Assembly: GCF_029759835.1 (NCBI RefSeq)
Contig: NZ_JAJJND010000008.1
Location: 1 to 45,648 of the forward strand
DNA from: Acetobacter sp. AN02
GTDB lineage: Bacteria > Pseudomonadota > Alphaproteobacteria > Acetobacterales > Acetobacteraceae
DNA length: 45,648 nt
Direction: 5' to 3'
Both the position numbers and the translations under genes were made by a program. The notes below the pieces were generated by a model that saw only the letters and a program-made list of their open reading frames with translations, had not been told where the DNA came from and searched no databases. Shown piece after piece: positions 1-45,648 of this stretch (position 1 is the stretch's first letter; each line of letters starts with the position of its first letter).

Positions 1-129
1 CTCTCAAACAGAATCTTCAAAACCTATGACGATATCGTTGATATCGCCTGCCATGCCTGGAACCAGATCGTCGAACAGCCTTGGCGCATCATGTCAATCG
101 GACTGCGTAATTGGGCGCATAGGTTCTAG
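1..129 (+). mobile_element. IS630-type transposase, C-terminal end (partial)
   Basis: The first 42 codons are open in frame 1 and end at TAG (127-129). The peptide starts LSNRIFKTYDDIVDIACHAW and ends IGLRNWAHRF, which is the typical tail of IS630-family DDE transposases (the IVDIACHAWN and WRIMSIG patterns). Only the C-terminus is inside the window, so the catalytic residues cannot be inspected. The terminal inverted repeat should lie within a few tens of bases after the stop, but its edge cannot be fixed without the other end. The element therefore ends just upstream of the nitroreductase gene. Confidence 0.8.
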
Positions 130-228
130 CAATCAATGGTTGGTATAATCAGCCAGGCACGCTCTTCTCTTGGCTTGCGGGCAGTCCTGGTCCATGTTGC
201 CCCCGATATGCGCCAAGGAGTCCTGCCT

Positions 229-834
229 GTGCCCTCCCCGATGGACCTTCTCCTGTCCCGAGCCTCTGCAGATACCCTGCACGAACCGGCCCCCTCCGGC
301 AGAATTCTGGAGACCATTCTTTCCGCCGCCATGCGGGCGCCCGATCACGGAAAACTGCGCCCCTGGCGGATGATCACCGTCAGCGGCGATGCGCGACGCG
401 ACGTGGCCGAACGGATCGTGGCCAGCATGAAACGGCTCGATCCGGACGTGCCGCAGGCAAAGATCGACAAACGCCGGCACCGCTTTTCCACAACCCCGAT
501 GACGATCATCCTCGGCCGCCACCTGCGCCCGGACAACAAGATTCCGCTGATCGAGCAGGACCTCGCCGTCGGAGCCGCGGCGATGAACATCCTCAACGCC
601 CTGCATTTCGCCGGTTTCGGCGGTCTCTGGGTGTCCGGAGAGATGACCTGCGACCCGGTCCTTGCCGCAGAGCTCGGCTTTCCGGCCCCGCATGCCCTGG
701 CGGGCTTCATCTTCACCGGCACGCCTGAGCCGGACCGCACCCTGCCGAAGCGGCGCGATGTCACGGATTACGTGGCGGAATGGAACGGAAAGCCGGTCAG
801 CTTCGGCGCGGATCAGGGAAAGGTGGCAGAGTGA
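229..834 (+). CDS. nitroreductase family protein (YdjA-like)
   Basis: This 201-residue protein resembles the FMN-dependent nitroreductase fold of YdjA type. An early segment AAMRAPDHGKLRPWR matches the family FMN-binding start (small residue, RAP-HG, PWR). The C-terminal half has GAAAMNILNALHFAGFGG followed by W, also typical. Members reduce nitro or quinone-like substrates with NAD(P)H; the substrate here is unknown. I chose GTG 229 because AAGGAG (215-220) lies eight bases upstream; the reading frame continues upstream to 136, and ATG 241 is an alternative. The stop overlaps the start of the next gene (GTGA), so the two are translationally coupled. Its native promoter may have been replaced by the IS630 end at 129. 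Confidence 0.85.
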   Translation: MPSPMDLLLSRASADTLHEPAPSGRILETILSAAMRAPDHGKLRPWRMITVSGDARRDVAERIVASMKRLDPDVPQAKIDKRRHRFSTTPMTIILGRHLRPDNKIPLIEQDLAVGAAAMNILNALHFAGFGGLWVSGEMTCDPVLAAELGFPAPHALAGFIFTGTPEPDRTLPKRRDVTDYVAEWNGKPVSFGADQGKVAE

Positions 835-2078
835 GCACGGAGCTCTATCCGGAAGAGAGATCAGACATTGTCGTGATCGGCGGCGGACCGGCCGGACTGG
901 CCGCAGCCATATCACTGTCTGATGCCGGATTCCGCGTGACCGTTCTGGAACAGGCACCGGAGGCCGTGTGGGAAGCCCCGTCCTTTGACGGGCGCGAGAT
1001 TGCCCTCACACATCACTCCCGCACCCTTCTGGAAGCCGCCGGAGCCTGGGAACGCGTGGCACCGGACGCGATCTCGCTGCTGAAGGAAGCACGGGTCGAG
1101 ACCGGACGCGGACATCACCCGCTGATGTTCCATGCCCCGTCTTCCCAGGACGAACCTCTGGGCTGGCTGGTCTCCAATCACGAACTCCGCCGCGCCCTGT
1201 TCGCCTCCGCACGGGAGCGGAACGGAATCACGCTCTGCCCGCAGAGCCGTGTCGCGACGGTGCGGCGCGGCCAGGACGCGGATTACGTCCATGTCGTGAG
1301 CAGCGGAGAAACCCGCCGGATCGCCGCCCGCCTGGTCATCGGCGCGGACGGACGCTTCTCCCCGACACGCAGACGGGCCGGAATCGGCGCGATCGTGCAT
1401 GATTTCGGACGGATGATGATGGTCTGCCGGATGGCGCATGACGTGCCGCACGACAACGTGGCGCTGCAGTGGTTTGACGAGGGGCAGACGATCGCCATGC
1501 TGCCGGTGCAGGGGCAGGCCTCCTCGCTCGTCCTGACCCTGCCGCCGGAGGAAACCTCCCGGCTGCTGAACATGGAGCCGGAAGCGTTCGCAGCCGATAT
1601 CATGGCCAGAACCGACGGGCGCTTCGGAGAGATGCGCCTGATCAGTACACGGCATGTCTATCCGCTGAAATGCGTCTATGCCCACCGCTTCGCCGCCCCG
1701 CGCCTGGCCCTGATCGGAGATGCGGCAGTCGGCATGCACCCCATCACCGCCCACGGATTCAATCTCGGCCTGCGCGGTCAGGAAACACTGACGCAGGAAG
1801 TGTCCCGGGCCGCAGAGCGGGGGGAGGATATCGGCGCACTCTCCGTGCTCCGGCGGTTCGAGCGGCGGCACCGCCATGTCACGATGCCCCTTTTCGCCGG
1901 AACGAACGGGATCGCCTCGCTCTACACGCGCGACGGCCTGCTCCCCGGACTGGTGCGCCGCGCCGGTCTGCGGGCCGCAGAGATGATGCCGTTCTTCAGA
2001 AGCGCCGTGACGCGGATGCTCACGGACCCGGAGGAGACTCCGGCCGCTCATACACGCGCCGCCCGCCTGCCCAGGTAG
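831..2078 (+). CDS. UbiH/UbiF/UbiM-type FAD-dependent hydroxylase
   Basis: This 415-residue flavoprotein monooxygenase starts at GTG 831, overlapping the nitroreductase stop, with AAAGGTGG just upstream. It has the N-terminal dinucleotide fold IVVIGGGPAGLAAA (about residue 11), a central VIGADGRFSPTRR, and the second FAD motif LIGDAAVGMHPITAHGFNLG. The last is the signature of the ubiquinone-biosynthesis hydroxylases (UbiH, UbiF, UbiM, Coq6). It probably hydroxylates the polyprenyl-benzoquinol ring; which carbon cannot be decided by reading. A UbiM-type (demethoxyubiquinol 5-hydroxylase) role is possible. The 3' end overlaps the convergent guanine deaminase gene by 59 bases. Confidence 0.85.
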   Translation: MSTELYPEERSDIVVIGGGPAGLAAAISLSDAGFRVTVLEQAPEAVWEAPSFDGREIALTHHSRTLLEAAGAWERVAPDAISLLKEARVETGRGHHPLMFHAPSSQDEPLGWLVSNHELRRALFASARERNGITLCPQSRVATVRRGQDADYVHVVSSGETRRIAARLVIGADGRFSPTRRRAGIGAIVHDFGRMMMVCRMAHDVPHDNVALQWFDEGQTIAMLPVQGQASSLVLTLPPEETSRLLNMEPEAFAADIMARTDGRFGEMRLISTRHVYPLKCVYAHRFAAPRLALIGDAAVGMHPITAHGFNLGLRGQETLTQEVSRAAERGEDIGALSVLRRFERRHRHVTMPLFAGTNGIASLYTRDGLLPGLVRRAGLRAAEMMPFFRSAVTRMLTDPEETPAAHTRAARLPR

Positions 2079-3348
2079 CGCGCACGCAGCGCGCGTCACC
2101 AAGCGTCATCAGCACGAAAAGCTGGTCCTGCACGGTGTCGCAGCGCTCCAGCCGCCAGCGGAGGAAATCGTCCGTCCCCCCGTCAAGCACGCAGAGATCG
2201 GCCTCCATCCCGACCGCGATGCTGCCGATCCGGTCCTCCAGCCCCAGAGCCGCCGCCCCGCCGCGCGTCGCCAGCCAGAGCGCCTGAACCGGGTGCAGCC
2301 GGTGCCCGCCGATCAGCGCGACCTTATAGGCTTCCCCCATCGTGCTGAGCAGGGAAAGGGATGTTCCCGCCCCCACATCCGTCCCCAGCCCGACATGAAC
2401 CGGCCGGGCTGCAGCCACCGCGTCAGACAGGCGGAACGCACCACTGCCGAGGAACAGATTGGAAGTCGGACAGTGGGAAAGAGCCGCGCCGGTCTCGTGA
2501 CACCGGCACAGATCAGGCTCGTCGATATGGATGGCATGGCCGAAAACCGATCTGCGGCGGACCAGACCGGCCCTGTCATAGACATCGAGATAGGACCGGC
2601 TTTTCGGAAAAAGCTCCGCAACAGCCCGGACTTCTTCCCGGTTTTCCGCAAGATGCGTCTGCAGGAACAGACCGGGCGCTGAATCAAGAAGATCCCCCGC
2701 AGCCTCAAGCTGCTCAGGCGTGCTGGTGATGGCAAAACGCGGCGTGACGGCATAGGACAGCCGGTCCTTCCCGTGCCATTTTGCAATCAGATCCGCAGAC
2801 TGATCATAGCCGGTCCGGACCGTATCCCGCAGGGCCTCGGGCGCGTTGCGATCCATCAGCACCTTTCCGGCAATCATCCGCAGGCCGAGCTTCTGCGCCT
2901 CGGTGAAAAAGGCATCGGCGGACTGCGGATGTACGGTGCAGTAAACAGCCGCCGTGGTGGTCCCGGCACGCAGCAGCTCATGCAGGAACCGTCCGGCCGC
3001 TTCCGTCGCAACAGCAGGGTCCGCAAAGGCAGCCTCGGCCGGAAAGACATAGCGCGTCAGCCATTCCAGAAGCTGCTCACCATAGGAAGCGATGACGGAT
3101 ATCTGCGGATAATGGACGTGGGTATCGATAAAACCGGCGGAAATCAGCGCGTCCGGATAATGCGTGACCGGCGTTCCGGCAGGCAGATCAGGGGACAGCT
3201 CCTGCCAGGAGCCGGCAGCTTTGATGATACCGTCCTCAATAAGGATCAGAGCATCTTCCGTGACATTGAGACACTCAGAGGGCGGCGCCAGGAACGGGTT
3301 GTCACGAAACGAGAGGGTGGTACCGCGCAGGGCGTGGGAGGAGGTCAA
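2020..3348 (-). CDS. guaD: guanine deaminase
   Basis: This 442-residue amidohydrolase deaminates guanine to xanthine. Metal and substrate residues are visible: GFIDTHVHYPQ (HxH, about residue 93), QTHLAENREE, GHAIHI and the C-terminal GLGTDVGAGTSLSLLSTM with the catalytic Asp. The order and length fit bacterial GuaD. The only usable start is TTG 3348, since an in-frame stop lies a few codons upstream and no ATG or GTG precedes the conserved region; no strong Shine-Dalgarno is seen. It would supply xanthine to the xanthine dehydrogenase at 38740-42538. It lies downstream of the small Ser/Thr gene, separated by a strong hairpin. Confidence 0.92.
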   Translation of the reverse strand: MTSSHALRGTTLSFRDNPFLAPPSECLNVTEDALILIEDGIIKAAGSWQELSPDLPAGTPVTHYPDALISAGFIDTHVHYPQISVIASYGEQLLEWLTRYVFPAEAAFADPAVATEAAGRFLHELLRAGTTTAAVYCTVHPQSADAFFTEAQKLGLRMIAGKVLMDRNAPEALRDTVRTGYDQSADLIAKWHGKDRLSYAVTPRFAITSTPEQLEAAGDLLDSAPGLFLQTHLAENREEVRAVAELFPKSRSYLDVYDRAGLVRRRSVFGHAIHIDEPDLCRCHETGAALSHCPTSNLFLGSGAFRLSDAVAAARPVHVGLGTDVGAGTSLSLLSTMGEAYKVALIGGHRLHPVQALWLATRGGAAALGLEDRIGSIAVGMEADLCVLDGGTDDFLRWRLERCDTVQDQLFVLMTLGDARCVRATWAGGRRVYERPESPPGP

Positions 3349-3424
3349 GGAGGCCTGTCCGCATCAGCTTCAGATCGCCCGATGCTACATGAAAAGCGAT
3401 CGGATGCGGAATGTTTCCATCCGG

Positions 3425-3461
3425 TATATACCCGGGTAAAAATATTTTACCCGGGTATATA
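3425..3461. terminator. 17-bp perfect hairpin with 3-nt loop (terminator or operator)
   Basis: TATATACCCGGGTAAAA (3425-3441) pairs perfectly with 3445-3461 around the loop ATA. It lies eight bases beyond the stop of the minus-strand Ser/Thr-rich gene and 77 bases upstream of guaD. There is no long T tract after the stem on either strand, only the A/T ends of the arms. It may be a terminator for the small gene, an RNA processing site or a protein-binding palindrome. Each arm carries ACCCGGGT, which recurs as TACCCGGGTG at about 3797. Confidence 0.6.
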
Positions 3462-3468
3462 AAGCCGT

Positions 3469-3729
3469 TCAGGCCGTCACATCGAGGGCCTGGTCATCCT
3501 GTGCGCCCGCACTGCGTTCGCCCGAGGTGCTGGTGGAGATCACATTGCCGTTCGCATCCGTGACGGTGGTGGTGATGGAGCCGTCCGCGTTGACGGCGGT
3601 GGTTGTGGTGTCTCCCGATGAGGAGGACGAGCCGGATGAGTCTGTGGCCTGGGAGCCTGAGGCGGAGGATGATGAGTCCGTGCTGAACAGGCTGCTGATG
3701 CTGTCTGATGAGATGGGGGAGAGGCTCAT
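3469..3729 (-). CDS. small Ser/Thr-rich protein of unknown function
   Basis: The product is 86 residues. It begins MSLSPISSDSISSLFSTDSS, continues with a serine-rich low-complexity stretch, then TTTT, then a repeat-like VNADGSITTTVTDANGNV and an acidic tail. No signal peptide, transmembrane segment or cysteine is seen. The start is well supported: AGGAG lies seven bases before ATG 3729. The composition suggests a disordered or surface-exposed polypeptide. I do not recognise a family. The plus-strand ORF over the same bases has no comparable ribosome binding site. Confidence 0.6.
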   Translation of the reverse strand: MSLSPISSDSISSLFSTDSSSSASGSQATDSSGSSSSSGDTTTTAVNADGSITTTVTDANGNVISTSTSGERSAGAQDDQALDVTA

Positions 3730-4025
3730 GATTCTGCTCCTGCAGAGAGTGAGGAATGAGGATGCAGGGTGATCCCGGGAGGCTTACCGTGGCGTTAATA
3801 CCCGGGTGACGAATTGAAACGATTTGTATGAGACGTCAGGGCAGACAGGATTTCCGGAGGAGGTAAACCGGGAATTAATATTTCTCGGGGATTGTGCCGG
3901 TCGTTAACCGTCTGAATTTCCGCTGGCCGGGGCGGGTGGAGACAGCGAGATCAGCCGCACAAAGGCCATGAAAAGGCTCTTTTACTGCGGCAGCTCCGAG
4001 AGCCTGCAAACCGGAGCGGCGTGTC
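3730..4025. other. intergenic region, probable divergent promoters
   Basis: This stretch separates the minus-strand Ser/Thr gene from the plus-strand 65-residue gene. It holds TACCCGGG at about 3797 and GGAGGAGG at 3856-3863. The latter resembles a strong Shine-Dalgarno but is followed only by very short reading frames (TTG or GTG starts giving 7 to 25 codons). No RNA gene was recognised. Confidence 0.4.
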
Positions 4026-4223
4026 ATGTCTGAATCGTATGTTATTGAAGTGGATGGAATATTTCTGGGGACCGCCCTGTGCGTGCCGCAGGAAAACGGG
4101 AGAGTCCGGTTCTATGCCACGCATGAGAGTGTGAGAGATCTGCATCTGCAGGAGATGGCGCATCTACCTGAGCTGCGCCGGCAGGTTGCGGTCCTGTCCC
4201 GTCGCGGGATGTGCGTGGCCTGA
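4026..4223 (+). CDS. small conserved-looking hypothetical protein
   Basis: This 65-residue protein starts MSESYVIEVDGIFLGTALCV and continues RVRFYATHESVRDLHLQEM with a basic C-terminus. The pattern (hydrophobic strand, VDG-F-G, RFYAT-ESVR) looks like a compact folded domain and resembles small hypothetical proteins I associate with Acetobacteraceae, but I cannot name a family. GGAG (4013-4016) lies nine bases before the ATG. A clear terminator follows 18 bases after the stop, which supports it being a real single-gene unit. Confidence 0.6.
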   Translation: MSESYVIEVDGIFLGTALCVPQENGRVRFYATHESVRDLHLQEMAHLPELRRQVAVLSRRGMCVA

Positions 4224-4240
4224 GCGACGGCCTGAACGGG

Positions 4241-4272
4241 AAGAGCCGGCCTGCAGGGGCAGACCGGCTCTT
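4241..4272. terminator. bidirectional terminator between the 65-aa gene and acs
   Basis: AAGAGCCGG (4241-4249) pairs with CCGGCTCTT (4264-4272), a 9-bp perfect stem with a 14-base loop. On the plus strand it is followed by TTTGTG, and on the minus strand the stem also ends in TT. It lies between two convergent genes, so it can serve both. Confidence 0.7.
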
Positions 4273-4298
4273 TGTGTTACATTCCGGAAAATAAAGTA

Positions 4299-6269
4299 TC
4301 AGACATTTTCGCTCTGATTTTGCCGGGCGACGTCTGCGATCAGCGTGTCCACGACCGAGGTGTCGGCCAGGGAGGAGAGGTCTCCGAACTCTCCGGTCTG
4401 GCCTTCCGCGATCTTGCGGAGCAGGCGGCGGACGATCTTTCCGGAGCGCGTCTTGGGCAGTTCGCTGACGAGATAGACCTTCTCCGGCGCGGCATAGCGT
4501 CCGACGTTTCTGCTGATCACGGCTGCAATGTCTTCGGGACGGACGCCGGAGCGGCTGGCGCGGGTGACGACGAACACCACGATGCCCTGACCCTTGAGAT
4601 CGTGCTGTATGCCGACGGCGGCCGCTTCCGCAAGGCGGTGATCGACGGCGACGGCGTCCTCGATCTCTGCCGTTCCGATCCGGTGGCCGGAGACGTTGAT
4701 GACGTCGTCCATGCGTCCGGTGATCCAGTAATATCCGTCCTCGTCCCGGCGGACGCCGTCTCCGGTGAAGTATTTGCCTTCAGAGAAGGTGAAATAGGTT
4801 TCCCTGAAGCGTTTGTGATCCTGCCAGATGGTTCTGGCCTGTCCGGGCCATGAGGTGGTGATGCAGAAGCAGCCTTCCGCAGCGCCTTCGAGCACGTTGC
4901 CTTTATCGTCCGTGACGACCACTCCGATCCCGGGCAGGGGTTTCGTTGCAGATCCTGGTTTCATGGGCGTTGCACCCACGACCGGTCCGAGGATGATGCC
5001 TGCGGTTTCGGTCTGCCACCAGGTATCGATGACGGCGGCACGGCTTTTGCCGATCACTTCATAGTACCACATCCAGGCATCAGCGCTGATGGGTTCTCCG
5101 GCGGTGCCCAGGCTGCGCAGCGAGCTGAGATCGAAGGTGCCGGGGAAATCGTCTCCCTCGCGCATGAGGGCGCGGATGGCTGTGGGTGCTGTGAACAGGC
5201 TCGTCACGCGGTTGCGCTGGATGATGTCCCACCAGCGACCGGCGCGCGGCCATGAGGGCAGGCCTTCGTACATCAGGGTTGTCGTGCCGTTTGCGAGCGG
5301 GCCGTAGACGACGCAGCTGTGTCCCGTGATCCAGGCGATATCGGCCGTGCACCAGTGCACGTCTCCGGGTTCCTGCGGATAGACGGTTCCGAAGGTATAG
5401 GAGGCCCAGACCATGTATCCGCCGGTGGCATGGACGATGGCCTTGGGTTTTCCGGTGCTTCCCGAGGTGTAGAGCAGGAACAGCGGATCTTCCGCGTTCA
5501 TGATCTCGGGCTCGCAGTCTGCGGACTGGTTTTTGATGAGATCCGTAAAGCGGATGTCGCGGCCGTCCTTCATGGGCACCTCGTCCCCCGTGACGGTGAC
5601 GACGATGACGTTGCGGACCGCACCGATGGTGCCTGCGTGTTTCAGGGCTTGGTCTATGGCGGTCTTGTGCGGGATGCGTTTTGAGCCGCGGCGCGCCGTA
5701 TCGGCTGTGATGACGGCGACGGCGCCGCTGTCCACCAGGCGTTCACTGATGCCCTCGGGGGAGAAGCCGCCGAACATGACCACGTGCGGCGCGCCGATCC
5801 GGGCACAGGCGAGCATGGAGATGAGGCCTTCCGCGACCATCGGCAGATGGATGGCGACGCGGTCTCCCTTCTTTACCCCGAGGCTGCGCAGGGCGTTGGC
5901 GGTCCGGCTGACCTGTGTGTGCAGTTCGCGATAGGTGAGCGTTCTGCGGTCTCCGTCGGTTTCTCCTTCCCAGATCAGGGCGGGCTGATCCGCGCGTTCC
6001 TTCAGGTGCCGGTCGAGACAGCTGACGGAGGCGTTGAGGCGTCCGTCCTCGAACCAGCGGATCCGGACGTCTCCCGTGAAGCTGGAGGTTGAGGCACGGG
6101 TGGGGTCCTGTGTCCAGGTGATCCGCTTTGCCTCGTTCAGCCAGAAACCGTCGGGATCGCTTTCCCCGAAGGCGACCAGTGCGTCATAGGCGGCGGTCTG
6201 CCCGGGTGTGACGCCGGCGATGATGATCTGCGGCTGGAGCTCGTGCGGTGTGGGCGTGACTGAGGACAT
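4299..6269 (-). CDS. acsA: acetyl-CoA synthetase
   Basis: This 656-residue adenylate-forming enzyme converts acetate, ATP and CoA to acetyl-CoA. It has the P-loop YTSGSTGKPKAIVHATGG (about residue 267), the A5 motif DTWWQTETAG, the hinge/A8 region WITGRMDDVINVSGHRIGT and the C-terminal PKTRSGKIVRRLLR with the acetylatable catalytic lysine. The tryptophan pair in DTWWQTE is what limits the acyl pocket in acetate-specific enzymes, so I favour acetate over propionate despite its place after prpDCB. The gap to prpB is 116 bases and contains a GC hairpin (6296-6318), so co-transcription with prp is likely but not certain. Confidence 0.95.
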   Translation of the reverse strand: MSSVTPTPHELQPQIIIAGVTPGQTAAYDALVAFGESDPDGFWLNEAKRITWTQDPTRASTSSFTGDVRIRWFEDGRLNASVSCLDRHLKERADQPALIWEGETDGDRRTLTYRELHTQVSRTANALRSLGVKKGDRVAIHLPMVAEGLISMLACARIGAPHVVMFGGFSPEGISERLVDSGAVAVITADTARRGSKRIPHKTAIDQALKHAGTIGAVRNVIVVTVTGDEVPMKDGRDIRFTDLIKNQSADCEPEIMNAEDPLFLLYTSGSTGKPKAIVHATGGYMVWASYTFGTVYPQEPGDVHWCTADIAWITGHSCVVYGPLANGTTTLMYEGLPSWPRAGRWWDIIQRNRVTSLFTAPTAIRALMREGDDFPGTFDLSSLRSLGTAGEPISADAWMWYYEVIGKSRAAVIDTWWQTETAGIILGPVVGATPMKPGSATKPLPGIGVVVTDDKGNVLEGAAEGCFCITTSWPGQARTIWQDHKRFRETYFTFSEGKYFTGDGVRRDEDGYYWITGRMDDVINVSGHRIGTAEIEDAVAVDHRLAEAAAVGIQHDLKGQGIVVFVVTRASRSGVRPEDIAAVISRNVGRYAAPEKVYLVSELPKTRSGKIVRRLLRKIAEGQTGEFGDLSSLADTSVVDTLIADVARQNQSENV

Positions 6270-6295
6270 CTCACCTGTTCTCCTGAGACAGCGAG

Positions 6296-6318
6296 CCCCG
6301 CCTGTGTGAGGGGCGGGG
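6296..6318. terminator. GC-rich hairpin between prpB and acs
   Basis: CCCCGCC (6296-6302) pairs with GGCGGGG (6312-6318) around a 9-base loop. No T tract follows on the minus strand, so it is more likely an attenuating or mRNA-stabilising hairpin than a full terminator. Confidence 0.4.
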
Positions 6319-6385
6319 TCTGTCTGGTCTGATCCGGACTGTTCGGTTCCTGCTCCGCCGGTCCGGCAGCGGCGGGGGTGTGTGG

Positions 6386-7303
6386 TCAGGGGGTATCGAG
6401 GGTGGGCAGGACGGTTGCGACGATGGTCTGATCCAGGGATTCGTATTCGTGGTAGCGCAGGGTTTTGTAGAGTTCCTCGCGGGTCTGCATCTCTCCGACG
6501 ACGGCCTCGGTGCTGCCGTCGCGGGCGATGGTCCGGTACAGTTTTTCCTGGGCCTTGTTGGCGATACGCAGGGAGCTGACCGGCCAGATGATCATGGAGT
6601 AGCCCATGTCCGCGAACTCTGATGCGGTATAGAACGGCGTGCGTCCGAATTCGGTCATGTTGGCCAGCAGTTTTACGCCGGGCATGCGTTTTGCGAACTC
6701 GCGGAACATCTCCTCTGTGGTGAGGGCTTCGGGGAAGATCGCGTCCGCACCGGCCTCGATATAGAGTTTTGCGCGTGCGACGGCCCCGTCCATGCCTTCG
6801 GAGGCGGCGGCGTCGGTGCGTGCGACGATCACGAGATCACGTGCGGCCTTTTTTGCGGCATGGACCTTCATGGCCATATCCTGCGGCGTGGCGAGTTTCT
6901 TGTTGTTCAGATGGCCGCATTTCTTGGGCAGGATCTGGTCCTCGAGGTGGACGGCACCCGCGCCTGCGTCCTCGAAGGTGCGGACCATGTTCATGACGTT
7001 AAGCGTTTCTCCGTATCCCGTATCTCCGTCCACGAGGAGGGGGAGGCCGGAGGAGCGCACGATCTGGCGGACGAAGAAGGCGACCTCGTCCACGGTGATG
7101 ATTCCCAGATCCGGCAGGCCCATGCTGGCGGTCATGGCGGCACCGGAGAGATAGAGCGCGTCAAAGCCTGCGTCTTTTGCCTGGAGTGCGGCCTGACCGT
7201 TATGGGCACCGGGAAGCTGCAGGATGCCCGGCGCGTTGAGGAGCTCGCGGAAGCGCCGTCCTGCGGGGACCGGGTTGTGGCTGGTGCCTTCGAGCCAGAT
7301 CAT
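6386..7303 (-). CDS. prpB: 2-methylisocitrate lyase
   Basis: This 305-residue member of the isocitrate lyase/PEP mutase superfamily cleaves 2-methylisocitrate to succinate and pyruvate, the last step of the methylcitrate cycle. Visible motifs are [10 protein letters not shown] with the metal-binding Asp, [14 protein letters not shown] with the catalytic Cys in the KKCGH loop, and IVARTDA. The length is typical. Its ATG overlaps the prpC stop by four bases (ATGA), so the two are translationally coupled. The succinate produced could feed the succinyl-CoA synthetase encoded at 19291-21365. Confidence 0.95.
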
Positions 7304-8469
7304 GCTGCTTTCTCCAGTGTTCCGCGTTTGCTGATGTGAATGAATTCGCGGTTTTCGGGGCCGGTATATTCGGCGGACGGACGGATGATCTTTCCGTTCT
7401 CGCGCTGTTCGATGACATGTCCGCTCCAGCCCGTCGTGCGTGCGATGACGAAGACGGGTGTGAACATGGCAGTCGGGATCTGCATCATGTTGTAGGAAAC
7501 GGCGCTGAACCAGTCGAGATTGGGGAACATCTTCTTGGTTTCGGCCATGACGCTCTCAAGGCGTTCCGCGACATTGTAAAGCGTCATGGAGCCGGCCCTG
7601 CGTGACAGTTTCTCGGCGCAGCGCTTGATGATTTCGTTGCGCGGGTCCGAGATCGTATAGACCGGGTGACCGAAGCCGATGATGACTTCCTTGTTCTCGA
7701 TGCGCCTGCGGATGTCGGCTTCTGCTTCATCCGGCGTGCGGTAACGCTGCTGGATTTCGAGCGCGACCTCGTTGGCGCCGCCGTGTTTGGGGCCGCGCAG
7801 GGCGCCGATGGCTCCGGTGATGGCGGAATACATATCCGATCCGGTTCCGGCGATGACGCGTCCTGTGAAGGTGGAGGCGTTGAATTCGTGTTCGGCGTAG
7901 AGGATCAGCGAGATGTGCATCGCGCGAACCCATTCTTCAGGCGGTTTCGTGCCGTGGAGCAGGTGCAGGAAATGTCCGCCGATGCTGTCGTCATCGGTTT
8001 CCAGCTCGATCCGGCGTCCGTTGGTTGCGTAGTGATACCAGTAGAGCAGGATGGAACCGAGGGAGGCGATCAGGCGGTCTGCGATGTCGCGTGCGCCGAC
8101 GGGGTTGTGGTCTCCGCGTTCGGGCAGGGTGCAGCCCAGGATGGAGACGCCGGTACGCATGACGTCCATGGGATGGGCGGCGGGCGGGATGTTTTCCAGC
8201 ATGCGCTTGAGGTTTTCGGGCAGTCCGCGCAGGGCTTTCAGCCGTGCCTTATAGGCGGCGAGCTCACCCGCATCCGGCAGATGGCCGTGGATGAGCAGAT
8301 GCGCGACTTCCTCAAACTCGCAGGATTCGGCCAGATCGTGGATGTCGTATCCGCGATAGTGCAGGTCGTTGCCGGAATGTCCGACGGTGCACAGGGCGGT
8401 GGTTCCGGCTGTTACGCCGGACAGAGCAACGGATTTTTTTGCTTTCCGGGCCGGGTTGTCCTGGCTCAT
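7300..8469 (-). CDS. prpC: 2-methylcitrate synthase
   Basis: This 389-residue citrate-synthase family enzyme condenses propionyl-CoA with oxaloacetate. The early [21 protein letters not shown], the catalytic [13 protein letters not shown], and [15 protein letters not shown] are all as in PrpC-type short citrate synthases. GGGAGC lies just upstream of ATG 8469. It is flanked by prpD (64-base gap) and prpB (overlap), which settles the 2-methylcitrate rather than citrate assignment. Confidence 0.94.
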
Positions 8470-8533
8470 TGTTCGTGCTCCCTGGTTGCGGACTGCCGTC
8501 TCCGGCAGTCCTGTCCCGTTTTGCGTGCGGTCT

Positions 8534-10048
8534 TTACTTCCGGTACCCGAAGATTCCGGTTTTCGGATTGCTTTTGAGGCTGCCCTTCGGGAGGGAAATC
8601 TCCAGCTTGCAGAGTTCCTCGGGCTTCAGCTTCGGGAGGCGCTGGGCGATCTCCAGGAAGCGTTCGATTTCGGAGGCGGCGAGGATATCCTCCGTCAGGG
8701 TCCGGAATTTCCTGATGTAGTCCGGGCGCGTCCAGGGAGTTGATCCGAGGGGGTGCGCGTTGGCCACGGCCAGTTCATCCGCGATGACGGAGCCGTCATT
8801 CATGGTGATGGTGATGCGGCCTCCGAAGGCTTTTACCGACGGGTCCGTGGCGTGGTAGCGCTCGGTCCATTTCGGGTCTTCAATCGTGCGGATTTTCTTC
8901 CACAGACGGACCGTGTCCTCGCGCTGTGCGCGCTCGGGCTGGTAGGAGCGGACGTGGTGCCAGGTTCCGTCCTGCAGGGCGACCGCCACGATATACATGA
9001 TTGAGTGATCGAGGGTTTCGCGGGAGGCTGTCGGATCGAATTTCTGCGGATCGTTGGAGCCGGTGCCGATCACGTAGTGGGTGTGATGGCTGGTTTCGAT
9101 CAGGATATCCTTCACGTTCTCCCAGTTGCTGACCTGTTTGCCCAGCCTGAAGGCGAGGTCGATCAGGGCCTGGCTCTGGTATTCCGCCGAATGTTCCTTC
9201 GTGTAGCTGTCCAGGATGGCGCGCTTGGCTTCTCCGGGGCCGGGGAGCGGCACGGAGTAGCGTGCGTCCTTGCCGTCGAGCATCCAGGCGATGACGCTGT
9301 CCTCTCCTTCGTAGATCGGGCTCGGGGAGGTTTCGCCCAGCATGGCGCGGTCCACGGATTCGACGGCCATCTTGCCGGCGTGGGACGGGGCGTAGGCTTT
9401 CCAGGAGGAAATCTCGCCCTTACGGCTCTGGCGTGTTGCCGTCGTGACGTGCAGGGCCTGCTGGACGGACTGATAGATCGTCTCTGTCGGCAGACCGAGC
9501 AGGGTTCCGAGACCGGCGGCGACGGACGGGCCGAGATGGGCCACGTGGTCGATCTTGTGCTTGTGCAGGCAAATGGCGCGCACGAGATCGATCTGGATTT
9601 CGTATCCGGTTGCGATGCCGCGGATCAGGTCGTGGCCGTTGCGGCCGCACTGCTGCGCGACGGCGAGAATGCCGGGGATATTGTCGCCGGGGTGTGAATA
9701 TTCGGCTGCGAGGAACGTGTCGTGGAAATCCAGTTCACGTACGGCGGTGCCGTTGGCCCAGGCAGCCCATTCCGCGTGGACACGGATGTCGGGGCCGCAG
9801 CCGAACAGGGTTGCCCCGCCTTCGCGGCTGTGGGCCAGGGCTTCGGCCCGGGCGGTGAGGATCGGGTGACGGTTGACGGAGGCGATGGCGACGGAGGCGT
9901 TGTCGATCACGCGGTTGATGATCATCTCCTCGACCTCGGGGATCACGTCCACCGGGTCTGCGGCGACTTCTGCAATCTTCCATGCGAGCTGCTGCTCTCG
10001 GGGAAGGCGGTCGCTCTCGGGATGAACCCTGATATCCAGATGCTGCAT
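8534..10048 (-). CDS. prpD: 2-methylcitrate dehydratase
   Basis: The protein has 504 residues, starting [20 protein letters not shown]. It belongs to the MmgE/PrpD family and dehydrates 2-methylcitrate to 2-methylaconitate in an iron-sulfur-independent way. Typical segments are [40 protein letters not shown] and HNDP-like [22 protein letters not shown]. The reading frame is open upstream to 10222, but ATG 10048 has GGAGAG a few bases before it and matches the usual N-terminus. It is the first gene of prpD-prpC-prpB(-acs) and is divergent from the regulator at 10186. Confidence 0.94.
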
Positions 10049-10166
10049 ATAAAAACTCTCCGGGAAGCAGGTCCCTGATGATTGTCTGCCGGGCTTCAGA
10101 ATTACGCTGCACAGAGGGAGGCGGCTATGGTGAATGACGCGAATTGATGCGAGGCTGAACGTCTGT

Positions 10167-10184
10167 TTTGCAAAGGTTGCGAAG
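10167..10184. promoter_or_regulatory. putative ScfR/PrpR operator: two adjacent TTTGCAAAG-like sites
   Basis: TTTGCAAAG (10167-10175) is directly followed by GTTGCGAAG (10176-10184), ending one base before the regulator ATG and covering its Shine-Dalgarno. TTTGCAAA-type palindromes are, from memory, the described binding sequence of regulators of this family (RamB, mycobacterial PrpR, PccR). No second copy was found nearer to the prpD start, so the site most directly implies autoregulation, with possible action on the divergent prp promoter. Confidence 0.6.
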
Positions 10185-10185
10185 A

Positions 10186-11679
10186 ATGCCGAAAGCCGCG
10201 TCCAAGATTTTTGCCGGAGCACGAATTCGTGATTTACGGCTGAAAAAGGCCATGACGCAGGCCGATCTGGCGCGGGGTCTGGGCATTTCAGGCAGCTATC
10301 TGAACCAGATCGAGAATGAGCAGCGGCCTCTTCCGGGGCCTCTGATGTTAAAACTGTGCAATCTGTTCGGTGTGCCTGCGGGGTATTTCGGGGACAGTGA
10401 CGAGCTGCACCGGATTCAGGCGCTGCGTGAGATCATGGGAGATCCGCTGTTTCGCAATGCGGGCATGAATCCGGCGGATATTCAGGCCTCCGCGACGCGG
10501 GCGCCCGTTCTGACGGACCGGTTCATCACTTTGTATCGTGCGTGGCGTGCCGGGGTGGAGCGGGAGATTCCGGAGGATGCCGGCATGGCGGAGGCGTCCG
10601 AGCCGGGCCGGATCAGCGGGGGTGCGGGTCTGGAGGCTCCGGAGGGTGCGGGGCCTGCGCCGTATGATGCGGTGGGGGACTGGGTGCAGGCGGCGCGGAA
10701 TTATTTTCACGATATCGACCGGGCAGCGGAGGAGTTTTACGAAACCGAGCGGCTGGGGGAGGGGCTGCTCTCGGAGCGGCTGATGAAATATCTGTCGGAC
10801 CGGCACGGGATTCGTGTGGTGACGGATCATGATCTGGACCGGGATGGTCTGGCGTGGAGGTTTGACCGCCGGGGGCGGCGTCTGATCATGGCCGACGGGG
10901 TTCCGTCGGAGAGTATGATTTTCCGTGTGGCTCAGGTGATCGGCCAGCTTGATTTCAGCCGTGTTCTGGATCGTCCCGTGCGGAGTTCGGGTCTTCCTTC
11001 GGGAGATGCGCGGTCGATTGCGCGTGTGGGTATGACAAATTATTTTGCGGGGGCTCTTTTGCTGCCGTATGAGCGGTTCCGTCAGGCGGCACGGGAGCTG
11101 CGGCATGATCTGGACCAGCTTCAGCGCCGGTTCGGGGTGAGTTTCGAGCAGGTCTGCCACCGGCTGTCCACGTTGCAGCGCCCGGGGGCGGAGGGGCTGC
11201 CGTTCTATTTCATCAAGACCGATATCGCGGGGAATATTCTCAAGAGCTACAGCGCGACGCGGTTTTCCCATGCGCGCTTCGGGGGGTTATGTCCGCGCTG
11301 GAATGTTTTCCGGTGTTTTGCCAGTCCGCTGCAGCTTCAGGTGCAGTTGTCCCGAGCGACGGACGGGTCTTTATATCTGAATGTGGCGCGCACGGTGGGT
11401 CATGCGGCGACGTCCTATTTCGACCGGCCGCGGCAGGTTGCGGTTGTTCTGGGCTGTTCCGCGGCGCATGCGCAGGACATTGTCTACAGCGCGGGTCTGG
11501 ATGCGGATGATGAGCGGATGGTGGTTCCGATCGGGCCGGGCTGCCGGGCCTGCACGCGCACGGACTGCCGCCACCGGGCGGTTCCGCCGGCCGGTATGGC
11601 GATTGATACGGGGAGCGAGGAACGCGGTGTTGCACCTTATCGGACGCTGGAGAGACGACCCGGACAGGAAATATTATAG
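10186..11679 (+). CDS. ScfR-type short-chain fatty acid transcriptional regulator (PrpR/RamB-like)
   Basis: This 497-residue regulator has an N-terminal XRE helix-turn-helix ([20 protein letters not shown] then [14 protein letters not shown]), a central ImmA/IrrE-like region (around [12 protein letters not shown]) and a C-terminal domain with cysteines in [16 protein letters not shown] (about residue 455). That layout is the ScfR family that senses acyl-CoA or short-chain acid metabolism and controls propionate or acetate genes. ATG 10186 has AAAGG nine bases upstream; a TTG at 10168 is less likely. It is divergent from prpDCB, and the putative operator overlaps its start. The ligand is not known; propionyl-CoA or methylcitrate-cycle status is the natural guess. 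Confidence 0.85.
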
Positions 11680-11797
11680 TTTCCGGAGTGTAATATACCG
11701 GTCTGCGGGTGGCTTGCGGGTGGAAAAATCTTCCATAGCGTGGCATGAGCAGCATTCGTTACGGCGCCCGGAAGACGGGGCACTGAGGAGGCAGGGT

Positions 11798-13252
11798 ATG
11801 CGGCAGGTATGGAGTGCAGGGTTCGGGCTTACGGCCATGCTGTACAGCTCCACTGCGCTTGCTCAGAAATATGACGGGAGCGGTGCACCGTCCTATATCC
11901 CGCATACGATGCAGGAGGCTCTGGCCTCGGCCTATCTCACGAATCCGACGCTTCAGCAGGAGCGTGCGACGCTGCGTGCGGCGGATGAGGGGGTGCCGAC
12001 GGCTCTGGCGGGCTGGCGTCCGAAGGTGACCGGCACGTTCGGTGCGACCTATTACACCGGCCGGAGCGTGTATGCCGGAAGCCGGTCTCTGGATCAGCCG
12101 CTGGCACCGTCCACGGGCAGTTTCAACCAGTATGACGTGCCCGGCTATACTGCCGGTGTGCAGATCCAGCAGCCGATCTATACCGGTGGCCGGACGACGG
12201 CGCAGACGCATCAGGCCGTCAATAAGGTCATGGCGGAGCGGGCGCATCTGATTTCGGTTGAGCAGCAGGTTTTTACCAACGTTGTCAGCGCCTATGTGAA
12301 CGTGATCCAGGGTGAGCAGCTTCTGCAGCTGAACATCAACAACGAGCGCGTTCTTGAGGAGCAGCTCAAGGCGACGACCGAGCGATTCCATGTGGGTGAG
12401 ATCACCCGGACGGACGTGGCCCAGGCTCAGGCGGCCTATGCGTCCGCCAAGGCGCAGCGCCAGCAGTCCGAGGGGACGCTGCAGACGGCGCAGGCGACCT
12501 ATATGCAGATCATCGGCATGGCGCCGCCGCCCAATCTGGTTCCGCCTCAGCCTCTGGCCCTTCCGGTCAAGAGCGAGAAGGAAGCCGTGGCGCTTGCGGT
12601 GGCCAATAATCCGGATGTGATCGAGGCTCTGTTCAGCGAGGCTTCACAGAAGGATGCGGTTTCGGTTCAGATGGCAGCTCTGATGCCGACGGTGTCTGCC
12701 ACTGCGGCCTATCAGCACAGCCGGAACCAGCAGTCCAACCGGTCTGAGAACGATTACAAATCCGCGACCCTGAACGTTCAGGTGCCGATCTATCAGGGGG
12801 GTTCGGAATATGCGGCCGTCCGTGAGGCGAAGCAGCAGGCTCAGGCGCAGCACAGGGCGGTTGATATCCAGCGCCGGACGGCGGCTCAGGCAGCGTCTTC
12901 GAACTGGCAGAAGCTGATATCCTACAAGGCGGCGATTGACAGCAACCGGGCAGCGATCAAGGCGGGTTATGTTGCTCTTGACGGTGTCGAGCGTCAGGCG
13001 ATCGTGGGCACGAGCACCACGCTTGAGGTTCTGCAGCAGCAGAGCACTCTGCTTTCCGCGCAGGTGGCTCTGGTGCAGAGTCTGAGCAGCATGGTGACGT
13101 CATCCTATGCGGTGGCGTCTGCGATCGGGCGTCTGACAGCGCGTGATCTGCATTTGAATGTTCCCCTTTATGACGAACAGGCGTATTACAATGCGGTCAA
13201 GGATCGTCTGTGGGGGATCAATGACTATGCGGTCGGTCAGCCGGGGCGCTGA
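11798..13252 (+). CDS. TolC-family outer-membrane efflux protein
   Basis: This 484-residue outer membrane factor has a signal peptide starting MRQVWSAGFGLTAMLYSSTA and cleaved after ALAQ. It carries two OEP repeats with the tell-tale AGVQIQQPIYTGGRT and its second copy LNVQVPIYQGGSEYAAVREA. The helical segments are rich in Gln, Ala and Ser, as expected for the periplasmic tunnel. GAGGAG lies six bases before ATG 11798; the frame is open upstream to 11381, but that part has no signal peptide logic. It is the exit duct for type I secretion or RND efflux. In other alphaproteobacteria tolC lies next to popZ and valS, as here. Confidence 0.9.
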   Translation: MRQVWSAGFGLTAMLYSSTALAQKYDGSGAPSYIPHTMQEALASAYLTNPTLQQERATLRAADEGVPTALAGWRPKVTGTFGATYYTGRSVYAGSRSLDQPLAPSTGSFNQYDVPGYTAGVQIQQPIYTGGRTTAQTHQAVNKVMAERAHLISVEQQVFTNVVSAYVNVIQGEQLLQLNINNERVLEEQLKATTERFHVGEITRTDVAQAQAAYASAKAQRQQSEGTLQTAQATYMQIIGMAPPPNLVPPQPLALPVKSEKEAVALAVANNPDVIEALFSEASQKDAVSVQMAALMPTVSATAAYQHSRNQQSNRSENDYKSATLNVQVPIYQGGSEYAAVREAKQQAQAQHRAVDIQRRTAAQAASSNWQKLISYKAAIDSNRAAIKAGYVALDGVERQAIVGTSTTLEVLQQQSTLLSAQVALVQSLSSMVTSSYAVASAIGRLTARDLHLNVPLYDEQAYYNAVKDRLWGINDYAVGQPGR

Positions 13253-13306
13253 TGCACGGGCGGTTGCGGGTGCCGGATTGCAGAACAGAATAAGGGCTGG
13301 AAAAGC

Positions 13307-13543
13307 GTGAGTGACGACGGGCAGAATTCAATAGAGAACGTGCAGGCGGCTCTGCGTCAGCTTCTGCAGAAGCAGAAGGAGGCCGCGTCTTCACCCCGGC
13401 AGCCGGTTGCTGAGGCACCGTCGCTGTCTCCGAAGCTGTTTACTAGGACAGAGGAGAAGATGAGCGAGGAAAGAACTTCGTCGGAAGAGACGTCGTCGCA
13501 GGCCGCTGTTCAGAAGGAAATCGAGCGTCTCAGCGAGGGCTGA
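13307..13543 (+). CDS. small coiled-coil protein in the popZ position (possible minimal PopZ)
   Basis: The protein has 78 residues with GTG start 13307, 54 bases after tolC. The N-terminus MSDDGQNSIENVQAALRQLL follows the pattern of the PopZ (DUF2497) N-terminal helix (MSD, then an IE/ME-x-I/V-xA-x-R helix). The end AAVQKEIERLSEG resembles the last turns of the PopZ C-terminal helix (V-x-x-E-x-x-R-x-S-x-G). The conserved middle helices (LLRP-LK-WLD-NLP type) are absent and replaced by an acidic Ser/Thr/Glu stretch. Synteny (tolC, this gene, valS) is the alphaproteobacterial popZ locus. PopZ organises the cell pole; this version may have lost the oligomerisation region. The function is unproven. 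Confidence 0.55.
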   Translation: MSDDGQNSIENVQAALRQLLQKQKEAASSPRQPVAEAPSLSPKLFTRTEEKMSEERTSSEETSSQAAVQKEIERLSEG

Positions 13544-13634
13544 TATGCTTTTCCGGGCCTGCCATCCGTGCGGGGCCGGGGATTTCTGATCCGGGGATTT
13601 CCGGCGGCGTCCGTGCTGTCGGGAGAAACCGGCG

Positions 13635-13673
13635 ACCGGCCGGGGCCCTTGTGGCTTCCGGCCGGTTTTTTTT
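13635..13673 (+). terminator. rho-independent terminator
   Basis: ACCGGCCGG (13635-13643) pairs with CCGGCCGGT (13658-13666) and is followed by a run of eight T (13666-13673). This is a textbook terminator closing the tolC/small-gene unit before valS. Confidence 0.85.
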
Positions 13674-13777
13674 GACGTCCGTGTATCTGCGACAGAGGAG
13701 CGTGTCCTCTGTCCTGTTCCGTGTCTGCGGGATATATGAACGTTCTTTCCTATATGATGTGCTGTGGTGACTGAGAG

Positions 13778-16474
13778 ATGCTGAACAAGACGTTCCTTCC
13801 GGGCGAGGCTGAATCCCGTCTTTATGCTCTGTGGGAGGCGTCCGGGTCTTTTTCCGCGCATCCGGAGAGTGCCGCGGCACCGTTTGCGATCATGATCCCG
13901 CCGCCGAACGTGACGGGAACCCTGCATATCGGTCATGCTCTGACCATGACCATTCAGGATACGCTGATCCGGTGGCGCAGGATGCAGGGGCGTGATGCGC
14001 TGTGGCAGCCGGGGACGGACCATGCGGGAATTGCGACCCAGCTTGTGGTTGAGCGATCTCTTGCGGAACAGGGGATATCCCGGACGGAACTGGGACGTGA
14101 GGCCTTTACGGACCGGGTCTGGGAGTGGAAGGCGGAGTCCGGCGGGGCAATCACGCAGCAGCTTCGTCGCCTTGGTGCGTCTCCTGACTGGCAGCGCGAG
14201 CGGTTCACTATGGATGAGGGTCTGTCGCGCGCGGTGCGTGAGGTGTTTGTCACGCTGTATCGCGAGGGTCTGATCTATCGCGACCGGCGGCTTGTGAACT
14301 GGGACCCGTCCTTCCGTTCGGCGATTTCCGATCTTGAGGTGGACAGCCGGGAGGTGCGCGGGTCTCTGTGGCATGTGTCCTATCCGGTTGAGGGGAGTGA
14401 GGAGACGATTACGGTTGCGACCACGCGGCCGGAGACGCTTCTGGGCGATACGGCGGTTGCGGTGCATCCGGAGGATGAGCGTTATACCGCGCTGGTCGGG
14501 AAATATGTGGTTCTGCCTCTGACGGGGCGGCGGGTGCCGATTGTTGCCGACACCTATTCCGATCCCGAGAAGGGCACCGGTGCGGTGAAGATCACCCCGG
14601 CGCATGATTTCAATGATTTCGAGGTGGGTCGCCGGCATGATCTGCCGATGCTGACTGTTCTGGATGAGAGCGCCTGCGTGGTTCTGGATGAGATTGCGGA
14701 TGAGATCCGCGAGATCCCGGGGCTGGCCGATCCGGCGTTTGTCCGCGGGCTTGCCGGGCTTTCGCGTGATGTGGCGCGTAAGGAGATCGTCGCGGAGCTG
14801 GAGCGTCTGGGGCATCTGGTGAAGATCGAGCCGCATGTAAGCCAGGTTCCTCATGCGGAGCGTGGCGGGGCGATTGTCGAGCCGCGTCTGACGACTCAAT
14901 GGTACTGCGATGCCGGGAAGCTGGCGGTCCCGGCGATCGAGGCTGTGGAGAGCGGGAAGGTTTCTTTCGTTCCGAAGCAGTGGGAGAACACGTTCTTCGC
15001 CTGGATGCGGGATATTCAGCCCTGGTGCATTTCACGCCAGCTCTGGTGGGGACATCGGATTCCGGCCTGGTATGGTCCGGATGGCGAGGTTTTCGTCGCG
15101 CATGATGAGGCGCAGGCTCTGGAGCAGGCGCGCGGGCATTACGGGCGTGACGAGGTGCTGGTCCGGGATGAGGATGTTCTGGACACCTGGTTCTCTTCCG
15201 GGCTCTGGCCGTTTTCCACGCTGGGCTGGCCGGAGAAGACGCCTGAGCTTGCGCGGTATTATCCGACCGATGTTCTGGTGACCGGGTTTGATATCATTTT
15301 CTTCTGGGTTGCCCGGATGATGATGATGGGTCTGCATTTCATGGATGACGTGCCGTTTCGCACGGTTTTCATTCATGGTCTGGTGCGCGACGAGCGTGGT
15401 CAGAAGATGTCCAAGAGCAAGGGCAACGGTCTTGATCCTCTCGAGGTTGTTGAGGAATTCGGTGCGGATGCGCTGCGGTTTACGATCTGTGCCCTGACGG
15501 GGCAGGGGCGTGACGTGAAGCTGGGTCCGAAGCGGGTTGAGGATTACCGCAGCTTCATCACCAAGCTGTGGAACGCGGCGCGTCTGTGCGAGATGAACGG
15601 GGTTGTTCCGGCTGCGGGATTTGATCCGTCCTCCGTCCGGTCCTCTCTGTCCCGCTGGCTGGTTCATGAGACGGGACAGGCGGTCCGGGAGGCGACGGCG
15701 GCTCTGGAGGCGTGCCGTTTTGATGATTATGCGGCGGTTTCCTACCGCTTTGTCTGGAACTGTTTCTGTGACTGGTTCCTGGAACTGGCCAAGCCGGTTT
15801 TTGCGGGCGGGTCTGAGGCGGAGGCCGCAGAGCTGCGCGGTGTGACGGCCTGGGCTCTGGAAACGATCCTGCGTCTGCTTCAGCCTGTCGTTCCGTTTGT
15901 GACGGATACGATCTGGTCATCCATGGGATTTGGTCCGTCCGGCGGGCTGATGTCCGCGTCCTGGCCGGAGGCTGTGGCTGTTTCCGGGTCTGAGGCCGCC
16001 TGTGCGGAGGTGGGCTGGGTGATCCGGTTCATTACGGAGATCCGCACGATCCGGTCTGAGATGAACATTCCGCCGTCCCGTCCTTCTCCGGTGCTTCTGC
16101 GTGATGCGTCTGAGGAGACGGTTGCGCGGGCGGGGCGCTGGCAGGAGGCGATCGGGCGTCTGGCGCGTGTGTCGGAGGTCGGGGTTCTGCAGGGGGATCT
16201 GCCGTCCGGTGCGGCTCAGACGGTTGTGGATGAGGCGACACTGGCGCTGCCTCTGGAGGGCCTGATTGATCTTGATGCGGAGCGGGCGCGTCTGGCGAAG
16301 GAGCTGGAGCGTGCGGAGGGTGAGATTCTCAAGACGGAGAAGAAGCTCGCCAATCCCGACTTCATTGCCCGCGGCAAGCCGGAGGTTGTGGAGGAGACCC
16401 GTCAGCGTCTGGTGACGCAGCTGGGTGAGCGGGACCGTCTGCGGGCCGCGCTGGAACGGATCGGGGGAGTCTGA
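13778..16474 (+). CDS. valS: valyl-tRNA synthetase
   Basis: This 898-residue class I synthetase has the HIGH region PPNVTGTLHIGHALTMT (about residue 45), the editing (CP1) domain with TTRPETLLGDTAVAVHPED, the KMSKS loop GQKMSKSKGNGLDP (about residue 543) and a C-terminal coiled coil (ERARLAKELERAEGEILKTE) that is specific to ValRS. Length and order are standard. A terminator hairpin overlaps its stop codon. It joins valine to tRNA-Val in the cytoplasm. Confidence 0.97.
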   Translation: MLNKTFLPGEAESRLYALWEASGSFSAHPESAAAPFAIMIPPPNVTGTLHIGHALTMTIQDTLIRWRRMQGRDALWQPGTDHAGIATQLVVERSLAEQGISRTELGREAFTDRVWEWKAESGGAITQQLRRLGASPDWQRERFTMDEGLSRAVREVFVTLYREGLIYRDRRLVNWDPSFRSAISDLEVDSREVRGSLWHVSYPVEGSEETITVATTRPETLLGDTAVAVHPEDERYTALVGKYVVLPLTGRRVPIVADTYSDPEKGTGAVKITPAHDFNDFEVGRRHDLPMLTVLDESACVVLDEIADEIREIPGLADPAFVRGLAGLSRDVARKEIVAELERLGHLVKIEPHVSQVPHAERGGAIVEPRLTTQWYCDAGKLAVPAIEAVESGKVSFVPKQWENTFFAWMRDIQPWCISRQLWWGHRIPAWYGPDGEVFVAHDEAQALEQARGHYGRDEVLVRDEDVLDTWFSSGLWPFSTLGWPEKTPELARYYPTDVLVTGFDIIFFWVARMMMMGLHFMDDVPFRTVFIHGLVRDERGQKMSKSKGNGLDPLEVVEEFGADALRFTICALTGQGRDVKLGPKRVEDYRSFITKLWNAARLCEMNGVVPAAGFDPSSVRSSLSRWLVHETGQAVREATAALEACRFDDYAAVSYRFVWNCFCDWFLELAKPVFAGGSEAEAAELRGVTAWALETILRLLQPVVPFVTDTIWSSMGFGPSGGLMSASWPEAVAVSGSEAACAEVGWVIRFITEIRTIRSEMNIPPSRPSPVLLRDASEETVARAGRWQEAIGRLARVSEVGVLQGDLPSGAAQTVVDEATLALPLEGLIDLDAERARLAKELERAEGEILKTEKKLANPDFIARGKPEVVEETRQRLVTQLGERDRLRAALERIGGV

Positions 16475-16490
16475 GGACTCCCCTTTTCTT
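16464..16490 (+). terminator. valS terminator overlapping the stop codon
   Basis: GGGGAGTC (16464-16471) pairs with GACTCCCC (16476-16483) around a four-base loop that contains most of the valS TGA. A T-rich tail (TTTTCTTTTTG) follows. Confidence 0.85.
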
Positions 16491-16506
16491 TTTGTTTGTC
16501 CGGGAT

Positions 16507-17385
16507 TTATGCGGCGGCTGAGGCGTCCTTTGCAGCCGCTGCACGGGCGCTGGCGGCTTCGCGCAGGGATTCTGCCGTATCGCGCACGACCGGGCCGTGC
16601 TCACGCTCAAGGCGCCGGATTGTGAAATGGGCGCGTGCGAGGGCGCGGTAGTGGTTGAGGAAGGCGGCATTGAGGGCGGCACCGCACAATGCGCCTGCGA
16701 CGGGCATCATCTGCACGCTGAGTTTCTGTCCCAGGGCGAGGCCGTAATGTGAGGCGACCTCGGAGATGAGCATCACGACGGGGCGGCCGCGCAGCAGGGT
16801 GCGGGAGGAGAAATAGCCCAGTTCGCTTTCCCGGCCTTCCGCGATGTTGGGGAAGGCGCGCAGGGCGAACACCTCAAGGCAGGCCCGGCGCGAATCTTCC
16901 TGTGAGAGGTCTTCTCCCTCTTCACGGGCGATGCGTGCGATCTCGCGCATGATCGTGACGGTTGTGAAGGCGATATCGGGTCCGAAGCCTGCCAGACCTG
17001 CGAATCCGCCGGCAGCTCCGGAGACGGCGACGGCGGCCTTGAGGACGTTGCCGCGCATGTCCGGTCCGCCGCGTTCCTGGGCGGCGCGGGCTTCGGCCTG
17101 TTCCTCGGGGGAGGCGGCGTCACGCAGGCCCAGGATGGCGATATCGAAGGCGCGTGCGATGGAGGATTCGGCAAGGCCGCGCAGCTTGCCCTCGATCAGC
17201 GGGTTCAGTCCCAGCGCGCGGGCTCCGAGACGTGTGGCATGGCCGACGGCACCGCCCATGAGGTCAGCCAGCCGGACCAGGACGCCGCGTCCGCTTTCGA
17301 CCTGGCTGAGTGCTTTCTCGAGCTCTTCCAGTTCCGTTCCCGAGAGCGGGAGGGGTGCCAGATCACTGCCCTGTGCAACGTTCAT
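16507..17385 (-). CDS. EcsC family protein
   Basis: This 292-residue protein has the EcsC layout: a Leu/Glu-rich N-terminal helix, Ala/Gly-rich central segments (KAAVAVSGAAGGFAGLAGFG then PDIAFTTVTIMREIARIARE) and the C-terminal MMPVAGALCGAALNAAFLN followed by a tail FTIRRLEREHG. The glycine-rich hydrophobic parts suggest peripheral membrane association. The family is named after a gene next to the Bacillus EcsAB transporter and has no firm biochemical role. AGGAAC lies eight bases before ATG 17385. It is convergent with valS and stands alone. Confidence 0.8.
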   Translation of the reverse strand: MNVAQGSDLAPLPLSGTELEELEKALSQVESGRGVLVRLADLMGGAVGHATRLGARALGLNPLIEGKLRGLAESSIARAFDIAILGLRDAASPEEQAEARAAQERGGPDMRGNVLKAAVAVSGAAGGFAGLAGFGPDIAFTTVTIMREIARIAREEGEDLSQEDSRRACLEVFALRAFPNIAEGRESELGYFSSRTLLRGRPVVMLISEVASHYGLALGQKLSVQMMPVAGALCGAALNAAFLNHYRALARAHFTIRRLEREHGPVVRDTAESLREAASARAAAAKDASAAA

Positions 17386-17520
17386 CGCGTATGTTCCTGA
17401 CCTGAAAAGAATTACAGACTGTGACGATAACGTATACTGACGGCGCCGGGCTGCAAAACATTCGTTGACGATCTGCGTTGCAGGGTGAAGAGAATGGCTC
17501 AGGACGACTAGGAGGGTCTG

Positions 17521-18045
17521 ATGAAAAAAAGAGATGGCCGGTTTCCGGCATATTCAGGCACCGGCGCCCTTCTGTGTGCCTCTGCTGCGGTTTTTCTGGG
17601 GCTGATGCCCTGCGATGCGTCCGCGCGTCATCCGTCACACGCGCACAGGACGCATACTCCGTCTGCTTCGGCTGCATCCTCTGCCGCTTCCGGCGGGGTG
17701 GACGGCTACGGGCGTCCGGCCACTTCGGCGCGTCCGATCGAGGATCAGGAGGGCGCTCCGCCGCCGCCGGACGGATATACGCCGATTACGGACACGGATG
17801 TGACGATTCAGGCGTTCTCCTCCCGTGTGCGGGCGGAGAAGCCTGCGGATATCGCGCCGCCGAACGCGCAGCAGGTGACTCGTCTTCCCGGAGCGCGGCA
17901 GATTGATGTTCTGGGTGTGCCCGTGACGGTGAACGCGCCAGTCGTGCCGCCGTATAACGGAGATTTTACCTACACGACCTATGGCGGGCAGCCAGGTTCG
18001 GGCCGGAATGCGCCCGGTGCCTGGGGAGCGGCCGGAGAGCCCTGA
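17521..18045 (+). CDS. secreted Pro/Ala-rich hypothetical protein
   Basis: The protein has 174 residues with a strong Shine-Dalgarno (AGGAGGG before ATG 17521). The N-terminus has KKR, a hydrophobic core (GALLCASAAVFLGLMP) and a likely Sec cleavage after DASA, followed by a His/Ser/Ala linker. The mature part contains PPPPDGYTPITDTDVTIQAF and a Gly/Pro-rich tail. I do not recognise a domain. It is probably periplasmic or cell-wall associated and disordered. A 12-bp hairpin follows the gene. Confidence 0.65.
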   Translation: MKKRDGRFPAYSGTGALLCASAAVFLGLMPCDASARHPSHAHRTHTPSASAASSAASGGVDGYGRPATSARPIEDQEGAPPPPDGYTPITDTDVTIQAFSSRVRAEKPADIAPPNAQQVTRLPGARQIDVLGVPVTVNAPVVPPYNGDFTYTTYGGQPGSGRNAPGAWGAAGEP

Positions 18046-18067
18046 GCCAGAGCCCCCCCGAGCCGGT

Positions 18068-18096
18068 CTGTCCGGAGGAGCACATCCTCCGGACAG
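18068..18096. terminator. 12-bp hairpin between convergent genes
   Basis: CTGTCCGGAGGA (18068-18079) pairs perfectly with TCCTCCGGACAG (18085-18096) around GCACA. It lies between the secreted protein gene and the convergent Pcm homologue. No long T tract is present, but the position and strength fit a shared terminator. Confidence 0.65.
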
Positions 18097-18114
18097 CGTT
18101 ATTTCAGGGGGATG

Positions 18115-18843
18115 TCAGAAGGAGAAGCCGGCTTTCGGGGCGAATTCGGGAATACAGGGCACGTCCACGTCGAACTGCCTGCGGATTCCCCATCCTGTTC
18201 CGTTTTCCGTGCTCCCGTTTCTTTCCGCAAGAAAGACCGAAGCCGTTCCGTTATCGCGGCGGAGGATACCTGCGATGCGTCCGCCTTCCGCAAGCTGTGC
18301 GGAGCAGAAGGCCGGGATTTCGCTGATGGCGCCGTCAAACAGGATGAGGCTGTAGGGACCCCGCTCCGTGTTGCCTTCCGCCAGGGGGCCTTCTTTCCAG
18401 GTCACGCCGGGTGCGGCATGCGTTGTGAAGGCCTGTCCGGTTTTCAGCAGTTCGGGTGAGGATTCGAGGGCCGTGACCTTTGCGCCCAGCCAGTCTGCGA
18501 GGGCCGCGAGATACCCCGGGCCTGCGGCTGCGACCAGGATGTTCTCTCCGGCGACGATGCGTGCGGCCTGAAGCAGGCGTGCTGCGATCATGCTCTGCAT
18601 CAGTATACGACCGTTTCCGAGCGGCAGGGAGCGGTCCGCATACGCGAACTGGCGCACGGACCCGCTGAGGCAGTCTTCCCTGGGGATCACGCGCATGGCT
18701 GCGATGATGCGCGGATCGCTGACCTCGACCGGACGGACCTGATCATTGACCATCCGGAAGCGCGCATCCGCGAAGCTGTTCGCGTCGGCCCTGTCACGTG
18801 TGAGGAGCGCTGTGTCTCCGGCCGGAGTGTTTGTCGTGGACAC
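18115..18843 (-). CDS. protein-L-isoaspartate O-methyltransferase family protein (divergent)
   Basis: This 242-residue Pcm-like protein contains MVNDQVRPVEVSDPRI, RVIPREDCLSGSVRQFAYAD and a SAM-binding loop AAAGPGYLAAL (about residue 105). In classical Pcm the segment after the acidic loop reads TISQP with a catalytic Ser; here it is LMQS, so isoaspartate repair activity is doubtful. The SAM motif also lacks the usual acidic/Gly start. I chose GTG 18843 because GGGAGGA lies nine bases upstream; ATG 18936 in the same frame has no ribosome binding site. In related genomes this gene often precedes tolC; here it has moved and points the other way. Confidence 0.8.
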   Translation of the reverse strand: MSTTNTPAGDTALLTRDRADANSFADARFRMVNDQVRPVEVSDPRIIAAMRVIPREDCLSGSVRQFAYADRSLPLGNGRILMQSMIAARLLQAARIVAGENILVAAAGPGYLAALADWLGAKVTALESSPELLKTGQAFTTHAAPGVTWKEGPLAEGNTERGPYSLILFDGAISEIPAFCSAQLAEGGRIAGILRRDNGTASVFLAERNGSTENGTGWGIRRQFDVDVPCIPEFAPKAGFSF

Positions 18844-19024
18844 GTCTGCGGATCCTCCCTGATCGGAAAAAAACGGGCTCGGAAAAACCGTGCCGCCCTG
18901 ATGCGGCTTCGGGCCGGAGGACCGGCTTTCCGACATACTTACAGGATGGGCTTATACCCTGACCAGCCTGCCGATGCACACAACGGCTTGACCGTGCGGG
19001 TTTACGATCAGTGAGGACAGGGGC

Positions 19025-19055
19025 TTGACCGGGGCGTGAGGCCAGGGAATAAGAC
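19025..19055 (+). promoter_or_regulatory. candidate tRNA-Cys promoter
   Basis: TTGACC (19025-19030) is followed after 17 bases by AATAAG (19048-19053), ending 14 bases before the tRNA. The -35 is good and the -10 is weak, so this is a suggestion only. Confidence 0.35.
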
Positions 19056-19067
19056 GGCATCCCGTCT

Positions 19068-19141
19068 GGTCCGGTGGCAGAATGGTGATGCAGCGGACTG
19101 CAAATCCGCGTACGTGGGTTCGATTCCCGCCCGGACCTCCA
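19068..19141 (+). tRNA. tRNA-Cys (GCA)
   Basis: This is a 74-base cloverleaf. The acceptor arm GGTCCGG (19068-19074) pairs with CCGGACC (19131-19137), followed by T and an encoded CCA. The anticodon stem GCGGA/TCCGC encloses loop CTGCAAA with anticodon GCA at 19100-19102. The T arm contains GGTTCGATTCC. It stands alone between the Pcm homologue and sucD. Confidence 0.97.
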
Positions 19142-19290
19142 GACGTGTTGCCTGACGTCCGGGATGATAGTCTTTCCTGAAATTATCAGATCAGATTTAA
19201 AGGCGATTATATCGTCTGCAGGTGCTTTGCCGTGCTGCTGAAGACCGGCGGGCTGCAATATGAGCAGCCGCCTGTATCTGTGACGGTTCT

Positions 19291-20166
19291 TTATCCCCTG
19301 AGAACGGCCTGAAGCGTGGTGCCGAGGTCTGCGGCGGTGGGGGCGATGTGCACGCCTGCGCTGCGGAGTGCCTCGATCTTGGCTTCTGCCGTATCGTCTC
19401 CGCCGGAGATGACGGCGCCTGCGTGGCCCATGCGGCGGCCAGGCGGGGCCGTGATTCCGGCGACGAGGGCGACGACGGGTTTTGTGGTTCTGCTGTCCTT
19501 TATGAGGCGCGCGGCGTCGTTTTCCGACTGTCCGCCGATTTCTCCGATCATGATCAGGGATTCCGTTTCAGGATCGGCGAGGAACATTTCGACGATATCC
19601 GTGAAATCGAGGCCCTTGATCGGGTCTCCGCCGATTCCGACGCTTGTGCTCTGGCCCATGCCCAGGGCGGTTGTCTGTGCGACGGCCTCATAGGTCAGGG
19701 TTCCGGACCTGGAGACGATTCCGACATGGCCGCGCCGGTGGATGGGGGCGGGCATGATGCCGATCTTGCATGCTCCGGGTGTGATGACCCCGGGGCAGTT
19801 CGGTCCGATCAGCCTGCTTTTCGAGCGGTCTAGTGCGATGCGGACGCGCAGCATGTCCTGCACGGGGATACCTTCCGTGATGCATACAATCAGCGGAATC
19901 TCGCAGGCGATGGCTTCCAGAATGGCATCGGCGGCACCTGCGGGAGGGACGAAGATGACGGTGGCGTCCGCATGGAGCTGCTGCTGTGCCTGTTCGACCG
20001 TATCGAACACGGGCAGTCCGAGATGTGTTTCTCCGCCGCGCCCGGGGGTGACGCCGCCGACGAGTTTCGTGTGGCAGGCGAGGGTTTCCTTCGAGTGAAA
20101 GGTTCCGTGTGCGCCGGTGAAGCCCTGGACGATGAGTCTGGTGTGTGTATCGACGAGGATGGACAT
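19291..20166 (-). CDS. sucD: succinate-CoA ligase, alpha subunit
   Basis: This 291-residue protein contains the CoA-binding N-terminus ([34 protein letters not shown]), [17 protein letters not shown] and the phosphohistidine region [13 protein letters not shown] (His about residue 246). The sequence follows E. coli SucD closely rather than the malate-CoA ligase MtkB. With SucC it interconverts succinyl-CoA and succinate with nucleotide phosphorylation in the TCA cycle. Its ATG overlaps the sucC stop (TGATG). The pair is not next to sucAB. Confidence 0.94.
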
Positions 20167-21365
20167 CAGGCGGCCCTTCTGGTGCGGACGGCGGTGACGA
20201 TTTTGCGTGCGGCGTCTCCGAGATCCGTGGCGATGATGAGGTCGAGGCCGCAGGAGCGGATCATGGCCATGCCTTCCTCCACATTCGTTCCTGCGAGGCG
20301 GATGACCAGCGGGACGTTCAGTCCGGTTTCGCGGCAGGCGGAAATGACGGCGTCCGCGATGATGTCGCAGCGCATGATTCCGCCGAAGATATTGACGAGT
20401 ACGCCTTCGAGGCCGGGGGCGCTGAGCAGGACGCGGAAGGCGGCTCCGACTTTCTCGCGCGAGGAGCCGCCGCCGACATCGAGGAAGTTTGCGGGGGATT
20501 CGCCTTCCTGGTGGATGATGTCCATCGTGGCCATTGCCAGCCCCGCGCCGTTGACCATGCAGCCGATGGTTCCGTCCAGGCTGACATAGGACAGGCCGAA
20601 GCGTGCGGCTTCCTGTTCGCGGGGGTCTTCCTCGTTCGGGTCGCGCAGTTCCTGGATCGCGCGGTGTCTGAAGAGGCCGTTATCGTCGAAGCCCATTTTC
20701 GCATCGAGGGCGAGAAGCGTGTTGTCTTTCGTGACCACGAGGGGATTCATCTCGATCAGCGAGGCATCAAGCGTCGTGAAGGCCTCCCAGGCGGCATGGA
20801 CGATGGTTGCGAACTGTCCGATCAGCGGCCCGTGCAGTCCGAGCCGGGTCGCGAGTTCCCGGGACTGGTGATCGGCAAGGCCGAGTGAGGGCGAGATCCT
20901 GATCTTCATGATTTTTTCAGGCGTCTTCGCCGCGACGTCCTCAATGCTCATGCCACCGGCTTCCGAGGCGACCACGGTGATACAGCGTTCGGTGCGGTCG
21001 ATCAGGAGCGAGAGATAGAGTTCGCGGTCGATGGCGCATCCGGCCTCGACATAGAGCCTGCGTACGACCCGGCCCTGCGACCCGGTCTGGCGGGTGACGA
21101 GTGTGCGGTCGAGCATCTCGAAGGCGGCGGCCCTGGCTTCGGCTGCGGTTTTCACCAGTCTTACACCGCTGCAGGCCGGGTCTCCGACGTAGTGTCCGGC
21201 GCCTCTGCCGCCTGCGTGGATCTGTGCCTTGACGACGAACAGATCGCCTCCGAGTGATTTTGCGGCATCCCGGGCTTCGTCCGGCGAGCGGACGGCGATG
21301 CCGGGTGGTACGGGGACGCCGAAGGACTTCAGCAGTTCCTTGGCCTGATACTCATGAATGTTCAT
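20166..21365 (-). CDS. sucC: succinate-CoA ligase, beta subunit
   Basis: This 399-residue ATP-grasp protein begins [20 protein letters not shown] and has [15 protein letters not shown] for nucleotide binding, [20 protein letters not shown] with the metal ligands, and the C-terminal [13 protein letters not shown] followed by [12 protein letters not shown]. Length and motifs are standard. GGAAATGAAGA precedes ATG 21365. It is the first gene of a two-gene sucC-sucD unit and is divergent from the porin at 21673. Confidence 0.95.
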
Positions 21366-21672
21366 TCTTCATTTCCGTAGCCCTGAAACGACGCCGTCTT
21401 GCGGGGGCAGGGCATACTGTTCCTTGCAAAACCGTTGCACCTTTAACGGGATGTCTCAAGGCGCGGTCGAACAACTTTCCGGGACCGGGCTGCGGTCTTA
21501 TTACACTATATAAAATAGTTTATAATTTTGTATTTCAAAATTCCACTTAATCAATTGACAGATTGACGCCGATAATAACCTATTATGGCAGTGAGATAAA
21601 CACTTAAAATCGTAAAATACGATTCATTGTGACATTTCGCTCATATGTTTCACTATTTTTTCAGGTTATAAA
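21366..21672. other. AT-rich divergent intergenic region between sucC and porin
   Basis: About 300 bases without a gene, clearly richer in A and T than its surroundings, especially 21500-21670. It must carry divergent promoters. It contains the palindrome TCAATTGA (21551-21558), TTGACA (21555-21560) and TATTAT (21581-21586). The latter two are 20 bases apart, longer than the usual 17, so no single promoter can be called. No RNA structure was recognised. Confidence 0.5.
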
Positions 21673-23352
21673 ATGTCCGTACCTGTCCGATTTGTCCTGC
21701 TGGCAGCGTCTTCTCTTGCGGCAGGGGGTATGATGTGCGGAAAGGCGTATGCGGAGGACCCTGAGGTCCGGGCGCTGCGCGGTGAGCTGGCGGCCATGCG
21801 GCGCGAGGTTGCTCAGATGAGGCAGGAAATGCTTGCGCAGAAGCATGAGCGGCATCATGCCACCAGGGTTTCAGCCCGAGGCGCGAATGCCACCCGTCCG
21901 GCGCACGACACGGAATCTGCGGCGCATGGTGTACGGATTGCGGATGCCGGACCCGAGGTTACTCCGGTTTTTTCTGAGGTCACTCCGCGCAGGCCTCCGG
22001 GGCCGCGCCGGGCCTCTGAGGGCCGTCTGTCCCCGACAGATCTTCCGGCGGAGTCCTGGGCTGCCTTCCGGGCGGCCACGAATGAGAACGAGGAGGTCCA
22101 GATCGGCGGGATCAGGGTCGGGTTTCCGAACTGGCGTCCGACGATTTCCTCTTCTGACAGTGTCTATGCTTTTTCCGCGGGTATTCTGGCCCAGCTTGAT
22201 TTCGGAGGGTTTCTGGGGGCGGGGCCACGTGCGGGGGAGGGCAAGGGAAAGTTTCCTTCCTTTGCCCAGAATGCACGGCGGATACGGCCGAACTTCACCT
22301 GGCGTTACAGGAACTGGGTGCTGACGGTCACGCCGGAATTCGGTTCCTCCACGACGGATGGCAGCGTCGGTCTGTTTGAGGCCAGCCTGAACTATACGCG
22401 TCTGAGAAATACCGTCCTGACGGTCGGGTATTTTCAGCCGCGTATGGAGGAGGAAAGCGCAGAGCGTTCCGGGGCGTTTGAGTTTCTGGAGCGTCCTGCG
22501 ATTGTCGATATCGTCCGCAATATCGCGAGCGGGGCCGGGAGGTTCAGTATCGGTGGTGAGCACCATGAGAAGCGCTGGCTGGCCAATTTTTATTTTACCG
22601 GTCAGAAATTCGGTGATCGCAACAAGGATTCCACGATCACGGACACTCAGACCGGAGCTGTGACGCGTATTGCCGGGCGTCCCTACGCAAGCCGGGACAT
22701 TGACGTGCATGTGGGCGCGGGGGCGACGGCGGCGTTCAAGGTGTCGCAGAATACGAATGGCCGTCAGTATACGCTGACGAACAATACGGAAATTCCGCTG
22801 GGCGAGACGAATCTTCTGACGTCAGGCGTGCTCAGTAACGTGGCGCAGATATGGGCTGCGGGTCCGCAGCTTGCGGTGCGGTGGAAGAAGCTTCTTGTGA
22901 AAGGGGAATATTACCATATCGGCGTTCTGCGCGGGCGCCAGGATGGCGGCGGCAGGCTTCCGTCTCTGGGGTTTGACGGGTGGTATGTCGCGGCGAATTA
23001 TACGCTGCTCGGCCACGGGCGGGGATATAATTCACAGATTGCCGCGTTCACCACGCCTGGTGTGGAGTATGACTTTGATCCCGTTCACAATCACTGGGGT
23101 GCTCTGGAAGTCAGCGGGCGCTGGAGCGTTGCGGATATGAGCGATCTGGCGGATCAGGGCGGCAAGGGGGTCAATGGCAATCAGCAGACTTCCTGGCAGG
23201 CCGGGTTCAACTGGTATCCGAACCGGCACATCAAATTCATGCTGGATTATGAACGGTATATCGTATCCCGCTCGAAGGGTGTTTCCGGAGGGGTCAATCT
23301 GTTCGGCCGGAACGGCAACGTGATTGTCGGCAGGGTTCAGACGTCTTTCTGA
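21673..23352 (+). CDS. OprO/OprP-type porin
   Basis: This 559-residue outer-membrane protein has a signal peptide (VRFVLLAASSLAAGGMMC region, cleavage likely after KAYA). A short coiled coil, EVRALRGELAAMRREVAQMR, is typical of the N-terminal trimerisation segment of phosphate-selective porins. The rest is beta-barrel: alternating aromatic strands such as FTWRYRNWVLTVTPEFG and QAGFNWYPNRHIKFMLDYER, ending GNVIVGRVQTSF with a terminal Phe. It would allow diffusion of phosphate or other anions; the solute is unknown. It is divergent from sucCD. Confidence 0.85.
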   Translation: MSVPVRFVLLAASSLAAGGMMCGKAYAEDPEVRALRGELAAMRREVAQMRQEMLAQKHERHHATRVSARGANATRPAHDTESAAHGVRIADAGPEVTPVFSEVTPRRPPGPRRASEGRLSPTDLPAESWAAFRAATNENEEVQIGGIRVGFPNWRPTISSSDSVYAFSAGILAQLDFGGFLGAGPRAGEGKGKFPSFAQNARRIRPNFTWRYRNWVLTVTPEFGSSTTDGSVGLFEASLNYTRLRNTVLTVGYFQPRMEEESAERSGAFEFLERPAIVDIVRNIASGAGRFSIGGEHHEKRWLANFYFTGQKFGDRNKDSTITDTQTGAVTRIAGRPYASRDIDVHVGAGATAAFKVSQNTNGRQYTLTNNTEIPLGETNLLTSGVLSNVAQIWAAGPQLAVRWKKLLVKGEYYHIGVLRGRQDGGGRLPSLGFDGWYVAANYTLLGHGRGYNSQIAAFTTPGVEYDFDPVHNHWGALEVSGRWSVADMSDLADQGGKGVNGNQQTSWQAGFNWYPNRHIKFMLDYERYIVSRSKGVSGGVNLFGRNGNVIVGRVQTSF

Positions 23353-23364
23353 CGCCTGTCCGGT

Positions 23365-24126
23365 CTATCCCTCGAGCGAGAGTGTCCGGAGGCGTTCGCG
23401 GGAGCGGATCTCGATCATGCGATCCGCTCCTGTCCGGATCAGGCCGTCCTGGCGCATCCGGCTCAGTGTGCGGCTGACGGTTTCGATGGTCAGTCCGAGA
23501 TAATCCGCGATATCCGCACGTGTCATGGGAAGATGCAGGACGATGCTGTCCTGTGTGTGTTCGCAGTCATCCGCGGCGATGCGTGTCAGCAGGAAGCTTG
23601 CGACGCGTTCGCGTGCCGTTTTACGGCCGAGCAGGAGCATCTGATCCTGGGCGAGCACCAGTTCGTGGCTGGCTTCATTGAGGAGCCGGCGTTCGAGCTG
23701 CGGAAACCGGTTGACCAGGGTTTCGAGTTTTTTACGCGAGAACCGGCAGAGTGTGACGGCTTCGACCGTTTCCGCGCCGAATCCGTAGGTTTCCGTAACG
23801 GCGAGTCCGATAAAGCATCCGGGGCTGCCGAATCCGGTGATCTGTCTGCGGCCGTCGGGCAGGGAGCGGAACAGCTTCACGGTACCCTGGGTGACGTTAT
23901 AGAAGCACCAGGCGTCCGTGCCTTCTTCTATGAAGATATGTCCCGGGGGGAAGGAGATGCGTTCGGAGACCTGGTAGAGTGCGCTGAGTTCTTCGGGAGA
24001 GAGGACGCTGCAGACGCCGCTTCCGCGGGCCCTGCAGATCTGACAGACCGGGGGATCACCGCCTTCTGCGGCGAAGAAGCAGTTCTCCGGAAAGATGGCA
24101 GGTCTTTCGGAAAAAAGTGAAGTCAC
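23365..24126 (-). CDS. FNR-type Crp family transcriptional regulator
   Basis: This 253-residue regulator has an N-terminal cysteine cluster C28-x2-C31-x7-C39 and a fourth cysteine, C127, in TVEAVTLCRFSRK. That matches the four ligands of the oxygen-sensitive 4Fe-4S cluster in FNR. A cyclic-nucleotide-like beta roll follows. The C-terminal HTH is TRADIADYLGLTIETVSRTL then SRMRQDGLI, with the recognition helix E-x-x-SR expected to read TTGAT-type half sites. The GTG 24126 start has AGGAGA six bases upstream. It stands alone between the porin and opgH genes. Other FNR-like proteins sense NO or redox, so the signal is inferred. Confidence 0.88.
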   Translation of the reverse strand: MTSLFSERPAIFPENCFFAAEGGDPPVCQICRARGSGVCSVLSPEELSALYQVSERISFPPGHIFIEEGTDAWCFYNVTQGTVKLFRSLPDGRRQITGFGSPGCFIGLAVTETYGFGAETVEAVTLCRFSRKKLETLVNRFPQLERRLLNEASHELVLAQDQMLLLGRKTARERVASFLLTRIAADDCEHTQDSIVLHLPMTRADIADYLGLTIETVSRTLSRMRQDGLIRTGADRMIEIRSRERLRTLSLEG

Positions 24127-24362
24127 TGCGTTCTCCTGTCGGACGCAGTTCTGGTCTGACGCCCGGAATGAGATGTCTGGCTGTTCCGGCAGGGTTCTGA
24201 CCTGCCGGTATGTCTGCCGGTGTTACAGGTCCGGATTGGCACTGCCCGCAGAGATTGTCTCAAGCAGGACCGATGCACTCCTAATTCACTATAAAATGCA
24301 CCCTGGGGCAAGCACGTATTTGCGTTTCTGCCAGTCTTTTTTTGCAACAGTCCGTGTCTGGT

Positions 24363-24382
24363 CCCGTATTATCACATACGGG
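24363..24382 (-). terminator. hairpin at the opgH stop codon
   Basis: CCCGTAT (24363-24369) pairs with ATACGGG (24376-24382) around a six-base loop that includes the opgH stop. No immediate T run follows on the minus strand, so efficiency is unclear. Confidence 0.45.
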
Positions 24383-26540
24383 AGGGAAGGCTGAGGATCA
24401 GGCTGACGCCTTCTGCCGAGGCGAGCACGGCGGCTTTTTCCTGCCGGGAAAGGGTCTGTTCCGCGGCTTCCACCGAAGTGGCTTCAGACAGTCTGACGAG
24501 ACCGGTGAGGAGGCTGGCGTCCACGTCTTCGCCCTTGCGGCGCGGGATCGGCAGCATGGCGGTATGGGCTTCGAGGAGGTCCGGATGGCTGCGCAGGGCT
24601 GCGAAGGCATCATGCGGGATATTTGTTTCCGGGCGTGCGATTTCCCGTGCGGTCAGGCGGAGGACCGACGGTGTATCGGTCTCCTCAGGAACGAGGAGGA
24701 GTCCGGCGCGACGGAAGGTGAGGCCTGCGTTGCGGCTTGCGGTCCACCAGGCCAGGGGGATGGCCAGAAGAAGCCCGAGCAGCACCGGGGTCATCCAGAG
24801 GAACAGGGCTGTGGAGACGGCCCAGGCGGCAGCGCCCATCAGCATGCCGATGACCATAAAGCGCCAGTATCCGCGGGCGACGATGCTGAACGGAATACCT
24901 CCGTCATCGCGGCGCTGTGCGTTCCATCCCGAGTCCTTGCCGCTGAGGATGGAGATCACGCCTCCGGTCTGGATCAGCATGGCGATGGGGGCGATGAGAC
25001 CGCCGATGAGGGTTTCGGCCAGGATGGAGAGAAGAACCCTGACCGCTCCGCCGCAGTCCCTGAGGGTTTTCCGGTCTGCCAGCAGGGCCAGAAAGGCGAG
25101 GAATTTCGGGGCGAGCAGGATCGCCATGGTGCCGATGAACACGTATTTCGCGCGGATCGGATCGACCTGGGGCCAGTGCGGATAGAGTGTTTTCGTGTCT
25201 CCGAAATATTCAGGCCGGACGAAATGGGCCTGAAGGGAGACGAGAATTCCGACCATGAGGAAGATAAGCCACAGCGGCGAGGTGACGTAGGAGCCGATTC
25301 CCATCAGCAGATGCATACGGCTGACGGGGTTCATGCCTTTTGTCGGTACGACCTTGTAGTGCTGCAGGTTTCCTTGGCACCAGCGTCTGTCACGGATGGC
25401 GATATCCGTCAGGGACGGGGGGCTTTCCTCATAGGAGCCGAGCAGGCCGGGGACCATATGGATGGCCCATCCGCCGCGGCGCATGAGGGCGGCTTCCACG
25501 AAATCATGGCTGAGAATATGCCCGCCGAAAGGTTTGCGCCCCGGGAGATGGGGCAGCCCGGCCTGTTCGGCGAAGGCTTTCGTACGGATGACGGCGTTGT
25601 GGCCCCAGTAATTGCTTTCCGAGCCGTGCCACCAGGCGATCCCGAAGGCGATGACAGGGCCGTAGACGCGGCCTGCGAACTGCTGCATCCGGGCGAAGAG
25701 GGTGGTTCCGCCGGTGATGACGGGCAGGGTCTGGATCAGTCCGACGCCGGGATGCCGCTCCATGGCGGCGGTGATGCGGACGAGGGTTTCTCCGTCCATG
25801 ACCGAGTCGGCATCGAGTGTGACCATCTGGGGATATGCCGCGCCGAAGCGGCGGACCCACTCGCTGATGTTTCCGGCCTTGCGTTCGATGTTCTTTGCGC
25901 GTCGGCGATAGAATATGCCCGTATTGCCCTGCAGTTCGCTGCGGGCGCGGAGCCATTCCGCCTCTTCCTGCACCCAGATATCGGGGTTTGTCGTGTCGGA
26001 GAGGATGAAGATGTCGAAGCAGGCATCCCGGCCCGTTGCGCGAAGGCTTTCGTGGATGGCGCGCAGACCGGCCATCACCCGGTGAGGGTTTTCGTTATAG
26101 GTCGGGAGGAGCAGGGCGGTTCTGGAGATGAGGTCCGGGAGCGGGCCGCTGCGCTCGATGCCAAGCCCGAGTCCGCCGCGTGAGACGAGGGAGCAGAAAC
26201 CTGCGATGGAGGAGGTGAAGGCGAGCGCGATCCAGGAAAAAAGCAGCACGAACAGCACGAGCATGATGCCGCCGAGCAGGGAGACGCCGCTGGCGTCCAG
26301 CACCAGGTGCATCTGCCATGTGCCGTAGATGGTCAGCAGGAGGGCCGATCCGATAACGGCAAGACGCCTCAGCCCGGCCATCCGGGCTTCCGTGACGGGG
26401 GTACCCGGGCGGCCGTGCAGATCCGGCGCGGCATGCAGGTTCTGGACCGGCATGTCGAGCGGGGCTTCCATAGGCAGAGCTGCGGGCACTGCCGGCGGCG
26501 CGGGTGCGGGCATGCTTACGGTGTCCAGCGGTACATCCAT
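24372..26540 (-). CDS. opgH: glucans biosynthesis glucosyltransferase MdoH/OpgH
   Basis: This 722-residue inner-membrane GT2 enzyme polymerises UDP-glucose into the beta-1,2 backbone of osmoregulated periplasmic glucans. Visible are LLPTYNENPHRVMAGL, the DxD region TLDADSVMDGETL, the acceptor-site Asp in HILSHDFVEAALMRRGGW and the Q/RxxRW-type motif RDRRWCQGNLQHYK. Two hydrophobic segments precede the catalytic domain (LAVIGSALLLTIYGTWQM, LGGIMLVLFVLLFSWIALAF) and several follow. The start overlaps the opgG 3' end by 25 bases, so translation is probably coupled. In E. coli OpgH also slows division when UDP-glucose is plentiful. Confidence 0.94.
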   Translation of the reverse strand: MDVPLDTVSMPAPAPPAVPAALPMEAPLDMPVQNLHAAPDLHGRPGTPVTEARMAGLRRLAVIGSALLLTIYGTWQMHLVLDASGVSLLGGIMLVLFVLLFSWIALAFTSSIAGFCSLVSRGGLGLGIERSGPLPDLISRTALLLPTYNENPHRVMAGLRAIHESLRATGRDACFDIFILSDTTNPDIWVQEEAEWLRARSELQGNTGIFYRRRAKNIERKAGNISEWVRRFGAAYPQMVTLDADSVMDGETLVRITAAMERHPGVGLIQTLPVITGGTTLFARMQQFAGRVYGPVIAFGIAWWHGSESNYWGHNAVIRTKAFAEQAGLPHLPGRKPFGGHILSHDFVEAALMRRGGWAIHMVPGLLGSYEESPPSLTDIAIRDRRWCQGNLQHYKVVPTKGMNPVSRMHLLMGIGSYVTSPLWLIFLMVGILVSLQAHFVRPEYFGDTKTLYPHWPQVDPIRAKYVFIGTMAILLAPKFLAFLALLADRKTLRDCGGAVRVLLSILAETLIGGLIAPIAMLIQTGGVISILSGKDSGWNAQRRDDGGIPFSIVARGYWRFMVIGMLMGAAAWAVSTALFLWMTPVLLGLLLAIPLAWWTASRNAGLTFRRAGLLLVPEETDTPSVLRLTAREIARPETNIPHDAFAALRSHPDLLEAHTAMLPIPRRKGEDVDASLLTGLVRLSEATSVEAAEQTLSRQEKAAVLASAEGVSLILSLPSRM

Positions 26541-28105
26541 TTTTCAGAAACGGTTCCCTGATCGTTGGCGAGAACGGCTGAAAGTTCTGCGATTTTTGCG
26601 TCGCCGGGATAGAATTCGAAGGTGGTCCGCCAGCCTTTGATATGCGGATTGGGTTCCACAACCACGTTGCGGATATTTCCGGCGGAGGTCTGCGGGATGA
26701 GGTGGAATTTCGCGTCCGGAGCCAGATCCTCGAAGGGGGCACCGGTGAAGTCGATGGCGAAGAAGCGGCCGTCCTTGTGATCCGTGACCATGCCGACGCG
26801 GGTTTCCCCGATGCGGGCGAGGCGGGTCGGGAAGGGTGTGTCCGCGCCCCAGTACATCCGGTAGGCGTAGGGGTATTCGTGACCGGCTTTGAGGGGATCT
26901 TTCGGTCTCCAGAAGGAGACGATGTTGTCGTTGACCTCGTTGGGCGTGGGAATTTCCACGAGGTCCACCGAGCCCGGTCCCCAGTCCCCGATCGGTTCGA
27001 TCCACAGAGAGGGGCGTTTTTCGTAATTGAGCGCGAGATCCTCGAAATCCCGGAAGGTCCGGCGGCGCTGCATCAGTCCGAAACCGCGCGGCGAGATGTC
27101 GGAGAAGGCCGAGAACTGGAGATCCAGCGGGTTTCTCAGCGGGCGGAAGAGCTGCTGGTCCGAGCCTGTCCAGATCTGCAGGGCCTCGCTGTCATGCGCG
27201 GCGGGGCGCCAGTCATCGATATGGCTGCGGTCATTGGCGTCGAAATAGTACATGCCCGTCAGCGGGGCGATTCCGGATTCCGAGATGGCCACGCGGGGGA
27301 AGAGCGTGGATTGCACGTCGAAGATCGTCATGTCTCCGGGGCGGATCGTGAAGCGGAAGGCCCCGGCGAGGGAGGGGCTGTCGAGCAGGGCGTGCAGGAC
27401 CACGAGGTCCATGCCGGGCTGCGGGCGTTCGAGCCAGAAGGCGCGGAAGAGGGCGAATTCCTCTCCCCTTGCGGCATCTCCGGTTCCGTCGGCAAAGCCG
27501 CGCGCGGAGAGGCCGTAATTCTGGCCGCGTGCGACGGCGCGGAAATATGAGGCGCCGAGGAAGACGCAGAATTCCTCCATCACGCCCGGCGTGTTGATGG
27601 CGTAGCGCAGGCGGAGGCCGGAGAAACCGATATCATCGGTGACGCGAAGCGCCGGGTCTCCGTATGTGAACATGTCCGGGTTGTACGGCACCGGGGCGTA
27701 CTGACCGTCCACGACCTCGTAGATGTCGATCTTCGGGGAATAGAGATAGCCGCGCGGGAAGAACTCGACATCGAAGGCGAGATTCTGTCCGTGCCACAGG
27801 GCCATGTCCGGGCGGAAGGCGATGGAGCTGAACTGGTCGAAATTCAGGTTCGAGATCGCCTTGGGAAGGGTCTGGTCCGGCGCCTTGTAGGCCGATGCGG
27901 CGAGGCGGCGGGCGATATCGCTGACGGTGTGATTTTCGAAGGGGAGCGGGCGGTGCGATTTGTCCGTTCCGGCTGCGCGGGCCTGCCGGGCACCTGCTCC
28001 GCCTGCAAGGGCGAGGATTGAGGCTGCGGCGGCGCTGCTCCGCAGGAGCTCACGACGGGGGAGAGTTCTCGAAGGATCAGTCCGGGTCGGGAGGTGGGAT
28101 GGCAC
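26516..28105 (-). CDS. opgG: periplasmic glucan biosynthesis protein MdoG/MdoD (OpgG/OpgD)
   Basis: This 529-residue periplasmic protein shapes or branches the glucan made by OpgH. The N-terminus TLPRRELLRSSAAAASILAL carries a twin-arginine motif and Ala-rich core, cleaved near ARAAG. Tat export is known for the paralogue OpgD, so this may be OpgD-like. The body has the family segments PLPFENHTVSDIARRLA, DQFSSIAFRPDMALWHG and FPRGYLYSPKIDIYEV, and the end has WRTTFEFYPGDAK. The GTG 28105 start has AAGGA about ten bases upstream. It is the first gene of opgGH. Confidence 0.92.
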   Translation of the reverse strand: MPSHLPTRTDPSRTLPRRELLRSSAAAASILALAGGAGARQARAAGTDKSHRPLPFENHTVSDIARRLAASAYKAPDQTLPKAISNLNFDQFSSIAFRPDMALWHGQNLAFDVEFFPRGYLYSPKIDIYEVVDGQYAPVPYNPDMFTYGDPALRVTDDIGFSGLRLRYAINTPGVMEEFCVFLGASYFRAVARGQNYGLSARGFADGTGDAARGEEFALFRAFWLERPQPGMDLVVLHALLDSPSLAGAFRFTIRPGDMTIFDVQSTLFPRVAISESGIAPLTGMYYFDANDRSHIDDWRPAAHDSEALQIWTGSDQQLFRPLRNPLDLQFSAFSDISPRGFGLMQRRRTFRDFEDLALNYEKRPSLWIEPIGDWGPGSVDLVEIPTPNEVNDNIVSFWRPKDPLKAGHEYPYAYRMYWGADTPFPTRLARIGETRVGMVTDHKDGRFFAIDFTGAPFEDLAPDAKFHLIPQTSAGNIRNVVVEPNPHIKGWRTTFEFYPGDAKIAELSAVLANDQGTVSEKWMYRWTP

Positions 28106-28189
28106 TCTTGGATATTCCTTACGGCCGCAGCCTTCTGTCCTGGCCGCATGGCCCGGATGTGTGACGAAACATGACAGACAATGACAGTG

Positions 28190-28552
28190 TCACGGCGAAG
28201 TGTTCTTTTCAGGGCGTGCGATTTTTTTCGCAAGCCCCTCCAGGGCGGAGCTGCTTCCCCGGGTGGCAAGAAGTTCCGCCTCGCGATAGAGTCTCACGAT
28301 TGTGTGACCTGTTTCGGTGAGGAATGCGCCGCCGCCGCCGCCGGGGCGTGTGCCGACCAGCGGTTCGGAGAAGAGCGCGTTGACGGATTCCACGAGGAGC
28401 CAGGCGCGGCGGTAGGACATGCCCATGGCGCGGCCTGCGGCGGAGATGGAGCCGGTTGCGTCGATATGTTCGAGCAGGATGATCTTTCCGTGGCCGAGGG
28501 CCGGGCGTCCGTCGATATCGATTCTGAGGGTGAGGCGCAGTGAGTCCGCCAT
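28190..28552 (-). CDS. ModE-type winged-helix DNA-binding protein (no molybdate domain)
   Basis: This 120-residue protein matches the N-terminal DNA-binding half of ModE: LLEHIDATGSISAAGRAMGM then SYRRAWLLVESVNALFSEPL, and GGGGGAFLTETGHTIVRLYR. The C-terminal Mop/TOBE molybdate-binding domains of full ModE are missing, so it either does not sense molybdate directly or uses a partner. GGGAGAG precedes ATG 28552. It is divergent from a run of molybdenum genes (28621-33452), and an inverted repeat lies between, so it is the likely local regulator. Confidence 0.85.
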   Translation of the reverse strand: MADSLRLTLRIDIDGRPALGHGKIILLEHIDATGSISAAGRAMGMSYRRAWLLVESVNALFSEPLVGTRPGGGGGAFLTETGHTIVRLYREAELLATRGSSSALEGLAKKIARPEKNTSP

Positions 28553-28559
28553 GGTCTCT

Positions 28560-28610
28560 CCCGTTTATGTCTGTTCCCGGGTAAAGGCCGGTGGAGGTAG
28601 TGTAAACGGG
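28560..28610. promoter_or_regulatory. inverted repeat in the divergent modE-like promoter region
   Basis: CCCGTTTA (28560-28567) has an exact inverted copy TAAACGGG (28603-28610), 35 bases apart, with TTCCCGGGTAA (28574-28584) between them. The region is only 68 bases long and drives two divergent genes. It is a candidate operator for the ModE-type protein, though it does not look like the E. coli ModE box. Confidence 0.4.
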
Positions 28611-28620
28611 TTTATGGCAT

Positions 28621-29142
28621 ATGGCTTCCTTGTCCGGCTCCCTGTTCTGGCGTCCGATGTCTGCGGAGGATCTTCCGGCGGTGTCCCGGCTGGCTGGTCT
28701 GATTCATGCGGATTATCCGGAGGATGACGCGGTTTTTGCAGAGCGTCTGCATCTGTGTCCTGCGGGATGCTTCCTTCTGGAGGGCGCGGACGGGGCGGCC
28801 TGCGGCTATCTTTTCAGTCATCCCTGGCGGACGGACGGGCGCTGTAAGGAGGTGGTTCCGGCGCTCAATACGCTGATCGGGGCGCTGCCTGAATGTCCTG
28901 ACTTCTGGTATCTGCATGATATTGCACTGATTTCCGGGGCACGTGGCACGGGCATGGCGCGGGCGGGGATCATGCTTGTCCAGGCGGCGGCGGTGCATGC
29001 TAGGGTCGGGCGGATTGTTCTGACCTCGACAGCGGCGGCTGTGGAATTCTGGCGCGCACAGGGGTTTGAGCGATGCCGCAGCGGGCAGGGGAACCTCGGG
29101 TCCTATGGTGCCGGGGCGGTCCTGTTCGAGCGTGCTGTCTGA
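28621..29142 (+). CDS. GNAT family N-acetyltransferase
   Basis: The 173-residue protein has the GNAT fold: an N-terminal FWRPMSAEDLPAVSRLAGLI, a central ACGYLFSHPW strand, the acetyl-CoA pyrophosphate loop ALISGARGTGMARAGI (R/Q-x-x-G-x-A type, somewhat altered) and the C-terminal VLTSTAAAVEFWRAQGFERC. The substrate cannot be told. No clear Shine-Dalgarno is seen close to ATG 28621; GGAGG lies 24 bases upstream. Its place between a ModE-like regulator and molybdoenzyme genes suggests, without proof, a link to that system. Confidence 0.82.
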   Translation: MASLSGSLFWRPMSAEDLPAVSRLAGLIHADYPEDDAVFAERLHLCPAGCFLLEGADGAACGYLFSHPWRTDGRCKEVVPALNTLIGALPECPDFWYLHDIALISGARGTGMARAGIMLVQAAAVHARVGRIVLTSTAAAVEFWRAQGFERCRSGQGNLGSYGAGAVLFERAV

Positions 29143-29158
29143 GGTGCTGCGGTCTGTT

Positions 29159-29188
29159 TTGATTGTTGCGGGAGAATATATCTTATAG
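29159..29188 (+). promoter_or_regulatory. candidate promoter of the NarM-like/oxidoreductase genes
   Basis: TTGATT (29159-29164) and TTATAG (29183-29188), 18 bases apart, lie in an unusually AT-rich gap of 94 bases between the GNAT gene and the NarM-like gene. The palindrome GCATATGC (29207-29214) follows. Weak but suggestive of a separate start of transcription. Confidence 0.3.
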
Positions 29189-29236
29189 GGTAAGGAAAAT
29201 TTCGCAGCATATGCGGGGGAGCGCGGTTTTTTCGGG

Positions 29237-29686
29237 ATGCTTTTTGAATTCGAGAGCGATTTCGCCGGGTCTTTGCGGTGTATTCCCATGATCGTGCGCC
29301 AGAAGCTCGATCTTGCCGGGATAAAGCTGAGCCTACGGCAGTGGAGCCGGTTTTCCCGCGAGGACAGGGGGCGTCTTGCGGAGTTTCCCTGTGAGACGGC
29401 GGCGGATGTGGCGGTCTGTCGCTCTGTGATTCTGGGGCTGATTGAGTCGTGCTGCGATGAGCCTGCGGTTTTTCTCGGCCCGCAGGAGTATGATGTATGG
29501 CAGCGCGGGGACCGGATGCCTGAGGCTGTTGAGAGTCAGGCAGCTGCGGATGGTGTGGCGCCCCCTGCGGCGGAGGTGTGGGCCGATCTCAGTCCGCTGC
29601 AGCGTTTTGCGCTGATCAAGCTTGCGCGGTCGAAGCATGAAAATGAGAATTTTGTTCCGGCAATGAAGGAATTCGGAATTCTTTAA
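29237..29686 (+). CDS. nitrate reductase-associated protein, NarM-like
   Basis: This 149-residue protein starts MLFEFESDFAGSLRCIPMIV and continues RQKLDLAGIKLSLRQW, with PCETAADVAVCRSVI in the middle and LSPLQRFALIKLARSKHEN near the end. This matches the pattern I know for the nitrate-reductase-associated family (NarM), which cyanobacteria need for activity of the molybdoenzyme NarB. No nitrate reductase is in the window; the next gene, 32 bases on, is an FdhF/YdeP-type molybdopterin oxidoreductase. It is most likely a maturation or stability factor for that enzyme. Cys15, Cys52 and Cys61-type residues could be functional. The Shine-Dalgarno is not well placed. Confidence 0.75.
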   Translation: MLFEFESDFAGSLRCIPMIVRQKLDLAGIKLSLRQWSRFSREDRGRLAEFPCETAADVAVCRSVILGLIESCCDEPAVFLGPQEYDVWQRGDRMPEAVESQAAADGVAPPAAEVWADLSPLQRFALIKLARSKHENENFVPAMKEFGIL

Positions 29687-29718
29687 TCCGGATGTTTCTG
29701 TCCGGGGAGGAGAGGGCA

Positions 29719-32028
29719 ATGAGCAAGGAAAAAGACGCAGAATTCAAACCCTATCACCATCCTGCCGGAGGCTGGGGTGCTGCGGGTGCGACGGCGAAGG
29801 TTCTGATGGAGCAGAGCGTGCTTGTGAAAGGCTCGCGCGGGCTTCTGGCGATGAATCAGCCGGGCGGCTTCAAATGTCCGAGCTGTGCCTTTCCCGATCC
29901 GGACCACAGAAAGAAGCTGGAATTCTGTGAGAACGGAGCAAAGGCCTTGGCGCATGAGGCGACGAAGGCCCGTGTGACCCGTGCGTTCTTTGAGAAATAC
30001 ACTGTTTCCGAGCTTATGGAGCAGAGCGACTACTGGCTTGAGATGCAGGGGCGTCTGACGGAGCCGATGCGCTATGATCCGGCGACCGACCGCTATGTGC
30101 CTGTGTCGTGGGATGACGCGTTTGCGCTGATCGGGCGACATCTGCAGGCGCTGGACAGCCCGCATGAGGCGGAGTTCTACACGTCGGGGCGGACCGCGAA
30201 CGAGACGGCGTTTCTCTATTCGATTTTTGTCCGTGAGTTCGGGACGAATAATTTTCCTGACTGCTCGAACATGTGCCATGAGCCGACCAGCCGTGGCCTT
30301 CCGGCCTCGATCGGGATCGGCAAGGGCACGATCGTCATGGCTGATTTCGATCATGCCGAGGCGATTTTCGTGGTCGGACAGAATACCGGGACGAATTCTC
30401 CGCGTATGATGACCAATCTGGTCGAGGCGAGGAAGCGCGGTGTTCCGATCGTGCTGATCAATCCGATGCCCGAGCGTGCGCTGATCCGCTTTACCGAGCC
30501 GCAGGACGTCGTGAAGATGGCGACCTTCGGGTCCACGCCGATTTCCAGCGAGTTCGTTCACGTCCGGATCGGCGGCGATCTGGCGGTGTTCAAGGGCATG
30601 ATGCGGGTTCTGTTTGAGGCCGATGCGCGGGGGGAGGACGTTCTCGACAAGGCGTTTATCGGTGAGCACACGGTCGGGCTTGAGGCGCTGCGTGCGGATG
30701 TCATGAGCTGTTCCTGGGACGATATCACCCGGATGGCGGGCGTGTCCGAGGAGCAGATCCGCCGCGTGGCGGAAATTTACATGAAATCCTCCGCGACGGT
30801 GATCTGCTACGGCATGGGCATCACCCAGCATCAGCAGGGGTCCCGCCTGATCCAGCAGATTGCTAACCTGCTTCTCCTGCGTGGTAATTTCGGGAAACCC
30901 GGAGCGGGGATTGCACCGATCCGCGGTCATTCGAATGTCCAGGGAGACCGGACGGTCGGCATCGATGAGAAGCCGACGCAGGACTATCTGGACCGGGTGC
31001 GCGATGTGTTCGGCTTCGAGCCGCCGCGTGAGCACGGGCATGATGTCGTGGCCTCCCTTGAGGCGATGGAAGCGGGGACGGCGAAGGTCTTTATCGGGCT
31101 GGGTGGCAATTTCGTCCGGGCGGTTCCGGATACGGAGCGGTCCTATGCCGCGATGGCACGGCTGAATCTGACGGTCGGGATCGCGACGAAGCTCAACCGC
31201 GGCCATCTGGTTCACGGGAGGGAGGCGCTGCTGCTTCCGGTTGTCGCGCGGTCGGAGATCATCCGCACCTCTGCGGGTGAGCAGTTCGTGACGATCGAGG
31301 ATGCGATGTCGAACGTGACGGCGTCGCGCGGCGTGTTTGAGCCCGTGTCGCAGGATGTTCTTCCGGAGACCGAGATCGTCTGCCGGATGGCGATGGCGAC
31401 GCTGCCGGGCTCTTCGACGGCGTGGGCGGATTATATGGCCGATTACACGCTGATCCGCGACAGGATCGGTCAGGTCTATCCGGCGATCTATGCGGATTTC
31501 TCGGAGCGTATCCGGGATCCGCATGGATTCCATCTGGATATTCCGCCGCGCCGGCGTGTGTGGAAGACGCAGACCGGCAAGGCGAATTTCCTGGTTTTCC
31601 CGGGTCTTGAGGCGGATGTTCCGGTTGATGATCCCGCGATGCTGCGTCTGGCGACGATCCGCTCGCATGATCAGTACAACACCACGATCTACAGTAACAG
31701 CGACCGCTATCGCGGTGTGTATAACACCCGGCTGGTTGTGTTCATGAACCGTGACGACATGAAGGATCGCGGGCTGGAGAACGGCTCGGTGATCGGCCTG
31801 GAGACATACAGCGATGACGGATATCACCGTTATGTCGATGGTCTGACGGTGATTGACTATCCGATGTCCCGGGGTGCGATCGCGGGATATTATCCGGAGC
31901 TCAATCCCCTGCTGCCGCTGGGATATTTTGATGAGATCAGCGGCACCCCGGCGGCGAAATCGATCCCGGTGAAGGTGGTGCCCAGCACTGCCGGTGCCGT
32001 TCCGATGCGGTTTGAGGGTCAGGGCTGA
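29719..32028 (+). CDS. FdhF/YdeP-type molybdopterin oxidoreductase (formate dehydrogenase-like alpha subunit)
   Basis: The protein has 769 residues. ATG 29719 follows GGGGAGGAGA, and the frame is open upstream to 29692. The N-terminal Cys cluster KCPSCAFPDPDHRKKLEFC is followed by ENGAKA, the YdeP/Fdhalpha-like signature with a reduced cluster ligand set. The likely molybdenum ligand is Cys in DCSNMCHEPTSRGLPASIG. Later come FVVGQNTGTNSPRMM, GMGITQHQQGSRLIQQ and RGHSNVQGDRTVGI (bis-MGD binding). There is no signal peptide, so it is cytoplasmic. The partner electron-transfer subunit is not encoded here. Formate is the usual guess for this family, but YdeP members are not well characterised. 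Confidence 0.88.
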   Translation: MSKEKDAEFKPYHHPAGGWGAAGATAKVLMEQSVLVKGSRGLLAMNQPGGFKCPSCAFPDPDHRKKLEFCENGAKALAHEATKARVTRAFFEKYTVSELMEQSDYWLEMQGRLTEPMRYDPATDRYVPVSWDDAFALIGRHLQALDSPHEAEFYTSGRTANETAFLYSIFVREFGTNNFPDCSNMCHEPTSRGLPASIGIGKGTIVMADFDHAEAIFVVGQNTGTNSPRMMTNLVEARKRGVPIVLINPMPERALIRFTEPQDVVKMATFGSTPISSEFVHVRIGGDLAVFKGMMRVLFEADARGEDVLDKAFIGEHTVGLEALRADVMSCSWDDITRMAGVSEEQIRRVAEIYMKSSATVICYGMGITQHQQGSRLIQQIANLLLLRGNFGKPGAGIAPIRGHSNVQGDRTVGIDEKPTQDYLDRVRDVFGFEPPREHGHDVVASLEAMEAGTAKVFIGLGGNFVRAVPDTERSYAAMARLNLTVGIATKLNRGHLVHGREALLLPVVARSEIIRTSAGEQFVTIEDAMSNVTASRGVFEPVSQDVLPETEIVCRMAMATLPGSSTAWADYMADYTLIRDRIGQVYPAIYADFSERIRDPHGFHLDIPPRRRVWKTQTGKANFLVFPGLEADVPVDDPAMLRLATIRSHDQYNTTIYSNSDRYRGVYNTRLVVFMNRDDMKDRGLENGSVIGLETYSDDGYHRYVDGLTVIDYPMSRGAIAGYYPELNPLLPLGYFDEISGTPAAKSIPVKVVPSTAGAVPMRFEGQG

Positions 32029-32053
32029 GGCCTGCTCTGGTGGTTCCGCTCCG

Positions 32054-32644
32054 GTGATTCCGCTCTGGGGGCTGGTTCTGGCCGGGGGAGCAAGCCGCCG
32101 GATGGGGCAGGATAAGGCGGCGCTGGTCTATGGCGGGCGTCCGCAGCTTGCCCGGGCGTTCGGGCTTGTCTCCCCGCGGACGGAGCGGAGCTTCGTCTCG
32201 CTCCGTCCGGATCAGGGGGATGACCCCCTGCGGTCCGGCTGGCCCGGGATTACGGATATGACGGGGGCAGACGGACCGGCTGCCGGGATTCTTGCGGCTC
32301 ATGATGCATACCCGGATGTGGCCTGGCTGGTGCTGGCCTGTGATCTGCCTTTTCTGGATGAAGACTCTCTGGATGCGCTGATCGGTGCAAGGGCTGCGGG
32401 GTGCTCTGCCATTGCATTCCGGAGCGAGCATGACGGGGTGCCGGAGCCGCTCTGCACGATATGGGAGCCTGAGGCTCTGGCGCGTCTGCGGCTTCAGATG
32501 GCCGGAGGCGGCGGGAGTCTGCGCCGGGTTCTTGCGGCGGCGGATGTCTGTGTGCTGTCGCCGCGCACGCCGGGGGCTCTGGATAATATCAATACGCCAG
32601 AGGAACGCGCAGAGGCTGTGATGCGCCTTGCGGACGGAGGCTGA
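32054..32644 (+). CDS. mobA: molybdenum cofactor guanylyltransferase
   Basis: This protein of about 196 residues attaches GMP to molybdopterin to form MGD, needed by the upstream oxidoreductase. It shows LVLAGGASRRMGQDKAAL (GTP binding), TGADGPAAGILAA, VLACDLPFLDED and ends with DNINTPEE, all MobA hallmarks. The frame is open from ATG 31994, inside the previous gene. GTG 32054 gives the usual N-terminus (VIPLWGLVLAGG) and is preferred, although the Shine-Dalgarno is weak either way. It is followed by fdhD with a 4-base gap. Confidence 0.9.
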   Translation: MIPLWGLVLAGGASRRMGQDKAALVYGGRPQLARAFGLVSPRTERSFVSLRPDQGDDPLRSGWPGITDMTGADGPAAGILAAHDAYPDVAWLVLACDLPFLDEDSLDALIGARAAGCSAIAFRSEHDGVPEPLCTIWEPEALARLRLQMAGGGGSLRRVLAAADVCVLSPRTPGALDNINTPEERAEAVMRLADGG

Positions 32645-32648
32645 GCGG

Positions 32649-33452
32649 ATGACGGCGCTGTTTTATGGCCTGGATGTCGTGCCGCTTGGATCCCCGGATG
32701 AGGGGACTGTTCTGAATGTTGCGGATGAGGTTCCGGTTCGCCTGAGATTCAATGGAATCTTTCCATATGGCACCATGATGATGAGCCCTGATCAGGTCGA
32801 GGATTTTGCGTATGGCTTCTGCCTGACGGAGGGAATTGCCGGGAGCGCGGAGGATATCCGCTCGGTTGTTGTCACGCAGTTGCAGGATGGCTGTGATCTG
32901 GATGTGACGGTGTCCGGGGCATGTCTGGCGGCCCTGCTGCGGCGTGCTCCGCGGGCACAGACGGGGCATACGGGATGCGGGATCTGCGGGACGGATGAGA
33001 TTCCTGCCGTGGAGACCCCGGATATTCCGGTTTTGCCCCGGGGCGACGGGATTACCGTGGAGGCGATCCGGCGGGGGCTGAGGGATCTTGAATCCCGGCA
33101 GGTTTTGAATGCCGCGACCAGGATGGTTCATGCGGCGGCGTGGGCGGACCGGGAGGGGCGTATTGAGCTGATCAGGGAGGATGTCGGCCGGCATAATGCG
33201 CTGGACAAGCTGATCGGTGCGCGGATTCGTGCGGGGCAGACCGGTTCGGAGGGATTCTGTCTTCTCACCAGCCGGTATTCATACGAGATGGTTTTAAAGA
33301 CCCTGCGGGCCGGGATGGCAGTTGTCGTGGCGGTTTCGGCCCCGACATATCGGGCTTTCCGCCTTGCGGAACGCGGTGGTCAGACGCTGATCGCCATCGC
33401 GCGTCGTGACCGGCAGTTTCTGTTCTGCGGCGGCGATCGTATTTCCGGCTGA
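32649..33452 (+). CDS. fdhD: formate dehydrogenase accessory sulfurtransferase
   Basis: This 267-residue FdhD transfers sulfur from a cysteine desulfurase to the MGD cofactor of formate dehydrogenases. The catalytic CxxC is visible in GHTGCGICGTDE (about residue 117), with REDVGRHNALDKLIG and LLTSRYSYEMVLKTL as family signatures. ATG 32649 follows GGAGGCTGAGCGG and matches the start better than the upstream frame (32628). The presence of fdhD immediately after the oxidoreductase and mobA is the best evidence that the oxidoreductase is FDH-like. Confidence 0.94.
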   Translation: MTALFYGLDVVPLGSPDEGTVLNVADEVPVRLRFNGIFPYGTMMMSPDQVEDFAYGFCLTEGIAGSAEDIRSVVVTQLQDGCDLDVTVSGACLAALLRRAPRAQTGHTGCGICGTDEIPAVETPDIPVLPRGDGITVEAIRRGLRDLESRQVLNAATRMVHAAAWADREGRIELIREDVGRHNALDKLIGARIRAGQTGSEGFCLLTSRYSYEMVLKTLRAGMAVVVAVSAPTYRAFRLAERGGQTLIAIARRDRQFLFCGGDRISG

Positions 33453-33470
33453 ACACGGATGCTGCGTATT

Positions 33471-34262
33471 TCAGCGCGGATTACGGCGGGTTGAGGGGCG
33501 GCGGTTTGTCAGTCCGGAAAGCGGAAGGGCCGGGGAGAGAGCCTGCCCGCATCCTTCCTGGCATTTATGCTCCGTAAGGAATGCCAGTGTCTGGCGGGAA
33601 TCAATGCCCTCCGCGCGGGTTTTCAGCCCCAGATCGTGCGCAATACGCAGGAGGGCTGCGGCCAGCGGATGATCCGAGTGAATGTCGCCCGGATCCGTGA
33701 CGAAGAGATGCCGGTCGAGCTTGATCGTGCTGATCAGCCCCATAAAGGCGAGATCCCGCAGCAGGGTGAGGCTTGTCTGAGTATGGCCGAGGCCGGTCAT
33801 GACCACGCCCGCGCCTGCGTCTCTCAGTCCGGAGAGGGTGTAGATCATGTTTTCGGTAATGTTCAGCAGGGTTGATTCCGGGAATTCGATTTCCACGGAG
33901 GCTGCCGCGGTTCCGGTGTCCAGCAGGGTCTGCCGGAGGCGGCTGAGGAATTCGTCTTCCGTCTGGTCGCTGTTTTCATAAGGGATGGCCGTGCATCCGG
34001 GCAGGCGGGTTCCGGTTGCCGTTGCGGCGCAGACGCGTGAGAGCAGGTCTTCCCGCGCCCTGCCCTTCTGCCTGCGGCGGGCGGAGCGGAAGGGCATGAG
34101 AGCTGCCGTGGGGAGTATGTCTATGCCTGTGCGCTGCCCGTTGTGCAGATCATAGCGGATGATGACTTCCGGATTTTCGTCCGTGTGGTCAGGCTGGTGA
34201 GCAGCCATGCTCCGCGAATGGCCGGCATGAGGCCGTGTGAAGGCTGCAACGGTGTCGGGCAA
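33471..34262 (-). CDS. degenerate EAL-domain protein
   Basis: This 263-residue protein aligns by eye to the EAL fold. Retained features are GIDILP (where EAL should be), SVEIEFPEST (for the LELEITES segment), STIKLDRHLF (for LKIDRSF), and TRAEGIDSRQTLAFL (for the VAEGVET segment), then GCGQALSPALPLSGL. The EAL motif itself and the DDFG metal site (here TGLGHTQ) are lost, so c-di-GMP hydrolysis is unlikely; it may be a c-di-GMP receptor or protein-interaction domain. The start is uncertain: TTG 34262 has GAGAG nine bases upstream, while ATG 34208 has its GGAG too close. It is convergent with fdhD. Confidence 0.75.
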   Translation of the reverse strand: MPDTVAAFTRPHAGHSRSMAAHQPDHTDENPEVIIRYDLHNGQRTGIDILPTAALMPFRSARRRQKGRAREDLLSRVCAATATGTRLPGCTAIPYENSDQTEDEFLSRLRQTLLDTGTAAASVEIEFPESTLLNITENMIYTLSGLRDAGAGVVMTGLGHTQTSLTLLRDLAFMGLISTIKLDRHLFVTDPGDIHSDHPLAAALLRIAHDLGLKTRAEGIDSRQTLAFLTEHKCQEGCGQALSPALPLSGLTNRRPSTRRNPR

Positions 34263-34382
34263 GAGGTGTACTCTCTGTCTGGAAATTGTCTGTCATAAAG
34301 ATTCCACAGAGAGGTGACTGTCTGGTAAATAAAATGTCTAAAAAAGATATTTTCTGAAAAACCTCTGTCAGAACAGGGGTTC

Positions 34383-34414
34383 CGGCTCTCCCCCCCCCTG
34401 CGGAGGAGAGCCGG
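34383..34414. terminator. 10-bp hairpin after isocitrate dehydrogenase
   Basis: CCGGCTCTCC (34383-34392) pairs perfectly with GGAGAGCCGG (34405-34414), eight bases beyond the minus-strand idh stop. No T tract follows, so it may act with Rho or as an mRNA-stabilising hairpin. Confidence 0.5.
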
Positions 34415-34421
34415 GACCGGA

Positions 34422-35447
34422 TCAGTTCAGAGCCTGTTTCAGGGCTGCCGTCAGATCCTTCGTTCCGGCCTGACCACCGAGGTCGCGCGTGCGGACCTTT
34501 CCGGAGGTGATGACGGAGTTGATGGCGGCGTCGATGCGCTCTGCCAGATCCTGGCGACCGATATGGCGCAGCATCATCACGGCGGCGAGCAGCAGGGCCA
34601 GCGGGTTTGCGAGACCCTTGCCGGCGATGTCCGGTGCGGAGCCGTGGACGGCTTCGAACACGGCGGCCTTGTCGGAGATGTTTGCGCCCGGCGCCATGCC
34701 GAGACCACCGACGAGACCGGCTGTCTGATCGGAGAGGATATCGCCGAACAGGTTGGTCGTGACGATGACGTCAAACTGCCAGGGATTGGTGACGAGGCGC
34801 ATGGCGCAGGCATCGACGATGCTCTCGTCCACCTCGACGCGGCCCTTGTATTCCTCAGCGACCTTGCGGCCTTCCTCAAGGAACATGCCGCTCATCTGCT
34901 TGATGATGTTGGCCTTGTGGACCAGCGTCACCTTCTTGCGGTTGTTCTTGACGGCGTAGTCAAAGGCGAAGCGGACGATACGGTCACACTCCTGACGGGT
35001 GACGTAGCCGCCGCTGAGCGCCATGCCCTTCGGGTCTCCGTTAGCCGGGACCGTGTGTTCCAGAGCGGCGTAGTAGCCCTCAAGGTTCTCACGCACGATC
35101 ACGAGGTCGATATCCTCGTAGCGGCCGCCGGGGATGATGGTTTTCGTCGGGCGGAGGTTGGCGTAGAGGCCGAATTCCTGACGCAGCGTGACGTTGATGG
35201 ATTTGAAGCCGCCGCCGACCGGAGTTGTCAGCGGGCCTTTCAGAGCGAGGCCCGTGCGGCGGATACTTTCGATCGTCTCTTTCGGCAGCGGATCATTCAC
35301 GGCGTCCACGCCGGCCATACCGGCGAGGTGCTTTTCCCAGGCAAACGGAGCGCCGACCGCGTCGAGGATCTCGATCACGGATTCCATGATTTCGGGACCG
35401 ATGCCATCACCGGCGATAAGAGTGGCGGGGATTGTTCTACTGGACAT
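34422..35447 (-). CDS. isocitrate dehydrogenase, NAD-type short form
   Basis: This 341-residue beta-decarboxylating dehydrogenase converts isocitrate to 2-oxoglutarate. It has IAGDGIGPEIMESVI, the substrate site FKSINVTLRQEFGLYANLRP, IVRENLEGYYAALEH, metal ligands in NLFGDILSDQTAG and the coenzyme region AVHGSAPDIAGKGLANP. The short length and that last segment fit NAD-dependent type I enzymes rather than the long NADP form. 3-isopropylmalate or tartrate dehydrogenases are related, but the S-I-N-V-T-L-R loop fits isocitrate. It stands after pepP on the same strand. Confidence 0.88.
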   Translation of the reverse strand: MSSRTIPATLIAGDGIGPEIMESVIEILDAVGAPFAWEKHLAGMAGVDAVNDPLPKETIESIRRTGLALKGPLTTPVGGGFKSINVTLRQEFGLYANLRPTKTIIPGGRYEDIDLVIVRENLEGYYAALEHTVPANGDPKGMALSGGYVTRQECDRIVRFAFDYAVKNNRKKVTLVHKANIIKQMSGMFLEEGRKVAEEYKGRVEVDESIVDACAMRLVTNPWQFDVIVTTNLFGDILSDQTAGLVGGLGMAPGANISDKAAVFEAVHGSAPDIAGKGLANPLALLLAAVMMLRHIGRQDLAERIDAAINSVITSGKVRTRDLGGQAGTKDLTAALKQALN

Positions 35448-35524
35448 ACAATGAGCTCCCTGGCTTCATCCGCTGCCTGTTCTGCCCTTCATTGCGTTGA
35501 AAATCGACTTACAAACCCCCGTTC

Positions 35525-37303
35525 TCACTTCCTGTTGATGGGACGGCAGCCATGCGCCAGCCACGTACGTTCCGCGGCAGGCAGCAGCGGACCGACCTCC
35601 CGCAGGATGCGGGCATGATACGCGTCGAGCAGATCAAGTTCATGTGTGCTCATCAGCTCGGGCAGGACCAGCCTGAGGTCGAACGGGACCAGGGTGAGGG
35701 TTTCGAACTCCAGGAAGTGGCGCTGCGCCGTTCCCGCGTCTGACGGGGAGACGAGGACGAGGGTTTCGAGACGGATGCCGAAGGCTCCGGGTTCGTAGAA
35801 ACCGGGTTCGTTCGAGAGGATCATTCCCGCGACCAGCGGGACGGAGGAGGTCTTGGCGATCCTGGCAGGGCCCTCATGCACGGAGAGGAAGCTGCCGACG
35901 CCGTGTCCGGTTCCGTGATCGAAATCCTGTCCGGCCTGCCACAGTGCGTGTCTGGCGAGGCAGTCGAGATTTCCGCCTGTCGTGCCTTCGGGAAAACGCG
36001 TTGCGCCCAGGACGAGATTCCCGATCAGCACGCGTGTCCAGGCTTCCTGCATATGCCGGGGCGGATCGGACGGCCCGGTCCAGACGGTGCGTGTGATGTC
36101 GGTGGTACCTTCGGGATACTGACCGCCGCTGTCGATGAGATAGAGCGTATCAGAGCCGATCAGCCGGTCTGTCTCCTGTGAGACATGATAGTGCATGATG
36201 GCGCCGTGGGGACCTGCGGCGGAGATGGCGGTGAAGGATTCCTCCCGGTATTCCTCGTTCTCCTGCCGGAAGCGACCGAGCTGTTCCGCAGCCTGCATTT
36301 CCGTTGTCGTGGCGGCATTGCTTTCCAGCCAGTACAGGAAGCGGCAGACGGCGGCGGCATCGCGCAGATGGGCGATGCGTGCGCCCGTCTGTTCAGTCCG
36401 GTTTTTTGTCGCGCGCGGCATGACGCAGGGATCCTGCCCGTCCGCAACATGTGCGCCTGCCGCCTGGAGTTTCTGTGCGTACCACAGCGGTGTTCCGGCG
36501 GGATCTGTAAGCACGGTTTTCCCGTGCAGGGCTTTCAGGGCTTTTTCCTGTCTGTCCTGCGAAAGGATGGTGACATCGTTCCCGAGCCATTTCTTCACGT
36601 CGGGCGTGATTTTTTCAGGCGCGATGAACAGGGACAGCTTTGCGTTCGCAAAGAGGATGGCGGTGCACAGGCAGACGGGCGTGCAGGGGATGTCCGTACC
36701 TCTGATGTTGAGGAGCCAGGCGACGGAGGTGGGGTCGCTCAGGATGGCGGCGTCATATCCGCTGTCGCGCAGCGAGGCGGCGAGGCGGTCGCGTTTTGAG
36801 GCCGCGCTCTCCCCGGCATAATGTTCCGGATGGATCAGCGCCGGTGCCACGGACGGCGCCGGGCGGCCGGTCCAGGCGCGGTCTGCGGGATTGAAATCCA
36901 GAGGGACCAGCGTGACGCCGGATGTCCCGATCTGTCTGAGGGCATCGCGGCTGATGACGCGCGGATCGTATCCCACGCGCGCGTTCTGCGGAGCGGCTTC
37001 TTTCAGCCACTCCGACGGCGGCGCGGTGATGATGTGGCGCTGTTCCCACAGGGCAGGGTCCACCTCCTCCGACATCTGCGTGATATATCGTCCGTCTGAA
37101 AAAACGCAGGCACGATCGGGAAGAATGATCGCCAGTCCTGCGCTTCCGGTAAAGCCCGTCACCCAGGCGAGCCGTTCCGCGCAGGCGGGGACGTATTCGT
37201 TGAGATATTCATCGCTCCGGGGGATGATCAGCCCGTCCGTTCCCGCGTCTGATGCAATGTCGCGCAGATGCTTCAGTCTGGCTTCCGGGGAGGGATCAGG
37301 CAT
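35525..37303 (-). CDS. pepP: Xaa-Pro aminopeptidase (aminopeptidase P, M24B)
   Basis: This 592-residue peptidase removes N-terminal residues before proline. The long three-domain layout (two creatinase-like N-terminal domains, then the pita-bread catalytic domain) matches the XPNPEP1-like type. Metal ligands are visible: Asp in LIDSGGQYPEGTTDITRT, His in GTGHGVGSFLSVHEGP, Glu in LSNEPGFYEPGAFGIRLE, and the final Glu in HFLEFETLTLVPFD. GGAGACC precedes ATG 37303. It is cytoplasmic, 77 bases upstream of the isocitrate dehydrogenase gene on the same strand. Confidence 0.93.
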   Translation of the reverse strand: MPDPSPEARLKHLRDIASDAGTDGLIIPRSDEYLNEYVPACAERLAWVTGFTGSAGLAIILPDRACVFSDGRYITQMSEEVDPALWEQRHIITAPPSEWLKEAAPQNARVGYDPRVISRDALRQIGTSGVTLVPLDFNPADRAWTGRPAPSVAPALIHPEHYAGESAASKRDRLAASLRDSGYDAAILSDPTSVAWLLNIRGTDIPCTPVCLCTAILFANAKLSLFIAPEKITPDVKKWLGNDVTILSQDRQEKALKALHGKTVLTDPAGTPLWYAQKLQAAGAHVADGQDPCVMPRATKNRTEQTGARIAHLRDAAAVCRFLYWLESNAATTTEMQAAEQLGRFRQENEEYREESFTAISAAGPHGAIMHYHVSQETDRLIGSDTLYLIDSGGQYPEGTTDITRTVWTGPSDPPRHMQEAWTRVLIGNLVLGATRFPEGTTGGNLDCLARHALWQAGQDFDHGTGHGVGSFLSVHEGPARIAKTSSVPLVAGMILSNEPGFYEPGAFGIRLETLVLVSPSDAGTAQRHFLEFETLTLVPFDLRLVLPELMSTHELDLLDAYHARILREVGPLLPAAERTWLAHGCRPINRK

Positions 37304-37407
37304 GGGGTGGTCTCCGTCTGCGTGGTCTGTGCTATGGGATGGTTTATAGAAATGAAATCGTGTTCCGGCACAATGGTTTTCTGACGTGAAAGGGGCTGCG
37401 GGACTCT

Positions 37408-37905
37408 ATGGCTTTACCTGTTGTGGTGCCGGGTGCGGATTCAGCGGGGGATGTGGCGCATCTGATCGGTGTGGCGCTGACACCTGTTTTCATGCTGTCC
37501 GGTGTCGGTACTCTGCTCAATCTGTTCAATACGCGCCTTTCCAGGGTTGCGGATCACATTGAAAAGGTGTCTGATCTTCTCGATTCCGAAACGGATCATG
37601 ACGCCCGGCACCTGCTGAAACTGCATCTTGCTCATCTCAGCCGGCGTATGTCCGTTCTGGACACGGCGATTGTTTTTGGCGGTACGGCAGGGGCAATGAC
37701 CTGCGGTGCGGCATTCGTTCTTTTTCTCGGCAGTGTCCGGGATGCGAAGATTGTCTGGTGGCTGGTCGTTCTGTTCGGGCTTGCGCTGATCAGCACGACG
37801 CTGGCGCTGGCCTCGTTTCTCGTGGACAGCGTGCTGGCCTGGCATTCCCTGAAAAAGGAAGGGCCTGTGCCGAAATCGCTCAAGCGCAGTGCGATGACGG
37901 AATAA
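37408..37905 (+). CDS. DUF2721 family membrane protein
   Basis: The 165-residue protein has one N-terminal hydrophobic segment (LIGVALTPVFMLSGVGTLLN), then FNTRLSRVADHIEKV, a helical linker, and two C-terminal transmembrane helices (AGAMTCGAAFVLFLG and WWLVVLFGLALISTTLALAS). The PVFMLSGVGTLLN-NTRLSR sequence is the DUF2721 signature. The function is unknown. It is followed after 60 bases by the HAD lipoprotein gene on the same strand. Confidence 0.85.
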   Translation: MALPVVVPGADSAGDVAHLIGVALTPVFMLSGVGTLLNLFNTRLSRVADHIEKVSDLLDSETDHDARHLLKLHLAHLSRRMSVLDTAIVFGGTAGAMTCGAAFVLFLGSVRDAKIVWWLVVLFGLALISTTLALASFLVDSVLAWHSLKKEGPVPKSLKRSAMTE

Positions 37906-37965
37906 TCCGTGCCGGGTCGGGGATGCGGCAGTGCGGATCGGGGGTTTTCGGATGGGGAGAGGGTT

Positions 37966-38679
37966 GTGATCAGGAAAAGCGGCATATGTCTTGCAGCGGT
38001 GGTTTTTCTTTCGGGCTGTGATGCCTCGATCGCACCGCCTGCCCCTGTGACGCAGATCCCCGGCGTTCCGCCCAATCTGTCCTATGCCAAGGAGACTGTC
38101 CGGAAATATCATGACAGCGGCAGGTATGATCGGGATGTCCGCCGTCTGGTCTCGGGCGCGCGTGAATGGATACGCTGGGAAGCGCCCCGTGTTCAGCATC
38201 CGGCTGTCGTCCTGGATATTGATGAGACCTCCCTGTCCAACTGGGATGAGATGCGGGCGAATGATTTCGGCTATCTGCCGCATGGTGCCTGTGATCGTCT
38301 TCCTGAGGGGCCGTGCGGAATGGATTCCTGGGAAGCCAGCAACCGCTCGCCTGCTCTGAAGCCGATGCTGGAGCTTTACAGGGAAGCGCGGAAGCTGGGA
38401 GTGGCGATGTTTTTCGTGACCGGCCGGCGCGAACATGAGCGCGCGGCGACATCGGCCAATCTGACGGCGGCAGGGTATGAGGGATGGAGCGGGCTTTATC
38501 TCAAGCCGGACGGGATGAGGGTGTCGTCCGCGGCGTCCTACAAGGCACCGGTGCGGGCAGAGATCGAGGCGAAGGGATATCGTGTGATTGCCAGCATCGG
38601 GGATCAGATGTCTGATCTTGAAGGCGGTCATGCCGAGCAGATCTTCCTTGTGCCCAATCCGTTTTATTTCATTCCGTAG
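37966..38679 (+). CDS. HAD-superfamily acid phosphatase, lipoprotein (class B / e(P4)-like)
   Basis: The protein has 237 residues; GTG 37966 has GGGGAG six bases upstream. A lipoprotein signal (VIRKSGICLAAVVFLSGC, lipobox LSGC) anchors it to a membrane. The HAD motif I is VVLDIDETSLSNWDE (DxDxT), motif II is FFVTGRREHERA, and motif III/IV is in IASIGDQMSDLEGG. This is the pattern of periplasmic acid phosphatases and the e(P4) 5'-nucleotidase group, which free phosphate from nucleotides. It could provide nucleosides that feed the purine genes downstream. The exact substrate is not visible. Confidence 0.87.
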   Translation: MIRKSGICLAAVVFLSGCDASIAPPAPVTQIPGVPPNLSYAKETVRKYHDSGRYDRDVRRLVSGAREWIRWEAPRVQHPAVVLDIDETSLSNWDEMRANDFGYLPHGACDRLPEGPCGMDSWEASNRSPALKPMLELYREARKLGVAMFFVTGRREHERAATSANLTAAGYEGWSGLYLKPDGMRVSSAASYKAPVRAEIEAKGYRVIASIGDQMSDLEGGHAEQIFLVPNPFYFIP

Positions 38680-38739
38680 CCTGCGGTTTTCCTGCTGCAG
38701 GCCGGGCTGTTCCGGATGTCTGTCCGGTCCGGGGGGAAG

Positions 38740-40209
38740 ATGCGACGGAACATACGTTTCTGGCTCGGAGATGAGCTGATCAGGACGGAGAACATCTCTC
38801 CGGTGATGACGGTGCTGGACTGGTTGCGTGAGGTGCGCGGGCGGCGTGGTACGAAAGAGGGCTGCAATGAGGGAGATTGCGGGGCCTGCACCGTTATTGT
38901 GGTGCGTCGCGAGCGGGAGCGGCTGGTCTGGAACGCGGTCAATGCGTGTATCCAGTTCGTCGCGATGCTGGATGGTGCTCAGGTTTTCACGATCGAGGAT
39001 ATGAAGGCCCCCGACGGGACGCTGCATCCGGTTCAGGAGGCGATGGTGCGTCTGCACGGGTCCCAGTGCGGGTTCTGTACGCCGGGCTTCGTGATGTCGA
39101 TGGTGGCGTATCGCAGGCGCCCGGGCGCGGATGACAGCGATACGGCCATTGATGACGCTCTTGCGGGCAATCTGTGCCGCTGCACCGGATATGCGCCGAT
39201 CGTGCGGGCGATGAAGGAGTCTCTTGCGGCAGGGCCGGACCGGTTTGAGGCGATGGGTGAGGTCATTCTCTCAAGGCTGAAGGAGCTTGAGGACGGACAG
39301 ACGGTTCAGATCTCAGCAGAGGAGGGGATGCTGACAATCCCGGTATCGGCGGATGCGCTGGCGCAGGTGCTGGAGGAAGATCCCGATGCGCGGATCGTGG
39401 CGGGGGCCACGGATGTCGGGCTTCATGTGACGAAGCAGATGCGGGTTCTGCCGCATGTCGTGTTTATCGGCAGGATTCCCGATCTGCGTCACCTCACGCT
39501 GACGGAAGAGGGGCTTGAGATCGGGGCGGCCGTGACCTGGAGCGAGGCAGAGGCAGCGCTGAACGTGCTGCAGCCGGAGATGCGGGAGACCCTGCGACGG
39601 ATCGGCGGGCGTCCTGTGAGAAACAGCGGGACTGTCTGCGGAAATATTGCAAACGGCTCTCCGATCGGGGACGGTCCTCCGCTGCTGATCGCGGCGGATG
39701 CGCGCCTGCGTCTGCGGCGGGGGAAGGTGAGTCGGGAGATCCCCCTGGAGGCTTTTTTCCTGGAATACGGGAAGCAGGATCGTGCAGCGGATGAGTTCGT
39801 GGAGTCCGTGTTCATTCCCCGTCCTGACTGCAATGTCATTTTTCGCGGGTATAAGGTTTCCAGAAGATCTGATCAGGATATTTCTGCCGTGATGGCAGGT
39901 CTTTCCCTGCGTCTGGAAGATGGTGTGATCACGCAGGCACGGCTGGCCTGGGGCGGTATGGCGGCTACGCCGTGCCGTGCTGCACATGCTGAGGCGGCTC
40001 TGCAGGGGCGCGTCTGGGATGAGGCGGCTCTGGAAGCAGCCCGGGCGGCTCTGACAGAGGATTTCGCCCCGATTTCCGATATGAGGGCCTCGGCGTGGTA
40101 TCGCATGGAGGTGGCGCGTAATCTCCTGACCCGGTTCTGGTTGGAGACGGCGTCTTCCGTCCCGGTTCTGACCTCCGTGTTCGCAGATCCGGAGGTGCGG
40201 CATGTCTGA
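38740..40209 (+). CDS. xdhA: xanthine dehydrogenase, small subunit (FeS/FAD)
   Basis: The 489-residue subunit carries two [2Fe-2S] domains: the plant-type set CNEGDCGACTV with Cys in VNACIQF, and the helical set SQCGFCTPGF with NLCRCTGYAPI. The FAD domain has IVAGATDVGLHVTKQM and GNIANGSPIGDGPPLLIA. It passes electrons from the molybdenum subunit to NAD. ATG 38740 follows GGGGGGAAG; ATG 38716 in frame is an alternative. The end overlaps xdhB by 8 bases. The accessory xdhC gene is not in the window. Confidence 0.94.
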   Translation: MRRNIRFWLGDELIRTENISPVMTVLDWLREVRGRRGTKEGCNEGDCGACTVIVVRRERERLVWNAVNACIQFVAMLDGAQVFTIEDMKAPDGTLHPVQEAMVRLHGSQCGFCTPGFVMSMVAYRRRPGADDSDTAIDDALAGNLCRCTGYAPIVRAMKESLAAGPDRFEAMGEVILSRLKELEDGQTVQISAEEGMLTIPVSADALAQVLEEDPDARIVAGATDVGLHVTKQMRVLPHVVFIGRIPDLRHLTLTEEGLEIGAAVTWSEAEAALNVLQPEMRETLRRIGGRPVRNSGTVCGNIANGSPIGDGPPLLIAADARLRLRRGKVSREIPLEAFFLEYGKQDRAADEFVESVFIPRPDCNVIFRGYKVSRRSDQDISAVMAGLSLRLEDGVITQARLAWGGMAATPCRAAHAEAALQGRVWDEAALEAARAALTEDFAPISDMRASAWYRMEVARNLLTRFWLETASSVPVLTSVFADPEVRHV

Positions 40210-42538
40210 GAATCTGCCTGAAGGCGCGGCCAGCCTGCCTTTAAAACATGAGAGTGGCGTTCTGCATGTCTGCGGCGAGGCGGCCTATATCGACGATCTT
40301 CCGGAACCTGCGGGGCTGGTGCATGTGGTTCCGGGGCTGAGCACACGGGCGCATGCGCGGGTCGTCCGGCTTTCGCTTGATGCGGTCCGGGCTGCGCCGG
40401 ATGTGCTCAGAGTGATTACGGCTGCGGACATTCCCGGTGAAAACGATGTCAGCGCCACGGGTATTCACGATGAATGTCTGCTGGCGACGGATGAGGTGAT
40501 GTATTGCGGGCAGCCGCTTTTTGCCGTCGTCGCCCGGACGCGGGCAGCTGCACGGCGGGCCGTCCGGCTGGCGGAGGTTGAGTATGAGGATCTTCCGGCC
40601 GTTCTGACGATTGATCAGGCGCGGGCGGCAGGCGGTGATCTCGTCTGGCGTTCCCTGACGATGCGGCGGGGGGAGGCGGAGGCGGCCCTGCCGGCATCGC
40701 CTCATCGCCGGTCGGGTGCGGTGCGGATGGGCGGGCAGGAGCATTTCTATCTTGAAGGGCAGGCGGCTCTGGCCGTGCCCGGAGAGGCGCAGGAGATGCG
40801 GGTCTGGTCCTCCACACAGCATCCGACGGAAACGCAGGCGATGATCTGTCACGTTCTCGGGATTTCTGCGGCCTGCGTGACGGTTGAGGTCCGACGGATG
40901 GGCGGTGGTTTTGGCGGCAAGGAGACCCAGGCCAATCCCCCGGCCTGTCTTGCCGCACTCGCTGCGGTTCTGACCGGTTATCCGGCCAAGATCCGTCTGG
41001 ACCGCGATGACGACATGATGATGACCGGCAAGAGACATGATTTTCTTGTTGATTATGACGTGGGTTTTGACGGGGATGGTGTGATCTCCGGAGTGAGCAT
41101 GACTCTTGCGGCGCGCTGCGGATGGTCGGCTGACCTGTCCGGCCCCGTGACGGACCGGGCGCTGTTTCATGCGGATAATGCGTATTTCTATCCGCATGTC
41201 GTGCTCCGTTCCGAGCCGTTGAGAACGCACACGCAGTCCAATACGGCCTATCGCGGGTTTGGCGGGCCGCAGGGCATTGTGGCAGCGGAGAGAGTGATCG
41301 AGGAAATTGCTTTTGCGACCGGTCTTGATCCGCTGGATGTTCGTCTGCGGAATGCGTACGTCTCCGGAAGCGACCGGTCCCTGACACCCTACCACATGGA
41401 GGTTGAGGACTCGATTTCCCGCGAGCTGATGACGCAGCTTGCGCAGGACTGCAGCTATCGTGAACGGCGGCAGGAAATCAGGGGGTTCAACCGGGATCAT
41501 CCCTGGGTAAGGCGGGGGATTGCGCTGACGCCGGTCAAGTTCGGAATTTCCTTTACAGCAACACATTATAATCAGGCCGGGGCGCTGGTTCATATCTATA
41601 CCGACGGGTCCGTGCAGGTGAATCACGGCGGGACCGAGATGGGGCAGGGGCTGCACACGAAGATGGTGCAGGTGGTGATGCGTGCGCTCGGTCTGCCGGA
41701 GGAGCGGGTTCTGATCACGGCAACTAATACCGGAAAGGTTCCGAACACATCGGCTACGGCAGCATCCTCAGGAGCGGATCTGAACGGGATGGCCGTCCTG
41801 GATGCGGTGAAGAAGATACGGAACCGGCTTACGGCCTTTGTTGCGCAGAAGCACGGAGTGCCGCAGGCGGAGGTGGCGTTTGGTCCGCAGGGCGTGCGTG
41901 TCGGATCAGAGATTCTGGCTTTTACGGATGTGGTGAAGGCGGCGTATCTTGCGCGTATCTCTTTATCTTCGAGCGGTTTTTATAAAACACCGAAGATTCA
42001 CTGGGATCCGGCAACCGGCCGTGGTCGGCCGTTTTTCTATTTTGCATACGGGGCAGCCTGTTCCGAGGTGGCCATTGATCTCCTGACGGGAGAGATGAGG
42101 ACAGAGCGTGTTGATATCCTGCATGATGCGGGGCAGTCTCTGAATCCTGCGATCGATCTGGGTCAGGTTGAGGGAGCATTTGTTCAGGGCGTTGGCTGGC
42201 TCACAATGGAGGAGCTTGTCTGGGACGATGCGGGGCGACTTCGGACACATGCCCCCAGTACCTATAAAATTCCCGGATGCTCCGACCGTCCGCGTATTTT
42301 CAACGTAGGGCTTGCGGATCAGGGTGAAAATCGTGAGGAGACGATTTTCCGCTCCAAGGCGGTGGGGGAGCCGCCTTTCGTTCATGGCGTTTCCGTTCTG
42401 TGCGCCGTTTCAGATGCGCTGGCCAGTCTGGATGATTACCGGTCCTGTCCTCCCCTTGATGCCCCGGCGACGGCTGAGATGATTCTGAGGACAGCTTATG
42501 AAATGAAGAGAAGAAATAAGAGTTTATCCGGGAATTGA
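40202..42538 (+). CDS. xdhB: xanthine dehydrogenase, molybdopterin-binding subunit
   Basis: This 778-residue large subunit oxidises hypoxanthine and xanthine to urate. Typical sites are MGGGFGGKETQANPPA, AYRGFGGPQGIVAAE, GGTEMGQGLHTKM, ATAASSGADLNGMAV, and the catalytic Glu in KAVGEPPFVHGVSV. Length and order match bacterial XdhB. It uses sulfurated Mo-molybdopterin, which is not the MGD form made by MobA, so it shares only the early cofactor pathway with the FDH-like enzyme. The 3' end overlaps the convergent dgt gene by 15 bases. Confidence 0.95.
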   Translation: MSENLPEGAASLPLKHESGVLHVCGEAAYIDDLPEPAGLVHVVPGLSTRAHARVVRLSLDAVRAAPDVLRVITAADIPGENDVSATGIHDECLLATDEVMYCGQPLFAVVARTRAAARRAVRLAEVEYEDLPAVLTIDQARAAGGDLVWRSLTMRRGEAEAALPASPHRRSGAVRMGGQEHFYLEGQAALAVPGEAQEMRVWSSTQHPTETQAMICHVLGISAACVTVEVRRMGGGFGGKETQANPPACLAALAAVLTGYPAKIRLDRDDDMMMTGKRHDFLVDYDVGFDGDGVISGVSMTLAARCGWSADLSGPVTDRALFHADNAYFYPHVVLRSEPLRTHTQSNTAYRGFGGPQGIVAAERVIEEIAFATGLDPLDVRLRNAYVSGSDRSLTPYHMEVEDSISRELMTQLAQDCSYRERRQEIRGFNRDHPWVRRGIALTPVKFGISFTATHYNQAGALVHIYTDGSVQVNHGGTEMGQGLHTKMVQVVMRALGLPEERVLITATNTGKVPNTSATAASSGADLNGMAVLDAVKKIRNRLTAFVAQKHGVPQAEVAFGPQGVRVGSEILAFTDVVKAAYLARISLSSSGFYKTPKIHWDPATGRGRPFFYFAYGAACSEVAIDLLTGEMRTERVDILHDAGQSLNPAIDLGQVEGAFVQGVGWLTMEELVWDDAGRLRTHAPSTYKIPGCSDRPRIFNVGLADQGENREETIFRSKAVGEPPFVHGVSVLCAVSDALASLDDYRSCPPLDAPATAEMILRTAYEMKRRNKSLSGN

Positions 42539-43693
42539 AAGATCGGTCAGCCGGAGATGTTCCTCCATGGCGTAGCGGTCTGTCATGGAGGCGATATAAT
42601 CGGCGACGACGCGCATTTTGGACGAGTCCGTTTTTGCGGCTCTGGCGGAGATACGCCACTCATCAGGAAGAAGCTCGATATCATCGGCAAGAATACGGAA
42701 CAGTGCGGAAGTTGTCTCCCGCGCCTTGTGTGCCATGCGGTTCAGTTTCCAGTGGCGATACAATCTTGCAAAGAGAAACTCGCGGATGGCTCCGTTCGCC
42801 TCGGCGATGGCCGGGCTGAATCTGACGACCGGACCGGAAGCCTGACGGATATCATCCGCCGTCTGCGGGTCCAGCCGTGCGAGGTTGTTTTCCGTCGTGG
42901 TGAGGAGATCGGTAGCAAGAACGTTGATCACACGCCGGACCATTTCATGTCGCAGGCGCTGCTCCATCTCTCCGCTCAGGATCTGATTACTTCTTGCATA
43001 TGAACGCACGTTCTCGAGTGCCTCGCCCACGATCGGCAGGGTTTCGAGATCGTCCAGACTGATAAGGCCGGCCTTGATGCCATCATCAAGGTCATGCCCG
43101 TGATAGGCGATGTCATCAGCCATGGCGGCAATCTGCGCTTCAGCTGAGGCATATTGCGAAAGGTCGAGTTTGTGCATGGAGTCATACTGACTGAGCCATG
43201 CATCCGGACGATCGACGGGGCCGTTATGTTTGGCAAGGCCCTCAAGCGTTTCCCATGTCAGATTGAGACCGTTAAAGTCGAGATAACGCCGCTCCAGCAG
43301 AGTAACCTGCCGCATGGCCTGCGTGTTGTGGTCGAATCCTCCCCAGGGAGCCATCTGTGCGGCCAGCGCATCTTCCCCCGCATGGCCGAACGGCGTGTGG
43401 CCGAGATCATGGGCCAGAGAGATGGCCTCGGTGATATCCTCATCCAGACGGAGCCGGCGCGCCAGAGAGCGTGCAACCTGGGCGACCTCCAGGGAGTGCG
43501 TCAGGCGTGTACGGAAGAAATCGCCCTCGTGGTTGATGAAGACCTGCGTTTTGTACTGGAGGCGCCGGAAGCCGGAGGAGTGAATGACGCGGTCCCTGTC
43601 CCTTTGCCAGGGAGAACGGGTCGTCGATTCTGCTTCCTCATAAAGGCGGCCACGGCCGGGACGGGCGCTGATGGCAAAGGGGGCAACAGGCAT
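42524..43693 (-). CDS. dgt: deoxyguanosinetriphosphate triphosphohydrolase-like protein
   Basis: This 389-residue HD-domain enzyme hydrolyses dGTP or other dNTPs to the nucleoside and triphosphate. Visible are HSSGFRRLQYKTQVF, the metal His in TRLTHSLEVAQVARSLARRL, the HD pair in AISLAHDLGHTPFGHAGED, and the distal Asp in MADDIAYHGHDLDDGI. ATG 43693 is chosen because the upstream frame (to 43858) runs through the tRNA-Ser gene; GGAG lies about eleven bases upstream. It is convergent with xdhB and thematically linked through purine turnover. Confidence 0.92.
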   Translation of the reverse strand: MPVAPFAISARPGRGRLYEEAESTTRSPWQRDRDRVIHSSGFRRLQYKTQVFINHEGDFFRTRLTHSLEVAQVARSLARRLRLDEDITEAISLAHDLGHTPFGHAGEDALAAQMAPWGGFDHNTQAMRQVTLLERRYLDFNGLNLTWETLEGLAKHNGPVDRPDAWLSQYDSMHKLDLSQYASAEAQIAAMADDIAYHGHDLDDGIKAGLISLDDLETLPIVGEALENVRSYARSNQILSGEMEQRLRHEMVRRVINVLATDLLTTTENNLARLDPQTADDIRQASGPVVRFSPAIAEANGAIREFLFARLYRHWKLNRMAHKARETTSALFRILADDIELLPDEWRISARAAKTDSSKMRVVADYIASMTDRYAMEEHLRLTDLSIPG

Positions 43694-43828
43694 GACGTGG
43701 TGGCTCCGGAAATCATCCCAGCATGCGTTGTCTGCGGCCGTTTCGGCAAGAGGAGGGATGTTTCGCAGGAAAAAGCCGTTTTGGTCTTGCCTTTTTCCCG
43801 CAGTCTGGTAGGAAGCCCGTCGTGTGCA

Positions 43829-43919
43829 GGAGAGATGGCCGAGCGGCTTAAGGCGCACGCTTGGAAAGCGTGTGTACGTTAATAGCGTACCGTGGGTTCG
43901 AATCCCACTCTCTCCGCCA
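43829..43919 (+). tRNA. tRNA-Ser (GGA)
   Basis: This is a 91-base class II tRNA. The acceptor GGAGAGA (43829-43835) pairs with TCTCTCC (43909-43915), then G and encoded CCA. The anticodon loop TTGGAAA carries GGA at 43863-43865. A long variable arm (GTACGTTAATAGCGTAC) and T-arm GGTTCGAATCC are clear. Accessory sequence starts directly after it, so it is a likely integration site. Confidence 0.97.
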
Positions 43920-44002
43920 ACATAATCAAAAAAACATCATATAAATCAGTAGGTTGTGAGTGAGTTGCTTTGCGCTCCCATCATCAATCCCACCTTATGA
44001 TT

Positions 44003-44042
44003 TGCGGCTTCCTGCGGCTTCCTGCGGCGTCGGGCGGCTTCA
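44003..44042. repeat. 10-bp tandem repeat, four units
   Basis: TGCGGCTTCC occurs twice exactly (44003-44012, 44013-44022), then as TGCGGCGTCG (44023-44032) and GGCGGCTTCA (44033-44042). The units are contiguous. Confidence 0.75.
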
Positions 44043-44249
44043 AACCGCGTAGAAACGATTTGTGTTGGCAGAACGCCGCACATTCTGATAGAACAAAACA
44101 AGAATGCGCTGAGGAGCCTTTTCGTTTAATATCCGCCCCAACTCATCCCGACAGAACATCGCATACCCCCTCGTAAACGAGGGCAAACCTCCTCCCCAAG
44201 ACAGCCCCAGATTCAATCACCCCAGCTCCTCGGCAAGGTGGTTCGACAA

Positions 44250-44270
44250 GACGGTCGATGGTCGACCGTC
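44250..44270. promoter_or_regulatory. 9-bp inverted repeat, candidate operator
   Basis: GACGGTCGA (44250-44258) and TCGACCGTC (44262-44270) form a perfect palindrome around TGG. It ends six bases before the Shine-Dalgarno of the excisionase-like gene, a position suited to autoregulation or to RNA control of translation. Confidence 0.55.
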
Positions 44271-44289
44271 AGGCTTGAGGAGTGCGTCA

Positions 44290-44544
44290 ATGCACGACAT
44301 ACAGATCCCCAACCCTCTGGGGCGCTTTGTCACCCGGCTCGAGGCAGCGGAGATCCATCTGCACTGCCATGAGAAGACCGTCGACCGATACGTCGCCGAG
44401 GGGCTCCTCCCGAAATACAAGTTAGGCAGGAAGACATTATTTCTTCTGGAGGACGCCCTCAGACTGGTGATCCGGGCGGATGTCCCTGCCAGGGGCGCAG
44501 GTGGAGGGTTCGAAAAACCTTTGATTGACTGCTCTTTCGCCTGA
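44290..44544 (+). CDS. excisionase-like helix-turn-helix protein
   Basis: The protein has 84 residues; ATG 44290 has GAGGAG seven bases upstream. The central part RLEAAEIHLHCHEKTVDRYV then AEGLLPKYKLGRKTLFLLED is the winged-helix pattern of AlpA/Xis-type proteins (helix, turn with the T-V-x-R-Y recognition helix, then the wing K-L-G-R-K). Such proteins direct excision or regulate integrative elements. It follows tRNA-Ser and a palindrome. No integrase gene is seen in the window, so the element is likely a remnant or continues beyond the insertion sequences. Confidence 0.75.
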   Translation: MHDIQIPNPLGRFVTRLEAAEIHLHCHEKTVDRYVAEGLLPKYKLGRKTLFLLEDALRLVIRADVPARGAGGGFEKPLIDCSFA

Positions 44545-44634
44545 TTTCAGGTTTTTGGCGGGTTGATTGACGGTTTCTGGGGTAGCATTCGATCTGCGTT
44601 TTGAGCAGATCAGGGGCTGTCACCCGCTGGATTG

Positions 44635-45081
44635 CTACGCGGCGGCGTTAATCCTCTTCAGGAGGAGAAAGCGGCGCATATTATAGATGATATTGGCCAG
44701 CCCGATCCTCATGGTGGCTCGAGCGATACCGACTGTTCGGACGAACATCCCCGTCTGTGATTTCTGATCAGCAAAGACATGCTCGACACGCGACCGGATC
44801 ACCGACTTCCCTGCGTTGGAGCGCTGGATATAGCGAGGCATGGGTTTGAGATGCGGCTTTTTCCTGTGAACCCTGGAGACAAAGCCATGCTTTTCCATGA
44901 AGTCCTCATTGGCTTTTGAACGGTAGGCCGTATCTGCCCAGACTGCTGATGCCATATTGGTTTTATCCAACAGGCCCTCGCGTAGTCTGGCACCATCGCT
45001 GGCCGCTGCATCGGTCGTCTTCCATTTACGGATCAGCCGGAATTTCCGGTCGATAGAAATATGCGATTTATAGCCAAAGTG
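44635..45081 (-). pseudogene. IS5-type transposase, 5'-truncated
   Basis: The C-terminal 149 or so residues of an IS5-family DDE transposase: HFGYKSHISIDRKFRLIRKW, AVWADTAYRSKANEDFMEKH with the second catalytic Asp, and RSRVEHVFADQKSQTG with the catalytic Glu, ending MRRFLLLKRINAAA. The first catalytic Asp region is missing, because upstream of HFGYK the sequence becomes the terminal repeats of an IS21 element. The frame remains open into that element (to 45252), but that part is not transposase. The remaining IS5 end should lie in 44545-44634. Confidence 0.85.
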
Positions 45082-45083
45082 TT

Positions 45084-45131
45084 GATTTTCGTTGAGAACT
45101 GACCCGGGATTTTCATGAGCAATTGACCCGG
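45084..45131. repeat. IS21 terminal direct repeats (2 x 24 bp)
   Basis: Two contiguous 24-base units. Both begin with GATTTTC and end with TGACCCGG; the middles differ at several bases (GTTGAGAAC versus ATGAGCAAT). They are the probable transposase binding sites at the element end. Confidence 0.8.
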
Positions 45132-45166
45132 CCTGATTGTGTATGTCTCCTGTTTTGAGGAGATAT

Positions 45167-45648
45167 TCAAGCGTGTGTTTCTGCCTTTTCCTTTCTGATT
45201 TTTGGTTTGGCGCTACTGGCTCTGAACCTGTAGCTGTCATTTCCTGTCTCAAGGATATGACAGTGGTGGGTCAGTCGATCGAGGAGGGCTGTTGTCATTT
45301 TGGGGTCTCCGAAGACATCGCCCCATTCCCCGAAGCCCAGATTGGTTGTGATAATGACACTGGTCCGCTCGTAGAGACGGCTGAGCAGATGGAACAGAAG
45401 AGCCCCACCTGACGCGCTGAACGGCAGGTAACCGAGTTCATCAAGGATCACGAGATCAAGGCGCAGGAGACGGTCTGCGATCTGCCCTGACCGGTTGGCG
45501 GCTTTTTCCTGCTCGAGAGCGTTCACAAGATCGACCGTGGACCAGAAGCGGGCTTTCCTACGATGATGCTCGATCGCCTGCATGGCAAGAGCTGTTGCGA
45601 TATGGCTTTTTCCTGTGCCCGGTCCCCCGATCAGAACGACATTTTCGG
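45167..45648 (-). CDS. istB: IstB, IS21 helper ATPase (partial)
   Basis: The frame is open to the right edge of the window. It contains Walker A in [20 protein letters not shown] (just before 45583), Walker B in [16 protein letters not shown], sensor-1-like [19 protein letters not shown] and the C-terminal [20 protein letters not shown]. IstB is the AAA+ target-selection partner of the IstA transposase. The N-terminus is outside the window, and istA is expected further right. The visible part shows no frameshift, so the element may be intact. Confidence 0.93.

Follow-up and report, generated by a model that had tools for sequence, protein, structure and literature searches.

A NarM-like protein in a probable formate dehydrogenase gene cassette of Acetobacter sp. 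AN02

The window is the whole stretch of DNA that was analysed, 45,648 nucleotides of contig NZ_JAJJND010000008.1 from the acetic acid bacterium Acetobacter sp. AN02. The four genes of the cassette and a nearby regulator gene are listed in Table 1. A first-pass annotation made from the sequence had placed the four genes at these positions, and profile matches were obtained for each of them; the unit that they form measures 4.2 kb and not the five kilobases originally given.

Table 1. Genes of the NarM-like locus, with positions in the window
Feature	Positions	Strand	Profiles and remarks
NarM-like protein, 149 aa	29237..29686	+	PF09655, TIGR02664; predicted mostly helical; probable maturation factor for the downstream enzyme
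FdhF/YdeP-type molybdopterin oxidoreductase, probable formate dehydrogenase	29719..32028 (longest ORF from 29692)	+	TIGR01701
MobA-like molybdenum cofactor guanylyltransferase	31994..32644	+	PF12804; TIGR02665 below cut-off
FdhD, formate dehydrogenase accessory sulfurtransferase	32628..33452	+	PF02634, TIGR00129
ModE-like single-domain regulator, nearby	28190..28552	-	TIGR00637 below cut-off; weak

The small protein matched PF09655 over its full length (E 9.4e-49; 166 bits, cut-off 25; profile positions 1-144 of 144) and TIGR02664, 'nitrate reductase maturation protein NarM', with 157.8 bits (cut-off 110), so this HMM check upheld its proposed membership of the NarM family. As a control, PF09655 found a match in Synechococcus elongatus as expected. 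The partner likewise proved to be of the FdhF/YdeP type and no nitrate reductase, with 914.8 bits for TIGR01701 (cut-off 582). It missed the cut-offs of PRK09939, the E. coli YdeP equivalog (826.9 against 1473), and of TIGR01591, the canonical formate dehydrogenase alpha profile (235 bits against 666), and PF04879 was absent from its Pfam profile matches. The MobA-like protein matched PF12804 with 106 bits (cut-off 27) and missed TIGR02665 (85 bits; cut-off 151.85); FdhD gave 203 bits for PF02634 and 171.7 bits for TIGR00129 (cut-off 140.9). The 32-base gap first described between the NarM-like gene and the enzyme gene holds if the enzyme starts at ATG 29719, a start that agrees with that of the homologue in locus L064 (MSKEK...), and shrinks to 5 bases with the longest open reading frame. 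Promoter and terminator scans returned fewer sites than the shuffle mean. The ModE-like protein reached 75.6 of the 98.5 bits required by TIGR00637, and it may have a part in molybdate regulation. ModE was dropped as a conserved partner of the cassette, with no ModE match in the best 80 of 91 NarM loci. One ModE was seen beside a TIGR01701-like enzyme that is not accompanied by NarM (L196).

The active-site pair of the oxidoreductase, Cys195-His196 in longest-ORF numbering, aligned with the Cys-His of the HDCR FdhF chain 7qv7_S and with FDH-alpha and FDH-N rows. Its cluster site has three cysteines (62, 65 and 79 in the same numbering), invariant in 15 sequences, and not the four of the canonical [4Fe-4S] motif; the model of the enzyme had a pLDDT of 72. 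Its substrate would be formate, judging from work on homologues in Methylobacterium and Pseudomonas putida. According to the part of the source that was available, PP_0256 and fdhD of P. putida form a single transcript and their double deletion leads to formate sensitivity, and Fdh4A, 59% identical to PP_0256, is involved in formate oxidation (PMC10308882). The P. putida pair likewise combines an FdhF/YdeP enzyme with fdhD, with no NarM-like neighbour mentioned in that part, and FDH4 of Methylobacterium extorquens resembles the window's system in that Fdh4A is FdhF/YdeP-like (PMC10308882) and adjoins a small gene.

The neighbours of NarM-like genes were surveyed in the best 80 of 91 loci, which had been found with patterns from 15 sequences. 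A TIGR01701-like enzyme was nearby in 54 of these 80 loci, an assimilatory nitrate reductase in 21, neither in 5 and both in none; because 14 of the 15 pattern sequences came from acetic acid bacteria and cyanobacteria were hardly sampled, the 54:21 ratio is skewed in favour of loci like that of the window. The neighbour was not consistently a true nitrate reductase, the outcome that the first-pass annotation had named as telling against its proposal, and from the recurrence of the pairing in 54 of the best 80 loci we conclude that adjacency of NarM and TIGR01701-like enzymes goes beyond chance. In this set fdhD was nearby in 44 of the 54 TIGR01701-like loci, compared to none of the 21 nitrate-reductase loci (p 2e-11, a value that ignores kinship). 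NarM preceded the enzyme in 38 of the 54 and followed it in 15, the enzyme gene being broken in the last one; the pairing is thus kept when gene order changes. In relatives moaA is often added, and cydA was present in 27 of the 54 loci with a half-length filter (29 of 53 with a looser one), which makes it doubtful that the unit is self-contained, as had been claimed.

The nitrate-reductase label was assigned from Cys-Met and the usual cluster motif and, in the scanned loci but not in each of the 21, from nitrite-reductase, siroheme, ANTAR, NMT1-like and flavoprotein neighbours or domains. None of the scanned enzymes (L118, L127, L128 and the split L112) reached an NCBIfam nitrate-reductase equivalog cut-off; TIGR01591 outscored NasC and was also below its cut-off. 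The match behind the nirB label of Komagataeibacter-type loci is partial, at 39-41%, and Pfam points there to a NIR_SIR-Rieske protein (L118, L142). Cys-His was invariant in 15 enzymes of the formate dehydrogenase side (the window's and those of 14 of the 54 loci), and Cys-Met was present in 22 of 22 aligned enzymes of the nitrate reductase side. The C-x2-C-x3-C start of the four-Cys motif was found in 21 of the latter, the remaining one being cut off there, whereas FdhF/YdeP clients have three cysteines; the suggestion that the clients share a reduced cluster thus fails. The two client types are separable by fdhD presence and by Cys-His versus Cys-Met. K. xylinus K2G30 contains one NarM copy per client (L082, L124).

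The host genome is 99.98% complete. At E 1e-5 PF00384 matched two proteins in it, NuoG and the FdhF/YdeP-type enzyme, and this search thus revealed no nitrate reductase as a client; there was one NarM match and one FdhD match, the latter in the cassette itself. Among 249 Acetobacteraceae genomes, 25 had NarM, 79 a TIGR01701-like enzyme and 19 both (Fisher p 2e-6, ignoring kinship). The enzyme occurred without NarM in 60 of the 79, including a genome whose enzyme is 82% identical to that of the window (G289), indicating that NarM is not indispensable for the TIGR01701-like class. Four genomes had NarM beside fdhD and no match to the window's enzyme at E 1e-80; FDH-N was present in the four genomes of this type, two of which had further enzymes. 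In three genomes of another class NarM was divergent from fdhD and the enzyme was located elsewhere.

A client tree of NarM (149 columns, long branches) was built from 38 rows chosen after a wider NarM tree had been seen, and three client changes were counted in these chosen rows. The AU test rejected a single formate dehydrogenase clade (p 0.0146), a result owed mainly to L115; when L115 was removed such a clade was no longer rejected (p 0.093), and the Acidocella row was placed with support of only 81/73. As the NarM tree rejects one formate dehydrogenase clade, clients were probably swapped. Formate dehydrogenase- and nitrate-reductase-linked NarM differed little, in three columns at the thresholds chosen. 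NarM-linked enzymes were scattered over separate parts of the TIGR01701 tree, with 8 changes counted, a number inflated by L031_NarM_1, an additional enzyme close to a plasmid cassette and no independent joining.

On balance we favour a formate dehydrogenase cassette in which the NarM-like protein is the enzyme's dedicated cofactor-insertion chaperone. Formate would be oxidised at the sulfido-bis-MGD molybdenum centre of the FdhF/YdeP-type enzyme, MobA would finish the cofactor, the sulfido ligand would come from FdhD, and the NarM-like protein would bind the apo-enzyme for cofactor insertion, an action modelled on the supposed role of NarM for NarB. Maeda and Omata reportedly found in 2004 that NarM is required for NarB activity in Synechococcus. 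Cyanobacterial NarM belongs to the same family over its full length and also adjoins a bis-MGD-type enzyme, but its partner is the nitrate reductase NarB, whereas here it is an FdhF/YdeP enzyme with fdhD in a genome where no nitrate reductase was found. NarJ, TorD and DmsD are small, helical redox-enzyme maturation proteins, each dedicated to one molybdoenzyme; the NarM-like protein is also small and predicted to be helical, and its Pfam family differs from that of NarJ. No link between NarM-like proteins and formate dehydrogenase was found in the open-access papers searched.

The AlphaFold2 model of the NarM-like protein had a mean pLDDT of 89.0 and a pTM of 0.84. A sequence search found no related solved structure, and Foldseek returned no match to the model at E < 0.001 (best E 2.2). 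VIA gave three rows with Z of at least 2, the best with Z 3.1 and rmsd 3.3 over 55 residues, and no NarJ/TorD-type chain was among the rows; as the VIA rows mainly cover residues 1-81, the comparison does not establish that the fold is new or that it differs.

That NarM often adjoins the enzyme would also fit a small permanent subunit, structural or for electron-acceptor docking, in place of a maturation factor, but we regard such a subunit as unlikely. Such enzymes may recruit small partners, as in Methylobacterium, Rhizobium and Shinella the 3' end of the enzyme gene is followed by a different ORF of ~100 aa, and Fdh4B is treated as subunit B of FDH4 in the available part of one paper (PMC12797532). 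Within a single genus, three genomes were compared (G283, G658 and G666; the enzyme of G283 is 98.9% identical to M. bullatum), and in them the ORF after one enzyme copy encodes a ~100-aa protein that is not NarM, with no Pfam match in the two scanned; its position, the one ground for the equation, would make it Fdh4B. Identity of M. extorquens Fdh4B with a NarM-like protein, which would date the link back to 2007, was rejected as far as testable, given this ORF and a PF09655 match in only 1 of 119 genomes of G283's family, where it adjoins a nitrate-reductase-like enzyme. Across 42 NarM sequences C15 alone is an invariant cysteine and no paired-Cys cluster motif was found, which argues against an obvious redox subunit. 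A permanent subunit is further opposed by NarM genes beside nitrate reductases to which a flavoprotein reductase is already fused (L118) and by the many close enzymes without NarM.

Less probable still is a role alongside FdhD in sulfuration, for formate dehydrogenases of any type, with the nitrate-reductase link as a separate branch. Retention of fdhD in 23 of the 25 NarM-bearing Acetobacteraceae genomes, which also speaks for the favoured cassette, would fit such a role, as would fdhD-NarM pairs with no TIGR01701 enzyme nearby (L046-L049) and divergent pairs (L055-L057), but the lack of fdhD near the nitrate-reductase-linked loci of the survey opposes it, and several FdhD-only rows lie on long branches with unsure placement. 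That the gene is a passive passenger, left over from a nitrate-assimilation operon and carried with the cassette, is very improbable: NarM does occur with no molybdoenzyme in the stretch examined (an Agrobacterium pTi plasmid and cyanobacterial contig L140), as it does in the two NarM genomes without fdhD, where NarM has diverged and PF00384 matched a single protein per genome (NuoG in the genome that was scanned), but there were no stops in the 98 NarM rows used for the tree, core residues are conserved, two gene orders exist, and separate joinings are seen in L115 and, less surely, Acidocella.

Returning to the dedicated chaperone, the best reading is that NarM-like proteins may be client-specific maturation factors of cytoplasmic bis-MGD enzymes, with both nitrate reductases and formate dehydrogenases among the clients, a maturation role that we infer. 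The first-pass annotation had suggested that they may be general maturation factors; a client range wider than NarB fits best, and 'general' is too strong for a protein missing from most Acetobacteraceae genomes that have the enzyme. The different small neighbour in Methylobacterium also speaks against universality. More tentatively, they could constitute a distinct molybdoenzyme maturation class, with clients that switched between nitrate reductase and formate dehydrogenase more than once and one dedicated copy per enzyme within the same cell.

With a member encoded in a gene set for a probable formate dehydrogenase, the NarM family may serve several kinds of molybdenum enzyme in maturation. 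Because the NCBIfam name of TIGR02664 refers to nitrate-reductase maturation, nitrate reduction may be wrongly attributed to acetic acid bacteria. Should formate dehydrogenases be matured by NarM-like proteins as well, this would be a two-client family in which exchanging the natural copies could test specificity, and the cassette would be a possible lead for producing such formate dehydrogenases in other hosts.

The small gene at the head of the cassette had been assigned to the NarM family in the first-pass annotation, and profile searches bear this out, with PF09655 and TIGR02664 scores far above cut-off over the whole profile. The coordinates likewise agree with the earlier placement of mobA and fdhD directly after the FdhF/YdeP-type enzyme, as the four genes lie on a single strand with hardly any gaps between them.

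Features of the NarM cassette and its downstream neighbor in the window
Feature	Position	Strand	Profile evidence
NarM-like gene	29237-29686	+	PF09655 166 bits, TIGR02664 157.8 bits; full profile covered
FdhF/YdeP-type oxidoreductase	29719-32028 (longest ORF from 29692)	+	TIGR01701 914.8 bits
MobA-like gene	31994-32644	+	Pfam clear; below MobA equivalog cut-off
fdhD	32628-33452	+	passes its cut-off
EAL-domain protein	33471-34262	opposite, immediately behind fdhD	far under full phosphodiesterase models

NarM relatives were collected from named bacterial genomes, the best 80 of 91 loci were kept, and 7 kb was fetched on each side of NarM. The pairing noted in the window recurred elsewhere: a TIGR01701-like enzyme accompanied NarM in 54 of these best 80 of 91 loci and a nitrate-reductase-like enzyme in 21, with both in none. 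Four of the five loci with neither client were near contig edges and one was a cyanobacterial contig. In the same set, fdhD was nearby in 44/54 TIGR01701-like versus 0/21 nitrate-reductase loci (p 2e-11), and cydA in 27/54 versus 0/21 (p 1e-5), both values being uncorrected for relatedness. The commonest cydA-containing order, cydA-cydB-NarM-enzyme-moaA-mobA-fdhD, occurred in 12 loci. NarM preceded the enzyme in 38 of the 54 loci and followed it in 15, for example as enzyme-fdhD-NarM in Asaia. The FdhF/YdeP gene of Asaia astilbis (L116, 3861-6165) was matched as three pieces, reflecting decay or sequencing error.

We aligned 22 nitrate-reductase-side enzymes, from the 21 loci and locus L178. 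Cys-Met occupied the aligned metal-ligand site in all 22. The CxYCGVGC motif was present in 21 of them, the remaining one being cut off at this point. Seven formate dehydrogenase (FDH)-side enzymes in the same alignment had Cys-His and a three-Cys motif, and these features were invariant across 15 FDH-side sequences (the window enzyme and 14 of the 54). The FDH-alpha and FDH-N rows also had Cys-His, and this pair aligned with FdhF of hydrogen-dependent CO2 reductase. Judged from these residues, the two NarM client types are chemically distinct. As the cluster motifs differ between them, the reduced cluster proposed earlier as a shared feature is not a common property of NarM clients. The scanned nitrate-reductase loci contained, between them, nitrite reductase or its domains, ANTAR, NMT1-like, siroheme synthase and a fused flavoprotein reductase; no enzyme score in these scanned loci reached a nitrate-reductase HMM cut-off. 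Nitrate-reductase and CysJ-like parts were on two adjoining ORFs in locus L112 (7462-11651) and formed a single fused protein in L118.

Among 249 Acetobacteraceae genomes, NarM was found in 25, an enzyme match (E 1e-80) in 79, and both in 19 (p 2e-6). Hand tallies from these surveys placed NarM in 10/11 genomes with best identity to the window enzyme of at least 80%, in 7/10 at 70-79% and in 2/58 below. As NarM was concentrated in the high-identity classes, the association is a trait of a single enzyme subgroup, with scattered cases outside it. Genome G289 contained an enzyme 82% identical to that of the window without NarM. Six NarM-bearing genomes lacked the enzyme at E 1e-80. In four (G317, G402, G356 and G256) fdhD adjoined NarM and FDH-N was present, with FDH-alpha also in G317 and NarG in G256. 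The other two, G333 and G411, had a NarM ~33% identical to that of the window, a single PF00384 match each and no FdhD; the G333 match was NuoG, and the unscanned G411 match equalled it in length and start. NarM was divergent from an adjoining fdhD in three genomes belonging to a different class, where TIGR01701-like enzymes were encoded elsewhere. A Gluconacetobacter takamatsuzukensis contig carried the same cassette. Since neither NarM nor the enzyme (E 1e-80) was matched in five other genomes of the genus to which the window belongs, the cassette is patchy.

Client labels were clustered on a 98-row NarM tree (12 changes versus 33.6 in shuffles), and a more careful tree, built from 38 rows of our own selection, needed three client changes. 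On the latter a single FDH clade was rejected (p 0.0146), mainly via locus L115, removal of which gave p 0.093; placement support for the Acidocella row was just 81/73. All four gene types of the cassette recur in L115 in a different order, with divergent fdhD and an enzyme 42-44% identical to that of the window. NarM-linked enzymes occupied separated places in a 68-row enzyme tree (8 changes, one label spurious, versus 20.6 in shuffles). K. xylinus K2G30 has two NarM copies, one beside FDH (L082) and one beside nitrate reductase (L124); second copies in K. rhaeticus, K. oboediens and A. tropicalis, near contig edges, grouped with nitrate-reductase-linked copies.

NarM also occurred in 17 plasmid records, 7 covering at least 80% of the protein. 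Four of these seven were inspected: one Kozakia and one Komagataeibacter record had both enzyme and fdhD, the Acetobacter ascendens plasmid had the enzyme with fdhD not annotated, and the Agrobacterium record had neither. In the last, a Ti plasmid (L059), the NarM-like gene (7971-8447) lies behind genes for diaminopimelate decarboxylase and aspartate dehydrogenase, and no molybdoenzyme was annotated in the surrounding stretch. IS6 and IS630 transposases flank the Kozakia baliensis cassette (L058, 1-14447), a near-identical copy of which lies on a chromosome-sized G310 contig (L030); L031 is a plasmid-sized contig. Ten Acetobacter pasteurianus plasmid records matched only over a 57-residue NarM piece, which in the one inspected (L061, 5978-6148) follows ANTAR and substrate-binding genes and precedes an IS3 transposase.

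Formate is the putative substrate of the FdhF/YdeP-type enzyme by analogy with two homologues, M. extorquens Fdh4A and P. putida PP_0256, described in PMC10308882, where the PP_0256 deletion included fdhD. In Methylobacterium-type genomes a protein of ~100 aa, a candidate Fdh4B, is encoded at the end of an FdhF/YdeP gene, beginning there or overlapping it (L180, 5672-5974; L186, 3439-3741; L184, about 3862-4146). The L180 and L186 proteins had no Pfam match; relatives occur in Rhizobium, Shinella and Aminobacter plasmids, and a number of them immediately adjoin an FdhF/YdeP-type enzyme. The cydA-cydB genes directly adjoin the NarM-enzyme cassette in acetic acid bacteria, and in stretches from Paracoccus and Bosea they adjoin FdhF/YdeP enzymes that lack NarM; the loci concerned are L064 (4358-6811), L062 (4354-6945), L060 (4352-6944), L143 (8302-10690) and L144 (7283-9748), with DUF2474 annotated in L060 and L062. 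This proximity is a hint, not proof, of quinol oxidation, with cydAB as a possible electron outlet of the enzyme class.

Published papers place a cyanobacterial nitrate-reductase-associated protein in one group with genes for nitrate reductase and with cofactor genes (PMC5862535), use narM in the nitrate-assimilation sense (PMC13366656), give the name NarM to an archaeal membrane anchor (PMC4683180), and term ydeP uncharacterised in the context of chlorate reduction (PMC13094775). Among the matches listed from the open full-text literature, which leaves subscription papers mostly outside, none linked the NarM family to formate dehydrogenase. The predicted NarM structure was mostly helical and of good confidence (pLDDT 89, pTM 0.84), and sequence search found no solved relative. 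One cysteine was invariant in 42 sequences; it was missing in 7/9 rows of fdhD-only or client-less loci and retained in L046 and L047. With only this one invariant cysteine, itself lost in some rows, NarM does not look like an obvious electron carrier. Judging from gene anatomy, the NarM-like protein would be a cytoplasmic chaperone that helps the apo-enzyme take up bis-MGD, a cofactor that MobA would complete and FdhD would sulfurate. The window's genome (2.58 Mb, Acetobacteraceae) contained one PF09655 and one FdhD match by profile search. PF00384, searched at E 1e-5, matched two proteins, NuoG (TIGR01973, 721 bits) and the window enzyme. As this PF00384 search of a 99.98% complete genome found no nitrate-reductase client, the most plausible client of both FdhD and the NarM-like protein is the FdhF/YdeP-type enzyme.
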